Assembly: GCA_029785825.1 (NCBI GenBank)
Contig: JAFLYY010000001.1
Span: 1,271,374 to 1,335,373, forward strand
DNA length: 64,000 nucleotides
Direction of reading: 5' to 3'
From: Nitrososphaerota archaeon
Lineage (GTDB): Archaea; Thermoproteota; Nitrososphaeria; Nitrososphaerales; Gagatemarchaeaceae
A model generated the notes under the pieces. The model did not search any database, was not told the origin of the DNA, and saw only the letters and a program-made list of their open reading frames with translations. Both the position numbers and the translations under genes were made by a program. Shown in pieces: positions 1 to 64,000 of this stretch; position 1 is the stretch's first letter, and each line of letters opens with the position of its first letter.

Positions 1-498
1 GTGGACGTAGCTGTAGGCCGCGGGGGGGTAGATGGAAGACCTCCTGTGGAGCTTGTCGAAGAGGAAGTAGTCATAGGGGATCAGAAGGTGCCGTCCGAAC
101 TCCCCATAGTCCGAGGAGAGGTCGAGGAGCGCTTCGATGGCGACCCTCCGCTTGTACTCGAGCTCCACCGACCGGAAGAGCTCGGGGCTTGAGAGGGGCT
201 CGTAGACGTTGAGCAGCCGGCCCACTACGAACTCCCCGAGGTAGGAAGAGCGCGCGTCCTCCACCATCATCCCCTCGTCCACCATCAGAGCCGAAGCCTC
301 CAGCGGGGAGTCCACATACCTGTAGCGAACCCCCTCTTTGAAGCGTTTCAGGACGACAATCAGGTCGTAGTCTGAGTCGGGCCTGGAGTACCCCGCTACC
401 TTGGACCCGTAGGCGGCCACCCCCGAGATCTCGGCGTGACCTGCCAGACCCTGTGCGAGCCCCGCTAGGGAAACTCGCTCGGAATCGGTCAGCCTCAA
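1..498 (-). CDS. Nucleotidyltransferase-domain protein (3' end outside window)
   Basis: The minus-strand frame is open from a TTG at 496-498 to the window edge, giving 166 residues. Around residues 30-45 it carries the nucleotidyltransferase signature GSKVAGYSRPDSDYDLIVVL, that is GS followed by the paired metal-binding aspartates of DxD type. The TTG overlaps the stop of the upstream gene as TTGA, the coupling used repeatedly in this window. The family includes MNT-type and kanamycin-nucleotidyltransferase-like enzymes that transfer a nucleotide to a protein, RNA or small molecule; the substrate here cannot be read. The C-terminus is missing, so further domains cannot be judged. Confidence 0.7.
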   Translation of the reverse strand, partial: MRLTDSERVSLAGLAQGLAGHAEISGVAAYGSKVAGYSRPDSDYDLIVVLKRFKEGVRYRYVDSPLEASALMVDEGMMVEDARSSYLGEFVVGRLLNVYEPLSSPELFRSVELEYKRRVAIEALLDLSSDYGEFGRHLLIPYDYFLFDKLHRRSSIYPPAAYSYVH

Positions 499-1181
499 GC
501 CCGGGTCTTCTCTTGCAGCTCGGCGACCTTGGACAAGACTGCCGGATCAAACCTAGTCGAAGCCACAGCCCCCATAGGGAGCTTCACAAAGTTCTCTTCG
601 GGCCCCACCCACCTTATCGGGAGGTTCTTGCCTATCCAGGACTCTCCGACCTTTTTGTTGAGGGCGGCGTCCGAGAGGTTCTCCTTGAACTTGCGGCTCA
701 GCAGGGAGACGAGCGCCCTTTCGGAGAAGATCAGCTTCGGAGGCACAAGGTGCTCCGAGTCTGCGTACGACGCCTCGTAGAGGGTGGTAGCCACTTCGTC
801 GCTGGCCACGTCCTTGGTGCTGAGCCTTCTCACGAGCTCGATGTAGTGGGTGAACTCGTGGGCTGCCACGGCTTCTATGGTGGCCTTCGTGCCGAACGCC
901 ACCAGGGCGGCTGAGAACTGGACGAGTATGAGGACGCTACCGTTGACGGTCGTGGGGATCACCCTCGCGAAGAGGACCCCCATCTGTCCATACTCTGCCC
1001 CGGTCTTGGAGACCGGAAGGCTCGGTTCGATGTAGTAAGGAGGATAACGGAGCCCGCTTGCCCTTTCGACTCTGGTCACTGCTCCCTGGACGTATCCCAG
1101 CCTGGTCCGGACCTTCTTGGCCATGACCCTCGGCACCTTTCCCTGGGCCACCGCCTGGTCGAGCAAGATCAGGGGGTCCAC
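495..1181 (-). CDS. Uncharacterised protein with HEXXH metalloprotease-like motif
   Basis: A 228-residue protein with no signal peptide. Residues 108-112 are HEFTH, a HEXXH zinc-binding motif in a predicted helix (preceded by IEAVAA), which in gluzincin-type proteases supplies two histidines and the catalytic glutamate. A glutamate about 25 residues later (DEVATTLYEAS) could be the third ligand. Function beyond probable zinc metallopeptidase is not recognised. It starts at GTG and its stop overlaps the start of the nucleotidyltransferase gene, so the two are probably co-translated and functionally linked. Confidence 0.6.
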   Translation of the reverse strand: MDPLILLDQAVAQGKVPRVMAKKVRTRLGYVQGAVTRVERASGLRYPPYYIEPSLPVSKTGAEYGQMGVLFARVIPTTVNGSVLILVQFSAALVAFGTKATIEAVAAHEFTHYIELVRRLSTKDVASDEVATTLYEASYADSEHLVPPKLIFSERALVSLLSRKFKENLSDAALNKKVGESWIGKNLPIRWVGPEENFVKLPMGAVASTRFDPAVLSKVAELQEKTRA

Positions 1182-1221
1182 GGTTTGGCGACCGTCCTCC
1201 CGTGCATATGAACCTTGGGGG

Positions 1222-1680
1222 CTATTCCACTATCCTGAACGTCACCGGAGGGTTTCTGCGTGAGACCTCCATGAATATCTCGGCATGCATCACGCCCTGG
1301 TTCTTGCCCAGCACGTCGTAGACCGCCCGGTGCAGCTCATCCAGTGACTGTCCCTTGAGGTTGACGATGATGTCGAATCTTCCCGTCACCTCCCTTATCA
1401 GCCGCACTCCTTCGACCTTCTCGATCTCTCTCAGGACCGTTTCCCTCTGCTTCGGGTCGATGTTCAGGCCGGCCAGAGCCCCGGCCCTCATCCCGAGCCG
1501 GTCTTCGTTCACCATGACCGTGAACTTTTCGATGACGCCCCGCTTCTGGAGCCTCTTTATCCTGCTGTACATCACCGACAGGTTGACCCCCATTTCTCTG
1601 CTAAGCTTCGGGACGGACATCGATGCGTCCGCATAGAGAGAGGAGAGGATCCTCATGTCGAGGTCGTCCAGCCTAGCCAT
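1222..1680 (-). CDS. Lrp/AsnC family transcriptional regulator
   Basis: A 152-residue protein of standard length for the family. Residues 1-55 form the winged helix-turn-helix (MARLDDLDMRILSSLYADAS, then MGVNLSVMYSRIKRLQKRGVI) and residues about 68-145 form the RAM ligand-binding domain. Family members are dimers or octamers that bind amino acids and control metabolism genes; the effector here is unknown. A TATA-like GATATTTC at 1702-1709 places transcription start at about the ATG, so the mRNA is probably leaderless. It sits downstream of S6e on the same strand but appears to have its own promoter. Confidence 0.9.
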   Translation of the reverse strand: MARLDDLDMRILSSLYADASMSVPKLSREMGVNLSVMYSRIKRLQKRGVIEKFTVMVNEDRLGMRAGALAGLNIDPKQRETVLREIEKVEGVRLIREVTGRFDIIVNLKGQSLDELHRAVYDVLGKNQGVMHAEIFMEVSRRNPPVTFRIVE

Positions 1681-1701
1681 GCCTTTTCGAGGGGTACGCT
1701 A

Positions 1702-1709
1702 GATATTTC
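1702..1709 (-). promoter_or_regulatory. TATA box for the Lrp-type gene
   Basis: The minus-strand reading GAAATATC is centred about 26 bases before the ATG at 1680, the archaeal TATA spacing expected for a leaderless transcript. Confidence 0.5.
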
Positions 1710-1766
1710 TACTTTTCAGCGTTGATGGCCCGATGATTTGATGAACTTCGGGCAGAATTGCAGAAC

Positions 1767-2120
1767 CTAAGCAGGCTTCGCTTCCACCAGCTTGCCGTTT
1801 AGCTGGTAGGTCTCCTCGGTGATGGTGTTCCCCCTGACGTACTTCCGCTTCTTCACCCCTTCTTCCTTCCCCCTGTACCCGACCCCCCTGGTCATGAGGA
1901 CGTAGTTCTTCCCGCCGCCGAGTGTGTCAGCCCTCATGGGGAAGCCTGCTTTGTCGCTTCCTCCCGTGATCATGAACTTCCCGGCGAGCCCTATGGTGGC
2001 CCCGTCGATGATGTCTCCTATCTTCCTCCCGATCAACAGCTGTGCACTCGCGTCTTTGACCTCCTGGGCCTCTGACTTGCCGGTCTTGGGGTCCGACAGA
2101 ACCAGCTTGAAGCTGACCAA
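1767..2120 (-). CDS. rps6e: 30S ribosomal protein S6e
   Basis: A 117-residue archaeal/eukaryal small-subunit protein. The N-terminal barrel (MVSFKLVLSDPKTGKS) and the conserved run ADTLGGGKNYVLMTRGVGYR around residues 65-85 identify it. It ends shortly after the core, as archaeal S6e proteins do, without the long phosphorylatable eukaryotic tail. TTG is the only suitable start. It follows aIF5B by 34 bases on the same strand; S6e next to aIF2/aIF5B genes is a common archaeal arrangement. Confidence 0.95.
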   Translation of the reverse strand: MVSFKLVLSDPKTGKSEAQEVKDASAQLLIGRKIGDIIDGATIGLAGKFMITGGSDKAGFPMRADTLGGGKNYVLMTRGVGYRGKEEGVKKRKYVRGNTITEETYQLNGKLVEAKPA

Positions 2121-2154
2121 CTGAACCGGCTCCGAACCTGACTGGTAGATAAAC

Positions 2155-3945
2155 CTAGAACCCGTACATCGGGTCGGACTTTGATTTTATCGCGACTATC
2201 TCTTCGAGGACCTCTCGTTCTGCTTCGTTTAGAGAGCCCAGCAGCTTCGTCCTCAACGCCTTTGCTTCGTGGCTCCGGGGCATGGCGTAGAGCGTGTCGT
2301 TCTCCCTGACCTGCCGCCCCAGGGTCGGCCCGTCAACAGAGATGGCCACCTCGTCTCCGTCCTTGGCCTCGGGAAGCGCCTTCCCTTGGTCCTGAATCTG
2401 CTCCACGGTCCCCAGCTCGGTCCCCAGCGTGTTCATCAGACGGACCTTCGGGCGCAGCCTCCCCGCGATAATCTCTACGCCGAAGACAGCCGGGTCTCTG
2501 TTTCTGAAGAAGGCCCCGGGTATCGCCTTCAGCTTGCACGGCCTAGTCAGGCTGGACAGCGCTGCCTTTTCGTCAGACTCCCTCTTCGCAGCCGCCCAGT
2601 TGACGTAGCTGTCAATCACTTCGTAGATGATGGATGACACGAAAATCGAGCTGGAGCTGGCGTGGTCTTTTGCTTCGGGTAGGACCTTCGAGTCGAATCC
2701 CAAGATGGCTCCGAGATACGGGTCGTGCTCACCTACAACCTGGGCGTCCACTATGTCGTTCTTTGAGATGTCACCTATGTCAGCCTCCCTCACAGGGACC
2801 CCCCTCTCCTCGAGCATCCTGAGGACCGCTTCGAGCCCCCCTATGCTCCCAGCCTTCACGATGACCCCCATGTTGTCGGTCTTGACGACGATACTCGAAA
2901 GTTCCTTTTCCATCTCAGCCTTCAGTAGCTGGAATTCCCTCTCCGAGAAGAAAGATGCGACCGAAGACCCGGCCACCACTCCTCCGAGGTCGGGAGAGAC
3001 GAGCTTGACCCCCGCGGCTGCGTACACCGAGTCTACCGGTGTGAACTTGTCCCTAGGGTCCCTCATCTCGTCCAGGGGTTTCGGCATGAAGAGGGCCTTG
3101 ACCTTCGACTTGAACGCCCCGTCCCTACTCACCAGTGCTATGGAGTCGCCCACGCGCAGGGCGCCTTCCGTGAGGATGACGTTGGCTGTCTGGCCAATCC
3201 CCACCTCCTCCTGCATCTCGAGGATTATCCCTCTCGCTGACTTTGCGTCCGCCACCTGCAGCTTCCCCTTCAGGAACTGCTGGGCAAGTCCGATAAGCAT
3301 GGCAAGCATCTCAGGCATCCCCACCAACGCCCTGGCAGATACCGGGACCACGGACACCTGCTGGCGGAAGTCTTTGACCCGGTAGTAGGCGTCCGACTGG
3401 AAGCCGAGCCTTGAAAGCCCCCCCACCACGTTGTAGAGCCTCTCCTCGAGCTCGTCCCCCCACGTCGGAGGCTGTTGCTTCATGACCTCCTGTAGCGCGC
3501 CCTTACTTCCCTTCCTCCAGCCGGCGATCATGTCGATCTTGTTGAGGGCCACGAGGAACGGCACCTTCCGCTGTTTGAGTATGTCTATGCTCTCCAGTGT
3601 CTGGTTCTCGAGCCCCTTCAGCACATCGACGACAAGTATAGCGATGTCCGCGGCAGACCCCCCGCGTAACCTGAGGTTGGAGAAAACGGCGTGGCCAGGG
3701 GTGTCAATCATGAGGAGCCCGGGAATCTGCAGCTCCCCTCCGGCCCTGTCCAGCAGGGGCCCGCAGATCTGCACCAGTGTCTCCATGGGGAAGTAGCTGG
3801 CGCCTATCTCCTGGGTAATCCCCCCAACTTCACGGGCCTGAACGCCCGTTCCTCTGAGACTGTCAGCGAGCGAGGTTTTTCCGCTATCTACGTGGCCAAG
3901 GATGACCACTACAGGCTGTCGCATCCGGCCGCTCTCCACCGACAC
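2155..3945 (-). CDS. infB: Translation initiation factor aIF5B
   Basis: A 596-residue GTPase that promotes subunit joining after start-site selection. G1 is GHVDSGKT (residues 17-24), switch I follows around GGITQEIGASYFP, G3 is DTPGH (81-85) and G4 is NKID near residue 136. The beta-barrel domain II, the alpha/beta/alpha domain III and the C-terminal barrel follow in the order of archaeal IF5B, with the short N-terminus typical of archaea. It lies between NDK and S6e in a translation operon. Length and motifs leave no reasonable alternative. Confidence 0.97.
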   Translation of the reverse strand: MSVESGRMRQPVVVILGHVDSGKTSLADSLRGTGVQAREVGGITQEIGASYFPMETLVQICGPLLDRAGGELQIPGLLMIDTPGHAVFSNLRLRGGSAADIAILVVDVLKGLENQTLESIDILKQRKVPFLVALNKIDMIAGWRKGSKGALQEVMKQQPPTWGDELEERLYNVVGGLSRLGFQSDAYYRVKDFRQQVSVVPVSARALVGMPEMLAMLIGLAQQFLKGKLQVADAKSARGIILEMQEEVGIGQTANVILTEGALRVGDSIALVSRDGAFKSKVKALFMPKPLDEMRDPRDKFTPVDSVYAAAGVKLVSPDLGGVVAGSSVASFFSEREFQLLKAEMEKELSSIVVKTDNMGVIVKAGSIGGLEAVLRMLEERGVPVREADIGDISKNDIVDAQVVGEHDPYLGAILGFDSKVLPEAKDHASSSSIFVSSIIYEVIDSYVNWAAAKRESDEKAALSSLTRPCKLKAIPGAFFRNRDPAVFGVEIIAGRLRPKVRLMNTLGTELGTVEQIQDQGKALPEAKDGDEVAISVDGPTLGRQVRENDTLYAMPRSHEAKALRTKLLGSLNEAEREVLEEIVAIKSKSDPMYGF

Positions 3946-3971
3946 TTCCCATCCAGCCCCTTAAGATGCCC

Positions 3972-4391
3972 TCACCCTCGCGCCTTGCCAAAAAAGGCCG
4001 CTTCCTCGTGTGCAAAGCTCTCTGACGAGTCCGACGCGTGGATTGCGTTGTCTGTCAACCCGAGCCCTAGGTCTCCCCTTATGGTCCCCGACGCCGCCTC
4101 CCAGCTCTTGGTCGCCCCGACCATCCTCCTGACCGTGGCCACGGCGTCTCTGCCAGATAGGACCACCCCCACCACGGGCCCCGAGGTTATGAACGCGACC
4201 AGTTCCCCGAAGAACGGCTTCTCTTTGTGGACGCTGTAGAACTCTTCGGCCTGCGGCTTGGACAGGGTCTGCATCCTGAGCATTTTGATGACGAACCCCT
4301 TTCTCTCGAACCGCCCTATGATCTCGCCGACCAGCCCCCGTCTCACTCCGTCGGGCTTTACCACTATGAGTGTCTCTTCGGTCGCGCTCAT
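3972..4391 (-). CDS. ndk: Nucleoside diphosphate kinase
   Basis: Transfers the gamma-phosphate from ATP to nucleoside diphosphates through a phosphohistidine. Seen: an N-terminal ETLIVVKPDGVRRGLVGEI strand-helix and the C-terminal HASDSSESFAHEEAAFF region. The usual catalytic N-I-V/I-H-G-S-D stretch is represented by NAIHASDS, so the histidine is present. The chosen ATG overlaps the L24e stop as ATGA and gives 139 residues, the usual size; a longer in-frame start at 4415 would lie inside L24e. The L24e-ndk-infB order is conserved in archaea. Confidence 0.95.
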   Translation of the reverse strand: MSATEETLIVVKPDGVRRGLVGEIIGRFERKGFVIKMLRMQTLSKPQAEEFYSVHKEKPFFGELVAFITSGPVVGVVLSGRDAVATVRRMVGATKSWEAASGTIRGDLGLGLTDNAIHASDSSESFAHEEAAFFGKARG

Positions 4392-4570
4392 TTCTTCTGG
4401 GGCCTCCTCGCCCATTTCAGCTTGCGAGGGTCCCGTCCGAGCTTCAGGTCGTTGACCTTACATTTCGATGAGCAGTAGGATCTGGTAGAGCCGTCGTTCT
4501 TCACGAACAGGATGCCGGAGCCGAGCCTGACTTCTCTGCCGCAGAAGACACATTTCTTTGGAACGTACAT
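4388..4570 (-). CDS. rpl24e: 50S ribosomal protein L24e
   Basis: A 60-residue zinc-ribbon large-subunit protein. CVFCGREV at residues 8-15 and YCSSKC further on give the four zinc cysteines. The basic C-terminus (KLKWARRPQKK) is typical. In most archaea this gene directly follows L7Ae and S28e; here those two lie 3.8 kb away beyond the tubulin-like cluster. A TATA sequence at 4616-4624 gives the gene its own promoter. Confidence 0.95.
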   Translation of the reverse strand: MYVPKKCVFCGREVRLGSGILFVKNDGSTRSYCSSKCKVNDLKLGRDPRKLKWARRPQKK

Positions 4571-4615
4571 TTCAGGCTACCGCACCTCGACCTTTCGGGT
4601 CCCTTTGAAACTCGG

Positions 4616-4624
4616 AATATAAAG
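4616..4624 (-). promoter_or_regulatory. TATA box for the L24e-ndk-infB-S6e operon
   Basis: The minus-strand reading CTTTATATT lies about 50 bases before the L24e ATG, predicting a leader of about 25 bases. It shows that the L24e operon is transcribed independently of the tubulin-like cluster upstream. Confidence 0.5.
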
Positions 4625-4666
4625 ACGGCGCCCCCCGAACACGCTTACGCCCTTCCCTTGGCAGCC

Positions 4667-5602
4667 CTAGGACGGAACCGTTCCACCCAGGAACCTCATC
4701 CAATACTGTGCTTCGACGATCAGCCTCTGGGCGAAGTCCTTCGGGTGGGCTACCACTCCGTCCAGTGCCTTGGCTATGGTGTCCGGTCCCAGGTTCGCCA
4801 GGCCCTCCAGGTCAATGCTGGCCGCGCCTGTCAGATGCCTCAGCTTCTGGGCGAGCTCCAAGTCGTGGAGGTGTACCCCTTCGAGGTCCCCGCCGTCGGC
4901 GAACGCGCTCGCAAGAAAAGACACGTCCCCCGAGAGAACGATGTCCTTGACAGAGAGTCCCCGCGACTTCATGGTGGCGTAGAGATGGCTGTAGGAGACC
5001 ACCTCCTCCAGAGAGAGCACGGCGAAAAGGGTCCTAGCGGCAGGCATTTTCCTGATCCCTCTGCGCTCGGAGACCGTCCTCTTCAGGTCGACCAATGCGA
5101 CGAACGGGAACACGTAGTCTACCTGCTTTCCCACCTGCTTTGACATCTCCTGTCTGAACCAGAGCTTCAACGACTCCTGGCTTTCCAGCCCCGCGGGAGT
5201 CCTGGTGGGCGGCAAGACCCAGACCCCGGACTGGACGAGCTTGAAACCCGTGGCGATGAGCCTGTCTCTGAGGCTCACGGAGCCTTTCTTACTTTTCGAC
5301 CTCTCGTAGGACTTCAGCAGCAGGAGGGCCTTGACTTCGCCTGGATAGGACTTTATCAGCTCCTCGACAGTTATCCCTGAGTTCTTGAGCTGCCAGCCTA
5401 GCCGGCGCACGAGGCGCTTGCACATCAGCTCGTGGTCCTCATACGTGGCGGGCGCCGCGTGGTCCTCGCCGTCGACCTCTATCCGCTGGATGACCGCCTG
5501 AGCCAGCTCGTCGTCCTTGGGGAGGGTTGTGCCGCTGGTAATCTTGCTGAGAGGGCCCCGCACCTTGTCAAAGAGACCGGTGATTCGCTTTACAGCTGAC
5601 AC
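4667..5602 (-). CDS. Uncharacterised protein of the tubulin-like cluster, 311 aa
   Basis: I do not recognise this protein. It has 311 residues, is soluble by inspection (no convincing membrane segment, no signal peptide) and is rich in predicted helix. A basic patch KSYERSKSKKGSVSLRDR lies around residues 98-115 and there is a long C-terminal helical region. It starts at GTG, 30 bases after the coiled-coil gene on the same strand, and is the last gene of a three-gene operon led by the tubulin-like GTPase, so a role as partner or regulator of that polymer is inferred. The adjacent L24e gene has its own promoter. Confidence 0.6.
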   Translation of the reverse strand: MSAVKRITGLFDKVRGPLSKITSGTTLPKDDELAQAVIQRIEVDGEDHAAPATYEDHELMCKRLVRRLGWQLKNSGITVEELIKSYPGEVKALLLLKSYERSKSKKGSVSLRDRLIATGFKLVQSGVWVLPPTRTPAGLESQESLKLWFRQEMSKQVGKQVDYVFPFVALVDLKRTVSERRGIRKMPAARTLFAVLSLEEVVSYSHLYATMKSRGLSVKDIVLSGDVSFLASAFADGGDLEGVHLHDLELAQKLRHLTGAASIDLEGLANLGPDTIAKALDGVVAHPKDFAQRLIVEAQYWMRFLGGTVPS

Positions 5603-5632
5603 GCTACCGGCTCCACCTGGGTTGATTGAATT

Positions 5633-6190
5633 CTAAAGCTTGCCTTCGGGCTGCGACGAGAGCCTCCGTCTGACGGCCTTCCGTATGTCATCAAAGGCCT
5701 CCACCAGCTTCTTCTTTGCAAAATATTCGTCCGAGTCTGCCACCTCCACTCGGTCGCCGTAGATTGTGACGTCCCCGATCCTCAAAGGAGAAGGGATCCC
5801 CAGGATGGCAGAGAGGCCCTCGACCGTCTTTGGGAAGGTCGCTCCGGACCTGAACCCAAAAGTGTTGGCACCCTCTGACTTGGAGGGGGTCGGGTCGAGG
5901 GGAATCACGAGCCCGCTTGAGCTGAACGCTTCCAAGACTCTGCGCTGGACCTCGCCGATGGCCCGACGCGCGCTTTCCTTCTCCTTCCTCAGGGCGGAGG
6001 CCCGATCCTGGTGCCCTGGGTCGGACCAGTCCATGCCTATCAGCGCATAGAACGCCTTGTCCTTCTCGTTCCGCTTCGGGTCCTGCTTAATCTCCTGGGA
6101 GAGCGCTTCGAGCTCGGCATCTATCGCCCTTAACCTCCTCTGCTCGTCCAGGAGCCGTCCGGCTTCGACTTCCAGCTCGGTGAGGTCCAA
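5633..6190 (-). CDS. Uncharacterised coiled-coil protein of the tubulin-like cluster, 185 aa
   Basis: A 185-residue protein not assigned to a family. Residues 1-40 form an acidic amphipathic helix (LTELEVEAGRLLDEQRRLRA), and a second charged helix spans about 60-90 (ALRKEKESARRAIGEVQRRV), consistent with a coiled coil. A small beta-rich part follows (LRIGDVTIYGDRVEVAD) and then a basic tail. The start is TTG, preceded by GGGGAG, six bases after the GTPase stop, so the two are tightly coupled. By analogy it may be an adaptor binding the filament, but this is inference from position only. Confidence 0.6.
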   Translation of the reverse strand: MDLTELEVEAGRLLDEQRRLRAIDAELEALSQEIKQDPKRNEKDKAFYALIGMDWSDPGHQDRASALRKEKESARRAIGEVQRRVLEAFSSSGLVIPLDPTPSKSEGANTFGFRSGATFPKTVEGLSAILGIPSPLRIGDVTIYGDRVEVADSDEYFAKKKLVEAFDDIRKAVRRRLSSQPEGKL

Positions 6191-6196
6191 ACTCCC

Positions 6197-7561
6197 CTAA
6201 CCCAGATGGCTGGAGACTTCAATCACAGCCTTCTTGAACTCCTCATGGGTCAGGTTCCGGGTCTGGTACTCGTCCTTGTACGAGTCCCAGGCGTCCTCGG
6301 CTTCAGCGATGAGGGGGAGGAGCTTCTTACTGATTCCCTTGATGTTGAGAAGGATGAGGGCAGAGGCGGGCTCCCCTGGAAGGGTAGGGATCTTGATGAA
6401 GATCACGCGCTTGTCCTGGATGGCGTACTTGTCGGCGAGCACCTTTTTGAAGAACTCTCTGTCCTCGGCTGTCAGCCGCGAGCTGCTTTTGATCAGAACG
6501 CAGGCAGAGTCGGTCTTCCCCTTCTCGATCTCTCCCTCCTGGGAGATGTCGAAGAGCAACCCGTCGTTCCCTTCGTCCAGGGCCTGTTCGATGGCCCGGA
6601 TGTCAGACCCTCCCTTGGGGACGAGCGGGATGAGCCACGGGACCACGAACTTCGGCTTGCTGGCCGCGAGCCAGGTCCTGTAGTTGGACATGTCCCACTC
6701 GGTCTCCCGGATGAACGAGTCCATGAACTCGGCTATTACGTGGGCAGCCAGCAGATTCATGTCTCGGTAGTCGTGCCACCCGACTCGGATCTGCTTCGGC
6801 AGCTCGTCGACTATGGACGAACGTGAGTCGAGCATCCCCTTGAGCTTGTCAGCCTGGAAACGGAGCTCCTTGTTGTCCATAAGGATGGGAGCGTCCGAAT
6901 ACCGGATCTGGTAGGCCATGTTCAGCACCACGCTGATGTGCGCCGGCCCGTAGATGATCGGGTCCCACCCTATCTCTGGGAGGACCCCGAAGGTGGCGAT
7001 GGTGGCATGACCCAGGGTCGGGCTTTCCTTGACATATGCCATGAACTCCGAAGAGAAGGAACCCCCGGTGCCGCCCCCCATGCTGAAGGGGACTATGAAG
7101 CCCCTCACGGGTTCGGGTGAGATTGCCTGAATCCTGGACGCGATGTCCTGCTTGCCGACTATCTCGTTCCTGAACCTTCCACGCCCTTCAGCCCAGTTCC
7201 TCGCGGCGCCTCCGAGCCCGTAGACCGCGTGCTTGTCCTTCATGGCGAAAAGCTGCGGGTACGACTGAAGTATCAGGTTAGCAGAACGCGGGTCCAAGTC
7301 TACCAGCAGCGCCCGCGGAACAAGCGGAGTCTCCCCTCTGCGAAGCGAAGCGCCGAACCTCAGTATCGTGCTCCCATACCTCCTCAGGACTTCGAGCTGC
7401 TGCTTCTCGCCTTTGAGGGTCGGAGCGCTCGGATTGGCCCCGACGTCCATGAGGACCCACCTGTACGCCTCGGCGCCTATCCCCACGCCCGCATGTCCCA
7501 TGCACGCCATTATCACCGGATTGGGGGCGAGAGGAGCCTGGTTAGCTAGGCTGAACGCCAA
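6197..7561 (-). CDS. Tubulin-superfamily GTPase (tubulin-like, divergent)
   Basis: At 454 residues it has the length of a eukaryotic tubulin. In order it shows GHAGVGIG (22-29; tubulin has GQAGVQxG), LVDLDP (86-91; tubulin LVDLEP), RNWAEGR (121-127; tubulin NNWAKGH), MGGGTGGS (161-168; the GTP-binding glycine loop GGGTGSG) and MDNKEL (228-233; tubulin DNEAL, guanine contact). FtsZ lacks the NWAxG motif and has GVGGAGGN at the first loop, so this resembles tubulin more than FtsZ. The T7 catalytic loop is less clear; DYRDMNLL near 265-272 is the candidate. The start is TTG and the transcript is probably leaderless from a TATA box shared with the divergent vWA gene. Nearest known comparisons are artubulins, OdinTubulin and the FtsZl-1 family; I cannot decide among them. 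Confidence 0.85.
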   Translation of the reverse strand: MAFSLANQAPLAPNPVIMACMGHAGVGIGAEAYRWVLMDVGANPSAPTLKGEKQQLEVLRRYGSTILRFGASLRRGETPLVPRALLVDLDPRSANLILQSYPQLFAMKDKHAVYGLGGAARNWAEGRGRFRNEIVGKQDIASRIQAISPEPVRGFIVPFSMGGGTGGSFSSEFMAYVKESPTLGHATIATFGVLPEIGWDPIIYGPAHISVVLNMAYQIRYSDAPILMDNKELRFQADKLKGMLDSRSSIVDELPKQIRVGWHDYRDMNLLAAHVIAEFMDSFIRETEWDMSNYRTWLAASKPKFVVPWLIPLVPKGGSDIRAIEQALDEGNDGLLFDISQEGEIEKGKTDSACVLIKSSSRLTAEDREFFKKVLADKYAIQDKRVIFIKIPTLPGEPASALILLNIKGISKKLLPLIAEAEDAWDSYKDEYQTRNLTHEEFKKAVIEVSSHLG

Positions 7562-7582
7562 CGTTATACCTCGCCTTCCATC

Positions 7583-7592
7583 TTTTTTATAC
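7583..7592. promoter_or_regulatory. Shared bidirectional TATA element, tubulin-like / vWA genes
   Basis: TTTTTTATAC on the plus strand reads GTATAAAAAA on the minus strand. Its centre lies about 26 bases from the TTG at 7561 and about 33 bases from the ATG at 7621, the normal archaeal TATA distance in both directions. Only 59 bases separate the genes and no other AT-rich element is present, so one box probably serves both. Confidence 0.55.
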
Positions 7593-7620
7593 GTTTGTTG
7601 GGGCGGATGAAACGTCGGCG

Positions 7621-8196
7621 ATGAGCTACGATGAGTCCAAAGCGAGGGACGTCATCTTCGTCATAGACGGCTCCAGGAGCATGGGAGGAAAGCTGACGTC
7701 GTCCGGGATGAGCAAGATGGAGATCGTAAAGACGGGGCTGACGAACTACATCGCCGAGCGTTGGCCCGTGTCCTATTTCCCCTGGCCGATACGGATGGGG
7801 ATCTCGTTCTACCGCCTCCTCGGGACGCCGGGCTCCACGCAGATCGAGGTCGTGGTGCCGCTTAACCCGCCTCCTGCCTCACTCGAGCTCTACAGACTGG
7901 AGGAAGCTGGCTGCAGGGGCGGGAGCCCGCTGGCCGACGCCCTCAGGTATGGGATCAAGAGCACGTCTGACTCGATGAGGAAGGAGAAGGTGGTCAAGCT
8001 GGTAAGCGACGGAGGGAACGACGGACCTCCTGCGAAGACCGTGGCTGACGAGCTGAGCGGCTCGTCGGTAGTTGTGGACGTCATCGAGCTTTCGAACAGC
8101 GCGTCGGGGGAGCTGAGGGACATCGCGGCCATGGGGCATGGCGCCTACCTCCGGCCGCAGAACCTAGCGGGGTTCGAAGCCGCGATACGAAGGTAG
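7621..8196 (+). CDS. von Willebrand factor A domain protein
   Basis: A 191-residue protein that is almost entirely one vWA domain. The metal-ion-dependent adhesion site is intact: DGSRS at 16-20 (DxSxS), a serine/threonine position in GGSPLADAL (101-109) and SDGGND at 130-135. There is no signal peptide or membrane segment, so it should act in the cytosol. It is transcribed divergently from the tubulin-like operon from a shared TATA element. A vWA partner is also reported for the FtsZl-1 tubulin-superfamily systems, where a membrane-remodelling role was predicted; the same role here is inference. Confidence 0.85.
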   Translation: MSYDESKARDVIFVIDGSRSMGGKLTSSGMSKMEIVKTGLTNYIAERWPVSYFPWPIRMGISFYRLLGTPGSTQIEVVVPLNPPPASLELYRLEEAGCRGGSPLADALRYGIKSTSDSMRKEKVVKLVSDGGNDGPPAKTVADELSGSSVVVDVIELSNSASGELRDIAAMGHGAYLRPQNLAGFEAAIRR

Positions 8197-8209
8197 CTGC
8201 GCGCCGAAG

Positions 8210-8227
8210 CCCCTCCTCGCAGAGGGG
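8210..8227 (+). terminator. Stem-loop after the vWA gene
   Basis: CCCCTC and GAGGGG form a six-base-pair stem with a six-base loop 14 bases after the vWA stop. No T tract follows, so a role in termination or mRNA 3'-end stability is tentative. The rest of the 8197-8332 gap shows nothing else. Confidence 0.3.
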
Positions 8228-8332
8228 AGGGTTGAAGCAAGGGACGGGCCGGAAGATTTGAGGTACGAGGCAGTACAGAAGGAGGGCCGTCTGACAGGTC
8301 AGGGCAGGCTTCAGGAGGTAAACGGTAATGTC

Positions 8333-8551
8333 CTATTTCAGCTTCCGGGCCTCGCGTTCCGTCTCTCTCAGGACCAGCACGTCCGCCAGCCTGATGGGTC
8401 CCTTCACGTTCCTGGTCAGAATCCGCCCCTTCTCCTTCCCCTCGAGAATCTTGACCCTCACCTGTGTGATTTCGCCGGCCACCCCAGTTCTTCCCACGAT
8501 CTGGACCACCTCGGCAGGAGTTAGTGTTTCCGCTTCTCTCTTGCTGCTCAT
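8333..8551 (-). CDS. rps28e: 30S ribosomal protein S28e
   Basis: A 72-residue OB-fold protein of the small-subunit head. The sequence [20 protein letters not shown] and the C-terminal [10 protein letters not shown] match the family. Its ATG overlaps the L7Ae stop as ATGA, as in many archaea. Normally L24e and ndk would follow; here the operon ends and the tubulin-like cluster begins on the other side of a 136-base gap. Confidence 0.95.
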
Positions 8552-8934
8552 ACGGCTTTCTTCAGCCTCGAAAGCTCCTGGGTGACCTGCTCGAGTATCT
8601 GAGAGCCTTCACCGGCGTCAAGGACCGCCGCAGAAGCCGTCGAGACGTCTATGCCAATGGCTGGGCCTATCTGGTCTTTCGAGGGGACGAACACGTAGGG
8701 GATCTTCCTCTCGTCGCACAGTATCGGCAGGTGGGCCACCACCTCAGGCGGGGTAACGTCCTCGGCGATCACGACGAGCTTTGCAACCCCCCTCTCGATC
8801 GCCTTCGTGGACTCGTTTGTCCCCTTCCTTACCTTCCCCGTGCGTGAAGCCTGCCTCAGGACCTCGTAGGCCGCTTCAGATACTTCTTTCGGAGTCTCGA
8901 ATTTGATGTAGTAGGGCTTCTTGTCTGGGGTCAT
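8548..8934 (-). CDS. rpl7ae: 50S ribosomal protein L7Ae
   Basis: A 128-residue kink-turn RNA-binding protein. In archaea it serves the large subunit, C/D and H/ACA guide RNPs and RNase P. Seen: the family core [20 protein letters not shown] and [20 protein letters not shown], then [12 protein letters not shown]. It is the first gene of its transcript, with a TATA box at 8970-8979. Confidence 0.96.
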
Positions 8935-8969
8935 CTTTCAAATCTCCCAGCCTGGCCCATCTCGACCGT

Positions 8970-8979
8970 CATATAAACG
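8970..8979 (-). promoter_or_regulatory. TATA box for L7Ae-S28e
   Basis: The minus-strand reading CGTTTATATG is centred about 40 bases before the L7Ae ATG, predicting a short leader. Confidence 0.5.
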
Positions 8980-8994
8980 GTTGGCCTAGGAAGG

Positions 8995-10710
8995 CTAGCC
9001 GGAGAGGATGAACTTCCCGGACGAGTCGAGCCTGCAGAAGCCGAACCTTGGGAACTGGACTATGTCGCCCAGCTCGAGGGACGAGGCAGCATTCTCGACA
9101 TATCCGGTCACCTCCCTGAGGCTGTCCTTGTTGTAGACGTCACCGTCCAGGAAAAGTTCCCCGGGAATGGAGACGGTCGCGTCAACGTGGTCGTCGGCGA
9201 CCCACTGCAGCTTCTTTGACTCGGGAAGCACCCCATCCCCGGCATACCTCGCCTCAAGGGAGGCGCCCATGGACAAGAGCTCGACGTTGTAGAGGTCCAT
9301 GAGCCTAAAGACAGCGCCTTCCTTGAGGTTCTTCGCGTCAGCAGAAGGGATGTAGAATCGGCCTGCCGTTGAGACCTTCCTCGCCCCCAGGTCCTTCTGT
9401 GGATGGAACGGAATCATCACCTCCTTCCGCGGAGCCCCTTCCACGACCAACCCCACAGGGTCCGGGACGAAGAAGACCCTCCTGGAGACGGGGTCCAGGA
9501 GTTTCCTGTTGATGGACAGGAGCATGCTCCAGTCGTACTCGTGCTCGGTCTTTGTGTACCCCACCTGGAGGGTGAAGTCGTGTATCGCCTGCGGGACGAC
9601 CCCCCGCCTCCTCAGGCCGTCCACCGTCGGCATCCTCGGATCGTCCCACCCGGAGACAACATTCTTCTCGACCAGGGGCCTGAGGAGCCTCTTCGAGACG
9701 GGGGTCCCCTTGAAGTTGAAACGCGAGAACTGGATGACCTCGATCCGCCTGAATTTCAGGGCGTCGCGGATCAGCTGCTGAAGCTCGTCGCGGAACTCCG
9801 AGCTCCTAAGAACGTGAGTTATGCGACAGATCTCGTCCTCAACGGCGTTGGCCAGGTCATAGGTGGGCCAGAGCGAATACTTGGTCCCTGTAAGTGGATG
9901 AGGCTGGGAGATTACCCTGAAGAGGTTCGTGTCCCGGAGCGAGTAGTTGGGGCTCTGCATGTCTCCTTTGAACCTGATCACATAGGCCCCCTCCTTGTGC
10001 TTGTTCGCGAGGAGTTCCTCCCAGACCTTCATGTTCACATCGATGGAGCTTCCTCTGTGCTCGCAGGGGGTCCCCTCGAACCTGAGGCGTTTGACCTTCG
10101 CCTCGTCGCAGGAACAGGCGTATGCTCTCCCGAGCTCGATCAGCTTCCTCCCGCTCTCGTATATGACCTCCATGTCGTCCGAGATGCTCTTTTCGTGGTC
10201 CCACCTGACTCCCAGCCACTCGGTCCCTCTCCTGAAGCTGTCGTAGTACTTCGGGAGGACTTTCCGGGGGTTCGTGTCCTCGAAGCGGAGCCAGAGCTCA
10301 CCGTCGTACATCTCTTTGTAGAGGTAGTTGATTGTCCAAGCCATGGCGTGCCCTATGGTCATGTACCCAGACGGCTCGGGTGCAAGGCGGAATGCGGCCT
10401 TTCCCTTGACGGCGTTGGGGAGAGGCGGAAGGCCCACCCTCCCCCTCTCTTCATGGTGCGCCTGCGCCCCGGGAAACTTCTCTGCCAGGAGCTTCTCCTG
10501 CGCTTCAAGCGTGAGGGCGTTCACCCTCCTGGCCGCCGCGGCCGCCTCCTTCGAGACGGCTCCCGCCCTAGACCTGAGCTCTGGTATCTCCCCCAGCACC
10601 CTTCCGACAATGGCCCCCACCTCTGCCTTCCCTCCATGTCTGGCCGCGTTCGAAAGGGCCGCCTCCTCTATCGCGTCCAGCGCGTCCTTTCCCAGCTCTT
10701 CGGCTACCAT
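8995..10710 (-). CDS. gltX: Glutamyl-tRNA synthetase (archaeal GluRS)
   Basis: Charges tRNA-Glu (and tRNA-Gln in organisms using the transamidation route). The 571-residue protein carries the class I motif PEPSGYMTIGHA (HIGH equivalent, 111-122) and PVSKRLL near residue 340 (KMSKS equivalent). It has the archaeal/GlnRS-like architecture with an N-terminal helical extension and a C-terminal anticodon-binding beta-barrel. Its ATG lies inside the last codons of the prenyl synthase gene (seven-base overlap), closing the long rpoD operon. Confidence 0.96.
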   Translation of the reverse strand: MVAEELGKDALDAIEEAALSNAARHGGKAEVGAIVGRVLGEIPELRSRAGAVSKEAAAAARRVNALTLEAQEKLLAEKFPGAQAHHEERGRVGLPPLPNAVKGKAAFRLAPEPSGYMTIGHAMAWTINYLYKEMYDGELWLRFEDTNPRKVLPKYYDSFRRGTEWLGVRWDHEKSISDDMEVIYESGRKLIELGRAYACSCDEAKVKRLRFEGTPCEHRGSSIDVNMKVWEELLANKHKEGAYVIRFKGDMQSPNYSLRDTNLFRVISQPHPLTGTKYSLWPTYDLANAVEDEICRITHVLRSSEFRDELQQLIRDALKFRRIEVIQFSRFNFKGTPVSKRLLRPLVEKNVVSGWDDPRMPTVDGLRRRGVVPQAIHDFTLQVGYTKTEHEYDWSMLLSINRKLLDPVSRRVFFVPDPVGLVVEGAPRKEVMIPFHPQKDLGARKVSTAGRFYIPSADAKNLKEGAVFRLMDLYNVELLSMGASLEARYAGDGVLPESKKLQWVADDHVDATVSIPGELFLDGDVYNKDSLREVTGYVENAASSLELGDIVQFPRFGFCRLDSSGKFILSG

Positions 10711-11747
10711 TCCCTCTCTACTGCGAACTTTGCGAAGGAGCGGAGGAGCCCCACGGCTTTCCTGTCACCTTTCCACGGGATACCCTCCAGGGTAGATAGC
10801 GAGTCTTTCAACAGCTCCGCAGCCCGCTTGCGCGCGTAGCCGACTGCGTCGTACCTGTCGACGAGGCCGAGCACGAAAGCCACGTCCTGCCTGGTCTTCT
10901 TTTCCCTGCTCTTGTTCATAATGGAGACGACTCTGTCCCTCTCTCCCTGGGTCGCTGCGGAGAGAAGGTGGAGGAGGATGAGGGTCCTCTTCCCTTCCAG
11001 GATGTCGTCAGACTTCACCTTGCCGTATTTTTTCTCGTCTCCCACTAGGTTCAGCGAGTCGTCCTGAATCTGGAAGGCGACGCCCAGCTTCGTCCCGAAG
11101 TCCTCCAGGTCGGAGAGGACCTTTTCACCCGCACCCGCCACTATGGCCCCCAGCCTGCACGGGCTCGCTACAGTGTACCATGAAGTCTTCCTGGTGCACA
11201 TCTCGTAATAGTCCTCCTCCTTCAGGTCCCACCTCTTTGAGGCGACCCACCCGAGTTCCATATGCTGCCCCTCGGTTGTCGCGTCCACCATCCGCGAGAA
11301 CTCCTCCATCACCCTGAACGTCCGCTCGAGGCCGATCCTCGAGCGGTTCCTGAGGAGCGCTTCCCAGGTCCTTGCGTGGAGGGCGTCTCCGGCGTTAAGG
11401 GCGAGGGACTCCGGATACTTCTTGTGAAGAGCAGGCTCGCCCCGCCTCAGCTCCGACCCGTCTTCGATGTCGTCGTGCACAAGTATCCAGTTCTGAAAGA
11501 GCTCTATGCATGCGGCTGTGATCATCGCGTCCTCTTCTTCCCCTCCTGCGGCCTTGCAGGCCGTCACGCAGAGGAAGGGCCTCATCCCCTTCGCGGGTCG
11601 AGACGGGTAGTCCCTCATCATCGTGTAGAGGAGGCGGACCTCCCTGACCGGGCTGGTCTTTGGTAGCACCTGGTCGAGTATGACCCTGTCCACCTCTGAC
11701 TTCACACGTTTCATTTCGTCTTGGAGGTTCGGCACTTTCCCGGCCAC
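10704..11747 (-). CDS. Isoprenyl diphosphate synthase (GGPP/FPP synthase type)
   Basis: Condenses IPP with allylic diphosphates to build the prenyl chains of archaeal lipids. The 347-residue protein has the first aspartate-rich motif DDIED (92-96) followed by RRG, and the second, QDDSLNLVGD (228-237). Trp87, five residues before the first motif, lies at the position that limits chain length, so C15 or C20 product is likely rather than a long chain; which one is uncertain. It follows isopentenyl phosphate kinase by ten bases, linking it to isoprenoid supply. Confidence 0.9.
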   Translation of the reverse strand: MAGKVPNLQDEMKRVKSEVDRVILDQVLPKTSPVREVRLLYTMMRDYPSRPAKGMRPFLCVTACKAAGGEEEDAMITAACIELFQNWILVHDDIEDGSELRRGEPALHKKYPESLALNAGDALHARTWEALLRNRSRIGLERTFRVMEEFSRMVDATTEGQHMELGWVASKRWDLKEEDYYEMCTRKTSWYTVASPCRLGAIVAGAGEKVLSDLEDFGTKLGVAFQIQDDSLNLVGDEKKYGKVKSDDILEGKRTLILLHLLSAATQGERDRVVSIMNKSREKKTRQDVAFVLGLVDRYDAVGYARKRAAELLKDSLSTLEGIPWKGDRKAVGLLRSFAKFAVEREW

Positions 11748-11757
11748 CAGCCTTCCG

Positions 11758-12489
11758 CTAGGAGCGGACTACGGTCCCGTAAAAGTCGAGCCCCTTGAGG
11801 GCCTTCGAGAACTCGTTCCGCCTGTACCCGGAGACGAAGCAGACCCTCGACCCTCCCGCCGCGATTTTGGCCGCGGCGTCGAGTTTGGCCTTTATCCCCC
11901 CGGTCGTGTCGTCCCCTTCGGAGACCTTCATCCGTCTTATCTTCGACGGGGTGAGCTCAGGTATGATGACCCTGGTGTTCCCTTCGTAGACTCCGTCGAC
12001 GTCGAGTGCGAAGACGCTCCTTTCGGGCTCGAGTATCTTGGCTAACTCCTGCACGATGAAGTCTCCAGATATGACCTTGAACCCTGACGGGGCGAGGCTC
12101 ACGTCGCCGAAGGTGACCGGGGTAAGCCCCTCCTTCAGGAGCCCACGGAGCCAAGATGCCACCGCGGTTGCCCCTCCCCGGCTAACCGCATCGAAGGGGG
12201 AGAAGGGATAGGGGCTGAGCTTGTACTCCATCATAGTTTTGCAGACCAGCCTGTTGAGCTCATACATTGCTCCCCTGGTCTGCGCGACTCCGACCGCCGG
12301 GGCCTCCCCGACCTCGGAGCTGAGCCCGTGCTGCCTGGCGACAGAGTGACCGAAGGAACCGCCGCCGTGGACCACGACTACCTTCTGGTCGGAAGAGGCT
12401 ATCTCTTCGGAGAGGGCGGAGACCACGTCAGGCCGATACGAGAAAGGCTTCGACTTGTCGGTGATGACCGAACCGCCGAGCTTGGCCAC
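11758..12489 (-). CDS. ipk: Isopentenyl phosphate kinase
   Basis: Phosphorylates isopentenyl phosphate to IPP in the archaeal mevalonate variants. The 243-residue amino-acid-kinase-fold protein shows KLGGSVITDK at the N-terminus, HGGGSFGH at 41-48 (the substrate-orienting histidine specific to IPK) and DVDGVYEGN further on. It is coupled to mevalonate kinase (one-base overlap) and to the prenyl synthase, the classical archaeal cluster. It implies the pathway runs through isopentenyl phosphate rather than diphosphomevalonate. Confidence 0.95.
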   Translation of the reverse strand: MAKLGGSVITDKSKPFSYRPDVVSALSEEIASSDQKVVVVHGGGSFGHSVARQHGLSSEVGEAPAVGVAQTRGAMYELNRLVCKTMMEYKLSPYPFSPFDAVSRGGATAVASWLRGLLKEGLTPVTFGDVSLAPSGFKVISGDFIVQELAKILEPERSVFALDVDGVYEGNTRVIIPELTPSKIRRMKVSEGDDTTGGIKAKLDAAAKIAAGGSRVCFVSGYRRNEFSKALKGLDFYGTVVRS

Positions 12490-13415
12490 TACCGCTCTAG
12501 CCAGCTTTTCACTCCCTCGACCGGCACCTTTGCTATGAACGTCTCGAACCCTCGCGCCGTCAGCCCCGAAACTATGCTTTTTTCCTTTGCTTCCGGCGCC
12601 AGCGCTATGACGCTCCCGCCTCCCCCGCCCCCCGTCAGTTTCGCGCCGTAGGCGCCCTCCGAAGCGAACAGCTCGACCATGGCGTCCAGTTCTGTGCTGG
12701 AGACCCCTACCGCACGGAGGGCGGCATGGTCGATGGTGAGGATGGACCCCACTCCTTTCACGTCTCCCCGCTTGAGGAGCTCCGCCGCCTCCAGGCTGAG
12801 GCCCCCCACTGAGGCTGCCAGCATCCCGAAGAAGCCGGGGAAGCGCTCTCTCATGAGCGAGACCTTCCTTATCTGAGTCTTGGTCCTCCTGCTGACTCCG
12901 GAGAACGACACTATCAGCCTCCTCTCGCCTCTAATCTCGACCTTCCTGGGCTCCTCCCCAGGCTTGAAGAGCAGGACCCCTCCGGAGGCGCAGACCGTTG
13001 GGTCGACCCCGGACGGCCTACCGTGTATCCCCTGCTCGCCTATCATCGCGAACCTGACGAGCTCGTCGGTCCCAAGGCCGAGGGAGTACAGCCTCGAGAC
13101 TGCGGCTGCTGCCGCCACCATTGTGGAGGCGGAGGAGCCGAGCCCAGCCCCCTGGGGTATCGAAGAAGAGACTGAGACATTCACCGCGGGGCTCACCGAG
13201 AACTCCTTGGCCATAGCGTCCACGACGTGTTTCAGGGGGCGGAGCCCCGCCGAGTCCGCCGGGAAGCGGTCCGAGTCGGCACGATAGCTACCGGAGGGCG
13301 AGACCTCCACCCTCACCTTTCGGGGGAGGGCAGCGGCGAGCGCCCAGGCTCCGTGGACGACAAAGTGCTCCCCGACCACGATTGCCTTCGACGGCGCCTC
13401 GGCGATGGCTTTCAA
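12489..13415 (-). CDS. mvk: Mevalonate kinase
   Basis: GHMP-family kinase making 5-phosphomevalonate. The 308-residue protein carries the substrate region VVGEHFVVHGAWALAAAL (13-30), the ATP loop PQGAGLGSSAS (88-98) and the C-terminal KLTGGGGGGSVIAL motif. The HGxxA stretch is diagnostic for mevalonate kinase against homoserine or galactokinase. Its start lies inside the last codons of the MEMO gene. Together with ipk and the decarboxylase-like gene at 55.6 kb it outlines the pathway. Confidence 0.95.
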   Translation of the reverse strand: MKAIAEAPSKAIVVGEHFVVHGAWALAAALPRKVRVEVSPSGSYRADSDRFPADSAGLRPLKHVVDAMAKEFSVSPAVNVSVSSSIPQGAGLGSSASTMVAAAAAVSRLYSLGLGTDELVRFAMIGEQGIHGRPSGVDPTVCASGGVLLFKPGEEPRKVEIRGERRLIVSFSGVSRRTKTQIRKVSLMRERFPGFFGMLAASVGGLSLEAAELLKRGDVKGVGSILTIDHAALRAVGVSSTELDAMVELFASEGAYGAKLTGGGGGGSVIALAPEAKEKSIVSGLTARGFETFIAKVPVEGVKSWLER

Positions 13416-14257
13416 GTGCTGACGAATCGTAGGGCGCCGTAGCCCACGACTTGAAGGTTATCTCCGGAGGTGTCGCCGCTCGAAGCATACTTCAGGAGCT
13501 CCGCCCTTCCGAGCCCCAGGGACCTGGCGGCCATCATCACGGTGGCGATGGCGCCGTAGCCGCAGGCGGTGACTCTCAGCCTCTCGAGGGTGGAGTAGAA
13601 GCCGTCTACGTCCATCCTGACCACCTGCCGGAGGAGCGCCGTGTCCTTCTCGCGCGCGCTGACAGCTGGCTCGTAGTGGGTGAGGTCTGATGAGGCGACA
13701 AGTATCCCTTTCCTGTGTTCCAGGATCTTGGCTACGGCTGCTGAGACGACCCCTGCAGTGTCTTGGTCCTGGAAGAGGAGGGATATAGGCAGCAGCGGGA
13801 CAGAGTCTCCATAAATCCTCTGGAGGAACGGGAGCTGCACCTCCAGGGAATGCTCCAGCCTGTGGGCCTGGGGGTCGAAGGATACTATGCCAGCCAGGTC
13901 GGAGAGCTCTTCGGCGGCCTCCGGGTCTACCCGCATGCGCCCAAGCGGGGTCTCCCAGGCCCCTTCCTTGAAGGTCGACACCCCGCTCCCGATGCCATAG
14001 TGGTTGGGAGCCACGACGACGATGAGGTCGGGGTCGCGCAGCGAAGAGGCGTGGTAGTACGAATGGGCCGCCACGGGGCCAGAGTAGACGTACCCGGCGT
14101 GAGGGGACACCACCGCCACGGTCTTCGAGGTTGCAGGAGCAGGCGGGAGTTTCCCCGGCCCGAGCCGATGGAGATAGCATCCGTCTATCAGGTCCGCCAG
14201 CTCGTGAGGGTCTGACGGGTAGAACTGATCGGCTACCGCGGGCTTCCTTACTGACAA
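13412..14257 (-). CDS. MEMO family protein
   Basis: A 281-residue member of the MEMO1/AmmeMemoRadiSam dioxygenase-like fold. The N-terminal RKPAVADQFYPSDPHELADL, the VVSPHAGYVYSGPVAAHSY stretch and SSDLTHYEP near residue 190 supply the histidine and aspartate positions of the putative metal site. Function in archaea is not established, although the gene almost always lies between S2 and mevalonate kinase, as here. It follows S2 by nine bases. Confidence 0.93.
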   Translation of the reverse strand: MSVRKPAVADQFYPSDPHELADLIDGCYLHRLGPGKLPPAPATSKTVAVVSPHAGYVYSGPVAAHSYYHASSLRDPDLIVVVAPNHYGIGSGVSTFKEGAWETPLGRMRVDPEAAEELSDLAGIVSFDPQAHRLEHSLEVQLPFLQRIYGDSVPLLPISLLFQDQDTAGVVSAAVAKILEHRKGILVASSDLTHYEPAVSAREKDTALLRQVVRMDVDGFYSTLERLRVTACGYGAIATVMMAARSLGLGRAELLKYASSGDTSGDNLQVVGYGALRFVST

Positions 14258-14266
14258 GGGTCGGCG

Positions 14267-14959
14267 CTACTCGCGCCGTTCTGATATCCTTTCCTCGGGG
14301 ATGTCAGGCTTCGGCTCCTCCTCCACCTTGGTTTCGAACTCCTCTATGCCATACTTCATGGCCTGATCCTCGGCAAGCAGGCCCGAGCGTACCAGGGTGG
14401 ACCTGGCCAGAAGCCAGAATATCGCCGCTATGGCCTTGCGCCCGCGGTTGTTCCCCGGGATGACAAGGTCTATGTCGTCGGTGACGTTGTCAGTGTCGCA
14501 AACGGCTATGACCGGGACCCCCAGCTTGGCTGCCTCAACCATCGCCTGCATGTCCGACATCGGGTCCGCCACCACCACCAGTTCCGCGTCCAGATGCCCC
14601 GGGTACAGCGGGTTGGTGAAGGTCCCGGGCATGAACCTCCCTATCCTGGACATCGCCCCGGTGAGCTCGCAGAACTTCTGCACCGCCACCGCCCCATGCT
14701 CCCTACTGGTGTAGACAACCGTGTTCTTCGCCCCCGTCGCGGCTATGAACTTCCCTGCCACGTCGATCCTCTCGATGGTCTTCGCGTAGTCGATGATGTG
14801 CAGCCCGTCAGGTCTTGGCCGCGCCGTGAACGCCTCCATGGTCTTCGTCCTGACCGGGGTCCCTATCCTGATCCCGGTGGCCAGGAGCGCCTTCTCGGAA
14901 AGCCCGGGAGCCACGAGTTTGTCGGCCGACCCCGCGTCATCGTCGTCGAATTCTGACAT
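14267..14959 (-). CDS. rps2: 30S ribosomal protein S2
   Basis: A 230-residue S2 protein. The archaeal core is clear: FTARPRPDGLHIIDYAKTIE, GRFMPGTFTNPLYP and VIPGNNRGRKAIAAIFWLLA. The start was set at the ATG at 14959, fifteen bases after rpoN; the longer open frame upstream would run through rpoN. The acidic N-terminus (SEFDDDDAG) and C-terminal extension (EEEPKPDIPEERISERRE) lie outside the core. An rpoK gene, often found between rpoN and S2, is not present. Confidence 0.95.
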   Translation of the reverse strand: MSEFDDDDAGSADKLVAPGLSEKALLATGIRIGTPVRTKTMEAFTARPRPDGLHIIDYAKTIERIDVAGKFIAATGAKNTVVYTSREHGAVAVQKFCELTGAMSRIGRFMPGTFTNPLYPGHLDAELVVVADPMSDMQAMVEAAKLGVPVIAVCDTDNVTDDIDLVIPGNNRGRKAIAAIFWLLARSTLVRSGLLAEDQAMKYGIEEFETKVEEEPKPDIPEERISERRE

Positions 14960-14973
14960 GCCGCCGCCCTCCC

Positions 14974-15183
14974 TCAGAGCTCTGACTTGCGGCTGTAGAA
15001 TGGAAGGACCTGGTCGATCACGTCTATCGACGAAATGAGCATCCGCCTGCAGCAGTACCGCTTCAGCCCCAGTTCGTCGAGGACCTTGCCCGGCTCTTCT
15101 CCGCCCTTCACTCTGGCCTGAAACGGGACGAACTTGTCGCCGATGAGGTTGCCGCAGGTAAAGCAACGGATGGGTATCATCAT
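14974..15183 (-). CDS. rpoN: RNA polymerase subunit N
   Basis: A 69-residue zinc-bundle subunit that bridges subunits D and L in the assembly platform. CFTCGNLIG near the N-terminus and the adjacent CCRRM supply the four cysteines. Length and sequence ([11 protein letters not shown], then [17 protein letters not shown]) are diagnostic. It follows S9 by six bases within the rpoD-L18e-L13-S9-rpoN-S2 string. Confidence 0.96.
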
Positions 15184-15189
15184 GGCAGT

Positions 15190-15621
15190 CTACCTGTACG
15201 ACTTCTGGCGCTTTCTCCTCGCGCCGGGTCCTCCGAACTTCTTTGGCTCAGCTTGTCTCGGGTCGCCCGAGAGCAGGTATTTATTGTATGCATTGAGCCT
15301 ATCTCTGATTTCGCTCCCCCTGACCTGGTCCACGTAGGCCCTGGCTATCGCCATGGCAGCGGCGTCCGCCTGCCCCATGAACCCTCCTCCTGAAACGCTC
15401 ACGTCCAGGTCGTACTTCTCTCTGAGGTCTCCGACCACTTGGACCGGTGCGAGGAGGTGCAGCCTGGCCGGTTCGGGCTCCCAGAGCTCCACCGGAGTGC
15501 CGTTGACCCGTATCTTACCCGCGCCCGGGAAGATGGCGGCCGTCGCCCTCGCGGTCTTCCTCGACCCCGAGTACAGCTTCGGAGGCTTCTTGGTCTGCAG
15601 TTTCTGCGTCTGCGCCGGCAT
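15190..15621 (-). CDS. rps9: 30S ribosomal protein S9
   Basis: A 143-residue protein. SGSRKTARATAAIFPGAGKIRVNG near the N-terminus and the basic tail KKFGGPGARRKRQKSYR, which reaches the P-site tRNA, identify it. The ATG at 15621, two bases after the L13 stop, is preferred; a GTG at 15636 would overlap L13 and add five residues. Part of the rpoD operon. Confidence 0.95.
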   Translation of the reverse strand: MPAQTQKLQTKKPPKLYSGSRKTARATAAIFPGAGKIRVNGTPVELWEPEPARLHLLAPVQVVGDLREKYDLDVSVSGGGFMGQADAAAMAIARAYVDQVRGSEIRDRLNAYNKYLLSGDPRQAEPKKFGGPGARRKRQKSYR

Positions 15622-15623
15622 CG

Positions 15624-16064
15624 CTACTCGTTCCACCCCAGGCTCTTGGAGAGGTCGGCCATGGTCACATAGACTGGGATCGGCCGGGTGGCCGCCGCGT
15701 CATCGAACTTCATCAACTTCGACCCGTCGACCCCCTCCGGGACCCCTATGTAGACCCTGAGCCTCTTCATCGCGACCGCGCCCTTTGGCTTCTTCCTCGG
15801 GACCATCCCCCGGACCATCCGTCGGAGGATGTTGTCTGGCCTCCTCGGGTGGATGGGACCATAAATGGGGTTCACCTTGCTGGCGAGCTCCAGCCGCTCT
15901 TTCCATTGGTTGATGACGGAGGTCCTGGACCCTGAAACGAGCGCTTTCTCGGAGTTCACTACCACGACCCTCTTACCAGAGAGGAGTAGCTTCGCGACCT
16001 TGGAGGAGAGCCTTCCTGCGATCTGATTGGCCGCGTCCACGTAGACCGTCTCTTCACCTGACAA
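15624..16064 (-). CDS. rpl13: 50S ribosomal protein L13
   Basis: A 146-residue large-subunit protein. DAANQIAGRLSSKVAKLLLS at the N-terminus and the central GPIHPRRPDNILRRMVRGM are the family signatures. It overlaps the L18e stop by eleven bases. Order L18e-L13-S9-rpoN is the standard archaeal one. Confidence 0.95.
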   Translation of the reverse strand: MSGEETVYVDAANQIAGRLSSKVAKLLLSGKRVVVVNSEKALVSGSRTSVINQWKERLELASKVNPIYGPIHPRRPDNILRRMVRGMVPRKKPKGAVAMKRLRVYIGVPEGVDGSKLMKFDDAAATRPIPVYVTMADLSKSLGWNE

Positions 16065-16407
16065 GCTTTACACCGCTCCCCTTCGGGTACTTCTTGAGGA
16101 ACTCCTCGAGCGTGAGGGCAGACCCTCCGATGGCCTCGATTTTCGCCTTCGCCGATGTCGAATAGGAGAACGCTCCCACCACCACCTTCTTCTCCATGAC
16201 GCCTGTCCCGAGGACCTTGCCCGGTACAAAGACCGGCTCCCCGTCGTCCGCCAACCGGGATATCCGCCCCAGGTTAACCTCGACCCTTGTGCTCGACGGG
16301 TAAGACAACAGGGCTGACGCCTCGCTCCAGATGCGCGCCTTCTGCTTCTTGCCGGCTCTCTCCAGCAGCACCGCGGTCCTCCTGGTCACCGGGTTGTCGG
16401 CGGTCAA
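16054..16407 (-). CDS. rpl18e: 50S ribosomal protein L18e
   Basis: A 117-residue L15/L18e-fold protein (NPVTRRTAVLLERAGKKQK, then VNLGRISRLADDGEPVFVPG, then KAKIEAIGGSALTLEEFLKK). The start was set at the TTG at 16407, which overlaps the rpoD stop as TTGA; the longer frame upstream lies inside rpoD. A GTG five codons further in is possible. Confidence 0.92.
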   Translation of the reverse strand: MTADNPVTRRTAVLLERAGKKQKARIWSEASALLSYPSSTRVEVNLGRISRLADDGEPVFVPGKVLGTGVMEKKVVVGAFSYSTSAKAKIEAIGGSALTLEEFLKKYPKGSGVKLVR

Positions 16408-17030
16408 TCGGGCCCACCTACCGCGACCTGTATCTCCTTCAGCTTCTTTTCGAGGAGTTCGATCGCCTTCAGCACGATCTGCTTTGCCGGGAGCCCTCCG
16501 GCCGACTCCACCGCGAGGACGAAGGTGCCTTCCTTCTTCCCGTCTGTGAGCGTCGCGACCGTGCACGGCTGCCACTTCGCGTGCTCCTTCCCCCTTCCCA
16601 GCCTGGCGTAAGCTTCGAGTTTGACCGACTGCCCTGCTGCGAGCTTTATCAGAGGGATAGACTCACTCACTGGCCTGACGTCGCGGTCTTCAGAGACCAA
16701 GTCCCCTGATGTCACCGTCATGACTTTGTCTTTCCCCTTCGCGTCCAGGACGAAGAGTACCCTGCACTTGTGACACCCGAGGGGGTTACCGCAGTCGCAC
16801 TCCTCCGGGAGGTTGTACCTTTCTAGGTCAGTCCTGATGGGCACCATGCCAAGCCTGTGAGCGAGTATCTCGTCGTAGAGGACAGAGGAGTTTTCCAGAA
16901 TCACTACGTCGTCAATCGCCATGGATGGGACCTCGGCGATGCAGAATCTACGAATTGCGTTGGCGTAAGACCTGTCGATTCCCTCGAGCTGGAGGGCGAC
17001 CGAGCTCCCGCTGTCTTCGAGCACCTTCAC
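16404..17030 (-). CDS. rpoD: RNA polymerase subunit D
   Basis: A 208-residue alpha/Rpb3-like assembly subunit. The dimerisation part includes YANAIRRFCIAEVPSMAIDDV (22-42). Residues 78-89 hold four cysteines in CDCGNPLGCHKC, resembling the zinc loop of eukaryotic Rpb3 more than the Fe-S ferredoxin insert found in some archaeal D subunits. This gene leads the operon from a TATA box at 17056-17062 and is probably leaderless. S13-S4-S11, its usual upstream neighbours, lie 3 kb away on the other strand. Confidence 0.96.
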   Translation of the reverse strand: MKVLEDSGSSVALQLEGIDRSYANAIRRFCIAEVPSMAIDDVVILENSSVLYDEILAHRLGMVPIRTDLERYNLPEECDCGNPLGCHKCRVLFVLDAKGKDKVMTVTSGDLVSEDRDVRPVSESIPLIKLAAGQSVKLEAYARLGRGKEHAKWQPCTVATLTDGKKEGTFVLAVESAGGLPAKQIVLKAIELLEKKLKEIQVAVGGPD

Positions 17031-17055
17031 TTCTACCGTTTTCTAGCCCACCAGC

Positions 17056-17062
17056 CTATAAC
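17056..17062 (-). promoter_or_regulatory. TATA box for the rpoD operon
   Basis: The minus-strand reading GTTATAG is centred about 28 bases before the rpoD ATG at 17030. The rest of the 17031-17219 gap holds only this box and the terminator of the surface protein. Confidence 0.5.
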
Positions 17063-17190
17063 GTAACATGAGACGACCAGTTTCGGGCGTCGGGTCTGCG
17101 TTGTGGTTAAAAAGTTAGCGGGTAGGGCTTGGCATCGAGCCCGGTCGGGGCGGGCTGCCGCATCAAGCTTCAGCTTACGCTAGGTGAATC

Positions 17191-17211
17191 AGAAACAAAA
17201 AGGGAGGAAAG
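17191..17211 (-). terminator. Pyrimidine-rich terminator of the surface-protein gene
   Basis: Nine bases after the stop, the minus strand reads CTTTCCTCCCTTTTTGTTTC, a T-rich run typical of archaeal intrinsic termination and not preceded by a stem. Confidence 0.5.
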
Positions 17212-17219
17212 CTGTCTGT

Positions 17220-19772
17220 CTAGGACAGCTTTCTTACCAATATGGCTAGTTCTAGTACCAGGGTGATGGCTGCGAGCACCGCGACCACGAGTACGTAGGT
17301 CGAGGTGTTCCCTATGCCGCTGGTGTTCGAGGCCGCCGTGCTGGCCGCCGCCGCCGCCGACTGGGCTGCGGTAGCTGCCGAGGAGGCGCTCGAAGCGGCT
17401 CCGCTCACAGCAGATGCGAGCGAAGTGAGCTGGGTTCCGATCCCGCTGACGCTGCTCTGCAGGCTCGTCACGTCCGACGTAAGGGTCGTGATGGAGCTGC
17501 TGATGCTGGTCAGAGAGCTCTGGATGCTTGTGAGTGTGGTGGAGAGGCTGCTCACCGCGCTGGTCACGCTGCTCATGGCAGTGTTGAGCGCAGCGAAGCC
17601 GCCGTAGATGTAGTCACCCGTGGTGGTGACGTTGAAGTAGGCGTAGGTGGCGTAGTTGTAGACTCCGTTAGTGCTCATGTTGGGGCCTACACGGCTTAAG
17701 ACCTCGAGGAGCTGGTGGCCCGCTGCGTTGTTGGCCAGGGTCACGACGTGCTCTCCAGGCCTGTACCCCGCGGTGGGGAAGGTGAAGGAGAGGTCGCCGG
17801 TCCCGTTGGCCATCAGCGCGCTCGTGGCGCCGCCTTGGCTCGAAGTGATGGGGAGCTGGTTGTTGTCGATTGTCGCGGTGTAGAAGATGTTGCCGACGAC
17901 CGAGGCGGCCGAGAGGCGCTTGAACAGCGTCTTGCAGCCGAGGTGGAGCGCGTCGCCGATGGTGGTGCCGTCCTTGTTGCATCCGGGCGCGAGCCCTTCA
18001 GCGGTGGCCGTCAGCCACCCTGAGGTGCCGACGTCGTTGGAGTTGACCGAGCCTGGAGTGATTACGAGGGTGGGCGTGATCGTGAAGTTGCCGCTGCCCT
18101 CGATCCCCGCGGGGTGCGCCAGAGCGAGTTTGATGGTCTCGCTCGCGTTGTCGGCGATGCTCACGAAGGTGTAGGTGGTGTTGGAGAGAGCGACGACCTT
18201 GTGCGGCAGGAGCCCGTAGGCGTTCGGGACCGTGAAGCTCACGGCCGAGGTGAACTCGCCGTTGGAGCCGATGGACCCGTTGACCACGTTGTAGGCTTGG
18301 CCGTCACCGAAGGCCATCTCAGTCCAGTAGAGGTACTGGACGGTGTTGGCTGGGAAGCCGTAGGCGCTCACCGTGACGGTAGAGCTCGGGTTCGAGGACG
18401 GCCCGTTGGCCGCGCCCGTCACCGAGTCGGTGAGTATGAGGGTCGGGAGTATGTTGATGGTGAAGTTGTAGTAGACCCCGCCCTGGTCGACCCACACGTT
18501 GTGGTGGCCCAGGCCGAGGATGGGGACGGTGACCGTGGTGTTCCAGAACCCGCTTGCGTCCGCGGTGACAGCCACTGAGGTCATGGCCGTCGACTTCGCG
18601 ACGGAGGCGGTTGCGCCTCCGACGAGGAAGGTCACAGGCGCTCCGACCTCAGAGTTGTTGCCCGCGATGTAGAGGGTCCCGAAGACGTTGGCATCGACAA
18701 CCGCCGGGTCGGCGATCGTGATGGTGCCGACCGTGCCTATGGCGCCGGTGTCGTTGCCGTAGAGGTGGCTGAGGGTGAACGCGTCAGCGCCCACGAAGGC
18801 GCCGGCGTTGCTGTAGGATGAGATCGAGGCGATGCCCCTGCTGAACTCGTGGAAGACGGGTAGGTTGAGCGCATACTCTGCGCTGTCGACCACATACGGG
18901 GTCGAGGCCTTGTCGTTGGCCGCGAAGACCGTTATGGGTACCGTGGTGTAGATGTTGGTGGTCTTCTGGTTGATCACCTGCATCGCGTCGACCATTGGGG
19001 TCGCCGCGGTGGTGAAGTAACCGCTGCCGGTCGAGACCCCGCTTATGAGGGTCCCGGTCGTAGTGGTGTTTGCTCCCGTCCATCCGGACGAGGAGAAGGT
19101 GTAGTTGATGTCAACCGTGAGTCCAGATGGGAACGCGCCGCCGGCCACTGCCACCGGAGTCCCTGGCGCCCCTGAGGTCTTGCTCAGGAGTAAGCCGGGC
19201 TGCGGGTAGAGCGTGCCTGCGGTCACTGCGACGGCGCCAGTGGAGCCGTCGTAGATCTTGATGAAGTTGTAGGAGCTGTTGATGTTAAGGGGGATTGGCC
19301 CTACGACCACGTCGGTGCCAGCTACGTTGCCTATGTACCATGTCCCTGTGATCCCTTCGCCGAGCGGACCCTTCACCGCCTTCAGTGCGGGGGCGGTGTT
19401 CGAGAAGTCAGCTACGTTGAAGGTCGGGCCGTACTGGACGTCGGAGGCGCTGATGTGCGAGAACCCGTCGAGGCTCATGAAGAGCTGGAACTGGGTCCCG
19501 GAGAAGGTCACGCCTGGGTGCGAGAAGTCGATGGCGAAGGGTAACGCAGCGGTCGCGACGTTGTTCTGAGCGACCGTGTCGTTCAGGATCCCTGCCGTGA
19601 CGTTCTCGGAGAGGGTCGCGTCGGTGACGGTCGTGGCGTGGGTGACGTTGGGGGTGACGTAGGCCAGGCTGGCGTGGCCAGTCGAAGCATACGTCGGTGC
19701 GATCGGGATAATCATGAGGAGCGCAGAGAGAGCGAGAAGAGTTGCAAGTAGTATAGAGCTAGTCTTATTCAT
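17220..19772 (-). CDS. S-layer-like secreted surface protein with C-terminal anchor
   Basis: An 850-residue protein. Residues 1-30 form a signal peptide (MNKTSSILLATLLALSALLM, then IPIAPTYAS). The body is rich in Thr, Ser, Gly and Asn with many N-x-S/T sites, as in thaumarchaeal S-layer proteins. Near the C-terminus a heptad-like run of Ser, Leu and Thr (from about 715 to 790) is followed by an Ala/Ser stretch, a membrane helix (VLVVAVLAAITLVLELAILV) and a short basic cytoplasmic end. A stalk plus anchor is inferred. ATG at 19772 is chosen; a TTG 24 bases upstream would extend the signal peptide. A TATA box lies at 19827-19835. Confidence 0.85.
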   Translation of the reverse strand: MNKTSSILLATLLALSALLMIIPIAPTYASTGHASLAYVTPNVTHATTVTDATLSENVTAGILNDTVAQNNVATAALPFAIDFSHPGVTFSGTQFQLFMSLDGFSHISASDVQYGPTFNVADFSNTAPALKAVKGPLGEGITGTWYIGNVAGTDVVVGPIPLNINSSYNFIKIYDGSTGAVAVTAGTLYPQPGLLLSKTSGAPGTPVAVAGGAFPSGLTVDINYTFSSSGWTGANTTTTGTLISGVSTGSGYFTTAATPMVDAMQVINQKTTNIYTTVPITVFAANDKASTPYVVDSAEYALNLPVFHEFSRGIASISSYSNAGAFVGADAFTLSHLYGNDTGAIGTVGTITIADPAVVDANVFGTLYIAGNNSEVGAPVTFLVGGATASVAKSTAMTSVAVTADASGFWNTTVTVPILGLGHHNVWVDQGGVYYNFTINILPTLILTDSVTGAANGPSSNPSSTVTVSAYGFPANTVQYLYWTEMAFGDGQAYNVVNGSIGSNGEFTSAVSFTVPNAYGLLPHKVVALSNTTYTFVSIADNASETIKLALAHPAGIEGSGNFTITPTLVITPGSVNSNDVGTSGWLTATAEGLAPGCNKDGTTIGDALHLGCKTLFKRLSAASVVGNIFYTATIDNNQLPITSSQGGATSALMANGTGDLSFTFPTAGYRPGEHVVTLANNAAGHQLLEVLSRVGPNMSTNGVYNYATYAYFNVTTTGDYIYGGFAALNTAMSSVTSAVSSLSTTLTSIQSSLTSISSSITTLTSDVTSLQSSVSGIGTQLTSLASAVSGAASSASSAATAAQSAAAAASTAASNTSGIGNTSTYVLVVAVLAAITLVLELAILVRKLS

Positions 19773-19826
19773 GCGTACGCTTGATAGCGTAGACAAATCT
19801 GTTTTCGGGTCCGCTCCCTGGAATTC

Positions 19827-19835
19827 CTATATAAG
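19827..19835 (-). promoter_or_regulatory. TATA box for the surface-protein gene
   Basis: The minus-strand reading CTTATATAG is a near-perfect archaeal TATA box, predicting transcription start near 19805 and a leader of about 30 bases before the ATG at 19772. It is the best-formed promoter in the window, fitting a highly expressed surface protein. Confidence 0.65.
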
Positions 19836-19979
19836 CTGGGTGGACGAATCATCCATTTCTGATTCTATCTTCGGTCAGAAACGTCTGTTTTAGCCTTGTC
19901 GCGCAAATAAACACGCGATTGCAGCTCTTTTCGACTGAATCTGATGTCTTGGACCTCTGAAGCTGACCAGGGGCTGAAA

Positions 19980-20220
19980 TCTCTGCTCCAATCATAGGTG
20001 GCGACGCCCGACAGCAGACCCGTGTGTGGTCCTGAAGAACCGCCGGGGGGCTCCGCAAAAAGCGGCGGCGCCTGCGGAGGCAGGTCTCTTCGAGGGTCCC
20101 GTCAGGCCCTTGCGGACGGCTGACACCCGGGTGACGACCCGTCGCCCCGTGTTACCTGCTTTGGCCGTCCCCCGGGAGGCAGTCGACCACTGGCGGGACT
20201 AGACACCGGTCCAGAAACCG
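19980..20220 (+). ncRNA. Candidate structured RNA (unassigned)
   Basis: The 498-base gap between the surface protein and S13 holds consecutive perfect short helices: CTGCT/AGCAG (19983/20013), GACC/GGTC (20017/20028), CCGC/GCGG with an AAAAA loop (20053-20065), GCAGGT/ACCTGC (20080/20154) enclosing CCGTC/GACGG (20099/20115) and CGGGT-GACG-ACCCG (20128-20141), then GTCCC/GGGAC (20167/20195) with inner CAGT/ACTG, and CGGT/ACCG (20207/20217). No open frame is convincing. No RNase P or SRP core could be matched. Strand is not decided by the pairing; plus is given because S13 follows. Confidence 0.3.
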
Positions 20221-20236
20221 TCTCATCTCTTCAAAC

Positions 20237-20244
20237 CTTATAAC
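20237..20244 (+). promoter_or_regulatory. TATA box for S13-S4-S11
   Basis: CTTATAAC is centred about 30 bases before the S13 ATG, giving a leader of about five bases. It separates the ribosomal operon from the structured region upstream. Confidence 0.55.
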
Positions 20245-20270
20245 GGAAGAGCGAAGGGCAGATTCAGAAA

Positions 20271-20762
20271 ATGTCGGACTCCGAGTTCAGGCACCTGGTC
20301 AGGATATCAGGAAGAGACCTTGAAGGGGGAAAGAAGCTCGTCGTAGCACTCGCTGACCTCAAGGGTGTAGGCTACAACTTCGCTAATGTCATAACCAAGA
20401 AGCTCAATCTCGATCCGCGTGTCCGGCTCGGGACCCTCACCGATGAGCAGGTGGGGGAGGTCGAAGCCGCGATACGGGATACGTCGAAGTCAGCCCTGCC
20501 GAAGTGGTACTATAACCGACGGAACGACCCGGAGACAGGAGAGGCAAAGCAGCTCCTTGGCGCGGACCTAGACTTCGCTCAGAAGAACGATATAGAGGAC
20601 GAGAAGAACATCCAGAGCTGGAAGGGAATGAGGCACAGCCTGGGGCTGAAGGTGAGGGGCCAGAGGACGAGGACGACGGGGAGAGGTGGAAGGACCGTAG
20701 GGGTAAGGAAGGCGGCGCTGGTCGCCGCGGCGAAGGAGGCCGCCAAGAAGGAGGAGAAGTAG
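20271..20762 (+). CDS. rps13: 30S ribosomal protein S13
   Basis: A 163-residue small-subunit head protein. FRHLVRISGRDLEGGKKLVV at the N-terminus and the C-terminal GLKVRGQRTRTTGRGGRTVG are the family marks. The C-terminal Ala/Lys tail is somewhat extended. It is the first gene of a three-gene operon with S4 and S11; elsewhere in archaea this trio precedes rpoD, from which it is separated and inverted here. Confidence 0.96.
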   Translation: MSDSEFRHLVRISGRDLEGGKKLVVALADLKGVGYNFANVITKKLNLDPRVRLGTLTDEQVGEVEAAIRDTSKSALPKWYYNRRNDPETGEAKQLLGADLDFAQKNDIEDEKNIQSWKGMRHSLGLKVRGQRTRTTGRGGRTVGVRKAALVAAAKEAAKKEEK

Positions 20763-20764
20763 CG

Positions 20765-21307
20765 TTGGGTGACCCGAAGAAATCTAGGAAGCAGTACAGC
20801 AGGCCGAGGAGCCCTTGGAGGGCCGACCAGCTCGCCCAAGAGCTGTATCTGTTAGGGACGTTCGGGCTCCGGAACAAGCGCGAGCTCTGGAAGGTGCAGA
20901 CCCAACTGAGCTCGGTGAGGAAGCAGGCGAGGACCCTCCTCGCCGCGACTGAGGAAGTCAGGCTCCGCGAGGAGAAGAAGCTGCTGGACAGCCTCCAGAA
21001 GAGAGGGCTGATCAGGGAGGGGGCGACACTGGACGACATACTCAGCCTTACCGTCGAAGACATCTTGGGCAGGAGGCTCCAGTCCATGGTGTTCAAGAAG
21101 GGAATGGCCCTTTCGCCTCTTCACGCGAGACAGTTGATAGTCCATGGGCACGTCTCCGTGGGAGAGCGGACCATAACGGTTCCTGGGTATGCGGTCGGAG
21201 GGAGTGAGGAGGGGACAATCAAGCTGACAGGAGGCGCGCCTCCCAAGGAGGAGGCCCAGCCAGAGCAGAAGGAAGTGGCCGCGGAGCAGCCGGCCCAGGT
21301 GCAGTGA
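20765..21307 (+). CDS. rps4: 30S ribosomal protein S4
   Basis: A 180-residue primary 16S-binding protein. [20 protein letters not shown] is the archaeal N-terminus, and the S4 RNA-binding domain follows ([20 protein letters not shown], then [19 protein letters not shown]). The start is TTG, two bases after the S13 stop. The acidic/Gln-rich C-terminal tail lies beyond the domain. Confidence 0.95.
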
Positions 21308-21717
21308 GGAGCATGTCAGAGGAGGAGGCCCTAGTCGACCGCTGGGGGGTCTGTCACATCTATTCATCTTACAACAACACCATAGTGCACATCACCGACC
21401 TGACTGGCGCAGAGACCATCGCCTTCTCATCCGGAGGGAGGCACGTCAAAGCGGACAGGTTCGAGTCGTCTCCATACGCGGCCATGCGGAGCGCCTCGGC
21501 TGCCTCCGAGGTCGCGAAGTCGAAGGGGATAACCGCGGTCCACATTAAGGTGAGAGCGGTGGGCGGCACCGGGCCGAGGACGCCGGGACCGGGAGCCCAA
21601 GCGGCGATCCGTGCCATCGCCAGGGCGGGGTTCAAGATCGGGAGGATCGAGGACGCCACTCCCATTCCCCACGACACCACCAGGAAGAAGGGCGGAAGAA
21701 GAGGGAGAAGGGCGTAG
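21304..21717 (+). CDS. rps11: 30S ribosomal protein S11
   Basis: A 137-residue platform protein. [20 protein letters not shown] and the C-terminal [20 protein letters not shown], then [19 protein letters not shown], are diagnostic. The GTG start overlaps the S4 stop as GTGA; an ATG at 21313 is an alternative and removes three residues. Confidence 0.96.
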
Positions 21718-21720
21718 CCT

Positions 21721-22671
21721 TCAGTACTGTTTCAGCACGTCTACCGAATCGACCTTGCCGTCACCGTCCCGATCTGCCCCCCTGACCAAGGCGGCGTACT
21801 CCCCCGAGCGGTACTTCTGGAAAAGGATGTCTGCGAAGTTGCAGGCCCCGATTATCCCCGCCTTGGTCGCCGCGCCGGTGAGCCCAGCTATCACGACACA
21901 GACTTTGGAACGGTCCCAAGGGTTCTGCACCTTCTCCACTATGCAGTCCAGCTCGGAGTTGTAGGAACGAGCGTCTCTGTCGACTATCGAACTCCAGAGG
22001 CTCCCCTGGCTGAAGCGCAACGGCAGGCTCGGGTTGAGTTCCTCCGCTATTGCGTTGTTCCGGGGGCCACCGACGACAACGAGGTTGGATCCGAGGAGCT
22101 TCTCTGCCTTCAGGTCGACATCGAGCTTGACCGGGAAGACGGAAGGGAGGTTGACGAACTGCCCCAACGCGAACCCCAGCTGCACGGCGTAGTGGCCGTC
22201 GCGAGCCTGGGTCCCTGCCGCCCCGTGCTGCACGGGGGACCCCACAGCTATCCAGCCACCGAACTCAGCGCCTTGGAAGAACTCCTTGAAGAAGCGCCCA
22301 AGGGCCCTCGACCTGCCCGAGGAACGTAGTGACGGAAGCGGCTCGCCTCTGACCGGGAACTCTACAGCGTACCCGTCTGAGGCCAGGGCGTAGAGCTTCG
22401 CTTCCCCGCCCCTAATCTGCTCGCTCCTCACCCTGGTGATAAGGCCGGCCTTCTCGAGCCTCCCAATGTGGTAGTATACCGTCTGGTGGTGTGCGCCGAG
22501 GGAACGTGCCATCTCTGCCGGATACTTCGGGCCCGTCGCGAGGAGGGAGAGAATCATCTGTCCCACCCTTCCAGAGGCTGGCCTGAAACCGTCGGGCCTG
22601 TCTGACACCAGCACTCTCTTTGCGAGTCCTGCTTCCGACCTCGGGTCGAAGAGTATCTTCTCCTTTGGCAC
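21721..22671 (-). CDS. HTH regulator with surface-protein-like domain and EF-hand loop
   Basis: A 316-residue protein. Residues about 35-95 form a winged helix-turn-helix of ArsR/MarR type (ATGPKYPAEMARSLGAHHQT, then VYYHIGRLEKAGLITRV). The rest resembles an archaeal surface-protein-associated domain with VVVGGPRNNAIAEELN (198-213). Residues 300-311, DRDGDGKVDSVD, form a canonical twelve-residue EF-hand calcium loop at the extreme C-terminus. There is no membrane segment, so a cytosolic DNA-binding sensor is inferred. The GTG start is probably leaderless from GTTTATTAGT near 22703. Divergent from glmS, with a long inverted repeat between them. Confidence 0.6.
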   Translation of the reverse strand: MPKEKILFDPRSEAGLAKRVLVSDRPDGFRPASGRVGQMILSLLATGPKYPAEMARSLGAHHQTVYYHIGRLEKAGLITRVRSEQIRGGEAKLYALASDGYAVEFPVRGEPLPSLRSSGRSRALGRFFKEFFQGAEFGGWIAVGSPVQHGAAGTQARDGHYAVQLGFALGQFVNLPSVFPVKLDVDLKAEKLLGSNLVVVGGPRNNAIAEELNPSLPLRFSQGSLWSSIVDRDARSYNSELDCIVEKVQNPWDRSKVCVVIAGLTGAATKAGIIGACNFADILFQKYRSGEYAALVRGADRDGDGKVDSVDVLKQY

Positions 22672-22706
22672 GCCTCATGCACGGTTCGCCACTACTAATA
22701 AACGGT

Positions 22707-22756
22707 TTTGCATGGTCAGGTCTCGGGTACCCCTTCGAGAGAGGGGACCATGCAAA
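22707..22756. repeat. Long inverted repeat between regulator and glmS
   Basis: TTTGCATGGTC (22707-22717) and GACCATGCAAA (22746-22756) are perfect 11-base inverted arms, 28 bases apart. Inside, TCTCG (22721-22725) pairs with CGAGA (22736-22740). It lies between the divergent promoters of the regulator and glmS, upstream of the glmS TATA box, so a DNA operator is more likely than a leader RNA. Confidence 0.55.
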
Positions 22757-22792
22757 GGGGGCTGAGAACGGCATAACCCGACGTTTTGCGGA

Positions 22793-22800
22793 GTTTAAAA
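22793..22800 (+). promoter_or_regulatory. TATA box for glmS
   Basis: GTTTAAAA is centred 29 bases before the GTG start at 22826, predicting a nearly leaderless transcript. Confidence 0.5.
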
Positions 22801-22825
22801 TCGGGGGTAGAGGCGCAGGGCAGTC

Positions 22826-24592
22826 GTGTGTGGGATAGTAGGATGCGTGGCTGAGGAACCGGTAGCCGGGATTCTCCTCGAAGGACTCAGGAGGGTGGAG
22901 TACAGGGGGTACGACTCGGCAGGGATGGCCACCATCAGAACGGGGACCCTCGAAGTCAGGAAGGGGATTGGAAGGATTTCGGAAATCGAGGGAAGGAAGA
23001 AGATGTCAGCCATGGCCGGGACCATAGGCATGGCTCATACGAGGTGGGCGACCCACGGCCGTGTCACGGATGAAAACGCGCATCCGCACACTTCCTGTGA
23101 CGAGCTGGTGGCCGTCGTCCATAACGGCATCATCGAGAACTATGGTCAGCTGAAGAAGGGGCTGGGAGCCAAAGGACACATGTTCAGGAGCGAGACGGAC
23201 ACAGAAGTGATTGCCCACGTGGTGGAGGAAGAGTACCGAAGGTACAGGGACCCCCTCAGGGCGACCCTCTCGGCGACCAAGAAGCTTAGGGGGCAATATG
23301 CGATAGCTGTGATGTTTCAGGACAGACCCGACGTTATGATCGGAGCCCGCAAGGACGCGCCTCTTATCGTGGGGGTCGGAGAGAAGAAGATGTTCCTGGC
23401 GAGCGACATCCTGGCCTTCATCGGCCACACTGACAGGACTATATTCCTAGACAACCGCGAGGTCGCAGTACTCACGAAGGACAGGGTCAGAATTGTAGGC
23501 CCGGACGGGAGGGAGGTGAGGCGGAAGCAGACCCAGGTGGCCTGGGAGCTGTCTGACGTGTCTAAGAGCGATTTCGCACACTACACCCTGAAGGAAATCA
23601 ACGAGCAGCCTCAGACGGTGATCTCGGCGTCCGTCCAGGAACCCGTGAAGCTGGAGGGGTTCGCGAGGGCCATAAGGAAGGCGAAGACCTTGTACATCAC
23701 CGCGTCGGGGACGTCCTACCACGCGGGCCTCCTCATGAAGTTCAGGCTGAACAAGGAGGCCAGGATCAGGGCGGAAGCGGTAGTGGCCGGCGAGCTGAAG
23801 GAACACTCCGGCTTCCTGGGGAGAGGCTCTGTTGTGATAGCTTTCTCGCAGAGCGGGGAGACGGCGGACGTCCTGGAGGCCGTCAAGGAGGCGAAGCGGC
23901 TCGGTGCGAAGGTATACTCCATCGTCAATGCGGCCGGGTCAACGCTGGCCCGTGAAAGCGACGGGTTCCTGCTCCTGAACTGCGGGCCAGAAGTAGGGGT
24001 CGCGGCCACCAAGAGCTTCACCGCACAGGTGGTGGTCGCTAACCTGGTGGTCGACGCGGTGCTGGGGAAGAGGCGCTCCAATGACATCGGGGAGCTGTCT
24101 GAAGCTGTGACCGAGGCCCTGAAGTGCGACGGTCAGGTAAGGGATCTGGTGAGCAAATACATGAACAGGCCCGACTTCTACTTCGTGGCGAGGGGGTACG
24201 AGGGCCCTGTGGCGCTTGAAGGGGCTCTGAAACTGAAAGAGCTGTCGTACATCCACGCCGAAGGGATGGCGGCCAGCGAACTGAAGCATGGGACGCTTGC
24301 GCTTATCGAGAAGGGGACCCCCGTGGTCGTGCTGAACCCGACCGGCGCGACCCACGCGGATTCGCTCTCCAGCGCAGAAGAGCTGAAGGCCAGGGGAGCC
24401 GACGTGATAGGAATCTCCGACGCCGCCGATGACGCATACAGACGCTTCATCCAGGTGCCGAAGGTCCAGCCGAAGTTCACGCCGATAGTCGAAGTGATTC
24501 CGCTTCAGCTGCTGGCGTACCATGCGGCGGTCGCTAGGAAGAACGACCCCGACTACCCGCGGAACCTGGCGAAGTCTGTCACGGTAAAGTGA
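22826..24592 (+). CDS. glmS: Glutamine-fructose-6-phosphate aminotransferase
   Basis: Makes glucosamine-6-phosphate from fructose-6-phosphate and glutamine, the entry to amino-sugar and glycan precursors. The 588-residue protein begins MCGIVGC, so the GTG start leaves Cys2 as the glutaminase nucleophile; HTRWATHG and HPHTS follow in the Ntn domain. Two SIS domains occupy the C-terminal half (TASGTSYHAG, FSQSGETADV, then the terminal KSVTVK). Nearly leaderless. A link to glycosylation of the surface protein is plausible but not shown. Confidence 0.97.
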   Translation: MCGIVGCVAEEPVAGILLEGLRRVEYRGYDSAGMATIRTGTLEVRKGIGRISEIEGRKKMSAMAGTIGMAHTRWATHGRVTDENAHPHTSCDELVAVVHNGIIENYGQLKKGLGAKGHMFRSETDTEVIAHVVEEEYRRYRDPLRATLSATKKLRGQYAIAVMFQDRPDVMIGARKDAPLIVGVGEKKMFLASDILAFIGHTDRTIFLDNREVAVLTKDRVRIVGPDGREVRRKQTQVAWELSDVSKSDFAHYTLKEINEQPQTVISASVQEPVKLEGFARAIRKAKTLYITASGTSYHAGLLMKFRLNKEARIRAEAVVAGELKEHSGFLGRGSVVIAFSQSGETADVLEAVKEAKRLGAKVYSIVNAAGSTLARESDGFLLLNCGPEVGVAATKSFTAQVVVANLVVDAVLGKRRSNDIGELSEAVTEALKCDGQVRDLVSKYMNRPDFYFVARGYEGPVALEGALKLKELSYIHAEGMAASELKHGTLALIEKGTPVVVLNPTGATHADSLSSAEELKARGADVIGISDAADDAYRRFIQVPKVQPKFTPIVEVIPLQLLAYHAAVARKNDPDYPRNLAKSVTVK

Positions 24593-24641
24593 CGCGGAGC
24601 ATTCAGTAAGGCAATTAAGCGAACCCCGCAGACGGCCGGCC

Positions 24642-25661
24642 GTGGTATCAAGGAAAGAGGTGCTTTCTAGACCGGTGGCGACCATAGAGGTCGGCAAGAA
24701 GAGCGTCTCGGAGCTTTTGGACGAGATGTCTCAGACAGGGTTCCAGGGGAAGAAGCTGGGAGAGGCGGCGAAGATATGGGCCGAGATGGCGGAACAGAAA
24801 GGCCTCACCGTGTTCCTCGGGCTCACCGGCTCTCTGAGCACCACGGGCCAGTGGAAGATCATCAGGTGGCTGGTGGAGAAGAGATATGTCGACGTCGTGG
24901 TCAGCACGGGGGCGAATATCTCGGAGGACATCCTCGAGGCGCTGGGGTACCACTACTACCAGGGGACCTGGTTGGCCGACGACGAAGAGCTCCTTAAGCT
25001 CAAGATAGACAGGTTCTACGACGTCTACGCAGATGAGATGGAATACAGGAAGCTGGAGAGGACCATCTTTGACTTCGCCAACACGCTGGACGAGAAGGAG
25101 GTCTATTCCACGAGAGAGTTCCTTTACCAGTTCGGAGGGTTCCTCTCCAAGAAGGGGATTCCCAGCATAGTCGCGGCCGCCCACAAAGCGAAGGTCCCCA
25201 TCTACTCTCCCGGGCTCATAGACAGTGGTTACGGGGTGGCCCTGAGCCTGTTGAGGCGCGAGAAGGGGAAGATGATCAGGCTCGACCAGACAAAGGACAT
25301 GGAAGAGCTTGCCCAGATCGCTGAGAAGACGAAGAGGACAGGTGTGGTATACCTGGGGGGCGGCGTCCCCAAGGACACAATCCAGCTGTCGACCATTATC
25401 AAATCCCTCTCTAAAGGGGGAGAGGAAGAGACGCCTCATGAGTACGCGGTTCAGATTACAGCCGACAGCCCGCAGTGGGGCGGACTTTCAGGGTGCACCC
25501 TGGAGGAGGCGATTAGCTGGGGCAAGATCTCGTCGCAAGCCAAGAAAGCGACGCTCTACGCCGACATAACCCTCGCCCTCCCTATAGTCGCACATGCTCT
25601 GAACGAGAAGGCAAAAGGCAGGGCCCACCCTCCAGACTTGTCCTGGGTATTCAAGAACTGA
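24642..25661 (+). CDS. dys: Deoxyhypusine synthase
   Basis: Transfers the aminobutyl group of spermidine to a lysine of aIF5A with NAD as cofactor. The 339-residue protein shows LGLTGSLSTTGQWKII, STGANISEDI, GLIDSGYGVALSLL, YLGGGVPKD and SPQWGGLSGCTLEEAISWGK, where Lys295 is the catalytic lysine that forms the enzyme-substrate imine. The GTG is probably leaderless from CAATTAAG at 24612-24619. See the HEAT protein at 57.5 kb for a possible second hypusine step. Confidence 0.95.
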   Translation: MVSRKEVLSRPVATIEVGKKSVSELLDEMSQTGFQGKKLGEAAKIWAEMAEQKGLTVFLGLTGSLSTTGQWKIIRWLVEKRYVDVVVSTGANISEDILEALGYHYYQGTWLADDEELLKLKIDRFYDVYADEMEYRKLERTIFDFANTLDEKEVYSTREFLYQFGGFLSKKGIPSIVAAAHKAKVPIYSPGLIDSGYGVALSLLRREKGKMIRLDQTKDMEELAQIAEKTKRTGVVYLGGGVPKDTIQLSTIIKSLSKGGEEETPHEYAVQITADSPQWGGLSGCTLEEAISWGKISSQAKKATLYADITLALPIVAHALNEKAKGRAHPPDLSWVFKN

Positions 25662-25684
25662 GGGCGCCCGAAGCCCGGGCGGCC

Positions 25685-26899
25685 TCAGAGCTCGATGGTC
25701 TTGGACCGTTCTTCGCCGTGGGAGACGATGGCGACCCTGACATGCAGTCTCTCCTCCAGGTACTCCACGAAGCGGCGCCCCGCCCCGTCCAGGCCCTCGG
25801 CGAAACTTGCCCCGTGAAGGGAGAAAGGCGGGTCGAAGACAGGCTCGAACTCCTCGGGGTTCCTCAGGACCGACTGGTAGTCGGCGGTCTCCCCTCCGCG
25901 CCCCCTGTAGGCGACGCAGACCATGAACTCTTTCACTTTGGAGAGGACATCGAGCTTGGTGACAGCCACCTCCCGCGAACCGTTGAGCCTCAGCGTGTAC
26001 TTCAGGGCGACGAGGTCGAGCCATCCGACCCTCCTGGGCCTCCCCGTCGTCGCCCCGTATTCGTTCCCTAGGACCCTGATGCTCTCTCCGAGTGCCCCAA
26101 CAATCTCTGTCGGGAACGGGCCGCCACCGACCCTAGTGGTGTAACACTTCGTCACCCCCAGGGCAGCCCCTGAGAGGGAAGGAGGGATACCCAGAGCGGA
26201 GGGGATATACCCCGCCGTGGTGTGCGTGGCCGTGACGTACGGATAGGACCCGTGGACGACGTCGAGCAGGGACCCCTGGGACCCCTCGAAGAGGACCGAC
26301 CCTCCACTTTCGTTTATCTCGACCACCCTGCCACCGACGTCTCCCAGCAGCCCCTCCAGGAGTTCCTTTGACTCGTCGGCCCAGGACAGAAGCCCGGCTG
26401 GGTTCAGGGAGAGCCCGTGGTAGAACCGCGCCAGGGGCCCAAAGTCGAACCCCTCCGCCAGGTCCATCGCCCTGGGGCTGAGCCTGAGCGCCCTCAGGGC
26501 GTACGCCGGCCCGATCCCCCTCCTGGTGGTCCCGATGGCCGAGGCGCCCCGGGCCTCTTCGAGCATGGCGTCGAACTCTCTGTCCACCGGAGAGACGAGG
26601 GCGCACCTTCCGTCCACCAGGAGTTTCTGCCTCGCTTCGGCCGGGAGGACCGCGAGCTCGTCCCTCAGCACCACAGGGTCGACGGCGACCCCTGCGCCTA
26701 TGAGGAGCTGCTTCCCCTTCATCGCCCCGGAAGGTACCAGGTGGAACGTGTGCCTGTCCCCTCCCATCACCACCGTGTGGCCAGCGTTGCTCCCGCCGTT
26801 GAACCGGGCTACGGCATCGTACCCGTCCGCGAGATAATCGACCACCTTCCCTTTGCCTTCATCGCCCCATTGGAGGCCGACCACCGAGAGGTTCGGCAT
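25685..26899 (-). CDS. purA: Adenylosuccinate synthetase
   Basis: First committed step from IMP to AMP. The 404-residue protein carries LQWGDEGKGKVVDYLA at the N-terminus (GDEGKGK loop with catalytic Asp), FNGGSNAGHTVV with the catalytic histidine, GTTRRGIGPAY and TTGRPRRVGWLD. Its ATG lies one base after the guaB stop, so the AMP and GMP branches from IMP are encoded in one transcript. Confidence 0.96.
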   Translation of the reverse strand: MPNLSVVGLQWGDEGKGKVVDYLADGYDAVARFNGGSNAGHTVVMGGDRHTFHLVPSGAMKGKQLLIGAGVAVDPVVLRDELAVLPAEARQKLLVDGRCALVSPVDREFDAMLEEARGASAIGTTRRGIGPAYALRALRLSPRAMDLAEGFDFGPLARFYHGLSLNPAGLLSWADESKELLEGLLGDVGGRVVEINESGGSVLFEGSQGSLLDVVHGSYPYVTATHTTAGYIPSALGIPPSLSGAALGVTKCYTTRVGGGPFPTEIVGALGESIRVLGNEYGATTGRPRRVGWLDLVALKYTLRLNGSREVAVTKLDVLSKVKEFMVCVAYRGRGGETADYQSVLRNPEEFEPVFDPPFSLHGASFAEGLDGAGRRFVEYLEERLHVRVAIVSHGEERSKTIEL

Positions 26900-26900
26900 A

Positions 26901-28376
26901 TCAGAGCACCCTCTGTATGTCGTGTGGGAGGCTCTCCTTGTGGCCTGCCGAAGTTATCCGCATGAACTCTGCGTTCCTCCTCAACTCTGGGAGGTTGTGG
27001 GCCCCGGAGTAGCTCATCCCCGACCTCAGGCCGCCGACGAGCTGCTTCACCACCTCGTCCACTCGCCCCCTGTAGGGGATCATCCCCTCAACTCCTTCGG
27101 GGACGCTCTCCTCGACTATTTCGCCTATCAGTTCGTCCTCGCCGAGGCCCGTCGCCTTCGACTCCCTCATCCTCCTGTCCAAGGTAGCAGCCAGGGAGGC
27201 CATCCCCCGCGTCAGCTTGTACCTCGTCCCCTCCCTGAGGATGGTCGGGCCGGGGCTCTCCTCTGTCCCTGCGAAGAGGCTCCCTATCATTACCGACGAG
27301 GCGCCCGCCGCCACGGCCTTGGTGATATCTCCCGGGTTCCTGATCCCCCCGTCTCCGATGATTGGGACGCCGCTGTCGGCGACCCCCTCGGCACTGTCCA
27401 GTATAGCTGTCAGTTGGGGGACCCCTGATCCTGTGACCACCCTGGTGACGCAGATGCTCCCCGACCCCACCCCGACCTTGACCGCGTCCGCTCCCGCCTT
27501 CACCAAGTCAGCCGCCCCCCTCGCCGTGGCTACGTTCCCGGCGACCACCTCAACGTCGCCCAGGCTCCGCTTGATCTCCCGGACGGTGTCGATGGCGTAA
27601 GAGGAATGGCCGTGGGCGATGTCCACGACGAGTGCGTCGGCTCCCGCGTCGAACAGCCTCCGCGACCTCTCCATCTGGTCTCCTTTGACCCCCACGGCGG
27701 CGGCGACCCGGAGGCGCCCCCTGGAGTCTTTAGTGGCCAGGGGGAACTGCTTCCTCTTCGTGATATCCTTCGAAGTGATGAGCCCGGTCAGGTTCCCCTT
27801 AGCGTCGACCAGAGGGAGTTTCTCTATCTTGTTGGCGTGGAGCATCTCCTTGGCTTCTTCGAGCGTCACCCCCCTCTGTGCGGTGATGAGCTCCGACCTT
27901 GGGGTCATGACTTCCTCGACCTTCCTGTCGAGGTCGTCCTCCAGGGTCATGTCTCTCCTGGTGACCAGGCCGACGACCTTCCGGCCCGGGCCCACTACGA
28001 CTATCCCTCCGACATCCCTGTCCCTGATCAGCTTGACCGCCTCCCTCACAGTCCCTTCCGGCCCGATGGTGACGGGGTCTTCGATGACCACCCCCTCAGA
28101 CCTCTTCACCTTCAGCACCTCGGAGACCTGCTCCTCAATTGTAAGGAACCTGTGGATGACCCCAATCCCCCCCAGGCGCGCCAAGGCAATCGCCATGGCA
28201 GACTCCGTCACCGTATCCATGTTGGCGCTCACGACGGGGACGGCAAGCTCGATCTTCCGGGAGAAGCTAGTTCGCGTGTCCGCGTCCTTTCTTGATTTCA
28301 CATCAGAGAACTTCGGGACCAGGAGGACGTCGTCGAAAGTGAGGCCGACCCGGAGGTCGGAGCCGGAACCCTTCAC
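26901..28376 (-). CDS. guaB: IMP dehydrogenase
   Basis: Oxidises IMP to XMP with NAD. The 491-residue protein has the full layout: barrel start [14 protein letters not shown], two CBS domains in the middle (around 95-210), and the catalytic loop [20 protein letters not shown] with the thioimidate cysteine. The flap [15 protein letters not shown] near the C-terminus carries the catalytic region. The GTG start is probably leaderless. Confidence 0.97.
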
Positions 28377-28398
28377 TTGACTTCGGTTTTTGCTGTGG

Positions 28399-28406
28399 CT
28401 TTATAG
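28399..28406 (-). promoter_or_regulatory. TATA box for guaB-purA
   Basis: The minus-strand reading CTATAAAG is centred 26 bases before the guaB GTG at 28376, predicting a leaderless transcript. Between this box and tRNA-Ser (28410-28562) I see no gene; a GCTTC/GAAGC stem-loop lies near 28522-28538. Confidence 0.55.
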
Positions 28407-28562
28407 AGATAGCGCCGCTAAGAGAGGACCCAACGGCCGTCTACACGAAATGAAGTCTCTTCTTGCGTTTCGGCATAGAGACGTCTTGTCACGGCACCCC
28501 ACGACGACCGCATCGGACACTCGCTTCTTCGGGCGAAGCCGCCATTTGCTTGTTGGAAAGAA

Positions 28563-28704
28563 CGCCGGGACTGGGACTTTCCTCCTCCCTTACGAGAGGA
28601 CTTTGAACCCAGAACCCGCTTTCGCGAGACAGGCTCGCCGGTCTGACGCGATTCCAGGCTTGCGCGAGGCACATCTGCGCCCTACCAGATTAGGCGATCC
28701 CGGC
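28563..28704 (-). tRNA. tRNA-Ser(GGA) with three introns
   Basis: Acceptor GCCGGGA pairs with TCCCGGC, followed by discriminator G, which marks archaeal tRNA-Ser. The D arm is GCCT/GGGC. Removing 15 bases (28660-28674) and 16 bases (28636-28651) rebuilds the anticodon arm CAGGC-CTGGAAA-GCCTG with anticodon GGA. The variable arm is CTCGC-GAAA-GCGGG, as in class II tRNAs. Removing 25 bases (28577-28601) rebuilds the T arm CTGGG-TTCAAAT-CCCAG. Each intron fits a bulge-helix-bulge: GCGC/GCGC at the first, CTGG/CCGG at the second, and a seven-pair inner stem at the third. CCA is not encoded. TATA at 28727-28735. Confidence 0.9.
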
Positions 28705-28726
28705 GATGTGGAGCCCGGGGTGAGCC

Positions 28727-28735
28727 GTTTAAAAC
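28727..28735 (-). promoter_or_regulatory. TATA box for tRNA-Ser
   Basis: GTTTTAAAC on the minus strand is centred about 27 bases before the tRNA 5' end. It sits directly against the cbf5 stop codon. Confidence 0.5.
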
Positions 28736-29746
28736 CTAACTCGGGCGCGAAGGCGGATCCTGCACCGTCTTCCTCCCGTGGCTCTTCCACATCCTGGGGT
28801 AGGTCCCCGCCTTCATCACCACCCTGTCCGTGGTCGACACCAGCCCTCGCTTGAGCGAAAGCATCTCCTGGGAGGGGATGAGCGCCTTCCCTATGGCCGC
28901 CAGTTCTCCCTTGCCCGTCATGATGGCGACCAGGTCCCCCTTCTTGATGTCCGCTGAGAACGAGAGTACCCCGGGGAGGCCCAGCCGGGCTCCGTGGCAG
29001 ACGGCGTCGATGGCCGAGTCCCTGGCGACTATCCTCCCGATGTCCCCCAGTGAGTCCTCAACGGGCATGATCAGGCTCCGGATGGGACCCTCGTCCCCCG
29101 ACTTCAGACGGTAGACGGCTTCGTTCAGCTGGTGCAGCGTCACCATCCCCCGCTCCTCCGTCAACGGACCCACCATCGTCCGCCTCAGCTCCACCATCGT
29201 CGCCCCGACGCCCAGCACCTCTCCGACGTCATAGATCAGCTTCCTGATGTAAGTCCCTGACTCGCAGAGCACCCGGAAGAGGCTCAGGTTCCCAGCCGAC
29301 TCCTCGAGCACGAACTCGTACACCTCCCGTGTCCTTGTCTGCCTGCTGACAGAGGACCGCTGGGGGGGCCGCTGGAAAATCTTTCCGGTGAACTCGGCGG
29401 CGACCCGCGACAGCTCCTTCCCCGGTACCGACGAATGTATCCGCATCACTCCTCTGTACTCCTTCGGGAAGAGAAGGAGAAGGCTCAGCGCCCGGGTCGA
29501 CTGCCCGAGCCCGATGGGGAGCATCCCTGAGACGGGAGGGTCGAGCGTCCCACTGTGTCCCGCCTTCTCCACTCCCAGGAGCTTCCGGGTCCAGGCTACC
29601 ACTTCGTGGCTCGTCGGTCCCCGGGGCTTGTCCAGGGGGATGAGCCCGTATTCGATGAGGCTCTGCACCGTCCGCGAAGAAGGGAACGACCCGTATCTCG
29701 GGTCCGTCTGCTCCTCGTCGAGGACTACGGTCTTCCGCGCTGGCAC
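28736..29746 (-). CDS. cbf5: tRNA/rRNA pseudouridine synthase Cbf5
   Basis: Catalytic subunit of H/ACA guide RNPs and tRNA Psi55 synthase. The 336-residue protein has LDKPRGPTSHEVVAWTRK and GHSGTLDPPVSGMLPIGLG with the catalytic aspartate, then a C-terminal PUA domain (around 240-310) that binds the ACA box. The GTG start follows the cytidylate kinase stop by one base. The secY-adk-EMC3-cmk-cbf5 order is conserved; L34e and L14e, found here in many archaea, are absent. Confidence 0.96.
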   Translation of the reverse strand: MPARKTVVLDEEQTDPRYGSFPSSRTVQSLIEYGLIPLDKPRGPTSHEVVAWTRKLLGVEKAGHSGTLDPPVSGMLPIGLGQSTRALSLLLLFPKEYRGVMRIHSSVPGKELSRVAAEFTGKIFQRPPQRSSVSRQTRTREVYEFVLEESAGNLSLFRVLCESGTYIRKLIYDVGEVLGVGATMVELRRTMVGPLTEERGMVTLHQLNEAVYRLKSGDEGPIRSLIMPVEDSLGDIGRIVARDSAIDAVCHGARLGLPGVLSFSADIKKGDLVAIMTGKGELAAIGKALIPSQEMLSLKRGLVSTTDRVVMKAGTYPRMWKSHGRKTVQDPPSRPS

Positions 29747-29747
29747 T

Positions 29748-30308
29748 TCAGTCCCTTCGGCCCTTCACGTACTGGATGACTATTTCGGCAACTTTCCCTT
29801 CGTCGATGCCATCGGTCTCGACCACGAGGTCGAAGGGCTTGAGGTCCCTACCGAACTCGATGCCATAGATCTTCTTGTAGAGCTTGTAGTTCTCACCGTC
29901 CCTTACCGAGAGGATTTCCCTACACTGGGAGACCGGGAGACCGTCTCTCTTAGACATCCTCCCCGCCCGGCTGTCCACGCTCCCCGACAGCCATACCTTC
30001 AGACCTTCTTTCGTGAGCCATGGCACGGGGTAGCTGGTGATCACCACATCCCCCTTCTTGGCCTTCTGCAGGAGCCTCTCGTCGACCTCCTTGTCGAAGT
30101 CCGAAGAGCGCTTCCTCTCCTGGAGGAACTTCATCCCCTCCCCCTTGTCCCACCAGTCTTCCCCCCCGGGGGTGTACCCCTGCTCCACCGCCATCTCTTT
30201 GAGGACGTCGCCGCCACCCACCATGCTGACCCTGAAAGCCGCGGCCACCTGACGGGAAACAGAGGTCTTCCCTACCGCAGGCATCCCTGAGACGACTATC
30301 GCTTTCAT
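29748..30308 (-). CDS. cmk: Cytidylate kinase, archaeal type
   Basis: Phosphorylates CMP and dCMP. The 186-residue P-loop kinase has GMPAVGKTSVSRQVA at residues 8-22 and GGGDVLKEMAVEQG, then WLSGSVDSRAGRMSKRDG in the lid region. Size and operon position (between an EMC3-like membrane protein and cbf5) match archaeal Cmk. A dephospho-CoA kinase or other small NMP kinase assignment is less likely. Confidence 0.88.
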   Translation of the reverse strand: MKAIVVSGMPAVGKTSVSRQVAAAFRVSMVGGGDVLKEMAVEQGYTPGGEDWWDKGEGMKFLQERKRSSDFDKEVDERLLQKAKKGDVVITSYPVPWLTKEGLKVWLSGSVDSRAGRMSKRDGLPVSQCREILSVRDGENYKLYKKIYGIEFGRDLKPFDLVVETDGIDEGKVAEIVIQYVKGRRD

Positions 30309-30318
30309 CTGCGTCCCT

Positions 30319-31296
30319 TCAGCTCGTAGTGTGGAGCAGCCGGCCCAGCATAGTGGAGAATGTGAACGAGCTGAGGAAGTACCACCAGAAGAGACTGACG
30401 TCGTAGATGGCTGGGGTCTGTGTCACACCGGTGATGACAGGTATCGGTATGGGGGTGAACGCCACTACGACTCCGTATCCTCCCAGGAAGGTCGCCATCA
30501 GGTAGTAGACGAGAATCAGGGGGACCGTCGTAATCCCCATCACCTTGAACCTCGCCTTCTGGACGTTGAGCTGTTCCTGCTGCATCGCCAGTTCACGCTT
30601 CTTCAGTCGTTCGAGCTTGTCCTGCTCCTTCGCGACAGTCGCCTTCGCCTGGGAGCCTCCTTCCTTGTCCTTGGACAGCGCGCCCTTCGCCCGCTGCAGC
30701 GCCATGGTGGCTTCTCGCTTCTCCTTGTTGAACGCGTTGACCTCCGCGCGCATCCGCCTCTCGGCGTTGAGGTCGACGACCTTCCTGGTGACCAGCTGGG
30801 TCACCATGCCGAGAGAGATTGATGTGACCGTCACTATGATCGTGGAGACAGGCGGGGCATACTGTGGAATCGAGAACTTGTCCACGACGGTCGTCACTCC
30901 TGCGGTGAAGTTGATGCTGTAGTGTCCCACCGCCATGTTCGGAACCCAGAAGGTACACCCAGACAGGGTCCCCTTGGGCGAAGTCTGGCAATTGGGCTGC
31001 TTGGTAGTGCTGTTGGTCAGCTGCAGCGGTGACGTCCCGAACGTGGCTGAGACGTTCTTGCTGACGGGGAGATTCTGGCCCGAGATCACCACGTACACGC
31101 CCGGGATGTCGGACCCCGTGCTCAGCGACACCTTCGCCGCGTTGGGGGCAGTCGTAACGGTCGACTGGGGGAAGACGACAGGGCGGACGGCGTAGTAGAA
31201 CACCAGGACCCCGACGACGGCGATGAGGATGTAGGTGATGGTCCTCGACCCCCCGCCAGAAGACCTGTTCTGTTGCCTCTTCTTGCCTGACGACAT
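30319..31296 (-). CDS. EMC3/TMCO1-like (DUF106) membrane insertase with extra N-terminal domain
   Basis: The C-terminal half (about 145-325) is the archaeal DUF106 core: membrane helix, a long charged coiled coil (RRMRAEVNAFNKEKREATMA, and onward), then two membrane segments, a relative of the YidC/Oxa1/EMC3 insertases. Unusually, residues 19-42 form an additional N-terminal membrane helix followed by about 90 residues with an IPT-like beta-rich pattern and a Cys pair (NCQTSPKGTLSGCTFW) predicted outside the cell. Lies between adk and cmk downstream of secY, fitting co-translational membrane insertion. Confidence 0.85.
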   Translation of the reverse strand: MSSGKKRQQNRSSGGGSRTITYILIAVVGVLVFYYAVRPVVFPQSTVTTAPNAAKVSLSTGSDIPGVYVVISGQNLPVSKNVSATFGTSPLQLTNSTTKQPNCQTSPKGTLSGCTFWVPNMAVGHYSINFTAGVTTVVDKFSIPQYAPPVSTIIVTVTSISLGMVTQLVTRKVVDLNAERRMRAEVNAFNKEKREATMALQRAKGALSKDKEGGSQAKATVAKEQDKLERLKKRELAMQQEQLNVQKARFKVMGITTVPLILVYYLMATFLGGYGVVVAFTPIPIPVITGVTQTPAIYDVSLFWWYFLSSFTFSTMLGRLLHTTS

Positions 31297-31869
31297 TTAC
31301 CGCGAAGCCGCCTCCAGGACCTTGACCAGCTTCATGGCTGCCTCGTCAGCCCTCCCCTGGGAGTTCCGTACGAAGTTCACGGGTGCCCCGGTGAGGGTTG
31401 AGCTCGCAGCGAGGAAACTCTTGGCAAGGCTGAGCTCCTCGGCGAGGCTCTCGATGGTCGTGGCGTCCCGGTACCTCGACGCGTCAGACATCCTCCGCAT
31501 GAGTATCTCCTCGGAGGTCGCCTCGACCAGCACGAGGTGGGTCGGATTCATGGCCCTGACCACTTCGAATGGGAGCCCCGGCCAGAACCCCTCCGGGGTC
31601 TTGATGAAGAGGTGGGTGTCCACCACCACTACCCTGTCCTTCATCCTTGCGATCCTCGAAGCCGCCACCTTCTGCAGTTGCCTCTGTTTTACGACCGGGA
31701 GCTTCCTGATCTCGTCCCTGTCCCTGATTAGCCTCCTGGCTTTGCCGACCTCGAGCATAATCGTCCCGAAGTTCACCAGCCGCGCGCCGCCTATGCTCGA
31801 GACGACCTTGCTGACTATGGTCGACTTCCCCACCCCGGGGACCCCCACCATGATGACCCGCAGACCCAC
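31297..31869 (-). CDS. adkA: Adenylate kinase, archaeal type
   Basis: Interconverts 2 ADP with ATP and AMP. The 190-residue protein has the P-loop GVPGVGKSTIVSKV (9-22) and the archaeal AdkA layout (GTIMLEVGKARRLIRDRDEI, then DTHLFIKTPEGFWPGLP). It lacks a bacterial-type zinc lid. It starts at GTG just after secY and ends adjacent to the EMC3-like start. Confidence 0.94.
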   Translation of the reverse strand: MGLRVIMVGVPGVGKSTIVSKVVSSIGGARLVNFGTIMLEVGKARRLIRDRDEIRKLPVVKQRQLQKVAASRIARMKDRVVVVDTHLFIKTPEGFWPGLPFEVVRAMNPTHLVLVEATSEEILMRRMSDASRYRDATTIESLAEELSLAKSFLAASSTLTGAPVNFVRNSQGRADEAAMKLVKVLEAASR

Positions 31870-31871
31870 GG

Positions 31872-33311
31872 CTAGCTAGCTCCGATAAGCCCGGCGAGCG
31901 CAGGAGAGATTTCCTCCACCTGCTCCTTGAGGAGCATCTGGTAGTACTGGAGGATGATGTCGACCATGAGCAGTATCCCTATCCCCGTCCCGAAGACCCC
32001 GAACAGGTCCGATACCCCTGCTATGAGGCCTATGAGTATGCCTCCTATGATGGTGAGGGTCGGGATGTACCTGTTGAGCATCTGCTCGATGGAGAGGCCG
32101 GAGCGCCTGAAACCGGGCACCTGGACGTCGGCGTCCATGAGGTTCTTCGCCACAGCCTTCGGGTTAAGGCCGCCTATCTCGACCCAGAGCCTGGCGAAGA
32201 CCACCGCCATCCCCACCAAGTACAGGAGGTAGATGACAGAGTGGACCGGCTCTGCGAGGGTCTGCTGGAAGGACTGGGGCGGCGTGAGATAGAACACCAG
32301 CCCTCCGGTGGGGATCTGCGTGTTCGTCCCGTTGGCGCTCGAAGCGGGGAAGACGGCGAGGTACTTCATCCACCAGGGCGGGCTTGCGACTGAATAGTTC
32401 GCCAGCAGGCGGGCAAAGAACGTGACGTTGGCCCCCAGGGCCGATACCAGGATGACAGGGATGTTCGAGACATAGAGGAGCTTAATCGGATATACCCCTT
32501 GGAACCCGCGGTACTTTATCGACGTGATGGGGAGCTCTATCCTGATCCCTTCGATGTAGACCAGGACGAGTATCATCACTATGGTGAGGGAGAAGGTGAG
32601 GAGACTCGGATACTTGAAGTCCCTGATGAGAACTGACCCCAGGTTGTTGTTGAAGGACTCGCTTATCGCCTCCGGGACGAAGCCGAAGAGTTGTGTCACC
32701 CCGGTGGTCACCTGGAAGGGGATAGGGGAGAAGGTGTACCACATGACGGTCTGACACACACCGGCGAGGATGAACAGGCTCACCCCGCTGCCGATTCCCC
32801 ACCCCTTCTGTATCATCTCGTCGAGGAGGAGGACTATCACAGAGCCTATCACTAGTTGTATGAAGACCACAGGCTGTTGGGACGCCGTCAGGACGCCGAG
32901 GGCTCCCCCGAACATGTAAGCCATCGACTCCCCCACTATGACTATGAGTGTGAGGAACTTCGTGGCCGAACCAAATATCGCTCTGTCAGAAGAGTCGCTC
33001 ATGTCGAGCTTTATGATGTCGCTCCCCACGAGCAGCTGAAGGATGAGCCCCGCAGTAACGATGGGACCTATGCCGAGCGTCATCAGGGTCCCCTGGGCGG
33101 ATGCGAAGACCACCCTGAGGAACGTGGATGCGTTGTTGGCCGCGGCTGTCCCCGTGAGGCCGTAGAGCGGCGTCGCAGCCATCACGAGGTACAGAATCAG
33201 GGCTATCCCGGTCCATACGAAGCGCTCGTTCAGGGTGGGCTTCTTCTCGGGCTTCGGGATTTCAGGGAGGACGGTGCCTACGCTCTTGATGAAGTCACGC
33301 ATTGAAGCCAT
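31872..33311 (-). CDS. secY: Preprotein translocase subunit SecY
   Basis: The 479-residue core of the Sec channel with about ten membrane helices, starting with an amphipathic N-terminus (MASMRDFIKSVGTVLPEIPK). A plug region follows helix 1, and the conserved cytoplasmic loop SIKYRGFQGVYPIKLLYVSN binds the ribosome. It lies downstream of L15 as in nearly all prokaryotes. Secretes, among others, the surface protein at 17-20 kb. Confidence 0.97.
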   Translation of the reverse strand: MASMRDFIKSVGTVLPEIPKPEKKPTLNERFVWTGIALILYLVMAATPLYGLTGTAAANNASTFLRVVFASAQGTLMTLGIGPIVTAGLILQLLVGSDIIKLDMSDSSDRAIFGSATKFLTLIVIVGESMAYMFGGALGVLTASQQPVVFIQLVIGSVIVLLLDEMIQKGWGIGSGVSLFILAGVCQTVMWYTFSPIPFQVTTGVTQLFGFVPEAISESFNNNLGSVLIRDFKYPSLLTFSLTIVMILVLVYIEGIRIELPITSIKYRGFQGVYPIKLLYVSNIPVILVSALGANVTFFARLLANYSVASPPWWMKYLAVFPASSANGTNTQIPTGGLVFYLTPPQSFQQTLAEPVHSVIYLLYLVGMAVVFARLWVEIGGLNPKAVAKNLMDADVQVPGFRRSGLSIEQMLNRYIPTLTIIGGILIGLIAGVSDLFGVFGTGIGILLMVDIILQYYQMLLKEQVEEISPALAGLIGAS

Positions 33312-33321
33312 TGGACGTGGC

Positions 33322-33723
33322 TTACTCCTGGGCCAGGATTTTTCCGCCTGCTGCCTCTATTTTAGCCTGAGCTTTCTTGGTGAAGGAGGCGACCTTCACT
33401 TCATAAGCCCGGGCGACCTCTCCTGATCCGAGGAGCTTCTCCACCCCCATCGAAGCCAGGTCGAGAGACTTCGCGTCCCCGGCGAGCCCGTCTAGCTGTC
33501 CCACGTTCATCCAGCGGGAAGGCTTGACGTGCCCTGGCGGCCTGAACGGATCCCTGCCGAAGTGGTCGGGATCGTTGATTACGAGCCAGCTCCATTTGTG
33601 CTTGTGAAGGCCGGCGTTGCCGTGCCCCCCCTGCTTTCCTGAGTGACGGTGCTGCCCGATCTGGCCGTATCCGTGGGTCCGCATTCCCCTGTACCTCCTT
33701 CCCTTGCGGAGTCTGGTAGGCAG
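33322..33723 (-). CDS. rpl15: 50S ribosomal protein L15 (probable CTG start)
   Basis: The conserved archaeal L15 N-terminus is encoded as PTRLRKGRRYRGMRTHGYGQ, beginning directly after the L30 stop. The only NTG codon before it is CTG at 33721-33723, giving 134 residues. An ATG at 33684 would start at MRTHGYG and lose the RNA-binding TRLRK segment, although GGAGGT lies before it (that run also encodes Gly-Arg-Arg). I favour the CTG. The rest (HGNAGLHKHKWSWLV and a C-terminal VKVASFTKKAQAKIEAAGGK) is typical. Confidence 0.8.
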   Translation of the reverse strand: MPTRLRKGRRYRGMRTHGYGQIGQHRHSGKQGGHGNAGLHKHKWSWLVINDPDHFGRDPFRPPGHVKPSRWMNVGQLDGLAGDAKSLDLASMGVEKLLGSGEVARAYEVKVASFTKKAQAKIEAAGGKILAQE

Positions 33724-33724
33724 A

Positions 33725-34189
33725 TCAGATCATCCTCCTTACGATTTCGTCGAGTTTCGGGTTGCTTCCCAGTGTCCCCTTCTCGGTGGACTGCCTGCGG
33801 AGAGAGCGTTTGAACCCTCCCTTCGGAGGTGCGAGTCTGAAGTACGGGAGGATCCCTGGGACCGCCGCGAGCCGCTTCTGCTCTTTTACCATCTGGGCGG
33901 CCAGGGCCTTATGGTCATTGAACCCGAGCCCCTTCAGTGCCGTCTGGTCCAGGGACCTGCTGGTACTCACCATCCCCCTCTTTGAAAGGAGCTCAGCGAG
34001 GAGCCCCTCGTCAACCGGAGCCCAGGCCACATAGTCCTTGCAGAGCCTCAGCATGCCCACCGTCGCGGCGTCATCCGGGACGACCGACGCCGAGAACTTC
34101 TTGGCTACCCAGAGCTCGTTGAGCGACTTCCTTACGGGAGCGGAGCTGTTGATAGAGCCGTGCAGGTTGACGACCAAGATCAGACCCAT
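33725..34189 (-). CDS. rpl30: 50S ribosomal protein L30
   Basis: A 154-residue archaeal-type long L30 (eukaryotic L7 relative): ILVVNLHGSINSSAPVRKSL at the N-terminus and RLAPPKGGFKRSLRRQSTEK further on. The ATG at 34189 has the Shine-Dalgarno GGTGAT four bases before it and is preferred to a GTG nine bases upstream. Located between S5 and L15. Confidence 0.94.
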   Translation of the reverse strand: MGLILVVNLHGSINSSAPVRKSLNELWVAKKFSASVVPDDAATVGMLRLCKDYVAWAPVDEGLLAELLSKRGMVSTSRSLDQTALKGLGFNDHKALAAQMVKEQKRLAAVPGILPYFRLAPPKGGFKRSLRRQSTEKGTLGSNPKLDEIVRRMI

Positions 34190-34198
34190 CCCAATCAC

Positions 34199-34831
34199 CT
34201 ACACGTTTAGCCCGTGCGACATTTTGAACGCGTCGTACACCGCGTTTGCCAAGGAAGACATGGTGTTCGTCGAGCCGAAGGTCCTGACCCAGGCGTCCTT
34301 CACCCCGGCCAACTGGAGGAGGTTCTTCAGAGCGGGGCCTGCGACGAGCCCCAGCGCCCGCGGCGCCGGCATTATCTCTACCGTAACGCTGCCGGCCTTC
34401 CCCCTGATCCTGTATGGGACAGAGTGCGGTCTCCCGTCCCTGCACTCCCATGAGCCGCACCCTAATTTGACCGGTATTATGTTGAGGAGGGCGGCAGTGG
34501 TGGCTTTCTCAATCGCATCCCTAGTCTGCATGGCCTTACCTTTACCGACGCCGAACCACCCCGCCCCGTTTCCGACCGCTACGACGGCGAGGAAGCGAGT
34601 CAACTCCCCGGCGTCGGTCTGCTTCTGGACGACGCTGACACCGACGACCTCGTTCCTGAGGTCTGGGAGAAGCCTCTTGACAATCTCGGCCTCGCGGACC
34701 CTCTGGCCGTTCCTGAATATCTCTTCAAGAGAGGTGATCTTTCCCTCGTTGACAAGAGCCCCCAACTTCGTCCTCGGGACCCACACCTGCTCCTGCTCTT
34801 CCTGTCTTCCCCTTCGCTGGTAGGCCATCAC
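34199..34831 (-). CDS. rps5: 30S ribosomal protein S5
   Basis: A 210-residue protein with the S5 double-stranded RNA-binding fold (LLPDLRNEVVGVSVVQKQTD, then VAVGNGAGWFGVGKGKAMQT) and the C-terminal fold (LVAGPALKNLLQLAGVKDAW). Its start overlaps the L18 stop. Involved in decoding fidelity. Confidence 0.96.
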   Translation of the reverse strand: MMAYQRRGRQEEQEQVWVPRTKLGALVNEGKITSLEEIFRNGQRVREAEIVKRLLPDLRNEVVGVSVVQKQTDAGELTRFLAVVAVGNGAGWFGVGKGKAMQTRDAIEKATTAALLNIIPVKLGCGSWECRDGRPHSVPYRIRGKAGSVTVEIMPAPRALGLVAGPALKNLLQLAGVKDAWVRTFGSTNTMSSLANAVYDAFKMSHGLNV

Positions 34832-35412
34832 TTGTTCCCCTCCAAGACCGCGGCTTTCGCCTTTGCGAACGCCGACGGATAACCTTCGGGCTTGAACCCC
34901 GACTTCAGGAGCGCCGAGAAGGACCTGTTGTAAGTGTCCTTGTCCTCAGAGGCCAGCTTGGTGGCGTAGTCAGCGATGGACTTCCCGGTGAGCCTGTCTT
35001 CACTGGGGAACGCCTCCTCCCCCGCAGGGACGGAGACCCCCGCGTCCACTACTCCCTTCAGGAGCGCCGCGATCCGTGAGCCGGCGATGAAAGGTACGAG
35101 CCCGTTGTAGACCACAGCCTCCTTTACCCCGGCAGCCAAAGCCTTCTTCCCTGCCAGCAGTCCGAGGAGGTAGCACGAAGGAGTCGCCTTTGACGAACCC
35201 AGCCACCCGAACTTCGCGAGCTCCTTGGAGTGTGACGACGAAAGGACCAGGTCCCCCTTCACCGTGGGCTTCACGAACTGCGCGGAGACGTTCTTGTTCG
35301 ACACCCTCATTACGAGAAGCGGCCTCCGGGAGGTGATCGCTCTTTTCCTCGTACGGTAGTCCGTCGCTCCTGCGCGCCTCCTCCTGAGGAGTGGCACATG
35401 TCGGGGTTTCAT
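34828..35412 (-). CDS. rpl18: 50S ribosomal protein L18
   Basis: The 194-residue 5S-rRNA-binding protein. The archaeal N-terminus KPRHVPLLRRRRAGATDYRT and NKNVSAQFVKPTVKGDLVLS identify it. The ATG at 35412 overlaps the L19e stop as ATGA; the longer frame lies within L19e. The archaeal-type C-terminal extension is present. Confidence 0.95.
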   Translation of the reverse strand: MKPRHVPLLRRRRAGATDYRTRKRAITSRRPLLVMRVSNKNVSAQFVKPTVKGDLVLSSSHSKELAKFGWLGSSKATPSCYLLGLLAGKKALAAGVKEAVVYNGLVPFIAGSRIAALLKGVVDAGVSVPAGEEAFPSEDRLTGKSIADYATKLASEDKDTYNRSFSALLKSGFKPEGYPSAFAKAKAAVLEGNK

Positions 35413-35843
35413 TTCTTGGCCTCCTTCATGAGGTCGAGGAGGTGCTTGACCCCTCTTACCTGTCCTCCCTTCACCTGTTTGTAGAGCGTCCTGTATGTTT
35501 CCTGCGTGATCTCCTTGCGGTCTTTGGCCACCTTCAGGCGCCATCTGAGCGCCCGGACCTTGGATATCCACATCTCCTTCCGAGGGTTCCTCGCGGTAGC
35601 TGTCCCTTCGGTTGAACCTGCCCCCCTCCCGCGCTTCAGCTTCTCGGATTTCGCCCTGAATCTCCCTCTGGAGACCCCCTTCACCGGGGCCACCGTTATG
35701 GCGCCGAACCCGGCGAGCCCTCTTATGGTGCTGCGGGTTATCGCATCTTGGATAAGGTCGCTATATTCATCGTTGAACCTGATCCTGTCGACTCCGACCC
35801 CTAGGACCGACGCCGCGAGCCTGCGCTTACTCTTTAGGTTCAA
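35409..35843 (-). CDS. rpl19e: 50S ribosomal protein L19e
   Basis: A 144-residue helical protein. The N-terminus NLKSKRRLAASVLGVGVDRI exactly fits the family, so the TTG at 35843 is the start even though it overlaps the end of L32e by 17 bases. The basic middle (RFRAKSEKLKRGRGAGSTEG) and long helix follow. Confidence 0.95.
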   Translation of the reverse strand: MNLKSKRRLAASVLGVGVDRIRFNDEYSDLIQDAITRSTIRGLAGFGAITVAPVKGVSRGRFRAKSEKLKRGRGAGSTEGTATARNPRKEMWISKVRALRWRLKVAKDRKEITQETYRTLYKQVKGGQVRGVKHLLDLMKEAKK

Positions 35844-36255
35844 TTATCCTCAACCCCGTCGGATTCACGACCCTGATGCCGAGCTCCGTCGCTCTCTCCA
35901 GGATGGCGGCCCTCTTCCGGGCCCCTACGGTCCCTCCTATCCGAGCCACGTCCCTCCCTGGGACGAGGCCGTCCAAATCTTTTGGCCGGTAGACCGCTGC
36001 CTCGTAGTGACCGCTCGGATGCAGGCCCCTCGACTCAGCCGGGCCCCTGTACCCTACCCTGACCAGCGCCGGCCAACCCTTGTCCTGGCGCCTCACCTTG
36101 TTGTCCACTCCCTTCGGTTTCCTCCACTCGGGGTGGATCCTCACGTAGCGCCAGCTCTCCTGTCTGACGAAGGCGGGCCTGGCGGCGGAGAACTCCTTGC
36201 GCTTCTCCACGAGGGCCTTCAACCTGTTTTCCTCTGATTGCTTCGCCTTCGGCAT
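35827..36255 (-). CDS. rpl32e: 50S ribosomal protein L32e
   Basis: A 142-residue protein. WRYVRIHPEWRKPKGVDNKV and KGWPALVRVGYRGPAESRGL are diagnostic. The ATG at 36255, four bases after the L6 stop, is the start; the longer frame lies in L6. The 3' end overlaps L19e. Confidence 0.94.
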   Translation of the reverse strand: MPKAKQSEENRLKALVEKRKEFSAARPAFVRQESWRYVRIHPEWRKPKGVDNKVRRQDKGWPALVRVGYRGPAESRGLHPSGHYEAAVYRPKDLDGLVPGRDVARIGGTVGARKRAAILERATELGIRVVNPTGLRIIEPKE

Positions 36256-36259
36256 GGGT

Positions 36260-36805
36260 TTAGGCGCCCTCCTCCTTATGGTATATGTACAAACCGTCCA
36301 GGAACACCCTCTGGTCCTTTCTGCGGATTTTCGTCGCCAGCTCCAAGTTGGCCGCGGTCTGACCGACATCCTCCAGAGACACCCCCTTCACTATCACGTC
36401 GTCCCCCTCTACGGTCACCTTGCAGTCACCCACAATCTGGGATATCCGCGGAGACCTCTCTCCTACGAAGTTCTCCACCAGCACCTGGTTTCCCTTCGTC
36501 TTTACCGTGATGGGGAAGTGGGCATAGACTACCTTCACCTTGTAGGTGAATCCTTTCGTGACCCCCTTGGCCATGTTGTTCACAATGCTGGCCACGGTGT
36601 TGATTATGACGTTGTCCTTCTTCTTGACCGAGAACGGGGAGAACGTGACGGTATCTCCTTGGACCGCGAGGTTCACGTTGATCTTGTCGAAGACCTTCCT
36701 AGAAACGCCTAGCTTCCCCTTTATGACGAGGGTCCTCCCGCTCAGGGACGCTGTCACGCCGTCCGGGAGCTTGACGGAGGTCTCCTGTATCGCCCTAGAA
36801 GACAT
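36260..36805 (-). CDS. rpl6: 50S ribosomal protein L6
   Basis: A 181-residue two-domain protein near the factor-binding centre. VKLPDGVTASLSGRTLVIKG is the first domain and VYAHFPITVKTKGNQVLVEN begins the second. The ATG lies eleven bases inside the S8 coding sequence. Confidence 0.96.
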   Translation of the reverse strand: MSSRAIQETSVKLPDGVTASLSGRTLVIKGKLGVSRKVFDKINVNLAVQGDTVTFSPFSVKKKDNVIINTVASIVNNMAKGVTKGFTYKVKVVYAHFPITVKTKGNQVLVENFVGERSPRISQIVGDCKVTVEGDDVIVKGVSLEDVGQTAANLELATKIRRKDQRVFLDGLYIYHKEEGA

Positions 36806-37187
36806 ATCCGATCAGCCTCCCACCGATCTTCTTCTCCTGGGCCTCGACGTGCGACATGACCCCCTGCGGCGTTGATACGATCAGAGTGCCCACCCCCACG
36901 GCGGGCAGGTACCTGTGCTCCCAGTCTACGAGCTTCAGCGACCTCACGGGGAACCGGGGTGATATGACCCCGCATTTGTTTATCCTCCCGAGGAGCTGGA
37001 CGCGGAGCTTCCCGCCCATGCCATCGTCGATGAACTCGAACTCCCCGATGTACCTCTTCTTCTGGAGGACCTTCAACACCTCGCTGGCGAGGTTCGAAGC
37101 CGGAATGACCATGCACTCCTTCTTGTTCCTCATCTCCGCGTTCTGGAGGCTCGCAAAGAGGTTAGCTAGGATGTTTGTCGCTGGCAT
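36795..37187 (-). CDS. rps8: 30S ribosomal protein S8
   Basis: A 130-residue 16S-binding protein (NILANLFASLQNAEMRNKKE at the N-terminus, VGTLIVSTPQGVMSHVEAQE near the C-terminus). Standard archaeal length. Follows S14 by nine bases. Confidence 0.96.
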   Translation of the reverse strand: MPATNILANLFASLQNAEMRNKKECMVIPASNLASEVLKVLQKKRYIGEFEFIDDGMGGKLRVQLLGRINKCGVISPRFPVRSLKLVDWEHRYLPAVGVGTLIVSTPQGVMSHVEAQEKKIGGRLIGYVF

Positions 37188-37196
37188 CTATCTCAC

Positions 37197-37358
37197 CTAG
37201 TCATACTTCCTGAAGCCGAGCTTCCCAGCGACTTCCCTGAAGCACTGCCTGCAGAGGACGAGGTCATAGGACCTGATGACCGCCCCATACTGGCCGCATC
37301 TCTGGCAGTAGTGCGTGGACTTCCCATATTTTCTCACCTTTGGATGCCGTTCCTTCAC
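37197..37358 (-). CDS. rps14: 30S ribosomal protein S14, zinc type
   Basis: A 53-residue protein, the short zinc-binding archaeal form. CQRCGQ and CRQCF supply four cysteines. The GTG at 37358 overlaps the L5 stop as GTGA; a longer frame upstream is inside L5. The sequence [20 protein letters not shown] is typical. Confidence 0.95.
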
Positions 37359-37882
37359 TGCACAGCCACCCCGAAGTTGTCCTTGAAGTACTGTATCGCT
37401 TCCTCCCTGCTTATGAGGTGAGACTTGCCCACCCTGGCCGTCTTCCGGCTTCGCCTGGAGACCGAGAACCCCGGCCGCTCTAGGAGCACCGACACGTTCA
37501 TCCCGAGTATCCCGATGGCCGGGTCGTAGCGGATCCCCGGAATCTCGATGTGCTCCTTTATCCCGAAGGACACCGAGCCCCTCGGGTCGAAGCAAGACTC
37601 CTGGAGCTTCTTCTCCCTTGCGACGAGGAGCTTCTCTATCAGGGGGGCCGTTCCTTCTCCTCGGACCGTGACAACCACCCCTATGGGTTCTCCCTTGTGT
37701 ATGCCGAAGTCCCTCACCGAGTTCTTGGCGCGCGTCTGAGCCGGGGCCTGTCCCGTCACCTGTTGCAGGACCTTCTTCCCCCTTTCGATGGCTTCCCCTG
37801 ACTTGCCGAGGCCGATGTTCACCACAACCTTCCCTACCCTGATCTTGCGCATCGGGTTCTCCTGGACGGCCTCCTGGCTCAT
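37355..37882 (-). CDS. rpl5: 50S ribosomal protein L5
   Basis: The 175-residue 5S rRNA-binding protein. [20 protein letters not shown] and [20 protein letters not shown] are the archaeal signatures. An ATG at residue 11 is an alternative start, but the longer N-terminus fits the ATGA overlap with S4e. Confidence 0.95.
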
Positions 37883-38607
37883 GACGCTCCGACTCCTACC
37901 GTTATCATCGGGGACGCGGTTCCGACTGGGAAGACGAGCCTCGATGGTATCTCAGCATCCCCGCTGCTCAGGGACAGCCTCACCATCTTCTCCCTGGATA
38001 TAGTCCCGGCCTTCACATCGGAGATCTTCCCGACCTGCCCAGCCCTCTCTCCCGAGAGGACGAGCCCCAGGGACCCCTTCGCGAGCTTGATGTTCCCGAG
38101 CACCTTCTGGGATGGGACCTCCATCAGCACGGCGTCCCCGGGAGACAGGTCGAGGCCGTCGTCGACCACCGACCTTCCGTCGTGAAGGCCGTACTGGATG
38201 TGCCCCCCCTTCACCTTCGTCTTCGTGCTTATCGCGCAGAGCTTCTTCTTCGCCTCTTCCTCCGTCACCTTGGCGAGGGCGAGCCCCTTCGGGGTCGGGA
38301 CCAGCCTGAAGTACGACCCTTCGGCCGGGACACCTACCACGTTGAAAAGTCCAACCGGGAACCGGGGCGTCCTCCTCTCCTTACCGTCCACCAGAACCTT
38401 CCCCGTCTTCGTCATGTACTTCAGTTCTCTCGAGAGCTCCGCCATGGAAGCGAGGTCTCGGACAACCACCCCCAGAGGGTAGGACGAAGAGATGGGGTAT
38501 GGACCTGGTTGGGGCTTGAACACGAACCTGCTCGACTTGCGCGAGATGTCCCAGTTTCTCGGCGCGGCAAGACGCTTCAGCTTGTTCCTTCCACCCTTCT
38601 TCCCCAT
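37879..38607 (-). CDS. rps4e: 30S ribosomal protein S4e
   Basis: A 242-residue protein found only in archaea and eukaryotes. [20 protein letters not shown] at the N-terminus, an S4-like RNA-binding part, and the KOW segment ([20 protein letters not shown]) are visible. One-base contact with L24, ATGA overlap with L5. Confidence 0.96.
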
Positions 38608-38897
38608 CAGGCAGGCGCCTCCAGCTTCCCCTTCCTCAACTTGTCGTCAAGCGAAAGAGAGGTCACGACCAGGTTGGAAGAGCTTACCGGGACCGGGGCG
38701 TTCCCTCCCTTCAGCTTCTCCCGGTTCACCCCTTCCACGTTCACGACCCCCGAGCTAGGGTTGACGCGCGTCACCTTCCCTTCTATGTCCTTGAACTCGC
38801 CTCTGACTATCCTGACGGTGTCCCCGACACGCGGCCTGACTGTCCGCCTGTGGTGCTTCTCCCTCAGATCTGGCGAAAGTTGAGATCCGAACTTCAT
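38607..38897 (-). CDS. rpl24: 50S ribosomal protein L24
   Basis: A 96-residue KOW-domain assembly protein (VRPRVGDTVRIVRGEFKDIE, then GKVTRVNPSSGVVNVEGVNR). The ATG at 38897 has GGTGGGAG just upstream and follows the L14 stop by eight bases; the longer frame would run into L14. Confidence 0.95.
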   Translation of the reverse strand: MKFGSQLSPDLREKHHRRTVRPRVGDTVRIVRGEFKDIEGKVTRVNPSSGVVNVEGVNREKLKGGNAPVPVSSSNLVVTSLSLDDKLRKGKLEAPA

Positions 38898-38905
38898 GCT
38901 CCCAC

Positions 38906-39340
38906 CTATACTATTATGGACGCCAAGTTGGCTATCCTGGGCCACTTTTCTGCGGCCTCGCTCGCTACAGGGCCCTTGATGTCAGTCCCCTTTAGGTCTC
39001 CTTCGGGGGTGATGATGACAGCGGCGTTGTCCTCGAAGACGATTCTCTGACCGCTCACCCTCCGCACCGGGTACTTCTGCCTCACTATGACAGCCCCGAA
39101 GACGGTCTTCTTCAGCTCTGGGGGCCCTTTCTTCACGACGCAGACAATCGAGTCGCCGACGGAAGCGGATGGGACCCTGCTCAACCTCCCCTTCGCCTTC
39201 GTGACCTGGACGACCCGGAGCGTCTTCGCCCCGGTGTTATCTGCGCAGGTGATTACTGCATAGAGCGGGATGGCTCTCGTTATGTAGTTCTTGAACTCCT
39301 CCACGCCCTTGGCAGAGACGGCACGAGACTTCGTCGACAC
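38906..39340 (-). CDS. rpl14: 50S ribosomal protein L14
   Basis: A 144-residue protein. SRAVSAKGVEEFKNYITRAI, then VITCADNTGAKTLRVVQV are the archaeal signatures. GTG at 39338-39340 shares one base with the S17 stop (TAGTG). The remaining frame upstream lies in S17. Confidence 0.94.
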   Translation of the reverse strand: MSTKSRAVSAKGVEEFKNYITRAIPLYAVITCADNTGAKTLRVVQVTKAKGRLSRVPSASVGDSIVCVVKKGPPELKKTVFGAVIVRQKYPVRRVSGQRIVFEDNAAVIITPEGDLKGTDIKGPVASEAAEKWPRIANLASIIV

Positions 39341-39666
39341 TACGCGCCCCTCCTGGACTCTACCACTACGAAGGAGATCGTCTTCGAAAGCGGTCTGCAC
39401 TCACCCAAGGTGACCGAATCTCCTTCCCTGACTTCGATGCATGGCGGGACGTGGGCGCTGACCCTGCTCCTCCGCCTCTCTCCCCTGCTGAACTTTGGTA
39501 CCATGTGTAGGTACTCCATCTGCACGACGGCAAAGCTCTTCTCTGAAGCGGAAACCGCCCTCCCGGACAGCAGCCGCCCCCTTATCTTCAGGTGGCCATG
39601 GAAAGGGCACCTCTCGTCCTGGCATTTCTTCTTCGGTGGGGCCACTTCGAGGCCAGCAGCGTTCAT
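39340..39666 (-). CDS. rps17: 30S ribosomal protein S17
   Basis: A 108-residue archaeal S17 (S11 eukaryotic type). CQDERCPFHGHLKIRGRLLS and the end VTLGECRPLSKTISFVVVES identify it. Its ATG overlaps the Rnp1 stop. Confidence 0.95.
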   Translation of the reverse strand: MNAAGLEVAPPKKKCQDERCPFHGHLKIRGRLLSGRAVSASEKSFAVVQMEYLHMVPKFSRGERRRSRVSAHVPPCIEVREGDSVTLGECRPLSKTISFVVVESRRGA

Positions 39667-39896
39667 GCGGCGTCGCTTCCTATCCGGTCCTGGAGCCTGC
39701 CGGCAAGGCCGGCTCCCGGCACGACCTTCCCGGACTCGAGCCTGAACGTCGAGGTCCCCTTCTCGACCCTCATGACGCCTTCCTTTGTCCCAAGCAGGAG
39801 GGTCTTCGCAGTGTCCAGCAGCACGGTTCCCTCCCTCCCCACCTTGGAGGGATCGCTTGACGCGACCACCGTCACCCTTTCACCCACGACGTTCAT
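39663..39896 (-). CDS. rnp1: RNase P protein component 1 (Rpp29/Rnp1)
   Basis: A 77-residue Sm-like protein of archaeal RNase P. The barrel strands (GERVTVVASSDPSKVGREGT, then VLLDTAKTLLLGTKEGVMRV) match Rpp29. Its position between L29 and S17 is the standard archaeal location and supports the assignment despite the short length. Confidence 0.9.
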   Translation of the reverse strand: MNVVGERVTVVASSDPSKVGREGTVLLDTAKTLLLGTKEGVMRVEKGTSTFRLESGKVVPGAGLAGRLQDRIGSDAA

Positions 39897-40099
39897 TCCG
39901 CTACACCCTTTTCGTGCATGACAGTGACAACCCTGGCGATGTCCTTCCTAATCCTCCTTATGTTCCCGACGTCCTTCTTGACTATCCCCCTCTGGGCGCC
40001 GCCTGCGAGCTTGGAGAGCTCCGACCTGAGGTCGAAGAGCGTCTGCCGAAGCTTGTCAGCGTCCTGGTTCCTGAGATCCTTGGGTTTCAGATGTGGCAT
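39893..40099 (-). CDS. rpl29: 50S ribosomal protein L29
   Basis: A 68-residue two-helix protein near the exit tunnel (LKPKDLRNQDADKLRQTLFD, then GNIRRIRKDIARVVTVMHEK). Its ATG lies 44 bases inside the S3 frame, an unusually long overlap caused by the S3 C-terminal extension. Confidence 0.94.
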   Translation of the reverse strand: MPHLKPKDLRNQDADKLRQTLFDLRSELSKLAGGAQRGIVKKDVGNIRRIRKDIARVVTVMHEKGVAE

Positions 40100-40727
40100 C
40101 TTCTTTCTTTTCCTCCTTGACGTCTTCCTTCATCTGGAAGTCCGGCGGAAGCGCGTCCCTGAGCGCGATCTTGACCTTAATCCCGTAGAGGCCGAGCTTC
40201 ATCTGGAGGTCGGTGGTTGCCTCGCTGACCGACCTGTCCGCTGTGTCTCCGCTCTTGGGGACTACCCCTGCTCTGTACTTCTCGCCGTGGGACCTGTCGC
40301 TCCTCAGCTTCCCCGCTACGGAGATCTCCACGCCGGCGGCCCCCGCGTTCATGATGTTGTTCACGGACCACTGCGCCGCCCTGCGGAACGCCGTCCCGCG
40401 GGAAACAATCTGTCCAATCCTCGCGGCCATTATCCTGGCGTTGAGCTCCGGGTTCTCCACCTCAGTGACCGCTATCTGAGGGTTCGGGAAGGTGAACTTG
40501 GTGGCCACCTTGTCCGTAAGGTCCTTGATCCCTGTCCCGCGCCTCCCTATGGCGAGCCCCGGCCGAGCCACGTAGACTTTCAAGGTGGTTCCGACGGGAG
40601 ACTTTTGCACTTCCAGCCCACCGTATCCGGCATCCCGCAGCTCCTTCTCGAAGAACTCGTCCAGGTCAGCATACGACTTGCTCGTCGTCAGAATCGACTT
40701 TACGGTGGTTCGCTGCTGGACGGACAT
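40056..40727 (-). CDS. rps3: 30S ribosomal protein S3
   Basis: A 223-residue KH-domain protein at the mRNA entry. LDEFFEKELRDAGYGGLEVQ, VARPGLAIGRRGTGIKDLTD (KH GxxG) and AGVEISVAGKLRSDRSHGEK are diagnostic. A charged Lys/Glu tail at the C-terminus overlaps L29. Confidence 0.96.
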   Translation of the reverse strand: MSVQQRTTVKSILTTSKSYADLDEFFEKELRDAGYGGLEVQKSPVGTTLKVYVARPGLAIGRRGTGIKDLTDKVATKFTFPNPQIAVTEVENPELNARIMAARIGQIVSRGTAFRRAAQWSVNNIMNAGAAGVEISVAGKLRSDRSHGEKYRAGVVPKSGDTADRSVSEATTDLQMKLGLYGIKVKIALRDALPPDFQMKEDVKEEKKEDATSETQGSQEPGR

Positions 40728-40729
40728 CC

Positions 40730-41191
40730 CTACACTTCCTTGCCTACTAACTCGATGTGGACCAGCTGGTGGAAGTTCGGAGAACTCCTCCCGAAGGCCC
40801 TCGGAACGTAGTCCTTCACTGTCCTCCCCGCATACCCTGCCGCGTGGATGATCCGGACCCTTTCCGGGTCGAGACCCTTGAACTCCGAGTTGCCCTGAAG
40901 GTTGTGGAGGACGTCCAGATATGCCTTCGCAGCCTTCACAGGATACGAGCCGGTCGGGAACCCCTGCAGCTCGCTCCTATGCCCGACCTTGAGCTTGTGC
41001 CGCCTGAAGGCGACAGGCATCTTCTTGGCCTCCACCTGCTCCATCAGATCGATGGCCTTTGTCAGGTACATTCCTTTGACCGTTACCGCGACCTCACGGG
41101 CGGCCTTCGGAGAGACGTTTACCTCGCGCCCGCTGGCCCTGACATGTACCGCTGGGTCGAAACCCTCGAAACTGTAACCATAGTGAGGCAC
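40730..41191 (-). CDS. rpl22: 50S ribosomal protein L22
   Basis: A 153-residue exit-tunnel protein. PHYGYSFEGFDPAVHVRASG at the N-terminus, KVGHRSELQGFPTGSYPVKA centrally and the C-terminal GRSSPNFHQLVHIELVGKEV match. GTG at 41191 has GAGGGG five bases before it. It heads the operon here: S19, L2, L23, L4 and L3, normally upstream, are not in the window. TATA at 41231-41237. Confidence 0.94.
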   Translation of the reverse strand: MPHYGYSFEGFDPAVHVRASGREVNVSPKAAREVAVTVKGMYLTKAIDLMEQVEAKKMPVAFRRHKLKVGHRSELQGFPTGSYPVKAAKAYLDVLHNLQGNSEFKGLDPERVRIIHAAGYAGRTVKDYVPRAFGRSSPNFHQLVHIELVGKEV

Positions 41192-41230
41192 TTTACCCCT
41201 CTCGTAGACCCGGCCGATTGTTGATGCGGT

Positions 41231-41237
41231 TATAAAC
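41231..41237 (-). promoter_or_regulatory. TATA box for the L22-led ribosomal operon
   Basis: TTTATAA on the minus strand lies about 43 bases before the L22 GTG, giving a leader of about 17 bases with a Shine-Dalgarno. This confirms that transcription of the large r-protein operon begins at L22. Confidence 0.55.
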
Positions 41238-41261
41238 GTGTCCATGTGAAACGGGGAGTCA

Positions 41262-41275
41262 GCCCGAAAACGGGC
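41262..41275. repeat. Stem-loop between L22 and sdhA
   Basis: GCCCG-AAAA-CGGGC is a perfect five-pair stem with a tetraloop, followed on the plus strand by GTTTT. It sits between the divergent promoters of the ribosomal and sdh operons. Its role (operator or terminator of antisense transcription) is not known. Confidence 0.35.
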
Positions 41276-41365
41276 GTTTTCGCCGCCCAGCATAGGTTTA
41301 CAAAATCTGCGGCGCCTTCGGGGAAAGGCCTAAGAAAATATCTCAGACCACCCTTGACGGGGAAG

Positions 41366-43081
41366 TTGGTAGAGGCACTTAGGCACGACTTGGTCATCGT
41401 AGGGTCAGGGATTGCGGGCCTGAGGGCCGCCATCGAGGCGGCCAAGGTCAGCAACGGGAAGCTGGACATAGCCGTGGTGACCAAGGTACAGGCCATGCGC
41501 TCCCACTCGGTGAGCGCCGAGGGCGGGACAGCGGCGGTACTTTATCCCGAGTTGGGGGACTCCTTGGATTCCCATGCCTTCGACACGGTGAAGGGCTCGG
41601 ACTACCTGGCCGACCAAGATGCTGTCGAGCGGTTTGTGAAAGAGATGCCCGGAGAGATCTACCAGCTCGAGCACTGGGGGCTCCCTTGGAGCCGGAGGGA
41701 GGACGGAAGGATAGCCCAGAGGTGGTTCGGAGGATACAGCTACCCCAGGGCCACGTTCGCCGAGGACAAGGTGGGGTTCTTCGAGATGCAGACGCTCTAC
41801 GACACAGCCACAAAGTACGACGACATACATTTCTACCAAGAGTGGTTCGTCACCTCGATTCTTACCGAAGGGGGGGAGTTCCAGGGGGTAACGGCCATAG
41901 ACATGAAGACGGGGGACTTCGTCCAGATACTCGGCAAGGCGGGGATAATCGCCACAGGAGGCTCCGGGCGGCTCTACAGCTTCGCGACGTACGCCTACAG
42001 CTCTACGCCGGACGGGATGGCAATCGCCCTCAGAGCAGGGATTCCGCTGAAGGACATGGAGTTCATCCAGTTCCACCCCTCCGGGCTGATACCTTCCGGG
42101 ATACTCATCACGGAAGCAGTGAGGGGGGAAGGAGGCGTCCTAGTCAACAAGGACGGAGAACGATTCATGAAGAAATACGCCCCCCAGAAGCTGGATCTGG
42201 CATCGAGAGACGTAGTCTCCAGGGCAATGATGACCGAGATCGAAGACGGGAGGGGGTTCAAGGACGAGGCCACGGGGCTGGACTATCTTCACCTCGACCT
42301 CTCCCCCATTGGAGGCGACAAGATCAAGTCGAGGCTGTCGCAGATAAGAGAGATTGCGATAAAGTTCAGGGGGATAGATCCGGTGGAGAAGCCCCTTCCG
42401 GTCCGTCCGGTCTGCCATTACGTGATGGGAGGGATAGACGTCAACATAGACGGGGCGACGCAGATCAGAGGGCTGTGGGCCGCCGGAGAGGCGGCCTGTG
42501 TGAGCATCAACGGGGCCAACAGGCTGGGCGCCAACTCCACTGCAGAGTGTCTGGTTTGGGGCAAGCTCACCGGAGCGGAAGCCGCCCGCTACGCCGCGGG
42601 GAGGGGTGCCGCACCTCCAGTTGGGGATCAGGTCCAGCTAGAGGAGAAAAGGATCTTCGACGGGATCTTCCACGGAACAGGGGGGACGAACCCGTACGAG
42701 GTCAGAGATGCGCTACAGAAGCTGATGGCCAAGGACGTGTTCGTCTACAGGACCGCGGACGGGCTCTCTGAAGCCCTCAGGATGGTCCGTGAGCTCAAAA
42801 CCAAGGACTTCCTGCACTGCGAGGACAGAAGCAGGGTGTACAACACGAACCTTAACGACGTCCTGGAAGTCGAAAGCATGCTCACCGTCGCCGAGGTGGT
42901 GATCGCCGGGGCGCTGGCGAGGACTGAGTCGAGGGGGGCCCACGCGAGGAGGGACTTCCCACAGAGAGACGACAAGAACTGGCTCAAGCACACCCTCGCG
43001 TTCTGGGGACCAGACGGGCCGCGGCTCCACTATTCTGGGGTGACGATTACGAAGTACCAGCCGACGGAGCGGCACTACTGA
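41366..43081 (+). CDS. sdhA: Succinate dehydrogenase flavoprotein subunit
   Basis: Oxidises succinate to fumarate using covalently bound FAD. The 571-residue protein has the FAD loop DLVIVGSGIAGLRAAIEAAK, the HSVSAEGGTAAVL stretch (flavinylation histidine expected nearby), the catalytic part QFHPSGLIPSGILITEAVRG and GLWAAGEAACVSINGANRLG. TTG at 41366 places the FAD loop close to the N-terminus as usual and follows GGGGAA; a TTG at 41354 and a GTG at 41246 are less likely. Transcription may start near 41362 from an AAGAAAATA box. Confidence 0.94.
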   Translation: MVEALRHDLVIVGSGIAGLRAAIEAAKVSNGKLDIAVVTKVQAMRSHSVSAEGGTAAVLYPELGDSLDSHAFDTVKGSDYLADQDAVERFVKEMPGEIYQLEHWGLPWSRREDGRIAQRWFGGYSYPRATFAEDKVGFFEMQTLYDTATKYDDIHFYQEWFVTSILTEGGEFQGVTAIDMKTGDFVQILGKAGIIATGGSGRLYSFATYAYSSTPDGMAIALRAGIPLKDMEFIQFHPSGLIPSGILITEAVRGEGGVLVNKDGERFMKKYAPQKLDLASRDVVSRAMMTEIEDGRGFKDEATGLDYLHLDLSPIGGDKIKSRLSQIREIAIKFRGIDPVEKPLPVRPVCHYVMGGIDVNIDGATQIRGLWAAGEAACVSINGANRLGANSTAECLVWGKLTGAEAARYAAGRGAAPPVGDQVQLEEKRIFDGIFHGTGGTNPYEVRDALQKLMAKDVFVYRTADGLSEALRMVRELKTKDFLHCEDRSRVYNTNLNDVLEVESMLTVAEVVIAGALARTESRGAHARRDFPQRDDKNWLKHTLAFWGPDGPRLHYSGVTITKYQPTERHY

Positions 43082-43117
43082 GAAACTGTAAAACGGGGCG
43101 AGGAGTAGGAGAAACCG

Positions 43118-43582
43118 ATGGCGAAGAAAGCAGCCAAGAACAAGCGCGGGGTCGCGGGGTGGCTCAACCCATACCACTACAACGCCGAAAGGTGGGCATA
43201 CATGTTCCAGAGGGTGACCGGGGTCGCGGTGCTCCTCTACGTCCTGGGGCACCTGGGGGACACGAGCTTCTTCGTTGGAGGCCCGATGGGTACCGGACCC
43301 AGCGCTTCCAGCTGGGCTTTCATCGGGACCGTCTTCGAGAACTCCTTCGGTCATACCATCCTAGTCCTCCTGGTGCTCGTGCTCGTGTTCCACGGAGTCA
43401 ACGGAATCAGGCTGGTCCTGAGCGAGTTCGGGCTCATCCTGAGGAAACCTTCAGCCATCGAGTTCCCCTACAAGCCGAAGGCCCTTGCCGCGGGGCAGAG
43501 GACCCTGATATACGTGGGGATCGCGACGGCCGTCCTCGCTGCCATCTGGACCTACCTGGTGCTTTTCGAGGGGATGGGATGA
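43118..43582 (+). CDS. sdhC: Succinate dehydrogenase cytochrome b subunit
   Basis: A 154-residue protein with three membrane helices (about 30-48, 78-100, 128-150). QRVTG at 31-35 is the family quinone-site signature; His45 and His92 are heme-ligand candidates. It belongs to the sdhACDB operon, 36 bases after sdhA. Confidence 0.88.
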   Translation: MAKKAAKNKRGVAGWLNPYHYNAERWAYMFQRVTGVAVLLYVLGHLGDTSFFVGGPMGTGPSASSWAFIGTVFENSFGHTILVLLVLVLVFHGVNGIRLVLSEFGLILRKPSAIEFPYKPKALAAGQRTLIYVGIATAVLAAIWTYLVLFEGMG

Positions 43583-43932
43583 GAGAGTCAAGGCTGATGC
43601 TCCTACAGTACGTGACGGCCCTGCTGGCTGTGGTTCTCGTTTCCATACACCTGATAATGCAGGGAGTCATCCTCCCCTATGACACTGCCATCTCGTTCAG
43701 CAACATGCTCTCGATATACAGGAACGCAGTCACCGCCGTATTCCTCGAGGCCCTGCTCCTCGTGGTGCTCGTGCACGGGTTCAACGGGCTCAGGATAATC
43801 CTCTATGAACTCAGACAGACGAAGCCCTGGACTACCTGGGTGGACGTCGTGACAGTCGCGGCGGTGATAGGGACGGTCGCGTATGGGACGAGGACCGTCA
43901 TACTGGCAGCCTTCGGGGTGGTCTCCGCGTGA
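43579..43932 (+). CDS. sdhD: Succinate dehydrogenase membrane anchor subunit
   Basis: A 117-residue protein with three membrane helices. His24 and His66 lie in helices 1 and 2 (the second in LVHGFNGLR, paralleling VFHGVNGIR of SdhC), so the two anchors look like ancient duplicates. The ATG overlaps the SdhC stop as ATGA. Confidence 0.85.
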   Translation: MRESRLMLLQYVTALLAVVLVSIHLIMQGVILPYDTAISFSNMLSIYRNAVTAVFLEALLLVVLVHGFNGLRIILYELRQTKPWTTWVDVVTVAAVIGTVAYGTRTVILAAFGVVSA

Positions 43933-44711
43933 CCGATGTGAGGCTCCTCGTCCAGAGGTTCGACCCCCTCAAAGACGAAGGGCCGCGGCTTGTGGAATAC
44001 AAGGTCCCGAAGCGGGAAGGGATGACTGTTCTTGACGCCCTCCTCTACGCCAGGGACTACGTAGACCACTCAATCGCCCTGAGGTTCTCCTGCAGACAGG
44101 CTTCCTGCGGCTCGTGCGGGATGAAGATTAACGGGAGACCGAGGCTCGCGTGCTACACCCAGGTGGACGAGCTCGCAGGAGAGAAGGTGGTAGCCCAGCC
44201 CATCGACAATTTCACCATAGTCAGGGACCTCGTCACAGACCTAGGCTCCTTCTTCGAGAAACACATAGAGGTGGTTCCCCACCTAGTCAGGTCCGACCTC
44301 CAAGAACAGGAGCATCCGACCTCCGAATACGTGATGAAGCCTGAGGAGCTCTCGCGGGTCCTGCAGTTCACCTACTGCATAAAGTGCGGACTATGCACCT
44401 CTTCCTGCCCCACGGTGGCAACGGACTCGAAGTTCCCCGGGCCGCAGGCCCTCGCCCAGGCATACAGATACACGGCGGACGTCAGGGACGAAGGAGGAGA
44501 CGAGAGGATCACCGCCCTCGACTCCTCTCATGGCATCTGGAGGTGCCATTTCGCGGGGTCGTGCTCCTACGTCTGCCCCAAGGGCGTGGACCCTGCCCTC
44601 GGCATACAGCTCCTGAAGCGGCATGTCATGTCTGGACACGCTCCACGAAGAGCAGGACAGGGGTCCCCGACAGCGAAGTCCGGCTCCTCGGGTGCCAGCC
44701 AGACCGGATAA
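43929..44711 (+). CDS. sdhB: Succinate dehydrogenase iron-sulfur subunit
   Basis: The 260-residue electron-transfer subunit. Cys55, 60, 63 and 75 bind the [2Fe-2S] cluster (SCRQASCGSC); CIKCGLCTSSCP and CHFAGSCSYVCPKGVDP bind the [4Fe-4S] and third clusters. GTG start with GTGA overlap. A Ser/Gly/Pro-rich tail of about 25 residues ends the protein. Confidence 0.95.
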   Translation: MTDVRLLVQRFDPLKDEGPRLVEYKVPKREGMTVLDALLYARDYVDHSIALRFSCRQASCGSCGMKINGRPRLACYTQVDELAGEKVVAQPIDNFTIVRDLVTDLGSFFEKHIEVVPHLVRSDLQEQEHPTSEYVMKPEELSRVLQFTYCIKCGLCTSSCPTVATDSKFPGPQALAQAYRYTADVRDEGGDERITALDSSHGIWRCHFAGSCSYVCPKGVDPALGIQLLKRHVMSGHAPRRAGQGSPTAKSGSSGASQTG

Positions 44712-44751
44712 CCGTTATATCTCAGGTAAGGCGCAATAGGAGACCAGAGCC

Positions 44752-44949
44752 ATGGCGAAGCTATCCGACCCGGCAAAGTGGGTCAACAGCCACATCCCGA
44801 GGACCGGGAACCAGTTCGAGACCGAGCTGAGGAGCCTCCTCAAGGTAGCGTTCTGGGTGGCGCTGCTCGCCCCGGTAGTGATAATCCCGGCGTACTACCT
44901 CCTCGTTTCGTTCGGGCTGGCTCCGCCCATACTTCTGCCGTCTGGCTAG
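44752..44949 (+). CDS. Small single-span membrane protein, 65 aa
   Basis: Not assigned to a family. A charged N-terminal half (AKLSDPAKWVNSHIPRTGNQ) precedes one membrane helix (VAFWVALLAPVVIIPAYYLL). GGAGACC lies ahead of the ATG and GTTATATC at 44712-44719 could be its own TATA. Position after sdhB suggests an accessory subunit of a respiratory complex, but this is only positional. Its stop overlaps that of sufU in convergent orientation. Confidence 0.6.
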   Translation: MAKLSDPAKWVNSHIPRTGNQFETELRSLLKVAFWVALLAPVVIIPAYYLLVSFGLAPPILLPSG

Positions 44950-45365
44950 GGGAGTTCCCCTTCGTCCTTCTCTTCGTACTGCGCGCCCAGGTACCCGTAC
45001 ACGCCTGTCTTCAGGACCTTCATCCCGAGCAGGGCGCATTTGACCCTGGACGGGCCGAGGTCAGGGTTCCCGAGCATCTTGAAGACGTCCTCCTTTGAGA
45101 GCTCCTTGACCCACCCCAGGGGCTTCCCCTTGGCCAGTTCGGTCAGCATCGACACCGACGCCTGGCTTATGGCGCACCCCTTTCCAGTGAACTTTACCTC
45201 GTCCATCTTCTGATCGCTTCCCACCTGTACCTGCATCTCGATTTCGTCCCCGCAGAGCGGGTTGCTGTCGTGGAAGTCGATGTCGAACTTCTCGAGCTTC
45301 CCGAAATTCCTCGGATGCCTGTAGTAGTCGAGGATGACCTCCCTGTAGATGTCTGCGCTGCTCAT
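44946..45365 (-). CDS. sufU: SufU/IscU-type Fe-S scaffold
   Basis: A 139-residue protein with cluster or zinc-site cysteines at 38 (NPLCGDEI), 64 (GKGCAISQAS) and 110 (RVKCALLG), as in SufU. It receives or relays sulfur from SufS. The ATG overlaps the SufS stop as ATGA. Last gene of the SUF operon. Confidence 0.93.
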   Translation of the reverse strand: MSSADIYREVILDYYRHPRNFGKLEKFDIDFHDSNPLCGDEIEMQVQVGSDQKMDEVKFTGKGCAISQASVSMLTELAKGKPLGWVKELSKEDVFKMLGNPDLGPSRVKCALLGMKVLKTGVYGYLGAQYEEKDEGELP

Positions 45366-46600
45366 AGTTTGAACAGCCTCCCGGCCTTCTGGATCCCGGC
45401 CGTGAGAGCGTCGACGTCGTCGTAAGAGTTGTAGACGTGGAAGCTTGCCCTGGCCGTCGCGGGGACGTCCAGCCACCGCATGAGCAGCTGGGCGCAGTGA
45501 TGCCCCGACCTGATCGCCACCCCCTCTTCGTCGAGTATGGTGGCGAGGTCATGCGGATGGACGTCTGCGTAATTGAAAGAGACCACCCCTCCCCTTCTGG
45601 CCGGGTCAGGAGGACCGTAGACCTTCAACCCCTTGACCTCAGAGAGGGTCTTCAGGGCGTACTCGAGCAGAGCGACCTCGTGCTTCCTCACCCTCTCCAT
45701 CCCTATGGAGGCGAGGTAGTCGACGGCCACCCCCAGCCCGATTGCGTCCGCGATGTTGACCGTCCCGGCCTCGAACTTGTGGGGGACTTCGTTCCAGGTC
45801 GAGTGATCTTCGAACACCTCCTTGATCATCTCTCCCCCTGACTGGAACGGGTCCATCCCCTCTAGCAGCTCTTTCCTTGCGGCAAGGGCCCCGACTCCCG
45901 TGGGAGCGAGCATTTTGTGCCCAGAGAAGGCGTAGAAATCAGCCCCGATCGCACCAATGTCTACCGGCATGTGGGGAACGGATTGGGCGCCGTCGACCAG
46001 GGTGGTGGCTCCGGCCTTCTTCGCCTTCGCGCAGATTGCCGAGACTTCGTTGACCGTCCCGAGGACGTTCGAGCAGTGAGTCACGGCGACCAGTCGGGGG
46101 GCTTCTCTGAGGAGGTCTTCAAGCTGGCCCATGTCCAGGGTTCCGTCGGGGTTTAGCCCTACGTACTTCAGGGAAGCCCCTTTGCTCTTCGCTAAGAGCT
46201 GCCAGGGGACGATGTTGCTGTGGTGCTCCATCAAGGTCGCGACCAGGACGTCTCCCTTCTTCACGTACTTCTCCCCCCAAGCGAATCTCACAAGGTTCGT
46301 GGCTTCGGTGGTCCCTCTGACGAAGACGAGCCCCCTCGGGTCTGCGCCGACAAACTTTGCGGTCTTGGACCTCGCAGCCTCGTACCCGGCAGTCGCCTCC
46401 TCCCCCAGAGTGTGGACCGACCGGTGGACGTTCGAATTATAGCGCGAGTAGAAGTCAACCAGGGCGTCGATCACAGGCTGCGGCTTCTGGGTCGTGGCCG
46501 CGTTGTCAAGGTAGGTGAGCCTCTTGCCGTGGACCTTGCGCTTCAGTATCGGGAAGTCTTCACGTACTTTGGCGACATCGAAAGCTTCTGCCTTGAGCAA
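45362..46600 (-). CDS. sufS: Cysteine desulfurase, SufS type
   Basis: A 412-residue PLP enzyme that mobilises sulfur from cysteine. LTYLDNAATTQKPQPVIDAL, VTHCSNVLGTVNEVS, FSGHKMLAPTGVGAL (PLP lysine) and the catalytic-cysteine loop RSGHHCAQLLMRWL are all present; the latter is the SufS (group II) form. Confidence 0.96.
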   Translation of the reverse strand: MLKAEAFDVAKVREDFPILKRKVHGKRLTYLDNAATTQKPQPVIDALVDFYSRYNSNVHRSVHTLGEEATAGYEAARSKTAKFVGADPRGLVFVRGTTEATNLVRFAWGEKYVKKGDVLVATLMEHHSNIVPWQLLAKSKGASLKYVGLNPDGTLDMGQLEDLLREAPRLVAVTHCSNVLGTVNEVSAICAKAKKAGATTLVDGAQSVPHMPVDIGAIGADFYAFSGHKMLAPTGVGALAARKELLEGMDPFQSGGEMIKEVFEDHSTWNEVPHKFEAGTVNIADAIGLGVAVDYLASIGMERVRKHEVALLEYALKTLSEVKGLKVYGPPDPARRGGVVSFNYADVHPHDLATILDEEGVAIRSGHHCAQLLMRWLDVPATARASFHVYNSYDDVDALTAGIQKAGRLFKL

Positions 46601-46614
46601 TCCCTTGGCGACCC

Positions 46615-46920
46615 CTATACCTCAATAAAAATTGTCCCCTCGGAGACCCTCGCGTTGAAGCGCTTCAGGGGGGTCTCGGCAGGGGGATTGACCGCGTTGC
46701 CGGTCTTCAGCTCGAACTGTGACAGATGAAGCGGGCAGACAACCCTGTCTTCGATGACAAATCCCAGACCAAGATCACTCTCTTCGTGCGTGCACGTACC
46801 GCTCACGGCATAGATCTCCCCTCCGATCTTGGCGACGAGGATGTGGTTCCCGCCTAACTCGACCGTCGAGATGGAGCCTTCTTCCAGCTCGGCCGCTTTC
46901 ATTGCAGGTAGCCAGTCCAT
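46615..46920 (-). CDS. Rieske-type ferredoxin in the SUF operon
   Basis: A 101-residue soluble Rieske protein. Cys43-His45 and Cys62-His65 (GTCTHEES, VVCPLHLS) form the [2Fe-2S] site. There is no signal or anchor, so it acts in the cytosol as an electron carrier. The ATG at 46920 follows the SufD stop; an extended start at 46953 would overlap SufD. In bacterial operons a Rieske protein sometimes accompanies SufD and SufS. Confidence 0.9.
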   Translation of the reverse strand: MDWLPAMKAAELEEGSISTVELGGNHILVAKIGGEIYAVSGTCTHEESDLGLGFVIEDRVVCPLHLSQFELKTGNAVNPPAETPLKRFNARVSEGTIFIEV

Positions 46921-46927
46921 TTGAGCT

Positions 46928-48340
46928 CTACCTGTACTTGTAGTGCCGCTCAAAGATGTCTTCCGACTCCTTGACCTCAGGGGTGAGCTCCCCGGTCGCC
47001 TTCAGGAGGGCCTCTCTGTCAACAAGGCGCCTCGTCTCCCCTTGCCACTTCCCTTCAATCATGAATCTGGCCCCCTCCCTGGTCTGCTCTATGGGGACCC
47101 TGGACAGGACGGGCTCGAAGAATCCGAGAACCACCATCTTCTTCGCTTCGTCATACGACAATCCCCTCGCCATCAAGTAGAACAATTGCTCGTCGTCTAC
47201 CTGGGCCACTGAAGCCGAGTGGGTCGCCTTGACCTCGTTGTTGTCGATCTCCAGGCTCGGGACACCGTCAGACTTCGCCGTCCTCTCGAGGAGCATGGCG
47301 TGGTGGGCCAGGTAGGACTTCGAGTTCTTGGCGGCGTTCACAATCTTGATCATCCCCTTGAATATCGACTGTGACTCTCCCTTGAGGACCCCTCGGGCCT
47401 GGGTGGACCCGGTCGAGTCGCGGGAGTTGTGGACAAGGTTGGTTTCGTAGTCGTATTTCTGCTTCGAGTCTGTGAAAAAGATCTCGAAGCCCTCCGCGAG
47501 GGAGCCCCGGCCGTTGAGGAGGAAGTTCATCCTAGAGCGGGACGTCGCTGCGCCCAATGAGAGTGAGCTCACCGTGGCCCGGGCGTCGTTGGTGATCTCC
47601 ACTGCCCGGTTGGAGATGTGTGTCGTCTGCTGGTCCAGCAGCTGGATTGAGGAGAAGTCTACATGCGACCCGGGCCTCGCGTAGACCTCCGAGTTGGAAG
47701 CAACAAGCGCCGGGGTACCTGGGCCTTTCGAATACATCTCCTCTAAGAACACGAGCTTGGACTCTTCCTCGGCTACGACGAACAGCTGCTCGATGACAGG
47801 GGTCGCGGGGGCGTCGAGGAGCAGCATCCTGCGAAGAGTCTTATCCACGGTCACCCCCCTCGGGACCCTCACGAACAGACCGCCGTTGAAGAAGGCGTTC
47901 ACAAACGCGGCGTACTTGTCCCCCGACGACTTCACGTTCCTCGACTCGACGAGGGCCCTGACCTTCGTCTCGTCCGAAGCCAGAGCTTCATGGAACGACA
48001 TCAGGTTCACCCCCTTGGAGGCCAGCTCAACGTCCAACTCGGAGTGCACCTGCACACCGTTGCCTTGCAGCACGATGTCAGACTCCCGACCCGTGAGGTA
48101 GTCCCCGAAGAACCTCCTTAAGTCTACCTTCGACTTCACGGTGGACATCCTGAACCGGTCGATGTCGAAACCGAAGGTGCTGACGTACTTGGTGTAGAGC
48201 GGATTCGTCTCTGGGGGGAGCTGTGAGAAGTGGTGGAACGAGTCCAAGCGCACCGCGGTGAGCCAGTCAGGCTCTTCCAGTGACCTGGACAGCGCCCTAA
48301 CAAGGTCTTCTCCGAACGAGGACAGCGCTGCCTGGGACAC
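46928..48340 (-). CDS. sufD: Fe-S assembly scaffold subunit SufD
   Basis: A 470-residue SufB/SufD-family protein ending with the family C-terminus (LVDREALLKATGELT and further). The core beta-helix includes ARPGSHVDFSSIQLLDQQTT and LERTAKSDGVPSLEIDNNEV. The GTG at 48340 has GGAGG seven bases before it; a TTG at 48346 is too close to that site. Confidence 0.93.
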   Translation of the reverse strand: MSQAALSSFGEDLVRALSRSLEEPDWLTAVRLDSFHHFSQLPPETNPLYTKYVSTFGFDIDRFRMSTVKSKVDLRRFFGDYLTGRESDIVLQGNGVQVHSELDVELASKGVNLMSFHEALASDETKVRALVESRNVKSSGDKYAAFVNAFFNGGLFVRVPRGVTVDKTLRRMLLLDAPATPVIEQLFVVAEEESKLVFLEEMYSKGPGTPALVASNSEVYARPGSHVDFSSIQLLDQQTTHISNRAVEITNDARATVSSLSLGAATSRSRMNFLLNGRGSLAEGFEIFFTDSKQKYDYETNLVHNSRDSTGSTQARGVLKGESQSIFKGMIKIVNAAKNSKSYLAHHAMLLERTAKSDGVPSLEIDNNEVKATHSASVAQVDDEQLFYLMARGLSYDEAKKMVVLGFFEPVLSRVPIEQTREGARFMIEGKWQGETRRLVDREALLKATGELTPEVKESEDIFERHYKYR

Positions 48341-48362
48341 TACCAACCCTCCAGAAGCGGTC

Positions 48363-49772
48363 TTACCCGACCGCGTTCGTCATTTCGAGCGACATCAGGC
48401 GGTTAAACTCCACGGCGTAGGTCATGGGCAGCTCTTTGGCGAACGGCTCCATGAATCCGTTGACTACCATGCTTAGGGCGTCTCCCTCGGAGATCCCCCT
48501 GGACATGAGGTAGAACAGCTGCTCCTCACCCACCTTCCCCACGCTGGCTTCGTGGGTGACGGTGGCGTCGTCTTCCTGTATCTCCATGTAGGGGTAGGTG
48601 GCGGTGGTGCTGATGGGGTCCACGAGGAGTGCATCGCATCGTACGGTCGATTTTACGTTCTTCGCACCCTTCGCGATGTGGAGCAGCCCACGGTAGGCGG
48701 TGTGCCCTCCCCCCTTCGACACAGAGCGGGAGATTATCTTCGACGTCGTGTCCTTGGCCAGGTGTATGGCCTTGGCGCCGGTGTCCTGCACCTGGCCGGG
48801 GCCCGCATAGGCCACTGAAATGATGTCCGCCTTGGCCCTCGGGCCAAGGAGGTAGACTGACGGATATTTTCTCGTGATCTTTGATCCACCGTTAAAATCG
48901 ACCCAGGACACAGTCGCATCTTCGTGGGCGTGCGCACGTTTTGTGACAAGGTTGAGGACGTCCCTCGACCAATTCTGTAGGGTGGTGTATTTGACGAAGG
49001 AGCCCTTCCTTGCGATGATCTCGACGATGGCAGAGTGCAGAGACTGCGCAGAGTAGACGGGAGCTGAGCAACCTTCATTGTAGCTGACCTCGCTGTAAGG
49101 CTCTGCGACGATGAGCGTCCGTTCGAACTGCCCCATCTTCCTCTCGTTTATCCTGAAGTATGCCTGCAGGATCATCGGAACCTTGACCCCCTCGGGGACG
49201 TAGACGAATGAACCCGCGCTCCACACCGCCGTCTGCAGGGCTGCGATATAGTTGTCCTGATAGGGGACGACGGTCCCGAAGTACTTTTTCATGATGTCAG
49301 GGTACTCTTTGAGCGCGGTCACCGTGTCCGTGAAGACGACCCCCTGCTTCTGGAGCTCCCCCTGGATGCTGTGGTACACTGCCTCGCTTTCGTACACGGC
49401 CCCTACTCCGGCGAGAAACTTCTTCTCCGCCTCAGTGATGCCGAGCTTGTCATAGGTATTCTTGATGTACGCCGGAAGCTGGTCCCAGGAGTCTGCGGCT
49501 CTGGCGGTCGGCCTGGCGTAGTAGTAGAACCCCTGGTAGTCTATGTCGGCCAGGTCGGGAGCCCAAGCCGGGGGCTTGATGTCCAGGAAGTGTCTGAGCG
49601 CCTTCATCCTGGTCTGTTCCATCCAGGCGGGCTCGTCGTGGATCCGGACGATCTCCTGTACCACGCGCTCGCTCAGCCCCTTTATCCCCTGGACGGCGTA
49701 GGATTCGACAGGATCGCTGAAGCCGTACTTCTCCTTGTAATCGTCGGTCACGATGTCGACGTTAGACGTCAA
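48363..49772 (-). CDS. sufB: Fe-S assembly scaffold subunit SufB
   Basis: The 469-residue scaffold on which the cluster is built. YNEGCSAPVYSAQSLHSAIV and ATVTHEASVGKVGEEQLFYL are the family regions. The TTG start has GGAGG nine bases before it. It follows sufC by 48 bases, and a 16-base palindrome (49790-49805) lies in that gap. Confidence 0.95.
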   Translation of the reverse strand: MTSNVDIVTDDYKEKYGFSDPVESYAVQGIKGLSERVVQEIVRIHDEPAWMEQTRMKALRHFLDIKPPAWAPDLADIDYQGFYYYARPTARAADSWDQLPAYIKNTYDKLGITEAEKKFLAGVGAVYESEAVYHSIQGELQKQGVVFTDTVTALKEYPDIMKKYFGTVVPYQDNYIAALQTAVWSAGSFVYVPEGVKVPMILQAYFRINERKMGQFERTLIVAEPYSEVSYNEGCSAPVYSAQSLHSAIVEIIARKGSFVKYTTLQNWSRDVLNLVTKRAHAHEDATVSWVDFNGGSKITRKYPSVYLLGPRAKADIISVAYAGPGQVQDTGAKAIHLAKDTTSKIISRSVSKGGGHTAYRGLLHIAKGAKNVKSTVRCDALLVDPISTTATYPYMEIQEDDATVTHEASVGKVGEEQLFYLMSRGISEGDALSMVVNGFMEPFAKELPMTYAVEFNRLMSLEMTNAVG

Positions 49773-49789
49773 TCTTTCAGGCCTCCGAA

Positions 49790-49805
49790 TATAACATAAG
49801 TTATT
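49790..49805. promoter_or_regulatory. Palindrome upstream of sufB (suf box 2)
   Basis: TATAACATAAGTTATT: arms ATAAC and GTTAT separated by ATAA. It matches the element upstream of sufC in arms and spacing, and overlaps an AT-rich candidate promoter for sufB. Confidence 0.55.
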
Positions 49806-49820
49806 TTCCCCCTTTAAGGG

Positions 49821-50597
49821 TTACCCCGTCTGTTGGGCGACAGGCTCTTCTTCTTTGTAGCCTTGTATCCATGTGTACCCCTTTTCTTCCAGGAGCCTCG
49901 AGAGCTCTTCCCCTCCCGACTCGATGATTTTCCCCTGGAACATGACATGGACGAACTGGGGTTTCACGTACTTCAAGATCCGCTGGTAGTGCGTGATCAT
50001 CAGAATGCCGGTCTGGGGGCCCGCCACTTTGTTTATCCCTTCAGCGACGATCCTGAGGGCGTCTATGTCGAGCCCCGAGTCTGTCTCGTCCAAGATCGCG
50101 AACTTGGGCCTTATGAGAGCCATCTGAAGTATCTCAGCGCGTTTCTTTTCCCCCCCGGAGAACCCGTCGTTCAGGTACCGGTTCAGGTATGAGTCGTCCA
50201 TGCTGAGCATCTTCAGCTTCTCGGCGACGGCGTCCTTGAACTCGAAGATGGTGGGAGCTTCCGACCCGGCCGGGCGGGAATTGTTGTAAGCGGCCCTAAG
50301 GAACGAAAACATGCTCACTCCCTGGACGCTGACCGGATACTGGAAGGCGAGGAAGAGGCCCTTCTTCACCCGCTTGTCGGGGGTTAGGCCCACTATGGTC
50401 TCCCCGTCCAAAAGCACCTTACCGGAGGTAATCTGGTACTTCGGGTGCCCCATCAAAGCGTTGGCGAGTGTGCTCTTCCCCGAGCCGTTGGGCCCCATCA
50501 GGGCGTGGGTCTCGCCTTGGCCGATGGTGAGGTTCACGCCCTTCAGTATCTCTTTACCGTCGACCGAAGCATGGAGGTCCTTGATTTCGAGTTTCAT
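49821..50597 (-). CDS. sufC: SUF ATPase SufC
   Basis: A 258-residue ABC ATPase. Walker A is GPNGSGKST (35-43), the signature FSGGEKKRAEI lies near 149-159, Walker B is AILDETDSGLDID, and the H-loop histidine is in LMITHYQR. It binds SufB and SufD and drives cluster assembly. First gene of the operon. Confidence 0.96.
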   Translation of the reverse strand: MKLEIKDLHASVDGKEILKGVNLTIGQGETHALMGPNGSGKSTLANALMGHPKYQITSGKVLLDGETIVGLTPDKRVKKGLFLAFQYPVSVQGVSMFSFLRAAYNNSRPAGSEAPTIFEFKDAVAEKLKMLSMDDSYLNRYLNDGFSGGEKKRAEILQMALIRPKFAILDETDSGLDIDALRIVAEGINKVAGPQTGILMITHYQRILKYVKPQFVHVMFQGKIIESGGEELSRLLEEKGYTWIQGYKEEEPVAQQTG

Positions 50598-50636
50598 CGT
50601 CGCTTCTGAGATTCCCTCGCGGTGCCTATTAAAAAG

Positions 50637-50652
50637 TATAACCTATGTTATA
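50637..50652. promoter_or_regulatory. Palindrome at the sufC promoter (suf box 1)
   Basis: TATAACCTATGTTATA: perfect six-base arms TATAAC and GTTATA around CTAT. It lies 40-55 bases before the sufC ATG, overlapping the expected TATA/BRE region, so a bound repressor could block transcription. Confidence 0.6.
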
Positions 50653-50660
50653 GGGGCATC

Positions 50661-51137
50661 CTACCAGACGGCGCTCGCCTTTCGCGCGACCGCCTCGAGA
50701 AACTCCTTGTCCACGGAGGAGAAGGCGTCGAGTTGGTCGCTGTCTATGTCTATCTCTCCGACGACCCTGTCCTGGTTCGATATCGGCACCACAATCTCCG
50801 CCTTCGTCGAAAGGAAACACTGCAGGTAACGCGGGTCCTTGGTGACGTCCGAGACAATCTCGGTCCTTCCTGCCTTGGCTGCGAAGCCGCAGACGCCCTT
50901 CCCTATCGGGATTCGCGTGTGCTCGGTAGCGGCAGGGCCGGACCAGGCATCGAGGACGAGGTCACTCCCTTCGACCGCGTAGATTCCGACCCAAGAGTAG
51001 GTCGGGACAGAGGAGTTCAGCAGCTTCACTATAGCCTCCCTGGCTGGCCGGCCGCGGGACGAGCCTACGGCCGAGTCGACGCTCACGAGCACCTCCTTTG
51101 CCTGCTCCCTTCCTAGCCTGGTGGAATTCGCCTTCAA
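50661..51137 (-). CDS. GAF-domain protein, free methionine-R-sulfoxide reductase-like
   Basis: A 158-residue single GAF domain. WVGIYAVEGSDLVLDAWSGP, IGKGVCGFAAKAGR and EIVVPISNQDRVVGEIDIDS follow the fRMsr pattern. Cys83 and Cys107 (RYLQCF) correspond to conserved fRMsr cysteines; the additional cysteine before GVCG in the E. coli enzyme is isoleucine here. Reduction of free methionine sulfoxide is likely. Start is TTG. Next to the SUF operon, fitting an oxidative-stress neighbourhood. Confidence 0.8.
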   Translation of the reverse strand: MKANSTRLGREQAKEVLVSVDSAVGSSRGRPAREAIVKLLNSSVPTYSWVGIYAVEGSDLVLDAWSGPAATEHTRIPIGKGVCGFAAKAGRTEIVSDVTKDPRYLQCFLSTKAEIVVPISNQDRVVGEIDIDSDQLDAFSSVDKEFLEAVARKASAVW

Positions 51138-51180
51138 TATGCCGATGCCTCACTCATCTGCGACATTTGCTCGCGCCTCT

Positions 51181-51906
51181 TCAGTCCGGGCTCTCGACCA
51201 GATACCTGTACACAAGGCCGGCGAGAATCCCGCCTATGACGGGACCTATGAGGTAGATGTACCAGTAGGCCGGATAGAACCCGCCCGCGATCATGGGACC
51301 GAAAGCCCTCGCCGGGTTCATCGCCGCCCCGGTCAGGCTCCCTGCGACCAGGACGTCAGCCAGGACGGCCAGGCCGATACCCAACCCCCCGATGTGGGGC
51401 GCCCGGGCGTCGACAGCCGTCCCGTAGACTGCGAACACGAGGAAGAAGGTCATCATTGCCTCTATGGCGATCCCCTGGCCGTAGGTAAGGGCGCCGTTCA
51501 GCGTAGGCGATCCCCACTCGACGCTTGTTCCCATCACCGAAGGGAAGGCTGCCACGAGGGCCAGCCCAGCCCCGATGGCACCCGCGAGCTCGGCGACGAT
51601 GTAAGGGACCAGGTCCTTGGACTTCAGCTTGTGCCCGACCCAGAGCCCGACGGCGACCGCAGGGTTCAGAGCTCCCCCGGAAACACCCATGGTGGCCGAT
51701 ACTGCCACAGCCAAGCCCAGACCGTTCGCGAAGGCCGCGACGAGAATCCCCGAGGCTGGGTCGAGATGCAGGCTCGCGGTTCCGACCGCCGAGCCAGCGC
51801 CGACGAGGACGAAGAGGAAGGTGCCTAAAGCTTCGGCGGCCAGCTTTTTGGAGAGGCCTGGGGCTGCTGACAAAACGTTCGAGCGCGCTGCGGAAGAGCA
51901 GTCCAC
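51181..51906 (-). CDS. Aquaporin / glycerol facilitator family (MIP) channel
   Basis: A 241-residue channel with six membrane helices and two NPA motifs, NPA at 81-83 and at 197-199 followed by the selectivity-filter arginine. Whether it conducts water, glycerol or another small solute cannot be read reliably. GTG start; divergent from the thermosome gene. Confidence 0.92.
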   Translation of the reverse strand: MDCSSAARSNVLSAAPGLSKKLAAEALGTFLFVLVGAGSAVGTASLHLDPASGILVAAFANGLGLAVAVSATMGVSGGALNPAVAVGLWVGHKLKSKDLVPYIVAELAGAIGAGLALVAAFPSVMGTSVEWGSPTLNGALTYGQGIAIEAMMTFFLVFAVYGTAVDARAPHIGGLGIGLAVLADVLVAGSLTGAAMNPARAFGPMIAGGFYPAYWYIYLIGPVIGGILAGLVYRYLVESPD

Positions 51907-51953
51907 TTAACTGTTGTCGTGTCTCTTCGGCCGGGACGAAGAGCAGAACAATT

Positions 51954-51961
51954 CTTATAAA
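51954..51961 (+). promoter_or_regulatory. TATA box for the thermosome gene
   Basis: CTTATAAA is centred 29 bases before the ATG at 51987, predicting a very short leader. Confidence 0.6.
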
Positions 51962-51986
51962 CCAAGAGTTGTATAGTGTTTTTGAC

Positions 51987-53618
51987 ATGTCGGCAACTGG
52001 ACAACCCGTCATAATACTGAAGGAAGGTTCCGGAGAGTCGAGGGGGAGGGAGGCTCAGAGGAACAACATTTCCGCTGCGAAGCTAATCTCAGAAGTGGTG
52101 AGGAGTTCGCTCGGCCCGCGGGGGATGGACAAGATGCTGGTGGACTCGATGGGAGACGTCACGATTACGAACGATGGAGCCACCATGCTGAAGGAACTGG
52201 ACGTGCAGCACCCGGCGGCGAAGATGATGGTGGAGATCAGCAAGGCGACAGACAACGAGGTCGGAGACGGAACCACGTCAGCCGTGGTGGTAGCGGGCGC
52301 CCTTCTCGAGAAGGCCGAGGACCTCATCAACAAGGACGTCCACCCTGTGGTGGTAGTGGACGGATATGGGAGGGCGGCTGAGAAGGCCCAAGAGATACTC
52401 GAGGAGATAGCAGAGAAGATAGACCCTGAAAGCAGGGCAGACATCCTCAAGGTGGCGAACACGAGCATGTTGACCAAACTCGTCAACGAAGACTCGCCTC
52501 ATCTTGCCGGGATAGTGGTGGACGCTGTGCTTCAGGTGGCAGAGAAACGAGAAGGGGGGTTCAAGGTGGACATCGACAACGTCAAGGTCGAGAAGAAACC
52601 AGGAGGTGCCCTCACGGACACTCAGATGATAAGAGGTCTGATCCTCGACAAAGAGGTCGTCCACTCTGGGATGCCGAAGCGCGCAGAGGAAGCGAAGATA
52701 GCGTTGGTAAACTCGGCCCTTGAGATAGAGAAGACCGAGTTCTCGGCGGAGATCAGGATCAACGACCCCCAGCAGATGCAGCAGTTCATGGATGAAGAGA
52801 CCAGCATCCTGAAGGGGATGGTCGAGAAGATCCAGTCGGCAGGGGCGACCGTCCTCATCTGCCAGAAGGGAATCGACGACCTGGCTCAGCACTTCCTCGC
52901 GAAAGCCGGGATTCTGGCTGTGAGACGGGTCAAGGAGAGCGACATGACCAAGCTCGGGAAGGCCACCGGTGCGAGGATAGTGACCAACCTAGACGACCTC
53001 GGATCGAAGGACCTGGGGTTCGCGAAGCTCGTGGAGGAGAGAAAGCTCGAAGATGACAAGTGGGTCTTCGTGGAAGGCGCCAAGAACCCGAAGGCTGTGA
53101 GCATCCTCGTAAGGGGCGGGACCCAGAGGGTGGTGGACGAGGCCGAGAGAGCCCTGCACGACGCGCTGATGGTGACGAAGGACGTCGTGGAGCTTCCTGC
53201 CGTCGTGGCAGGAGGTGGCGCACCTGAGGAAGAGGTGTCCATCAAGCTGAGGAGCTGGGCCCAGAAGCTCTCGGGGAGAGAGCAGCTGGCGGCGCTGAAG
53301 TTCGCCGACGCCATGGAAAGCATCCCTCTGACGCTCGCTGAGAACGCGGGGATGGACCCGATAGACACTCAGGTGGACCTTAGGGCCAGGCACGGCAAGG
53401 AAGGGAAGTGGTACGGCGTCGACGCCCTGAATGGCAAGGTAGCCGACATGTACTCGAAGTCGGTCTGGGAGCCTCTGGCCGTGAAGCTCCAGATACTGAG
53501 GGCAGCCACAGAAGCCGCGTCAATGATTCTGAGGATCGACGACGTCATAGCGGCAAGCAAGATGAGGGCACCACCTATGCCACCCGGAGGCGGGATGGGC
53601 GGCATGCCCCCGATGTGA
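51987..53618 (+). CDS. Thermosome subunit (group II chaperonin)
   Basis: A 543-residue ATP-driven folding chaperonin of the CCT family. SSLGPRGMDKMLVDSMGDVT, ITNDGATMLKELDVQHPAAK, VGDGTTSAVVVAGALLEKAE and the C-terminal Met/Gly repeat (GGGMGGMPPM) are diagnostic. ATG at 51987 is set by homology and TATA spacing; the open frame upstream is antisense to the aquaporin. Only one subunit gene is seen here. Confidence 0.97.
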   Translation: MSATGQPVIILKEGSGESRGREAQRNNISAAKLISEVVRSSLGPRGMDKMLVDSMGDVTITNDGATMLKELDVQHPAAKMMVEISKATDNEVGDGTTSAVVVAGALLEKAEDLINKDVHPVVVVDGYGRAAEKAQEILEEIAEKIDPESRADILKVANTSMLTKLVNEDSPHLAGIVVDAVLQVAEKREGGFKVDIDNVKVEKKPGGALTDTQMIRGLILDKEVVHSGMPKRAEEAKIALVNSALEIEKTEFSAEIRINDPQQMQQFMDEETSILKGMVEKIQSAGATVLICQKGIDDLAQHFLAKAGILAVRRVKESDMTKLGKATGARIVTNLDDLGSKDLGFAKLVEERKLEDDKWVFVEGAKNPKAVSILVRGGTQRVVDEAERALHDALMVTKDVVELPAVVAGGGAPEEEVSIKLRSWAQKLSGREQLAALKFADAMESIPLTLAENAGMDPIDTQVDLRARHGKEGKWYGVDALNGKVADMYSKSVWEPLAVKLQILRAATEAASMILRIDDVIAASKMRAPPMPPGGGMGGMPPM

Positions 53619-53619
53619 G

Positions 53620-54561
53620 CTAGCCGAAGCTGAAACCAGGGTAGCGCGGGTCTGACCTCGCTTTATCATACAGCGCGCTGGCCAGAGCCACGTCTTCAAG
53701 GGCCACGCCCCCGGACTTGAACAGGGTCCGTCCCCTTGCGGCCGCCTTGCCTGTCACCACGTCGCAGAGTTTCAGGGCCGAGTCCCATGAGAAGGAGCCT
53801 GCATCCGCGGCAAGGATGAGGTCGCCGTATTCGTTCTTGGCCTGGGTGACGTCGTCCACGACCACGGTCTGGAAGGTCCCTAATGCTCCTGGTGCGATCT
53901 CGGAGTGAGTAGGCACGTTCCCTCCGCAGAGGTTCACGTGAGAGACGGCCCCGACCAAGTCTTGAGTGAGGAAAGGGTCCTTCGCCGATGTGATAGCGGT
54001 GGCTATCTGGGCCCCTTCAAGGGCATCCCTGGCCGAACCGCAGTCCTTCGCCCTGACCCCACTTTTGGCCAACCGCGCCACGAAACCAGCCCGGTTCCGT
54101 TGGTTGGGACTCCATACCCTTACCTCCTCCAGCGAAGTGACCACGCCCAGAGCCGTGACCTGCGTCATCGCCTGCTTCCCCGTGCCCAAGAGGGCCAAGG
54201 TGGCGGAACGCTTACGATAGAGATACTTCGTAGCAACCGCCGAGGCGGCGCCCGTTCTGTACCTCCCGAGCGCGTCAGCCCCCATGATGGCGAGCGGGGT
54301 GGAATCTGACGAGTCGAAGAGAGCGACCACGAACTTGGTCCCCGCCTTTGAATATGCGTAAGCCTTCAGCCCGCTCCTTCCGAGATAGGACAGGCTCGCA
54401 TGCATGACGTTCAGGACCGAGGCTGGTCCTCTGGATCTGGTCCTCGGAGAGTTGGTAGCCTCCCCCTCCCCTTCCTCCCTGAACGCTACTTCGACGACTT
54501 CGACCGCCTCCCTCATGTCGAGCAGACCCTCTGCGTCTCCCTCAGAGAGGAAAATCGTCAA
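53620..54561 (-). CDS. Ornithine cyclodeaminase / mu-crystallin family protein
   Basis: A 313-residue NAD-binding protein. LALLGTGKQAMTQVTALGVV (dinucleotide fold), the N-terminal SRGPASVLNVMHASLSYLG and ADALGRYRTGAASAVATKYL match the family. Members act as ornithine cyclodeaminases, alanine dehydrogenases or ketimine reductases; the substrate cannot be fixed from sequence. TTG start. Preceded by a small coiled-coil gene in the same transcript. Confidence 0.88.
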   Translation of the reverse strand: MTIFLSEGDAEGLLDMREAVEVVEVAFREEGEGEATNSPRTRSRGPASVLNVMHASLSYLGRSGLKAYAYSKAGTKFVVALFDSSDSTPLAIMGADALGRYRTGAASAVATKYLYRKRSATLALLGTGKQAMTQVTALGVVTSLEEVRVWSPNQRNRAGFVARLAKSGVRAKDCGSARDALEGAQIATAITSAKDPFLTQDLVGAVSHVNLCGGNVPTHSEIAPGALGTFQTVVVDDVTQAKNEYGDLILAADAGSFSWDSALKLCDVVTGKAAARGRTLFKSGGVALEDVALASALYDKARSDPRYPGFSFG

Positions 54562-54567
54562 TTTGCT

Positions 54568-54813
54568 TTAGGCTTCTTCTTCCTTCCTCTCTTCCGTCTC
54601 AGGAGCGCCCCATCTCCCGACCCTCGGGAGCCCCTTCGTGCGGAAGAGGGCCATCCCCTGCTGATATCTCTGGAGCTCCACCTCTAGGAACCTGACGTCG
54701 GCCGTGAGAGACGCAGCCGCTTTTTCGGCCCCTTTCTTCCCGGTGAGCTCTGCAAGCTTGGCCTTCTTCTCTTCGACCATCTTTGAAATGAGCTGTTCAT
54801 ACTCGGTGGTCAT
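54568..54813 (-). CDS. Small charged helical protein, 81 aa
   Basis: Unknown. Two helices with coiled-coil character (about 3-30 and 34-58) are followed by GLPRVGRWGAP and an acidic tail. A prefoldin-like or DNA/RNA-associated role cannot be supported. Co-directional with the ornithine-cyclodeaminase-like gene six bases downstream; it shares a TATA element with the divergent zinc-ribbon gene. Confidence 0.55.
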   Translation of the reverse strand: MTTEYEQLISKMVEEKKAKLAELTGKKGAEKAAASLTADVRFLEVELQRYQQGMALFRTKGLPRVGRWGAPETEERKEEEA

Positions 54814-54842
54814 GGCGGGGCAGGTTTCGTGCCGCCTCGAAA

Positions 54843-54850
54843 CTATAAAG
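54843..54850. promoter_or_regulatory. Shared bidirectional TATA element at 54.8 kb
   Basis: CTATAAAG reads CTTTATAG on the other strand. It lies 26 bases from the plus-strand ATG at 54873 and about 33 bases from the minus-strand ATG at 54813, in a 59-base gap with no other candidate. Confidence 0.5.
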
Positions 54851-54872
54851 GCGTTATCGGGGACCGGGAGCC

Positions 54873-55142
54873 ATGCGTCCGTCGCTGTTCTCAGGGGGAG
54901 TGCTCGTCGCCCTGATGGGTGGAGTGTTCTACATCCTCGCCCTCCCCTTCGTCTTCTTCTGGAGCCTCCCGTTCGCGGCGGGCGGCGGGATAATGATCCT
55001 GGTCAGCCTCATCCTCCCAGAAGACGAGGCGCCCCTGGCTCCTCCGGAGGGGTACAGGTTCTGCCTTTTCTGTTCAACGCCTGTGCCTATCGAAGAAGAA
55101 AGATGCCCACACTGCAACGGTTACCAGCCGAGGCTGAAATGA
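54873..55142 (+). CDS. Small membrane protein with C-terminal zinc ribbon, 89 aa
   Basis: Two membrane helices (about 8-26 and 29-50) are followed by a cytosolic zinc ribbon: CLFCSTPVP and CPHCNGY. The function is unknown; similar membrane/zinc-ribbon proteins are frequent in archaea. Probably leaderless; its stop overlaps the DUF371 start. Confidence 0.75.
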   Translation: MRPSLFSGGVLVALMGGVFYILALPFVFFWSLPFAAGGGIMILVSLILPEDEAPLAPPEGYRFCLFCSTPVPIEEERCPHCNGYQPRLK

Positions 55143-55594
55143 AGATGGACGAACGTGCCGCTGCCGAGCCCCGGAAGCCCACGGACGTCGTGACTTTCAG
55201 GGGACACCCCAAGGTCCTTTCGGAACACCCCACGACCATTGAAGTCACCACCGAGGGGCACCTCTCGGAGAAGGGAGACTGCATAGTCGGCGTCTCGGCG
55301 GACAAGGGGTGTCTAGGGCTCAGTCCTGAGGTGAAGCATGGGCTCAGGAAGACCGGGACCCCGGTCAACGTCAGGATCGTGGTCGGAGAGCTGTCGTATC
55401 TCGTTGCGGCGCGGGGGGATTCCAGGCTCCAGCTCACGGACCCGCATGACATCGTCATCAGGAAAAGCGACTTCGTAAGTGAAAGGACGCTCGCGCTGCA
55501 CGCCGACTCCTCGGCCAGGGACCTGCCGAGGGAGATGGTCCGGGCGCTCAGGGACCCGGAGGCAGAAGGAAGGCTCGAGATAGAGGTGGGCTGA
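55139..55594 (+). CDS. DUF371 family protein
   Basis: A 151-residue archaeal conserved protein. VVTFRGHPKVLSEHPTTIEV, then EKGDCIVGVSADKGCLGLSP are the family signature. Function unknown; its near universality in archaea suggests a basic, perhaps informational, role. ATGA overlap with the zinc-ribbon gene; ATG at 55145 is an alternative. Confidence 0.85.
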   Translation: MKMDERAAAEPRKPTDVVTFRGHPKVLSEHPTTIEVTTEGHLSEKGDCIVGVSADKGCLGLSPEVKHGLRKTGTPVNVRIVVGELSYLVAARGDSRLQLTDPHDIVIRKSDFVSERTLALHADSSARDLPREMVRALRDPEAEGRLEIEVG

Positions 55595-55597
55595 GGG

Positions 55598-56542
55598 GTG
55601 GCCGAGTACAAGGCTGTGGCATACACCATGCAAGCCCTCGTCAAGTACCATGGGCTCAAGGACTGGAAGCTCCGGCTCCCTTACCACGACAGCATCTCGG
55701 TCAACACCACGTCGATGAAGACAGAGGCCACGATATCCGATTCCAGGGGGGGCGGGGTGTTCATAGAAGGGCGAGGGAACGCCTCGGCGAATGCCAGGTT
55801 ACAGGCGGTCGTCGGGCGACTGGACCCCTCGAAACGGGTCACCGACTTCCGCATAGACAGCCGGAACGTCCCGTCGGGGAAGGCGAAGGGGATAGGCTAT
55901 TCGTCTTCTGCAGGAGCGGCCCTGACCCTGCTCAGCCACAGGCTGCTGGTGGGCGGAGCTCCTGACTTGGTTGGCCTTTCGAAAGCCGCGCGCCTCTTCG
56001 CGGCCTCTGCGTCCAGGTCGCTGGTAGGGGGGTTCTCGAGGCTGTACGCCGGGAAGGACGACGAAAGCACCTATGCGGAGAGGTTTGCCGACCAGAAGAC
56101 CATGGACCTCCGAATGGTGATCGTCCCTCTTCCGTCGAGGGTCAGGACGGAGGACGCGCACAGAGAGGTGCTGACCTCCCCGTTCTTCAAAGCCAGGGTG
56201 GAGTCGGCGCAAAGAAGGTGCGAAGAGATGCAGAAGGCCATCCTCGGGAACGACCTTGACCAGCTCGGGAAGCTGGCGGAACGAGACACGCTGGAGCTGC
56301 ACGCACTGACGATGACCGGAGAGAGCGGGCTTGTCATCATGACTGAAGACTCGGTCAGGATAATCAGGAAGGTGAGGGAGCTCAGGGACGAAGGGGCGAA
56401 AGCCTACTACTCGATGCAGACCGGGCCGTCGGTGTTCATCAACACCTCCGAGAAGGACCAGGAAAGGGTGATGAAGGCGGTCCAGAAACTGGGGTATAGA
56501 GCCTATCCCTCCGGGGTCGGAGGGGAGGCGGAGATCCTCTGA
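55598..56542 (+). CDS. Phosphomevalonate decarboxylase-like GHMP protein
   Basis: A 314-residue member of the mevalonate-diphosphate/phosphomevalonate decarboxylase family. ALVKYHGLKDWKLRLPYHDS (13-31) resembles the haloarchaeal phosphomevalonate decarboxylase, where the YWGK lysine of the diphospho enzyme is replaced; here it is Leu20. The ATP loop is GYSSSAGAAL (100-109) and Arg140 (SASRSLVGG) is kept. The position of the catalytic aspartate in the DTG-type motif is Gln274 (SMQTGPSVF). Pathway logic (ipk, mvk in the window) favours phosphomevalonate to isopentenyl phosphate, but the missing aspartate leaves activity open. Start is GTG. Confidence 0.75.
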   Translation: MAEYKAVAYTMQALVKYHGLKDWKLRLPYHDSISVNTTSMKTEATISDSRGGGVFIEGRGNASANARLQAVVGRLDPSKRVTDFRIDSRNVPSGKAKGIGYSSSAGAALTLLSHRLLVGGAPDLVGLSKAARLFAASASRSLVGGFSRLYAGKDDESTYAERFADQKTMDLRMVIVPLPSRVRTEDAHREVLTSPFFKARVESAQRRCEEMQKAILGNDLDQLGKLAERDTLELHALTMTGESGLVIMTEDSVRIIRKVRELRDEGAKAYYSMQTGPSVFINTSEKDQERVMKAVQKLGYRAYPSGVGGEAEIL

Positions 56543-56754
56543 GCAGGAACTTCAAGAACGTCAGAGATTACCTAGGAGAGCTCGAAGAGTCGAGACGAGG
56601 GAGAGAAGAGCAGGTTAGGGCCGGGCTGGACCTTTACGTGGACCTCTGGGAGAGGGCCATAAAGCGAGGGGTCATCGGAGAAGCAGACGCCATCGACGAG
56701 GCCCTTGCGAAGATTGAGCGGGCAGGCGGGCTCCAGAAGGCCGCCGGTGACTAA
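56539..56754 (+). CDS. Small protein, about 71 aa, probable CTG start
   Basis: A frame overlapping the decarboxylase-like stop as CTGA runs 71 codons to TAA: SRNFKNVRDYLGELEESRRG, later LDLYVDLWERAIKRGVIGEA, then IDEALAKIERAGG. Composition is that of an amphipathic helical protein, and third positions are GC-rich like the neighbours. No ATG, GTG or TTG occurs before residue 36, so CTG at 56539 is the likely start. Function unknown. Confidence 0.55.
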   Translation: MSRNFKNVRDYLGELEESRRGREEQVRAGLDLYVDLWERAIKRGVIGEADAIDEALAKIERAGGLQKAAGD

Positions 56755-57500
56755 CGGGTCGCTTCGCCGCCGTCCAGCGCAATCACCTGGCCGGTGATGA
56801 AGCTCGACTCCTCGCTCGCCAGGAAGAGCGCCAGGCTGGCAGCCTCGGATGGCTTCCCGAACCGGCCGAGCGGTATCGCCGCCCTGTAGGACTTCGCCTG
56901 CTCCGGACCCAGCCAGTCCACCCAGGTGGTCTCCATTGAGCCGAAGGCCATACAGTTCACCCTGATTGCGGGGGCGAGCATCTTGGCGAGCATCCTCGTC
57001 ATGGAGACGACCGCCCCCTTCGCGGACGCGTAGACCAGCCCTTCCGTGTCCCCGACCAGCGCCGGGATCGACGCGACGTTGATTATCGAGCCACCCCGTT
57101 TCATGAGGCTCCGGGCGCCTTTGGCGCACAGGAAGGTACCGAAGGTATCTACGGCGAAGACCCGCCTCCACATATCCAGGGTCGTGTCTTCGATGGGGAG
57201 ATTCCAGAGGGCGCGGTCTGCGAGCCCGGCAGCGTTGACGAGTATGTCCAACCCGCCTGCCCTCCTCCCCACCTCCGAGAACATCGCTTCGACGCTCGAC
57301 TGGTCGGACACGTCTGCGTGGACCACTGAGGCATTCCCACCCCTCCTGCGGATCGATTCCAGGACAGGTTCGGGGTGCCTCTTCCCCCCGCGGTGGTTGA
57401 TGAACACGGTCGCCCCCTCGCGGGCGAAGCGCTTTGCGATCTCAGCGCCTATCCCCTGAGATGAGCCGGTCACAAGGGCCCGCTTGCCCTCAAGACTCAT
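56751..57500 (-). CDS. Short-chain dehydrogenase/reductase
   Basis: A 249-residue classical SDR. TGSSQGIGAEIA (12-23) binds the dinucleotide, NAAG follows, and YASAK is the catalytic Tyr-Lys motif. The C-terminus FITGQVIALDGGEATR is FabG-like. The substrate is not determined; 3-oxoacyl reductase or sugar/alcohol dehydrogenase are possible. Confidence 0.9.
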   Translation of the reverse strand: MSLEGKRALVTGSSQGIGAEIAKRFAREGATVFINHRGGKRHPEPVLESIRRRGGNASVVHADVSDQSSVEAMFSEVGRRAGGLDILVNAAGLADRALWNLPIEDTTLDMWRRVFAVDTFGTFLCAKGARSLMKRGGSIINVASIPALVGDTEGLVYASAKGAVVSMTRMLAKMLAPAIRVNCMAFGSMETTWVDWLGPEQAKSYRAAIPLGRFGKPSEAASLALFLASEESSFITGQVIALDGGEATR

Positions 57501-57540
57501 TCGACCGCTACAGGAGGTTCCATGTCTTAAGGGTTCGAAG

Positions 57541-58050
57541 CTAGGGGCGGGGCGCTCTGTCCCTCGCCGTGGCTCCGGTATTGTACTTCTTCAGGAATCG
57601 TATGTTGAAGAGCGAGGCCTTGGCCGAGTTCCTCACCATCTCGTCCGGGTCAGACTCCGCCTTGACCAAGACCCCCTCTGAGTCCGCGCTCCCCACCGAG
57701 CCCAGAGCCGCCGCAGATTCGTGCCTCACGATAGGGTCTCTGTCGTTGAGCACCGCCTCCGCCAGGGCTACGTTCCCCTCAGAGAGTCCTATCTGCCCCA
57801 GGGAGAACGCGGCTTCGTGCCTGACAAGGGGATCAGGGTCATGCAGCAGGACGTCTCCCAAGGCAGGGACCGACTTCTCTCCTCCTACCTCCGCAAGGAT
57901 GCATACCGCGTGGACCCTGAGGACCAGGCTGGGCTCCTCCGCCAAGACCTTTATGAAAAACGACTCGTCTTTCCTCTCCCACGCCTCTTCCATCCCCTTC
58001 ATCACCAGCATGGCACGGGGTTCGTCTTCGACCACGGTCCTCGTGTACAT
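57541..58050 (-). CDS. HEAT-repeat protein resembling half of deoxyhypusine hydroxylase
   Basis: A 169-residue protein of four or five HEAT (PBS-lyase-type) repeats. Two carry a metal-type His-Glu pair: LVRHEAAFSLGQIG (His78-Glu79) and IVRHESAAALGSVG (His110-Glu111), 32 residues apart, the spacing and context of one half of eukaryotic deoxyhypusine hydroxylase, which has two such halves and a di-iron centre. A homodimer could rebuild the four-pair site. Leaderless-type TATA (TTTATAGG near 58076). Alternatively it could be a generic HEAT protein or a lyase-like protein. Confidence 0.6.
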   Translation of the reverse strand: MYTRTVVEDEPRAMLVMKGMEEAWERKDESFFIKVLAEEPSLVLRVHAVCILAEVGGEKSVPALGDVLLHDPDPLVRHEAAFSLGQIGLSEGNVALAEAVLNDRDPIVRHESAAALGSVGSADSEGVLVKAESDPDEMVRNSAKASLFNIRFLKKYNTGATARDRAPRP

Positions 58051-58108
58051 CGTTGTAAGTCGGAGGTGTTCAGCCTATAAACAGCGCGGAGCCGGACGCG
58101 GTTCTGGT

Positions 58109-59128
58109 CTATGGTATCAGCAGGACCTTCCCTCGCACGTCTCTCGACTCCACTATTTCGTGCGCGCGCCGCGCTTCGCCAAGCGGCAGCTCTCTGTATA
58201 TGGAAGGCTTCAGTCTGCCCTCGGCCGCCAGCTTGAGGACCTGCTCGACATCTCCTTTCGACTGGCCGTACACGCCCATGATGCTGAGCTCGTCGGAGTA
58301 GACGCGGCGCACGTCGACCTCGGACTTCAGCCCGGAGGTCAAGCCGAGGGCTACCATCCTTCCGCCCCTGGCAAGGCAGTCTATGCTCTTCGCCCAGGTG
58401 TCCCCTCCCACATGGTCGAACACGACAGAGGCGCCGAGCCCGTCTGTGAGCGACCGCACCTCCTCCGCTATGTCGTGGGACGCATAGTTGACGACGTGGT
58501 CAGCCCCGAGAGACCTGACGAATTGGGCCTTCGAGTCGCTCCCCACGGCTGCGATCACTCTGGCGCCGAGATACTTTGCTATCTGAACCGCGGCGTGTCC
58601 CAGACCTCCCGCCGCGCCCCACACCAGGACAACGTCTCCGGCACCGACTTCCGCCTTCCTCGAAAGCCCGCTCCAGGCTGTACCGAAGTCGACGGGCATC
58701 GCAGCTGCAGTCTTCAAGTCGAGGCCCTTGATGGGGAGCAGGTTCGCCAGGGGGACCTTCACGAACTCGGCGTATCCGCCGTCAGTCGCTATCCCGACGA
58801 AACCCCTCCCGAGACACAGGCTCGGGGAGCCTCCGCGGCAGTAGACGCAGGACCCGTCTGACAGTACGGGATAGACCACGACCTGTGACCCCGCCTCGGC
58901 ACCTGTAGCACGGGAGCCAGCTGCGACCACATCTCCGGCGATGTCTGTGCCGAGGGTGTGCGGGAGGGACGTCTTGTACCTCCCGCTGCGGGCCCAGATG
59001 TCGATCCTGTTCACGCCGGCCGCGGCTACCCTGACAACCGCCTCCCCTTCGGAGGGCTCGAGGTTGGGGACTTCCTCCTGCGAAAGGACGTCAGACCCGC
59101 CTGTCTCGTGGTACCGGACCGCCTTCAA
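58109..59128 (-). CDS. MDR family zinc-type alcohol dehydrogenase/quinone oxidoreductase
   Basis: A 339-residue protein: catalytic GroES-like domain (AAAGVNRIDIWARSGRYKTS, TLGTDIAGDVV), a short cysteine pair CVYCRGGSPSLC that is a partial structural zinc site, and a Rossmann domain (VWGAAGGLGHAAVQIAKYLG). Probably NADP-dependent reduction of quinones or enals. TTG start. Downstream of the symporter. Confidence 0.88.
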   Translation of the reverse strand: MKAVRYHETGGSDVLSQEEVPNLEPSEGEAVVRVAAAGVNRIDIWARSGRYKTSLPHTLGTDIAGDVVAAGSRATGAEAGSQVVVYPVLSDGSCVYCRGGSPSLCLGRGFVGIATDGGYAEFVKVPLANLLPIKGLDLKTAAAMPVDFGTAWSGLSRKAEVGAGDVVLVWGAAGGLGHAAVQIAKYLGARVIAAVGSDSKAQFVRSLGADHVVNYASHDIAEEVRSLTDGLGASVVFDHVGGDTWAKSIDCLARGGRMVALGLTSGLKSEVDVRRVYSDELSIMGVYGQSKGDVEQVLKLAAEGRLKPSIYRELPLGEARRAHEIVESRDVRGKVLLIP

Positions 59129-59164
59129 CTGGTGCGAGGACCGGGAGCCAGGTACTTACAGGTA

Positions 59165-60742
59165 TCAGGCGGCCTGAACGCCGACTTCCTTCTTCCTCGG
59201 GAGGACCAGGCTCCAGACGGCCACGATCGCAAGGTTGACTGCTAGCGCTATCAGCCCGATGTAGAGCAGGCCCCATGGGTTGACCGCGTAGGTCGAGGAA
59301 TACAGGATGCCGAAGCTGTTCTTCAGTTCCACCAGATATATCCCGACGAACTCTCCGGCCAGGAGGCCCACTATGAGGGAGTGCTTGTTCATCCGTCTGA
59401 AGAAGAGGCCCAGGAACACGGCCGGCAGCGTCTGGACGATTATTATCCCCCCGAGGAGCTGAAGCTGTATGGCGTAGGTGCTCGCCACCACGAAGACGAA
59501 GGCCAGCGCGATGAACTTGAAGACCACGGACGCCCATTTGGAGATGGTCGTCTCTCCCTTGGGGGTGAGATTCGGCTTGAACTCCTTGATTATGTTCCTG
59601 GTAAGCAGGTTCGCCTGAGAAATCGCCATTATCGCGGCGGGGACCAGTCCCCCGATGAAGATACCGAGCAGAGCCACCCCGGCGAACCAACTCGGAAGGG
59701 TGCTGAGTATCATCGCGGGGACCACTAGGAGGCCCTGGGTGACCCCCGTGCCTCCGATCGGGAACTGCTTGAGGAAGGTCTGTGCGGCGGCGTTACCCCA
59801 GGCGAGCACCCCGAACATCGCCAGGGCTCCGAGCCCGAGGCCGTAGAACGGGAGGAGAGAAGTGCTCTTCCTCACCTTCTCCGGGTCCTGCGCACTCAGG
59901 ACCCCGTTGATAGCGTGAGGGTACAGATAGAGCGCAAGGGCGCTGATGAGGAAGGTGCTCCAATATGCGTTGATGAGGACGGCCGGAAGGGTCGGATATA
60001 CTTCAGGGGCCTTGCCGGCGTTCACCCCGGGGTAAGGAGAAAGAGTGGTGGTCGCCGCGTGGAACGCAGCCCCGAAGCCGCCTGATGAGACAACGACAGC
60101 TAGGACGGCGATGATTCCCAAGAATATGAGCAGGTCTTTCATCACGGCGGTGAGAGTGGCGCCTCTGAGCCCGCTCGTGTACGTGAACGCGGCCAGGACG
60201 ATGAAAGCGATTATGAGCGAGACCTCGGCTATCGTGGTCACGTCGCCTATCCCCGCGAGCATCGCGGTCAGAACAGCCTGCATCCCCACGATCTGGAGGG
60301 CGATGTACGGGAGCTCCGCTATGATCCCCACGATTGCGACCAGCATGGCGAGGGTCCTGCTGTCGAAGGTCCCCCTGACGAAGTCCGCGGCCGTGATATA
60401 CCCGTGCTCATGGGAGACTTTCCACATCTTTGGCATGACTATTATCGCGATGCCGAAGGTCAGAGCGACGTAAGGGACGGCGAAGAAGTACAGCGAACCT
60501 GTCCCGGGCAGGTTGTGGAAGCCTGCGTAGACGCCGGAGGGCACCGAGATGAACGTGTAGGCGGTATAGAGGTCGGCTCCCACGAGGAACCACACGAGGC
60601 CCGTCCCGAGCCGCCTTCCGGCTAAGGCCCACTCGCTGAGGTCGTTCATGTCTCCCTTCCTCCACTTGCCTCCGTAGAAACCCAGGAAGACGAACACCAC
60701 GAAGAGCGCCAGGAACGCTACTATTCCGTCTATGGCCAGCAT
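59165..60742 (-). CDS. Sodium:solute symporter (SSF family)
   Basis: A 525-residue protein with about thirteen membrane helices. [20 protein letters not shown] is the family N-terminal signature and [20 protein letters not shown] the substrate/Na region. Substrate unknown; SSF proteins paired with DUF3311 often carry monocarboxylates or amino acids. It begins directly at the stop of the DUF3311 gene. Confidence 0.92.
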
Positions 60743-60937
60743 CTAGGACTTCCTCCCCAGAAGATTCGCCGCGATGAAGAACAGGACCCCGCATATGACC
60801 AGCCACACCATCTGGTACCACCAGAAGAAAGGTACCCCGCCCCACATCGGGTTCGCTATGTCGTAGGTCTTGACCGGGAGAAGAAAGACGAACGGGATGA
60901 TGATAAGGACCGCTGCGACGATGTCCTTGGACCTCAC
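60743..60937 (-). CDS. DUF3311 small membrane subunit
   Basis: A 64-residue protein with two membrane helices (VAAVLIIIPFVFLLPVK and WWYQMVWLVICGVLFFIAAN) separated by a Trp/Gly-rich loop. This is the small companion protein typically encoded next to SSF symporters. Its TATA is at 60964-60972. Confidence 0.85.
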   Translation of the reverse strand: MRSKDIVAAVLIIIPFVFLLPVKTYDIANPMWGGVPFFWWYQMVWLVICGVLFFIAANLLGRKS

Positions 60938-60963
60938 GCGCAGGCAGGCTGGTAGTAATCTGG

Positions 60964-60972
60964 CGATATAAG
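60964..60972 (-). promoter_or_regulatory. TATA box for the DUF3311-symporter-MDR unit
   Basis: CTTATATCG on the minus strand lies about 31 bases before the DUF3311 start. Confidence 0.5.
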
Positions 60973-61004
60973 ACTCGGGGACTCCTGCCTGTCGGGATGT
61001 AAAC

Positions 61005-61020
61005 TTCGACTACAGTCGAA
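61005..61020. promoter_or_regulatory. Palindrome upstream of the transporter operon
   Basis: TTCGACT-AC-AGTCGAA has seven-base perfect arms. It lies 33 bases upstream of the transporter TATA box and is a candidate operator. Followed by TTTT on the plus strand, so a terminator role is possible too. The rest of the gap shows nothing. Confidence 0.45.
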
Positions 61021-61136
61021 TTTTCGGGCGCGAGCTGCCACCGGACCAAGGGAGGGTTGCCGGGGGGAGACCAGTCCGTCTTCCGGGCCACGCCCTCGCC
61101 GCGTTCGGTCACGCCGGGGCCCGCGCCGGTCCCCGC

Positions 61137-62264
61137 TTAGCGTCTGCGGAGGCATCCGCGGATCCTGGTCAGCCCTTCAGCAATCCTTTCCTCGTCTTCA
61201 GCACAGAAGACGAGCCTCAGGTGCCCCTCCCCCGATGGTCCGTACTTCACCCCGGGCATGGTCTTCACTTTGGCGTCTCTTGACAGTCGAGCACACAGGG
61301 CAACGGAGTCTCTGGAGTGGGGCGAGAAGTCTGGGAAGACCTCGAACCCTGCGCTGGGGAGAGCGAATCCTACGTCCTCCAGCTCTGAGAGCCCCCGGAG
61401 CATCGCGCTCCTCCTTTTGTCGAGCTCTCGCACCATGGAATGGACGAAGGACGCGCACTCCTTCAGGGCTCTGGCTCCTGCGTACTGGACGGGGTAGCTC
61501 ACTCCGCCGTTGAGCTCGAACGAGAGGTGCTTGATGGCGTCGGCGTGCGCCTTGTCTGTTACTACGTATCCGAGGCGCCACCCCGTCATGGCGTAGGCTT
61601 TCGAGAAACTGTTGACCAAGAACGTGCGCCCGCGAAGGTCCTCGTCGTCCGAGGGGAAGGCGGTGAACCTGGTGCCGTCAAAGAGTATCCTGCTGTAGCA
61701 TTCGTCCAGGAGAAGGGAGACTCTCTTCTCTTCCCTGAGCACGCCGCTAAGCGCGTCGACGTCCCCTTTGCCTAGGACCGTCCCCGTGGGGTTGTTGGGG
61801 TTGCAGATGAAGACCATCCTCGTCCTTTCTGAAATCGCCGCCCTTACGGCGTCCGTGTCGAGCCTCCATCCTTCGCCCTCCAAGAGAGGAACCAAGACAG
61901 GGCGCACCCCGAATATCTCGAGCTTCTCGATGAGCGCGTTGTAGGTGGGCTGAGGGACGACTATCTCATCCCCCGGCTTCATGGCCGCCAGTATCGAGAG
62001 CGACAAGGCCTCCTGGGCTCCGTGGGTGATGCACACCTCGTTCGCAGGGTCCACCTCCAGGCCGCGGTCTTCCTCATAGAACGTAGCGATCGCCTTGGGG
62101 AGGACGAGCTCGTCGAACCCCTTCGCGGGGAAGTAGTGGGTGCACCCCGAGTCGACGGCGTAGTTGAAAGCGTCGACTACCTTCCGGTCGGTGGGAAACG
62201 CAGGGTCGGCTACCCCCATCGAGATGAGTTCATCGGCGCCTTCTGCCCTGCCAAGCTCTGACAA
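61137..62264 (-). CDS. PLP-dependent aminotransferase, class I/II
   Basis: A 375-residue aspartate/aromatic-aminotransferase-like protein. CNPNNPTGTVLGKGD, the PLP motif NSFSKAYAMTGWRLGYVV with the lysine, and SGEGHLRLVFC near the end are the family signatures. Substrate unknown. TTG at 62264 is the only start; the N-terminal arm is short. TATA-like GATATAGAG centred near 62292 predicts a leaderless transcript. Confidence 0.92.
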   Translation of the reverse strand: MSELGRAEGADELISMGVADPAFPTDRKVVDAFNYAVDSGCTHYFPAKGFDELVLPKAIATFYEEDRGLEVDPANEVCITHGAQEALSLSILAAMKPGDEIVVPQPTYNALIEKLEIFGVRPVLVPLLEGEGWRLDTDAVRAAISERTRMVFICNPNNPTGTVLGKGDVDALSGVLREEKRVSLLLDECYSRILFDGTRFTAFPSDDEDLRGRTFLVNSFSKAYAMTGWRLGYVVTDKAHADAIKHLSFELNGGVSYPVQYAGARALKECASFVHSMVRELDKRRSAMLRGLSELEDVGFALPSAGFEVFPDFSPHSRDSVALCARLSRDAKVKTMPGVKYGPSGEGHLRLVFCAEDEERIAEGLTRIRGCLRRR

Positions 62265-62288
62265 CGCGTTGAGGAAGCGCCGGCCCCT

Positions 62289-62746
62289 CTATATCTTCGT
62301 CATCCAGAGCATGCGTCGTGCGGACGTTCGAGGAGCTTGTCGCAGAGGCGAACGCCGCGCCATTCGCACCTTCGGAGAACCGTCAGCGTCGAACAGGTCA
62401 GGCAGAAGCTGTGCGATTGACGGTCCGCCTTCTTGTATGATAGCTTGGGGGAGGCGATGAAGCTGGTCTTTGGGGCCGGTGGGCAGTCCGACTCGTTCTG
62501 CCTTTAACAACACGAGTTCCTTGGAGTGCGTCGCCTCGTACGCTGAGCCGTGTTCGGTCTGAGGGTGTTGAGATCGTACGGCTCCCTGACAAGAGGCACC
62601 ACCTTGTCCCAGTAGAAACCATACTCTGAAGCTCTGTTCCCACTTGCGTAGCGGTAATGGGGCGGATAGCTGGTGAGGTTTCCATCGCCCAGGTGCAGCC
62701 AGGTCTCGTAAGCTAGATCACGGCCAGAAAGTTTGGGGCCAATCAT
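62289..62746 (-). pseudogene. Frameshifted LAGLIDADG homing endonuclease
   Basis: Two minus-strand frames carry the two motifs of one enzyme. The first, from ATG 62746, has YETWLHLGDGNLTSYPPHYR (GDG near 62686). The second, ending at 62289, has AQLLPDLFDADGSPKV (D near 62384). The separation, about 100 codons, fits a two-motif homing endonuclease. The frames differ and each is interrupted; conserved-looking sequence resumes in the second as SAYEATHSKELVLLKAERVG, so one frameshift near 62540-62590 seems to have broken it. It lies 38 bases from the tRNA-Lys 3' end. Confidence 0.6.
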
Positions 62747-62783
62747 AGCAAGATGCCCCCTGACGAGAGGGCGAAGCAGGTGG

Positions 62784-62896
62784 CGGGCCCTGTGGGATTC
62801 GAACTCGTGGGCGATTTGAGCGCCTCCCACGGCATGCTGGTGACTCCCAAAGCTAGCTAAGAGCCAGCCGCTCTAACCTGGCTGAGCCAAGGGCCC
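62784..62896 (-). tRNA. tRNA-Lys(CTT) with two introns
   Basis: Acceptor GGGCCCT/AGGGCCC, discriminator G; CCA follows at 62781-62783. D arm GCTC/GAGC. Removing 16 bases (62842-62857) joins GCTGG-CTCTTAA-CCAGC, anticodon CTT. Removing 22 bases (62804-62825) joins T stem GTGGG to TTCGAAT-CCCAC. Both introns fit bulge-helix-bulge exactly: CTCT/GGAG at the first; CGTG/CACG plus an inner GGCG/CGCC stem at the second. TATA at 62921-62931. Confidence 0.92.
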
Positions 62897-62920
62897 ACCG
62901 AGGACGCCGCCAATTAGCCG

Positions 62921-62931
62921 GAATTAAAAGC
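62921..62931 (-). promoter_or_regulatory. TATA box for tRNA-Lys
   Basis: GCTTTTAATTC on the minus strand lies about 30 bases before the tRNA 5' end. Confidence 0.45.
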
Positions 62932-63033
62932 GTTCCCAACGCCATGGGGATCGGGCGAGCGGCGCCCCGATAAGGAGGCAATCAAAAATGGAAAGCCCCC
63001 CCCGCCGGAACGTCGACGAAACCATTCTGGATT

Positions 63034-63041
63034 GATATAAT
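63034..63041 (+). promoter_or_regulatory. TATA box for dph5
   Basis: GATATAAT is centred 26 bases before the ATG at 63063, predicting a leaderless transcript. Confidence 0.55.
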
Positions 63042-63062
63042 GGGAAGTCATAGGCAAGGACA

Positions 63063-64000
63063 ATGGGTCGTCTCTCCTTTGTCGGCCTCGGCCTAGGCGC
63101 CGAGGGGTTGACGCTCGAAGGCGTAGAAGAACTGAAGAAGGCCGACGTGGTCTATCTCGAGTACTATACCACCCCCCACGAGCCCAAGCTGCTCAACGAG
63201 TTGCAGAGGGCGACGGGGAGGATCCCCACGGTCGTGGACAGGGATTTCCTCGAGGATGGAGGGAGGATCTTGTCTGAAGCGGCGGGCCAGAAGGTTGCTC
63301 TCGCGGTCTTGGGGGACCCGATGATAGCCACCACGCACAACGAGCTGAGGGCGAGGGCGGTCAGGCAGGGGACGGAGACCAGGGTGGTCCACTCGGCGAC
63401 CATCGCCTCCGCCGCCGCGAGCTCATCTGGGCTCCATTCATACAAGTTCTCGCGGACCGTCACGGTGACCAGGGACTCGGTGGGGAAGCTGACGCAGGCG
63501 TACCACATCCTACATCAGAACCTCCTCGAAGGGGCGCACACTCTGCTGTTGCTGGAGTACGATGTTCAGAGCGGGGAAGGGGTTTCCCCGGCGGACGCCA
63601 TCGCGGGGCTCCTCTTGGCTGAGGGGAATTTCAAGCGGGGGGTGGTCAACGAAAGGACGCTCGGGCTGGTGCTTTCCAGGCTCGGACGGGAGGACGAGAG
63701 GCTAGCCGCCGGGAGTTTCGAAGCGCTGGCGAAGAAGGAATTCGGGGAGCCGCCGCACTGTATAGTGGTCCCTGGCAATCTCCATTTCACTGAGAAGGAG
63801 GCCGTGTCGGCGTTCTTCTCGGTGGCGGAGTCAGACCTCAGAGGGAACTCCGATGGCGTGCTGAGGACAGCCCAGACCCTGGTCCCCAGATACGTCGCAA
63901 AGACGAAGAGGGCGCTGGCTTCGGTGAAGCCGAAGCTGGGGACCGAGTACGAGCACGTGCTGGAGAACGCCGAGCTTTACATGAAGGACGCAGAGAGCTT
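63063..64000 (+). CDS. dph5: Diphthine synthase with C-terminal extension (runs off window)
   Basis: SAM-dependent methylase of the diphthamide pathway that modifies elongation factor 2. RLSFVGLGLGAEGLTLEGVE at the start, ALAVLGDPMIATTHNELRAR, HSATIASAAASSSGLHSYKF and HCIVVPGNLHFTEKEAV complete the Dph5 domain near residue 255. The frame continues in a helical segment (RTAQTLVPRYVAKTKRALAS, then LENAELYMKDAESF) that looks like a DUF357 domain, so this may be a Dph5-DUF357 fusion. No stop is reached before the window end. Confidence 0.93.
   Translation, partial: MGRLSFVGLGLGAEGLTLEGVEELKKADVVYLEYYTTPHEPKLLNELQRATGRIPTVVDRDFLEDGGRILSEAAGQKVALAVLGDPMIATTHNELRARAVRQGTETRVVHSATIASAAASSSGLHSYKFSRTVTVTRDSVGKLTQAYHILHQNLLEGAHTLLLLEYDVQSGEGVSPADAIAGLLLAEGNFKRGVVNERTLGLVLSRLGREDERLAAGSFEALAKKEFGEPPHCIVVPGNLHFTEKEAVSAFFSVAESDLRGNSDGVLRTAQTLVPRYVAKTKRALASVKPKLGTEYEHVLENAELYMKDAES

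Follow-up and report, generated by a model that had tools for sequence, protein, structure and literature searches.

The window, a stretch of 64,000 nucleotides of a thaumarchaeon, encodes a tubulin of the artubulin family, tightly paired and co-inherited with the gene for a coiled-coil protein of 185 aa (p185). With two further genes they form a module which is present or absent as a unit. The tubulin itself is not new. As far as we could find, p185 as its constant partner is new, and the texts of the published artubulin papers that we found do not describe it. We consider it probable that the locus provides a GTP-dependent tubulin filament, its dedicated partner p185 and lineage-specific effectors. 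Its role would be cytoskeletal or in membrane remodelling, most likely a non-essential remodelling of membranes or cell shape. A more specific reading is tentative, and we hold it at somewhat less than even confidence: an obligate two-protein cytoskeletal system, with a tubulin filament built or capped with the coiled-coil/alpha-beta p185, and with membrane effectors that are lineage-specific and can replace one another (p311 and a vWA protein in f1, the family of the window; ESCRT-III in Nitrosarchaeum). This suggests a modular tubulin system, having a constant core and exchangeable effectors.

The four open reading frames listed in the preliminary description (311, 185, 454 and 191 aa) were all found at their places in the window. 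They lie between the genes for the ribosomal proteins L24e (4388..4570, minus strand; Pfam Ribosomal_L24e, 4.4e-15) and S28e (8333..8551, minus strand; Pfam Ribosomal_S28e, 1.6e-30), near L7Ae, NDK, IF5B and S6e, in agreement with the ribosomal gene string described before. Within the genus, all four module genes sit between S28e and L24e. In congeners without the module at this site it is absent as a unit; for example, S28e adjoins L24e in an artubulin-less congener (L190), and the complete congener G005 has neither artubulin nor p185. A TATA-box-like element, TATAAAAAA (7583..7591, minus strand), lies in the 59-bp gap between the divergent genes, ~30 bp before the start of artubulin. The block is kept at about -30 in most of 19 loci of the clade and is a putative promoter element.

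The artubulin gene (6197..7561, minus strand) has a TTG start and encodes a GTPase of 454 aa. The motifs previously read from it (GHAGVGIG, LVDLDP, RNWAEGR, MGGGTGGS and MDNKEL) were all present, in the order claimed. The protein matched Pfam Tubulin at 4.8e-10, exceeding the family cut-off, and had no Pfam match to the FtsZ_C domain. The artubulin family profile matched solved tubulins in the PDB at E 9e-22 to 1e-11, the best being Heim-alpha-tubulin (8.9e-22). The AF2 model (pLDDT 82.9, pTM 0.87) had a long core helix (residues 256–283) and a full second domain. The 50 best PDB fold matches of the full-length model were tubulins only, with BtubB, OdinTubulin and AtubB among the top ones, and the tubulin fold match spanned 458–487 alignment columns. 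The GTPase is thus a tubulin and not an FtsZ, as had been claimed; the window genome has a separate FtsZ-like gene.

The artubulin family was published in 2012 for Nitrosarchaeum by Yutin and Koonin (PMC3349469). The window protein aligned over nearly its full length with the Nitrosarchaeum loci, at 50–53% identity, and formed with these homologues one continuous family in the tree; its lineage is only 50–55% identical to the artubulins of Nitrosopumilales. Between Nitrosotenuis and Nitrosarchaeum we found 79.4% identity, in agreement with the ~79% published for Nitrosotenuis uzonensis (PMC3835317). The tubulin was kept at 47–97% identity across the 80 loci retrieved, so that a chance observation can be dismissed. 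The deposited records of N. limnia and N. koreensis did not figure by name in that retrieval. The preliminary description had placed tubulin relatives in a few archaea; artubulin is instead widespread in Nitrososphaeria. It had no match in 72,556 plasmids and 50,697 phages, no copy was confirmed in viral contigs, and a PADLOC search found nothing. The placement of artubulin in the superfamily has been reported as unresolved with far larger sequence sets (PMC13394414). Since 2012, artubulins have been discussed as possible relatives of the eukaryotic tubulin ancestor, and the published accounts found report neither a function nor a filament.

The gene for p185 (5633..6190, minus strand) lies directly downstream of artubulin, with a gap of 2–18 bp, in all 76 testable loci. 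In a class sample of 400 genomes, p185 was found in 87/87 artubulin genomes; two matches from family f7 (G042, G056) were left out of the counts, being Tubulin_2-type proteins of 900 aa. The p185 tree distances track those of artubulin (r 0.98). The AF2 model of p185 (pLDDT 88.9) showed a coiled-coil hairpin (residues 3–90), followed by a small alpha/beta domain (103–179). No Pfam family scored above its cut-off, and no solved structure in the PDB matched the model at E<=0.001. Profile searches of the PDB with p185 and with the 311-aa protein (p311) returned coiled-coil noise or nothing. A weak match of p185 to ATG16 (E 0.2) was treated as a coiled-coil effect. Both proteins, presented earlier as undescribed components, indeed matched no described family. 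We know of no other tubulins with a coiled-coil/alpha-beta partner of this kind.

Artubulin and p185 are presumably co-transcribed, and the module proteins would bind each other. Translated from the same mRNA, p185 would be a dedicated adaptor or stabiliser that binds artubulin as a subunit or in the filament. Relatives of p185 were also found without artubulin in two families, at full length in f2 and mostly as the C-terminal domain in f8, and therefore p185 may have an older role. Its presence in every artubulin genome examined suggests expressing and imaging artubulin together with p185, making it directly testable whether and how artubulin polymerises, also in Nitrosotalea and Nitrosotenuis, two genera with named organisms among those analysed. 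The universal partner gives a concrete handle on what archaeal tubulins do.

The host archaeal group divides with ESCRT-like proteins, and any role of the module in division is putative. Yutin and Koonin proposed for Nitrosarchaeum that artubulin assists ESCRT-III in cytokinesis (PMC3349469). In agreement with this prediction, seven loci (L089, L091–L096), labelled Nitrosarchaeum, Nitrosopumilus and Nitrosopumilaceae, carry a Snf7/CdvB-like gene immediately upstream of artubulin. The same arrangement was published for Nitrosarchaeum and reported absent in N. uzonensis (PMC3349469, PMC3835317); the adjacency being variable, it does not define artubulin. At the window locus, Snf7 is absent beside artubulin, which has p311 and the vWA gene there; in Nitrosarchaeum, an ESCRT-III gene neighbours artubulin in their stead. 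A system dedicated to cell division, with artubulin and p185 assisting ESCRT-III (Cdv) in cytokinesis, is nevertheless rather doubtful: the Snf7 adjacency is confined to these seven loci, whereas the universal neighbour is p185. Moreover, most relatives lack the module, G005 among them lacking artubulin and p185, and hence it does not form an essential division system.

The sequence conservation bears on whether artubulin forms filaments. Conservation is strong in the nucleotide loops, and the GTP loops are intact, pointing toward GTP binding. Across the entire family, conservation peaks in a block of 15 residues, RETEWDMSNYRTWLA (285–299), which maps to the T7/H8 region of the model. In tubulins this is the region of head-to-tail contact between subunits, and the M-loop makes the lateral contacts in microtubules. 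The M-loop-like segment of artubulin is variable, unlike the RETEWDMSNYRTWLA block (1.41 vs 0.12 bits). T7 would lie at about 284–290 according to the model, whose confidence is <50 at residues 286–288; a plain sequence alignment to beta-tubulin around T7 was not significant. MNLLAAH (268–274) was considered as a degenerate T7 loop and rejected, as the model puts it inside H7. Artubulin would most likely build protofilaments of the tubulin/FtsZ kind, head-to-tail at the T7/H8 face, and would hydrolyse GTP.

Alternatively, artubulin could act with p185 as a GTP switch or a scaffold and not polymerise, the tubulin fold serving regulation. The variable M-loop-like segment is consistent with this, and we know of no experimental artubulin filament. 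Also, FtsZ of Nitrosopumilus maritimus is reported not to form polymers (PMC3684127). We think this alternative unlikely, the GTP loops being intact and the presumed longitudinal face being the best conserved part of the protein, as polymerisation would demand.

The gene for p311 (4667..5602, minus strand) was present in 21/21 artubulin genomes of the window's family, in 0/16 others of that family and in 0/40 of all others sampled; all artubulin-less genomes sampled lacked it. A PaaX_M (Cas2-like) match was found in 11/11 members, below the cut-off (best 2.3e-4). The N-terminus of p311 carries a basic amphipathic helix, in single sequences only marginally better than in shuffles. In f1, p311 would probably use it as a membrane anchor for the filament. 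The divergently transcribed vWA gene (7621..8196, plus strand) encodes 191 aa matching Pfam VWA at 1.2e-7, as do 11/11 orthologues. Its MIDAS is intact as described, the DxSxS residues D16, S18 and S20 and also D130 being invariant in the 11 aligned orthologues. The protein, which is probably cytosolic, may serve as an interaction subunit or regulator dependent on divalent cations.

The vWA gene was found in 20/21 artubulin genomes of f1 and 0/16 others of f1, and as a divergent neighbour of artubulin in 19 loci, being lineage-restricted. Of the four-gene system proposed before, a conserved multi-gene system stands; its components are not equal, p185 being universal and p311 and vWA restricted to the window's family. 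This restriction would also suit p311 and vWA as mere neighbours, outside the system, as would the few independent events behind their co-occurrence within the genus (two changes on the IF5B tree). We judge mere neighbourhood improbable. In L041–L043 the vWA gene keeps its divergent position although the rest of the neighbourhood is unlike that in the window, and in genome G035 p311 is retained on another contig than artubulin.

BtubA/B with BtubC, OdinTubulin and the Asgard AtubA/B are prokaryotic tubulins of the same fold. The OdinTubulin gene also resembles the locus in being flanked on both sides by coiled-coil genes (PMC9871819). Artubulin has diverged much further, sharing ~20% identity when aligned by structure; its locus has one tubulin gene and no heterodimer pair as in BtubA/B and AtubA/B, and the p185 model differs in matching no solved structure at E<=0.001. 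The plasmid and phage tubulins TubZ and PhuZ differ in being encoded on plasmids or phages.

FtsZl1, which we take to be PF13809 (Tubulin_2), had no match in the window GTPase at E<=1. FtsZl1/vWA operons were predicted as membrane-remodelling systems by Makarova and Koonin in 2010, and resemble the locus in having a tubulin-superfamily GTPase beside an intact-MIDAS vWA protein and lineage-specific unknown proteins (PMC2875224). In FtsZl1 the T6-H7 elements and the standard second domain are not recognisable (PMC2875224), whereas H7 and the second domain of artubulin are complete. The vWA neighbour of the FtsZl-1 comparison drawn earlier was thus recovered, and the likeness is only an analogy because the Tubulin_2 domain is missing and the tubulin fold is full. 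A divergent FtsZ or FtsZl1 protein, to which only the vWA association would point, is on this evidence already refuted, also because a search of the class with the artubulin profile hit none of the FtsZ genes at E<=0.001, common as these are in the relatives. A real Tubulin_2 cluster does occur in relatives: a 902-aa protein at L171 matched PF13809 at 1.4e-11, as part of a system separate from artubulin.

The window (C1:1271374-1335373, on the contig C1 of a 1.97-Mb genome assembly) carries the four open reading frames located in the preliminary description: a 454-aa GTPase (6197-7561, minus strand), the 185-aa p185 (5633-6190, minus), the 311-aa p311 (4667-5602, minus) and a divergent 191-aa vWA protein (7621-8196, plus). 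The GTPase motifs and vWA MIDAS residues reported there were recovered. S28e adjoins this module past the vWA gene and L24e past the p311 gene, and thus the four genes lie inside the L7Ae-S28e-L24e-NDK-IF5B-S6e string, the ribosomal setting originally described. The divergent gap measures 55–60 bp, with a TATA-like block 30 bp 5′ of the GTPase start that almost every locus of the genus retains. In the retrieved locus L190, S28e and L24e are 134 bp apart and the module is absent between them; other congeners have the same flanks without it. Insertions may recur at the S28e-L24e site: in congener G005, lacking the GTPase, it is occupied by an unrelated 356-aa ORF without Pfam match (L189:6655-7725).

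The 454-aa GTPase is a tubulin, as proposed from the sequence, and specifically an artubulin. It matched Pfam Tubulin (4.8e-10). A family profile built from 17 diverse members and run against PDB sequences hit Heim-alpha-tubulin (8.9e-22), AtubA, and gamma- and alpha-tubulin, and the best 60 sequences were tubulins only. The AlphaFold2 model (pLDDT 82.9, pTM 0.87) matched tubulins over its whole length (TM 0.65–0.80 among the best 50 PDB matches, all of them eukaryotic, bacterial (BtubABC), Odin or Asgard tubulin entries). An FtsZl1 identity was rejected, as the protein had no Tubulin_2 match, whereas a genuine Tubulin_2 protein was found in a relative (L171).

The 80 loci retrieved form one family in Nitrososphaeria, including Nitrosotalea devanaterra, Nitrosotalea bavarica, Nitrosotenuis chungbukensis and Nitrosarchaeum. 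A Snf7-family gene just upstream of artubulin in seven Nitrosarchaeum-type loci (Pfam 3.3e-7 in L096) agrees with the published arrangement (PMC3349469). Identity between the Nitrosotenuis and Nitrosarchaeum artubulins was 79.4%; about 79% is published for N. uzonensis (PMC3835317). Across 398 genomes sampled from the whole phylum, artubulin matches were confined to the window's own order. The window protein is a new, deep-branching member of this known family.

The p185 gene directly follows artubulin in 76 of the 80 loci, that is, on every contig long enough (the remaining four stop about 160 bp or less from the tubulin match), at a gap of 2–18 bp. Two class-wide searches, compared by hand, placed p185 in 87/87 genomes with a true artubulin match. 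The two gene trees were correlated in distance (r 0.98), p185 evolving faster (24–30% between deep clades vs 51–54% for artubulin). In its model (pLDDT 88.9), a long helical hairpin leads into a small alpha/beta domain. Searches gave p185 no Pfam family above cut-off, no relevant relative among PDB sequences and no match to its fold in the PDB at E ≤ 0.001. Genome G048, which lacks artubulin, retains p185 as a decayed pseudogene, and G141 and G161 still carry fragments of it. One genome, G038, holds two artubulin-p185 pairs (G038:C69 and G038:C7; L021, L024), the second with one stop counted in each gene.

Relatives of p185 also occur where artubulin is absent: full-length in six genomes of family f2 (L126:7973-8563, L127:8116-8766, L128:8202-8759), and mostly as the C-terminal domain in 31 genomes of family f8 (L130:7617-8093, similar in L129-L137). 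Therefore, p185 may be older than, or outlast, the pairing. The L127 relative adjoins a radical-SAM and an archaellin gene and has a weak ZapB match (0.028); the neighbours in L130 are Emg1 and S19e genes.

p311 was found in 21/21 artubulin genomes of the window's family, against 0/16 sampled genomes of that family that lack artubulin and 0/24 genomes of other families; a close vWA orthologue was found in 20 of the 21. The Fisher values for co-occurrence with artubulin (8e-11 for p311, 1e-9 for vWA) are overstated, because the genomes are related and just two presence/absence changes are needed in the testable part of the genus. The genome G035, which has p311 on another contig, and the loci L041-L043, which keep the vWA gene divergent although other neighbours differ, give independent support. 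Because the artubulin system is missing from many close relatives, it is probably accessory rather than essential.

In the main texts of open papers, we found no description of p185, of p311 and the vWA protein, or of their unit-like presence and absence at a fixed site; a review dealing with gene contexts refers in general terms to coiled-coil genes next to archaeal tubulin-like genes (PMC9871819).

The GTP loops of the artubulin family are conserved, and its most conserved stretch, RETEWDMSNYRTWLA, falls on T7/H8 of the model (local confidence <50 at 286-288). In tubulins this face touches the nucleotide of the next subunit. The M-loop-like segment is variable, and taken together this pattern would favour head-to-tail protofilaments rather than microtubule-like lateral packing. 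In such a system p185 would be a filament-binding partner and the vWA protein a metal-dependent interaction subunit. p311, with its conserved, basic, amphipathic N-terminus (hydrophobic moment 0.52–0.76, charge +3 to +4), could bind membrane.

Other tubulin-superfamily genes were encountered. The window genome encodes a divergent FtsZ-like protein of 347 aa that does not match FtsZ_C (L178:7487-8530; G000:C1, about 226.5 kb), and G005 a canonical FtsZ with FtsZ_C (L179:6910-8130). A separate cluster in genome G042 (L171:5205-13999) encodes a 902-aa protein matching Tubulin_2 (1.4e-11) and a second tubulin of 428 aa, together with two proteins, of 313 and 786 aa, that have no Pfam match. Clusters of this type, with similar ORF sizes, recur across several Nitrososphaeria families (L172, L173, L174, L175, L176).
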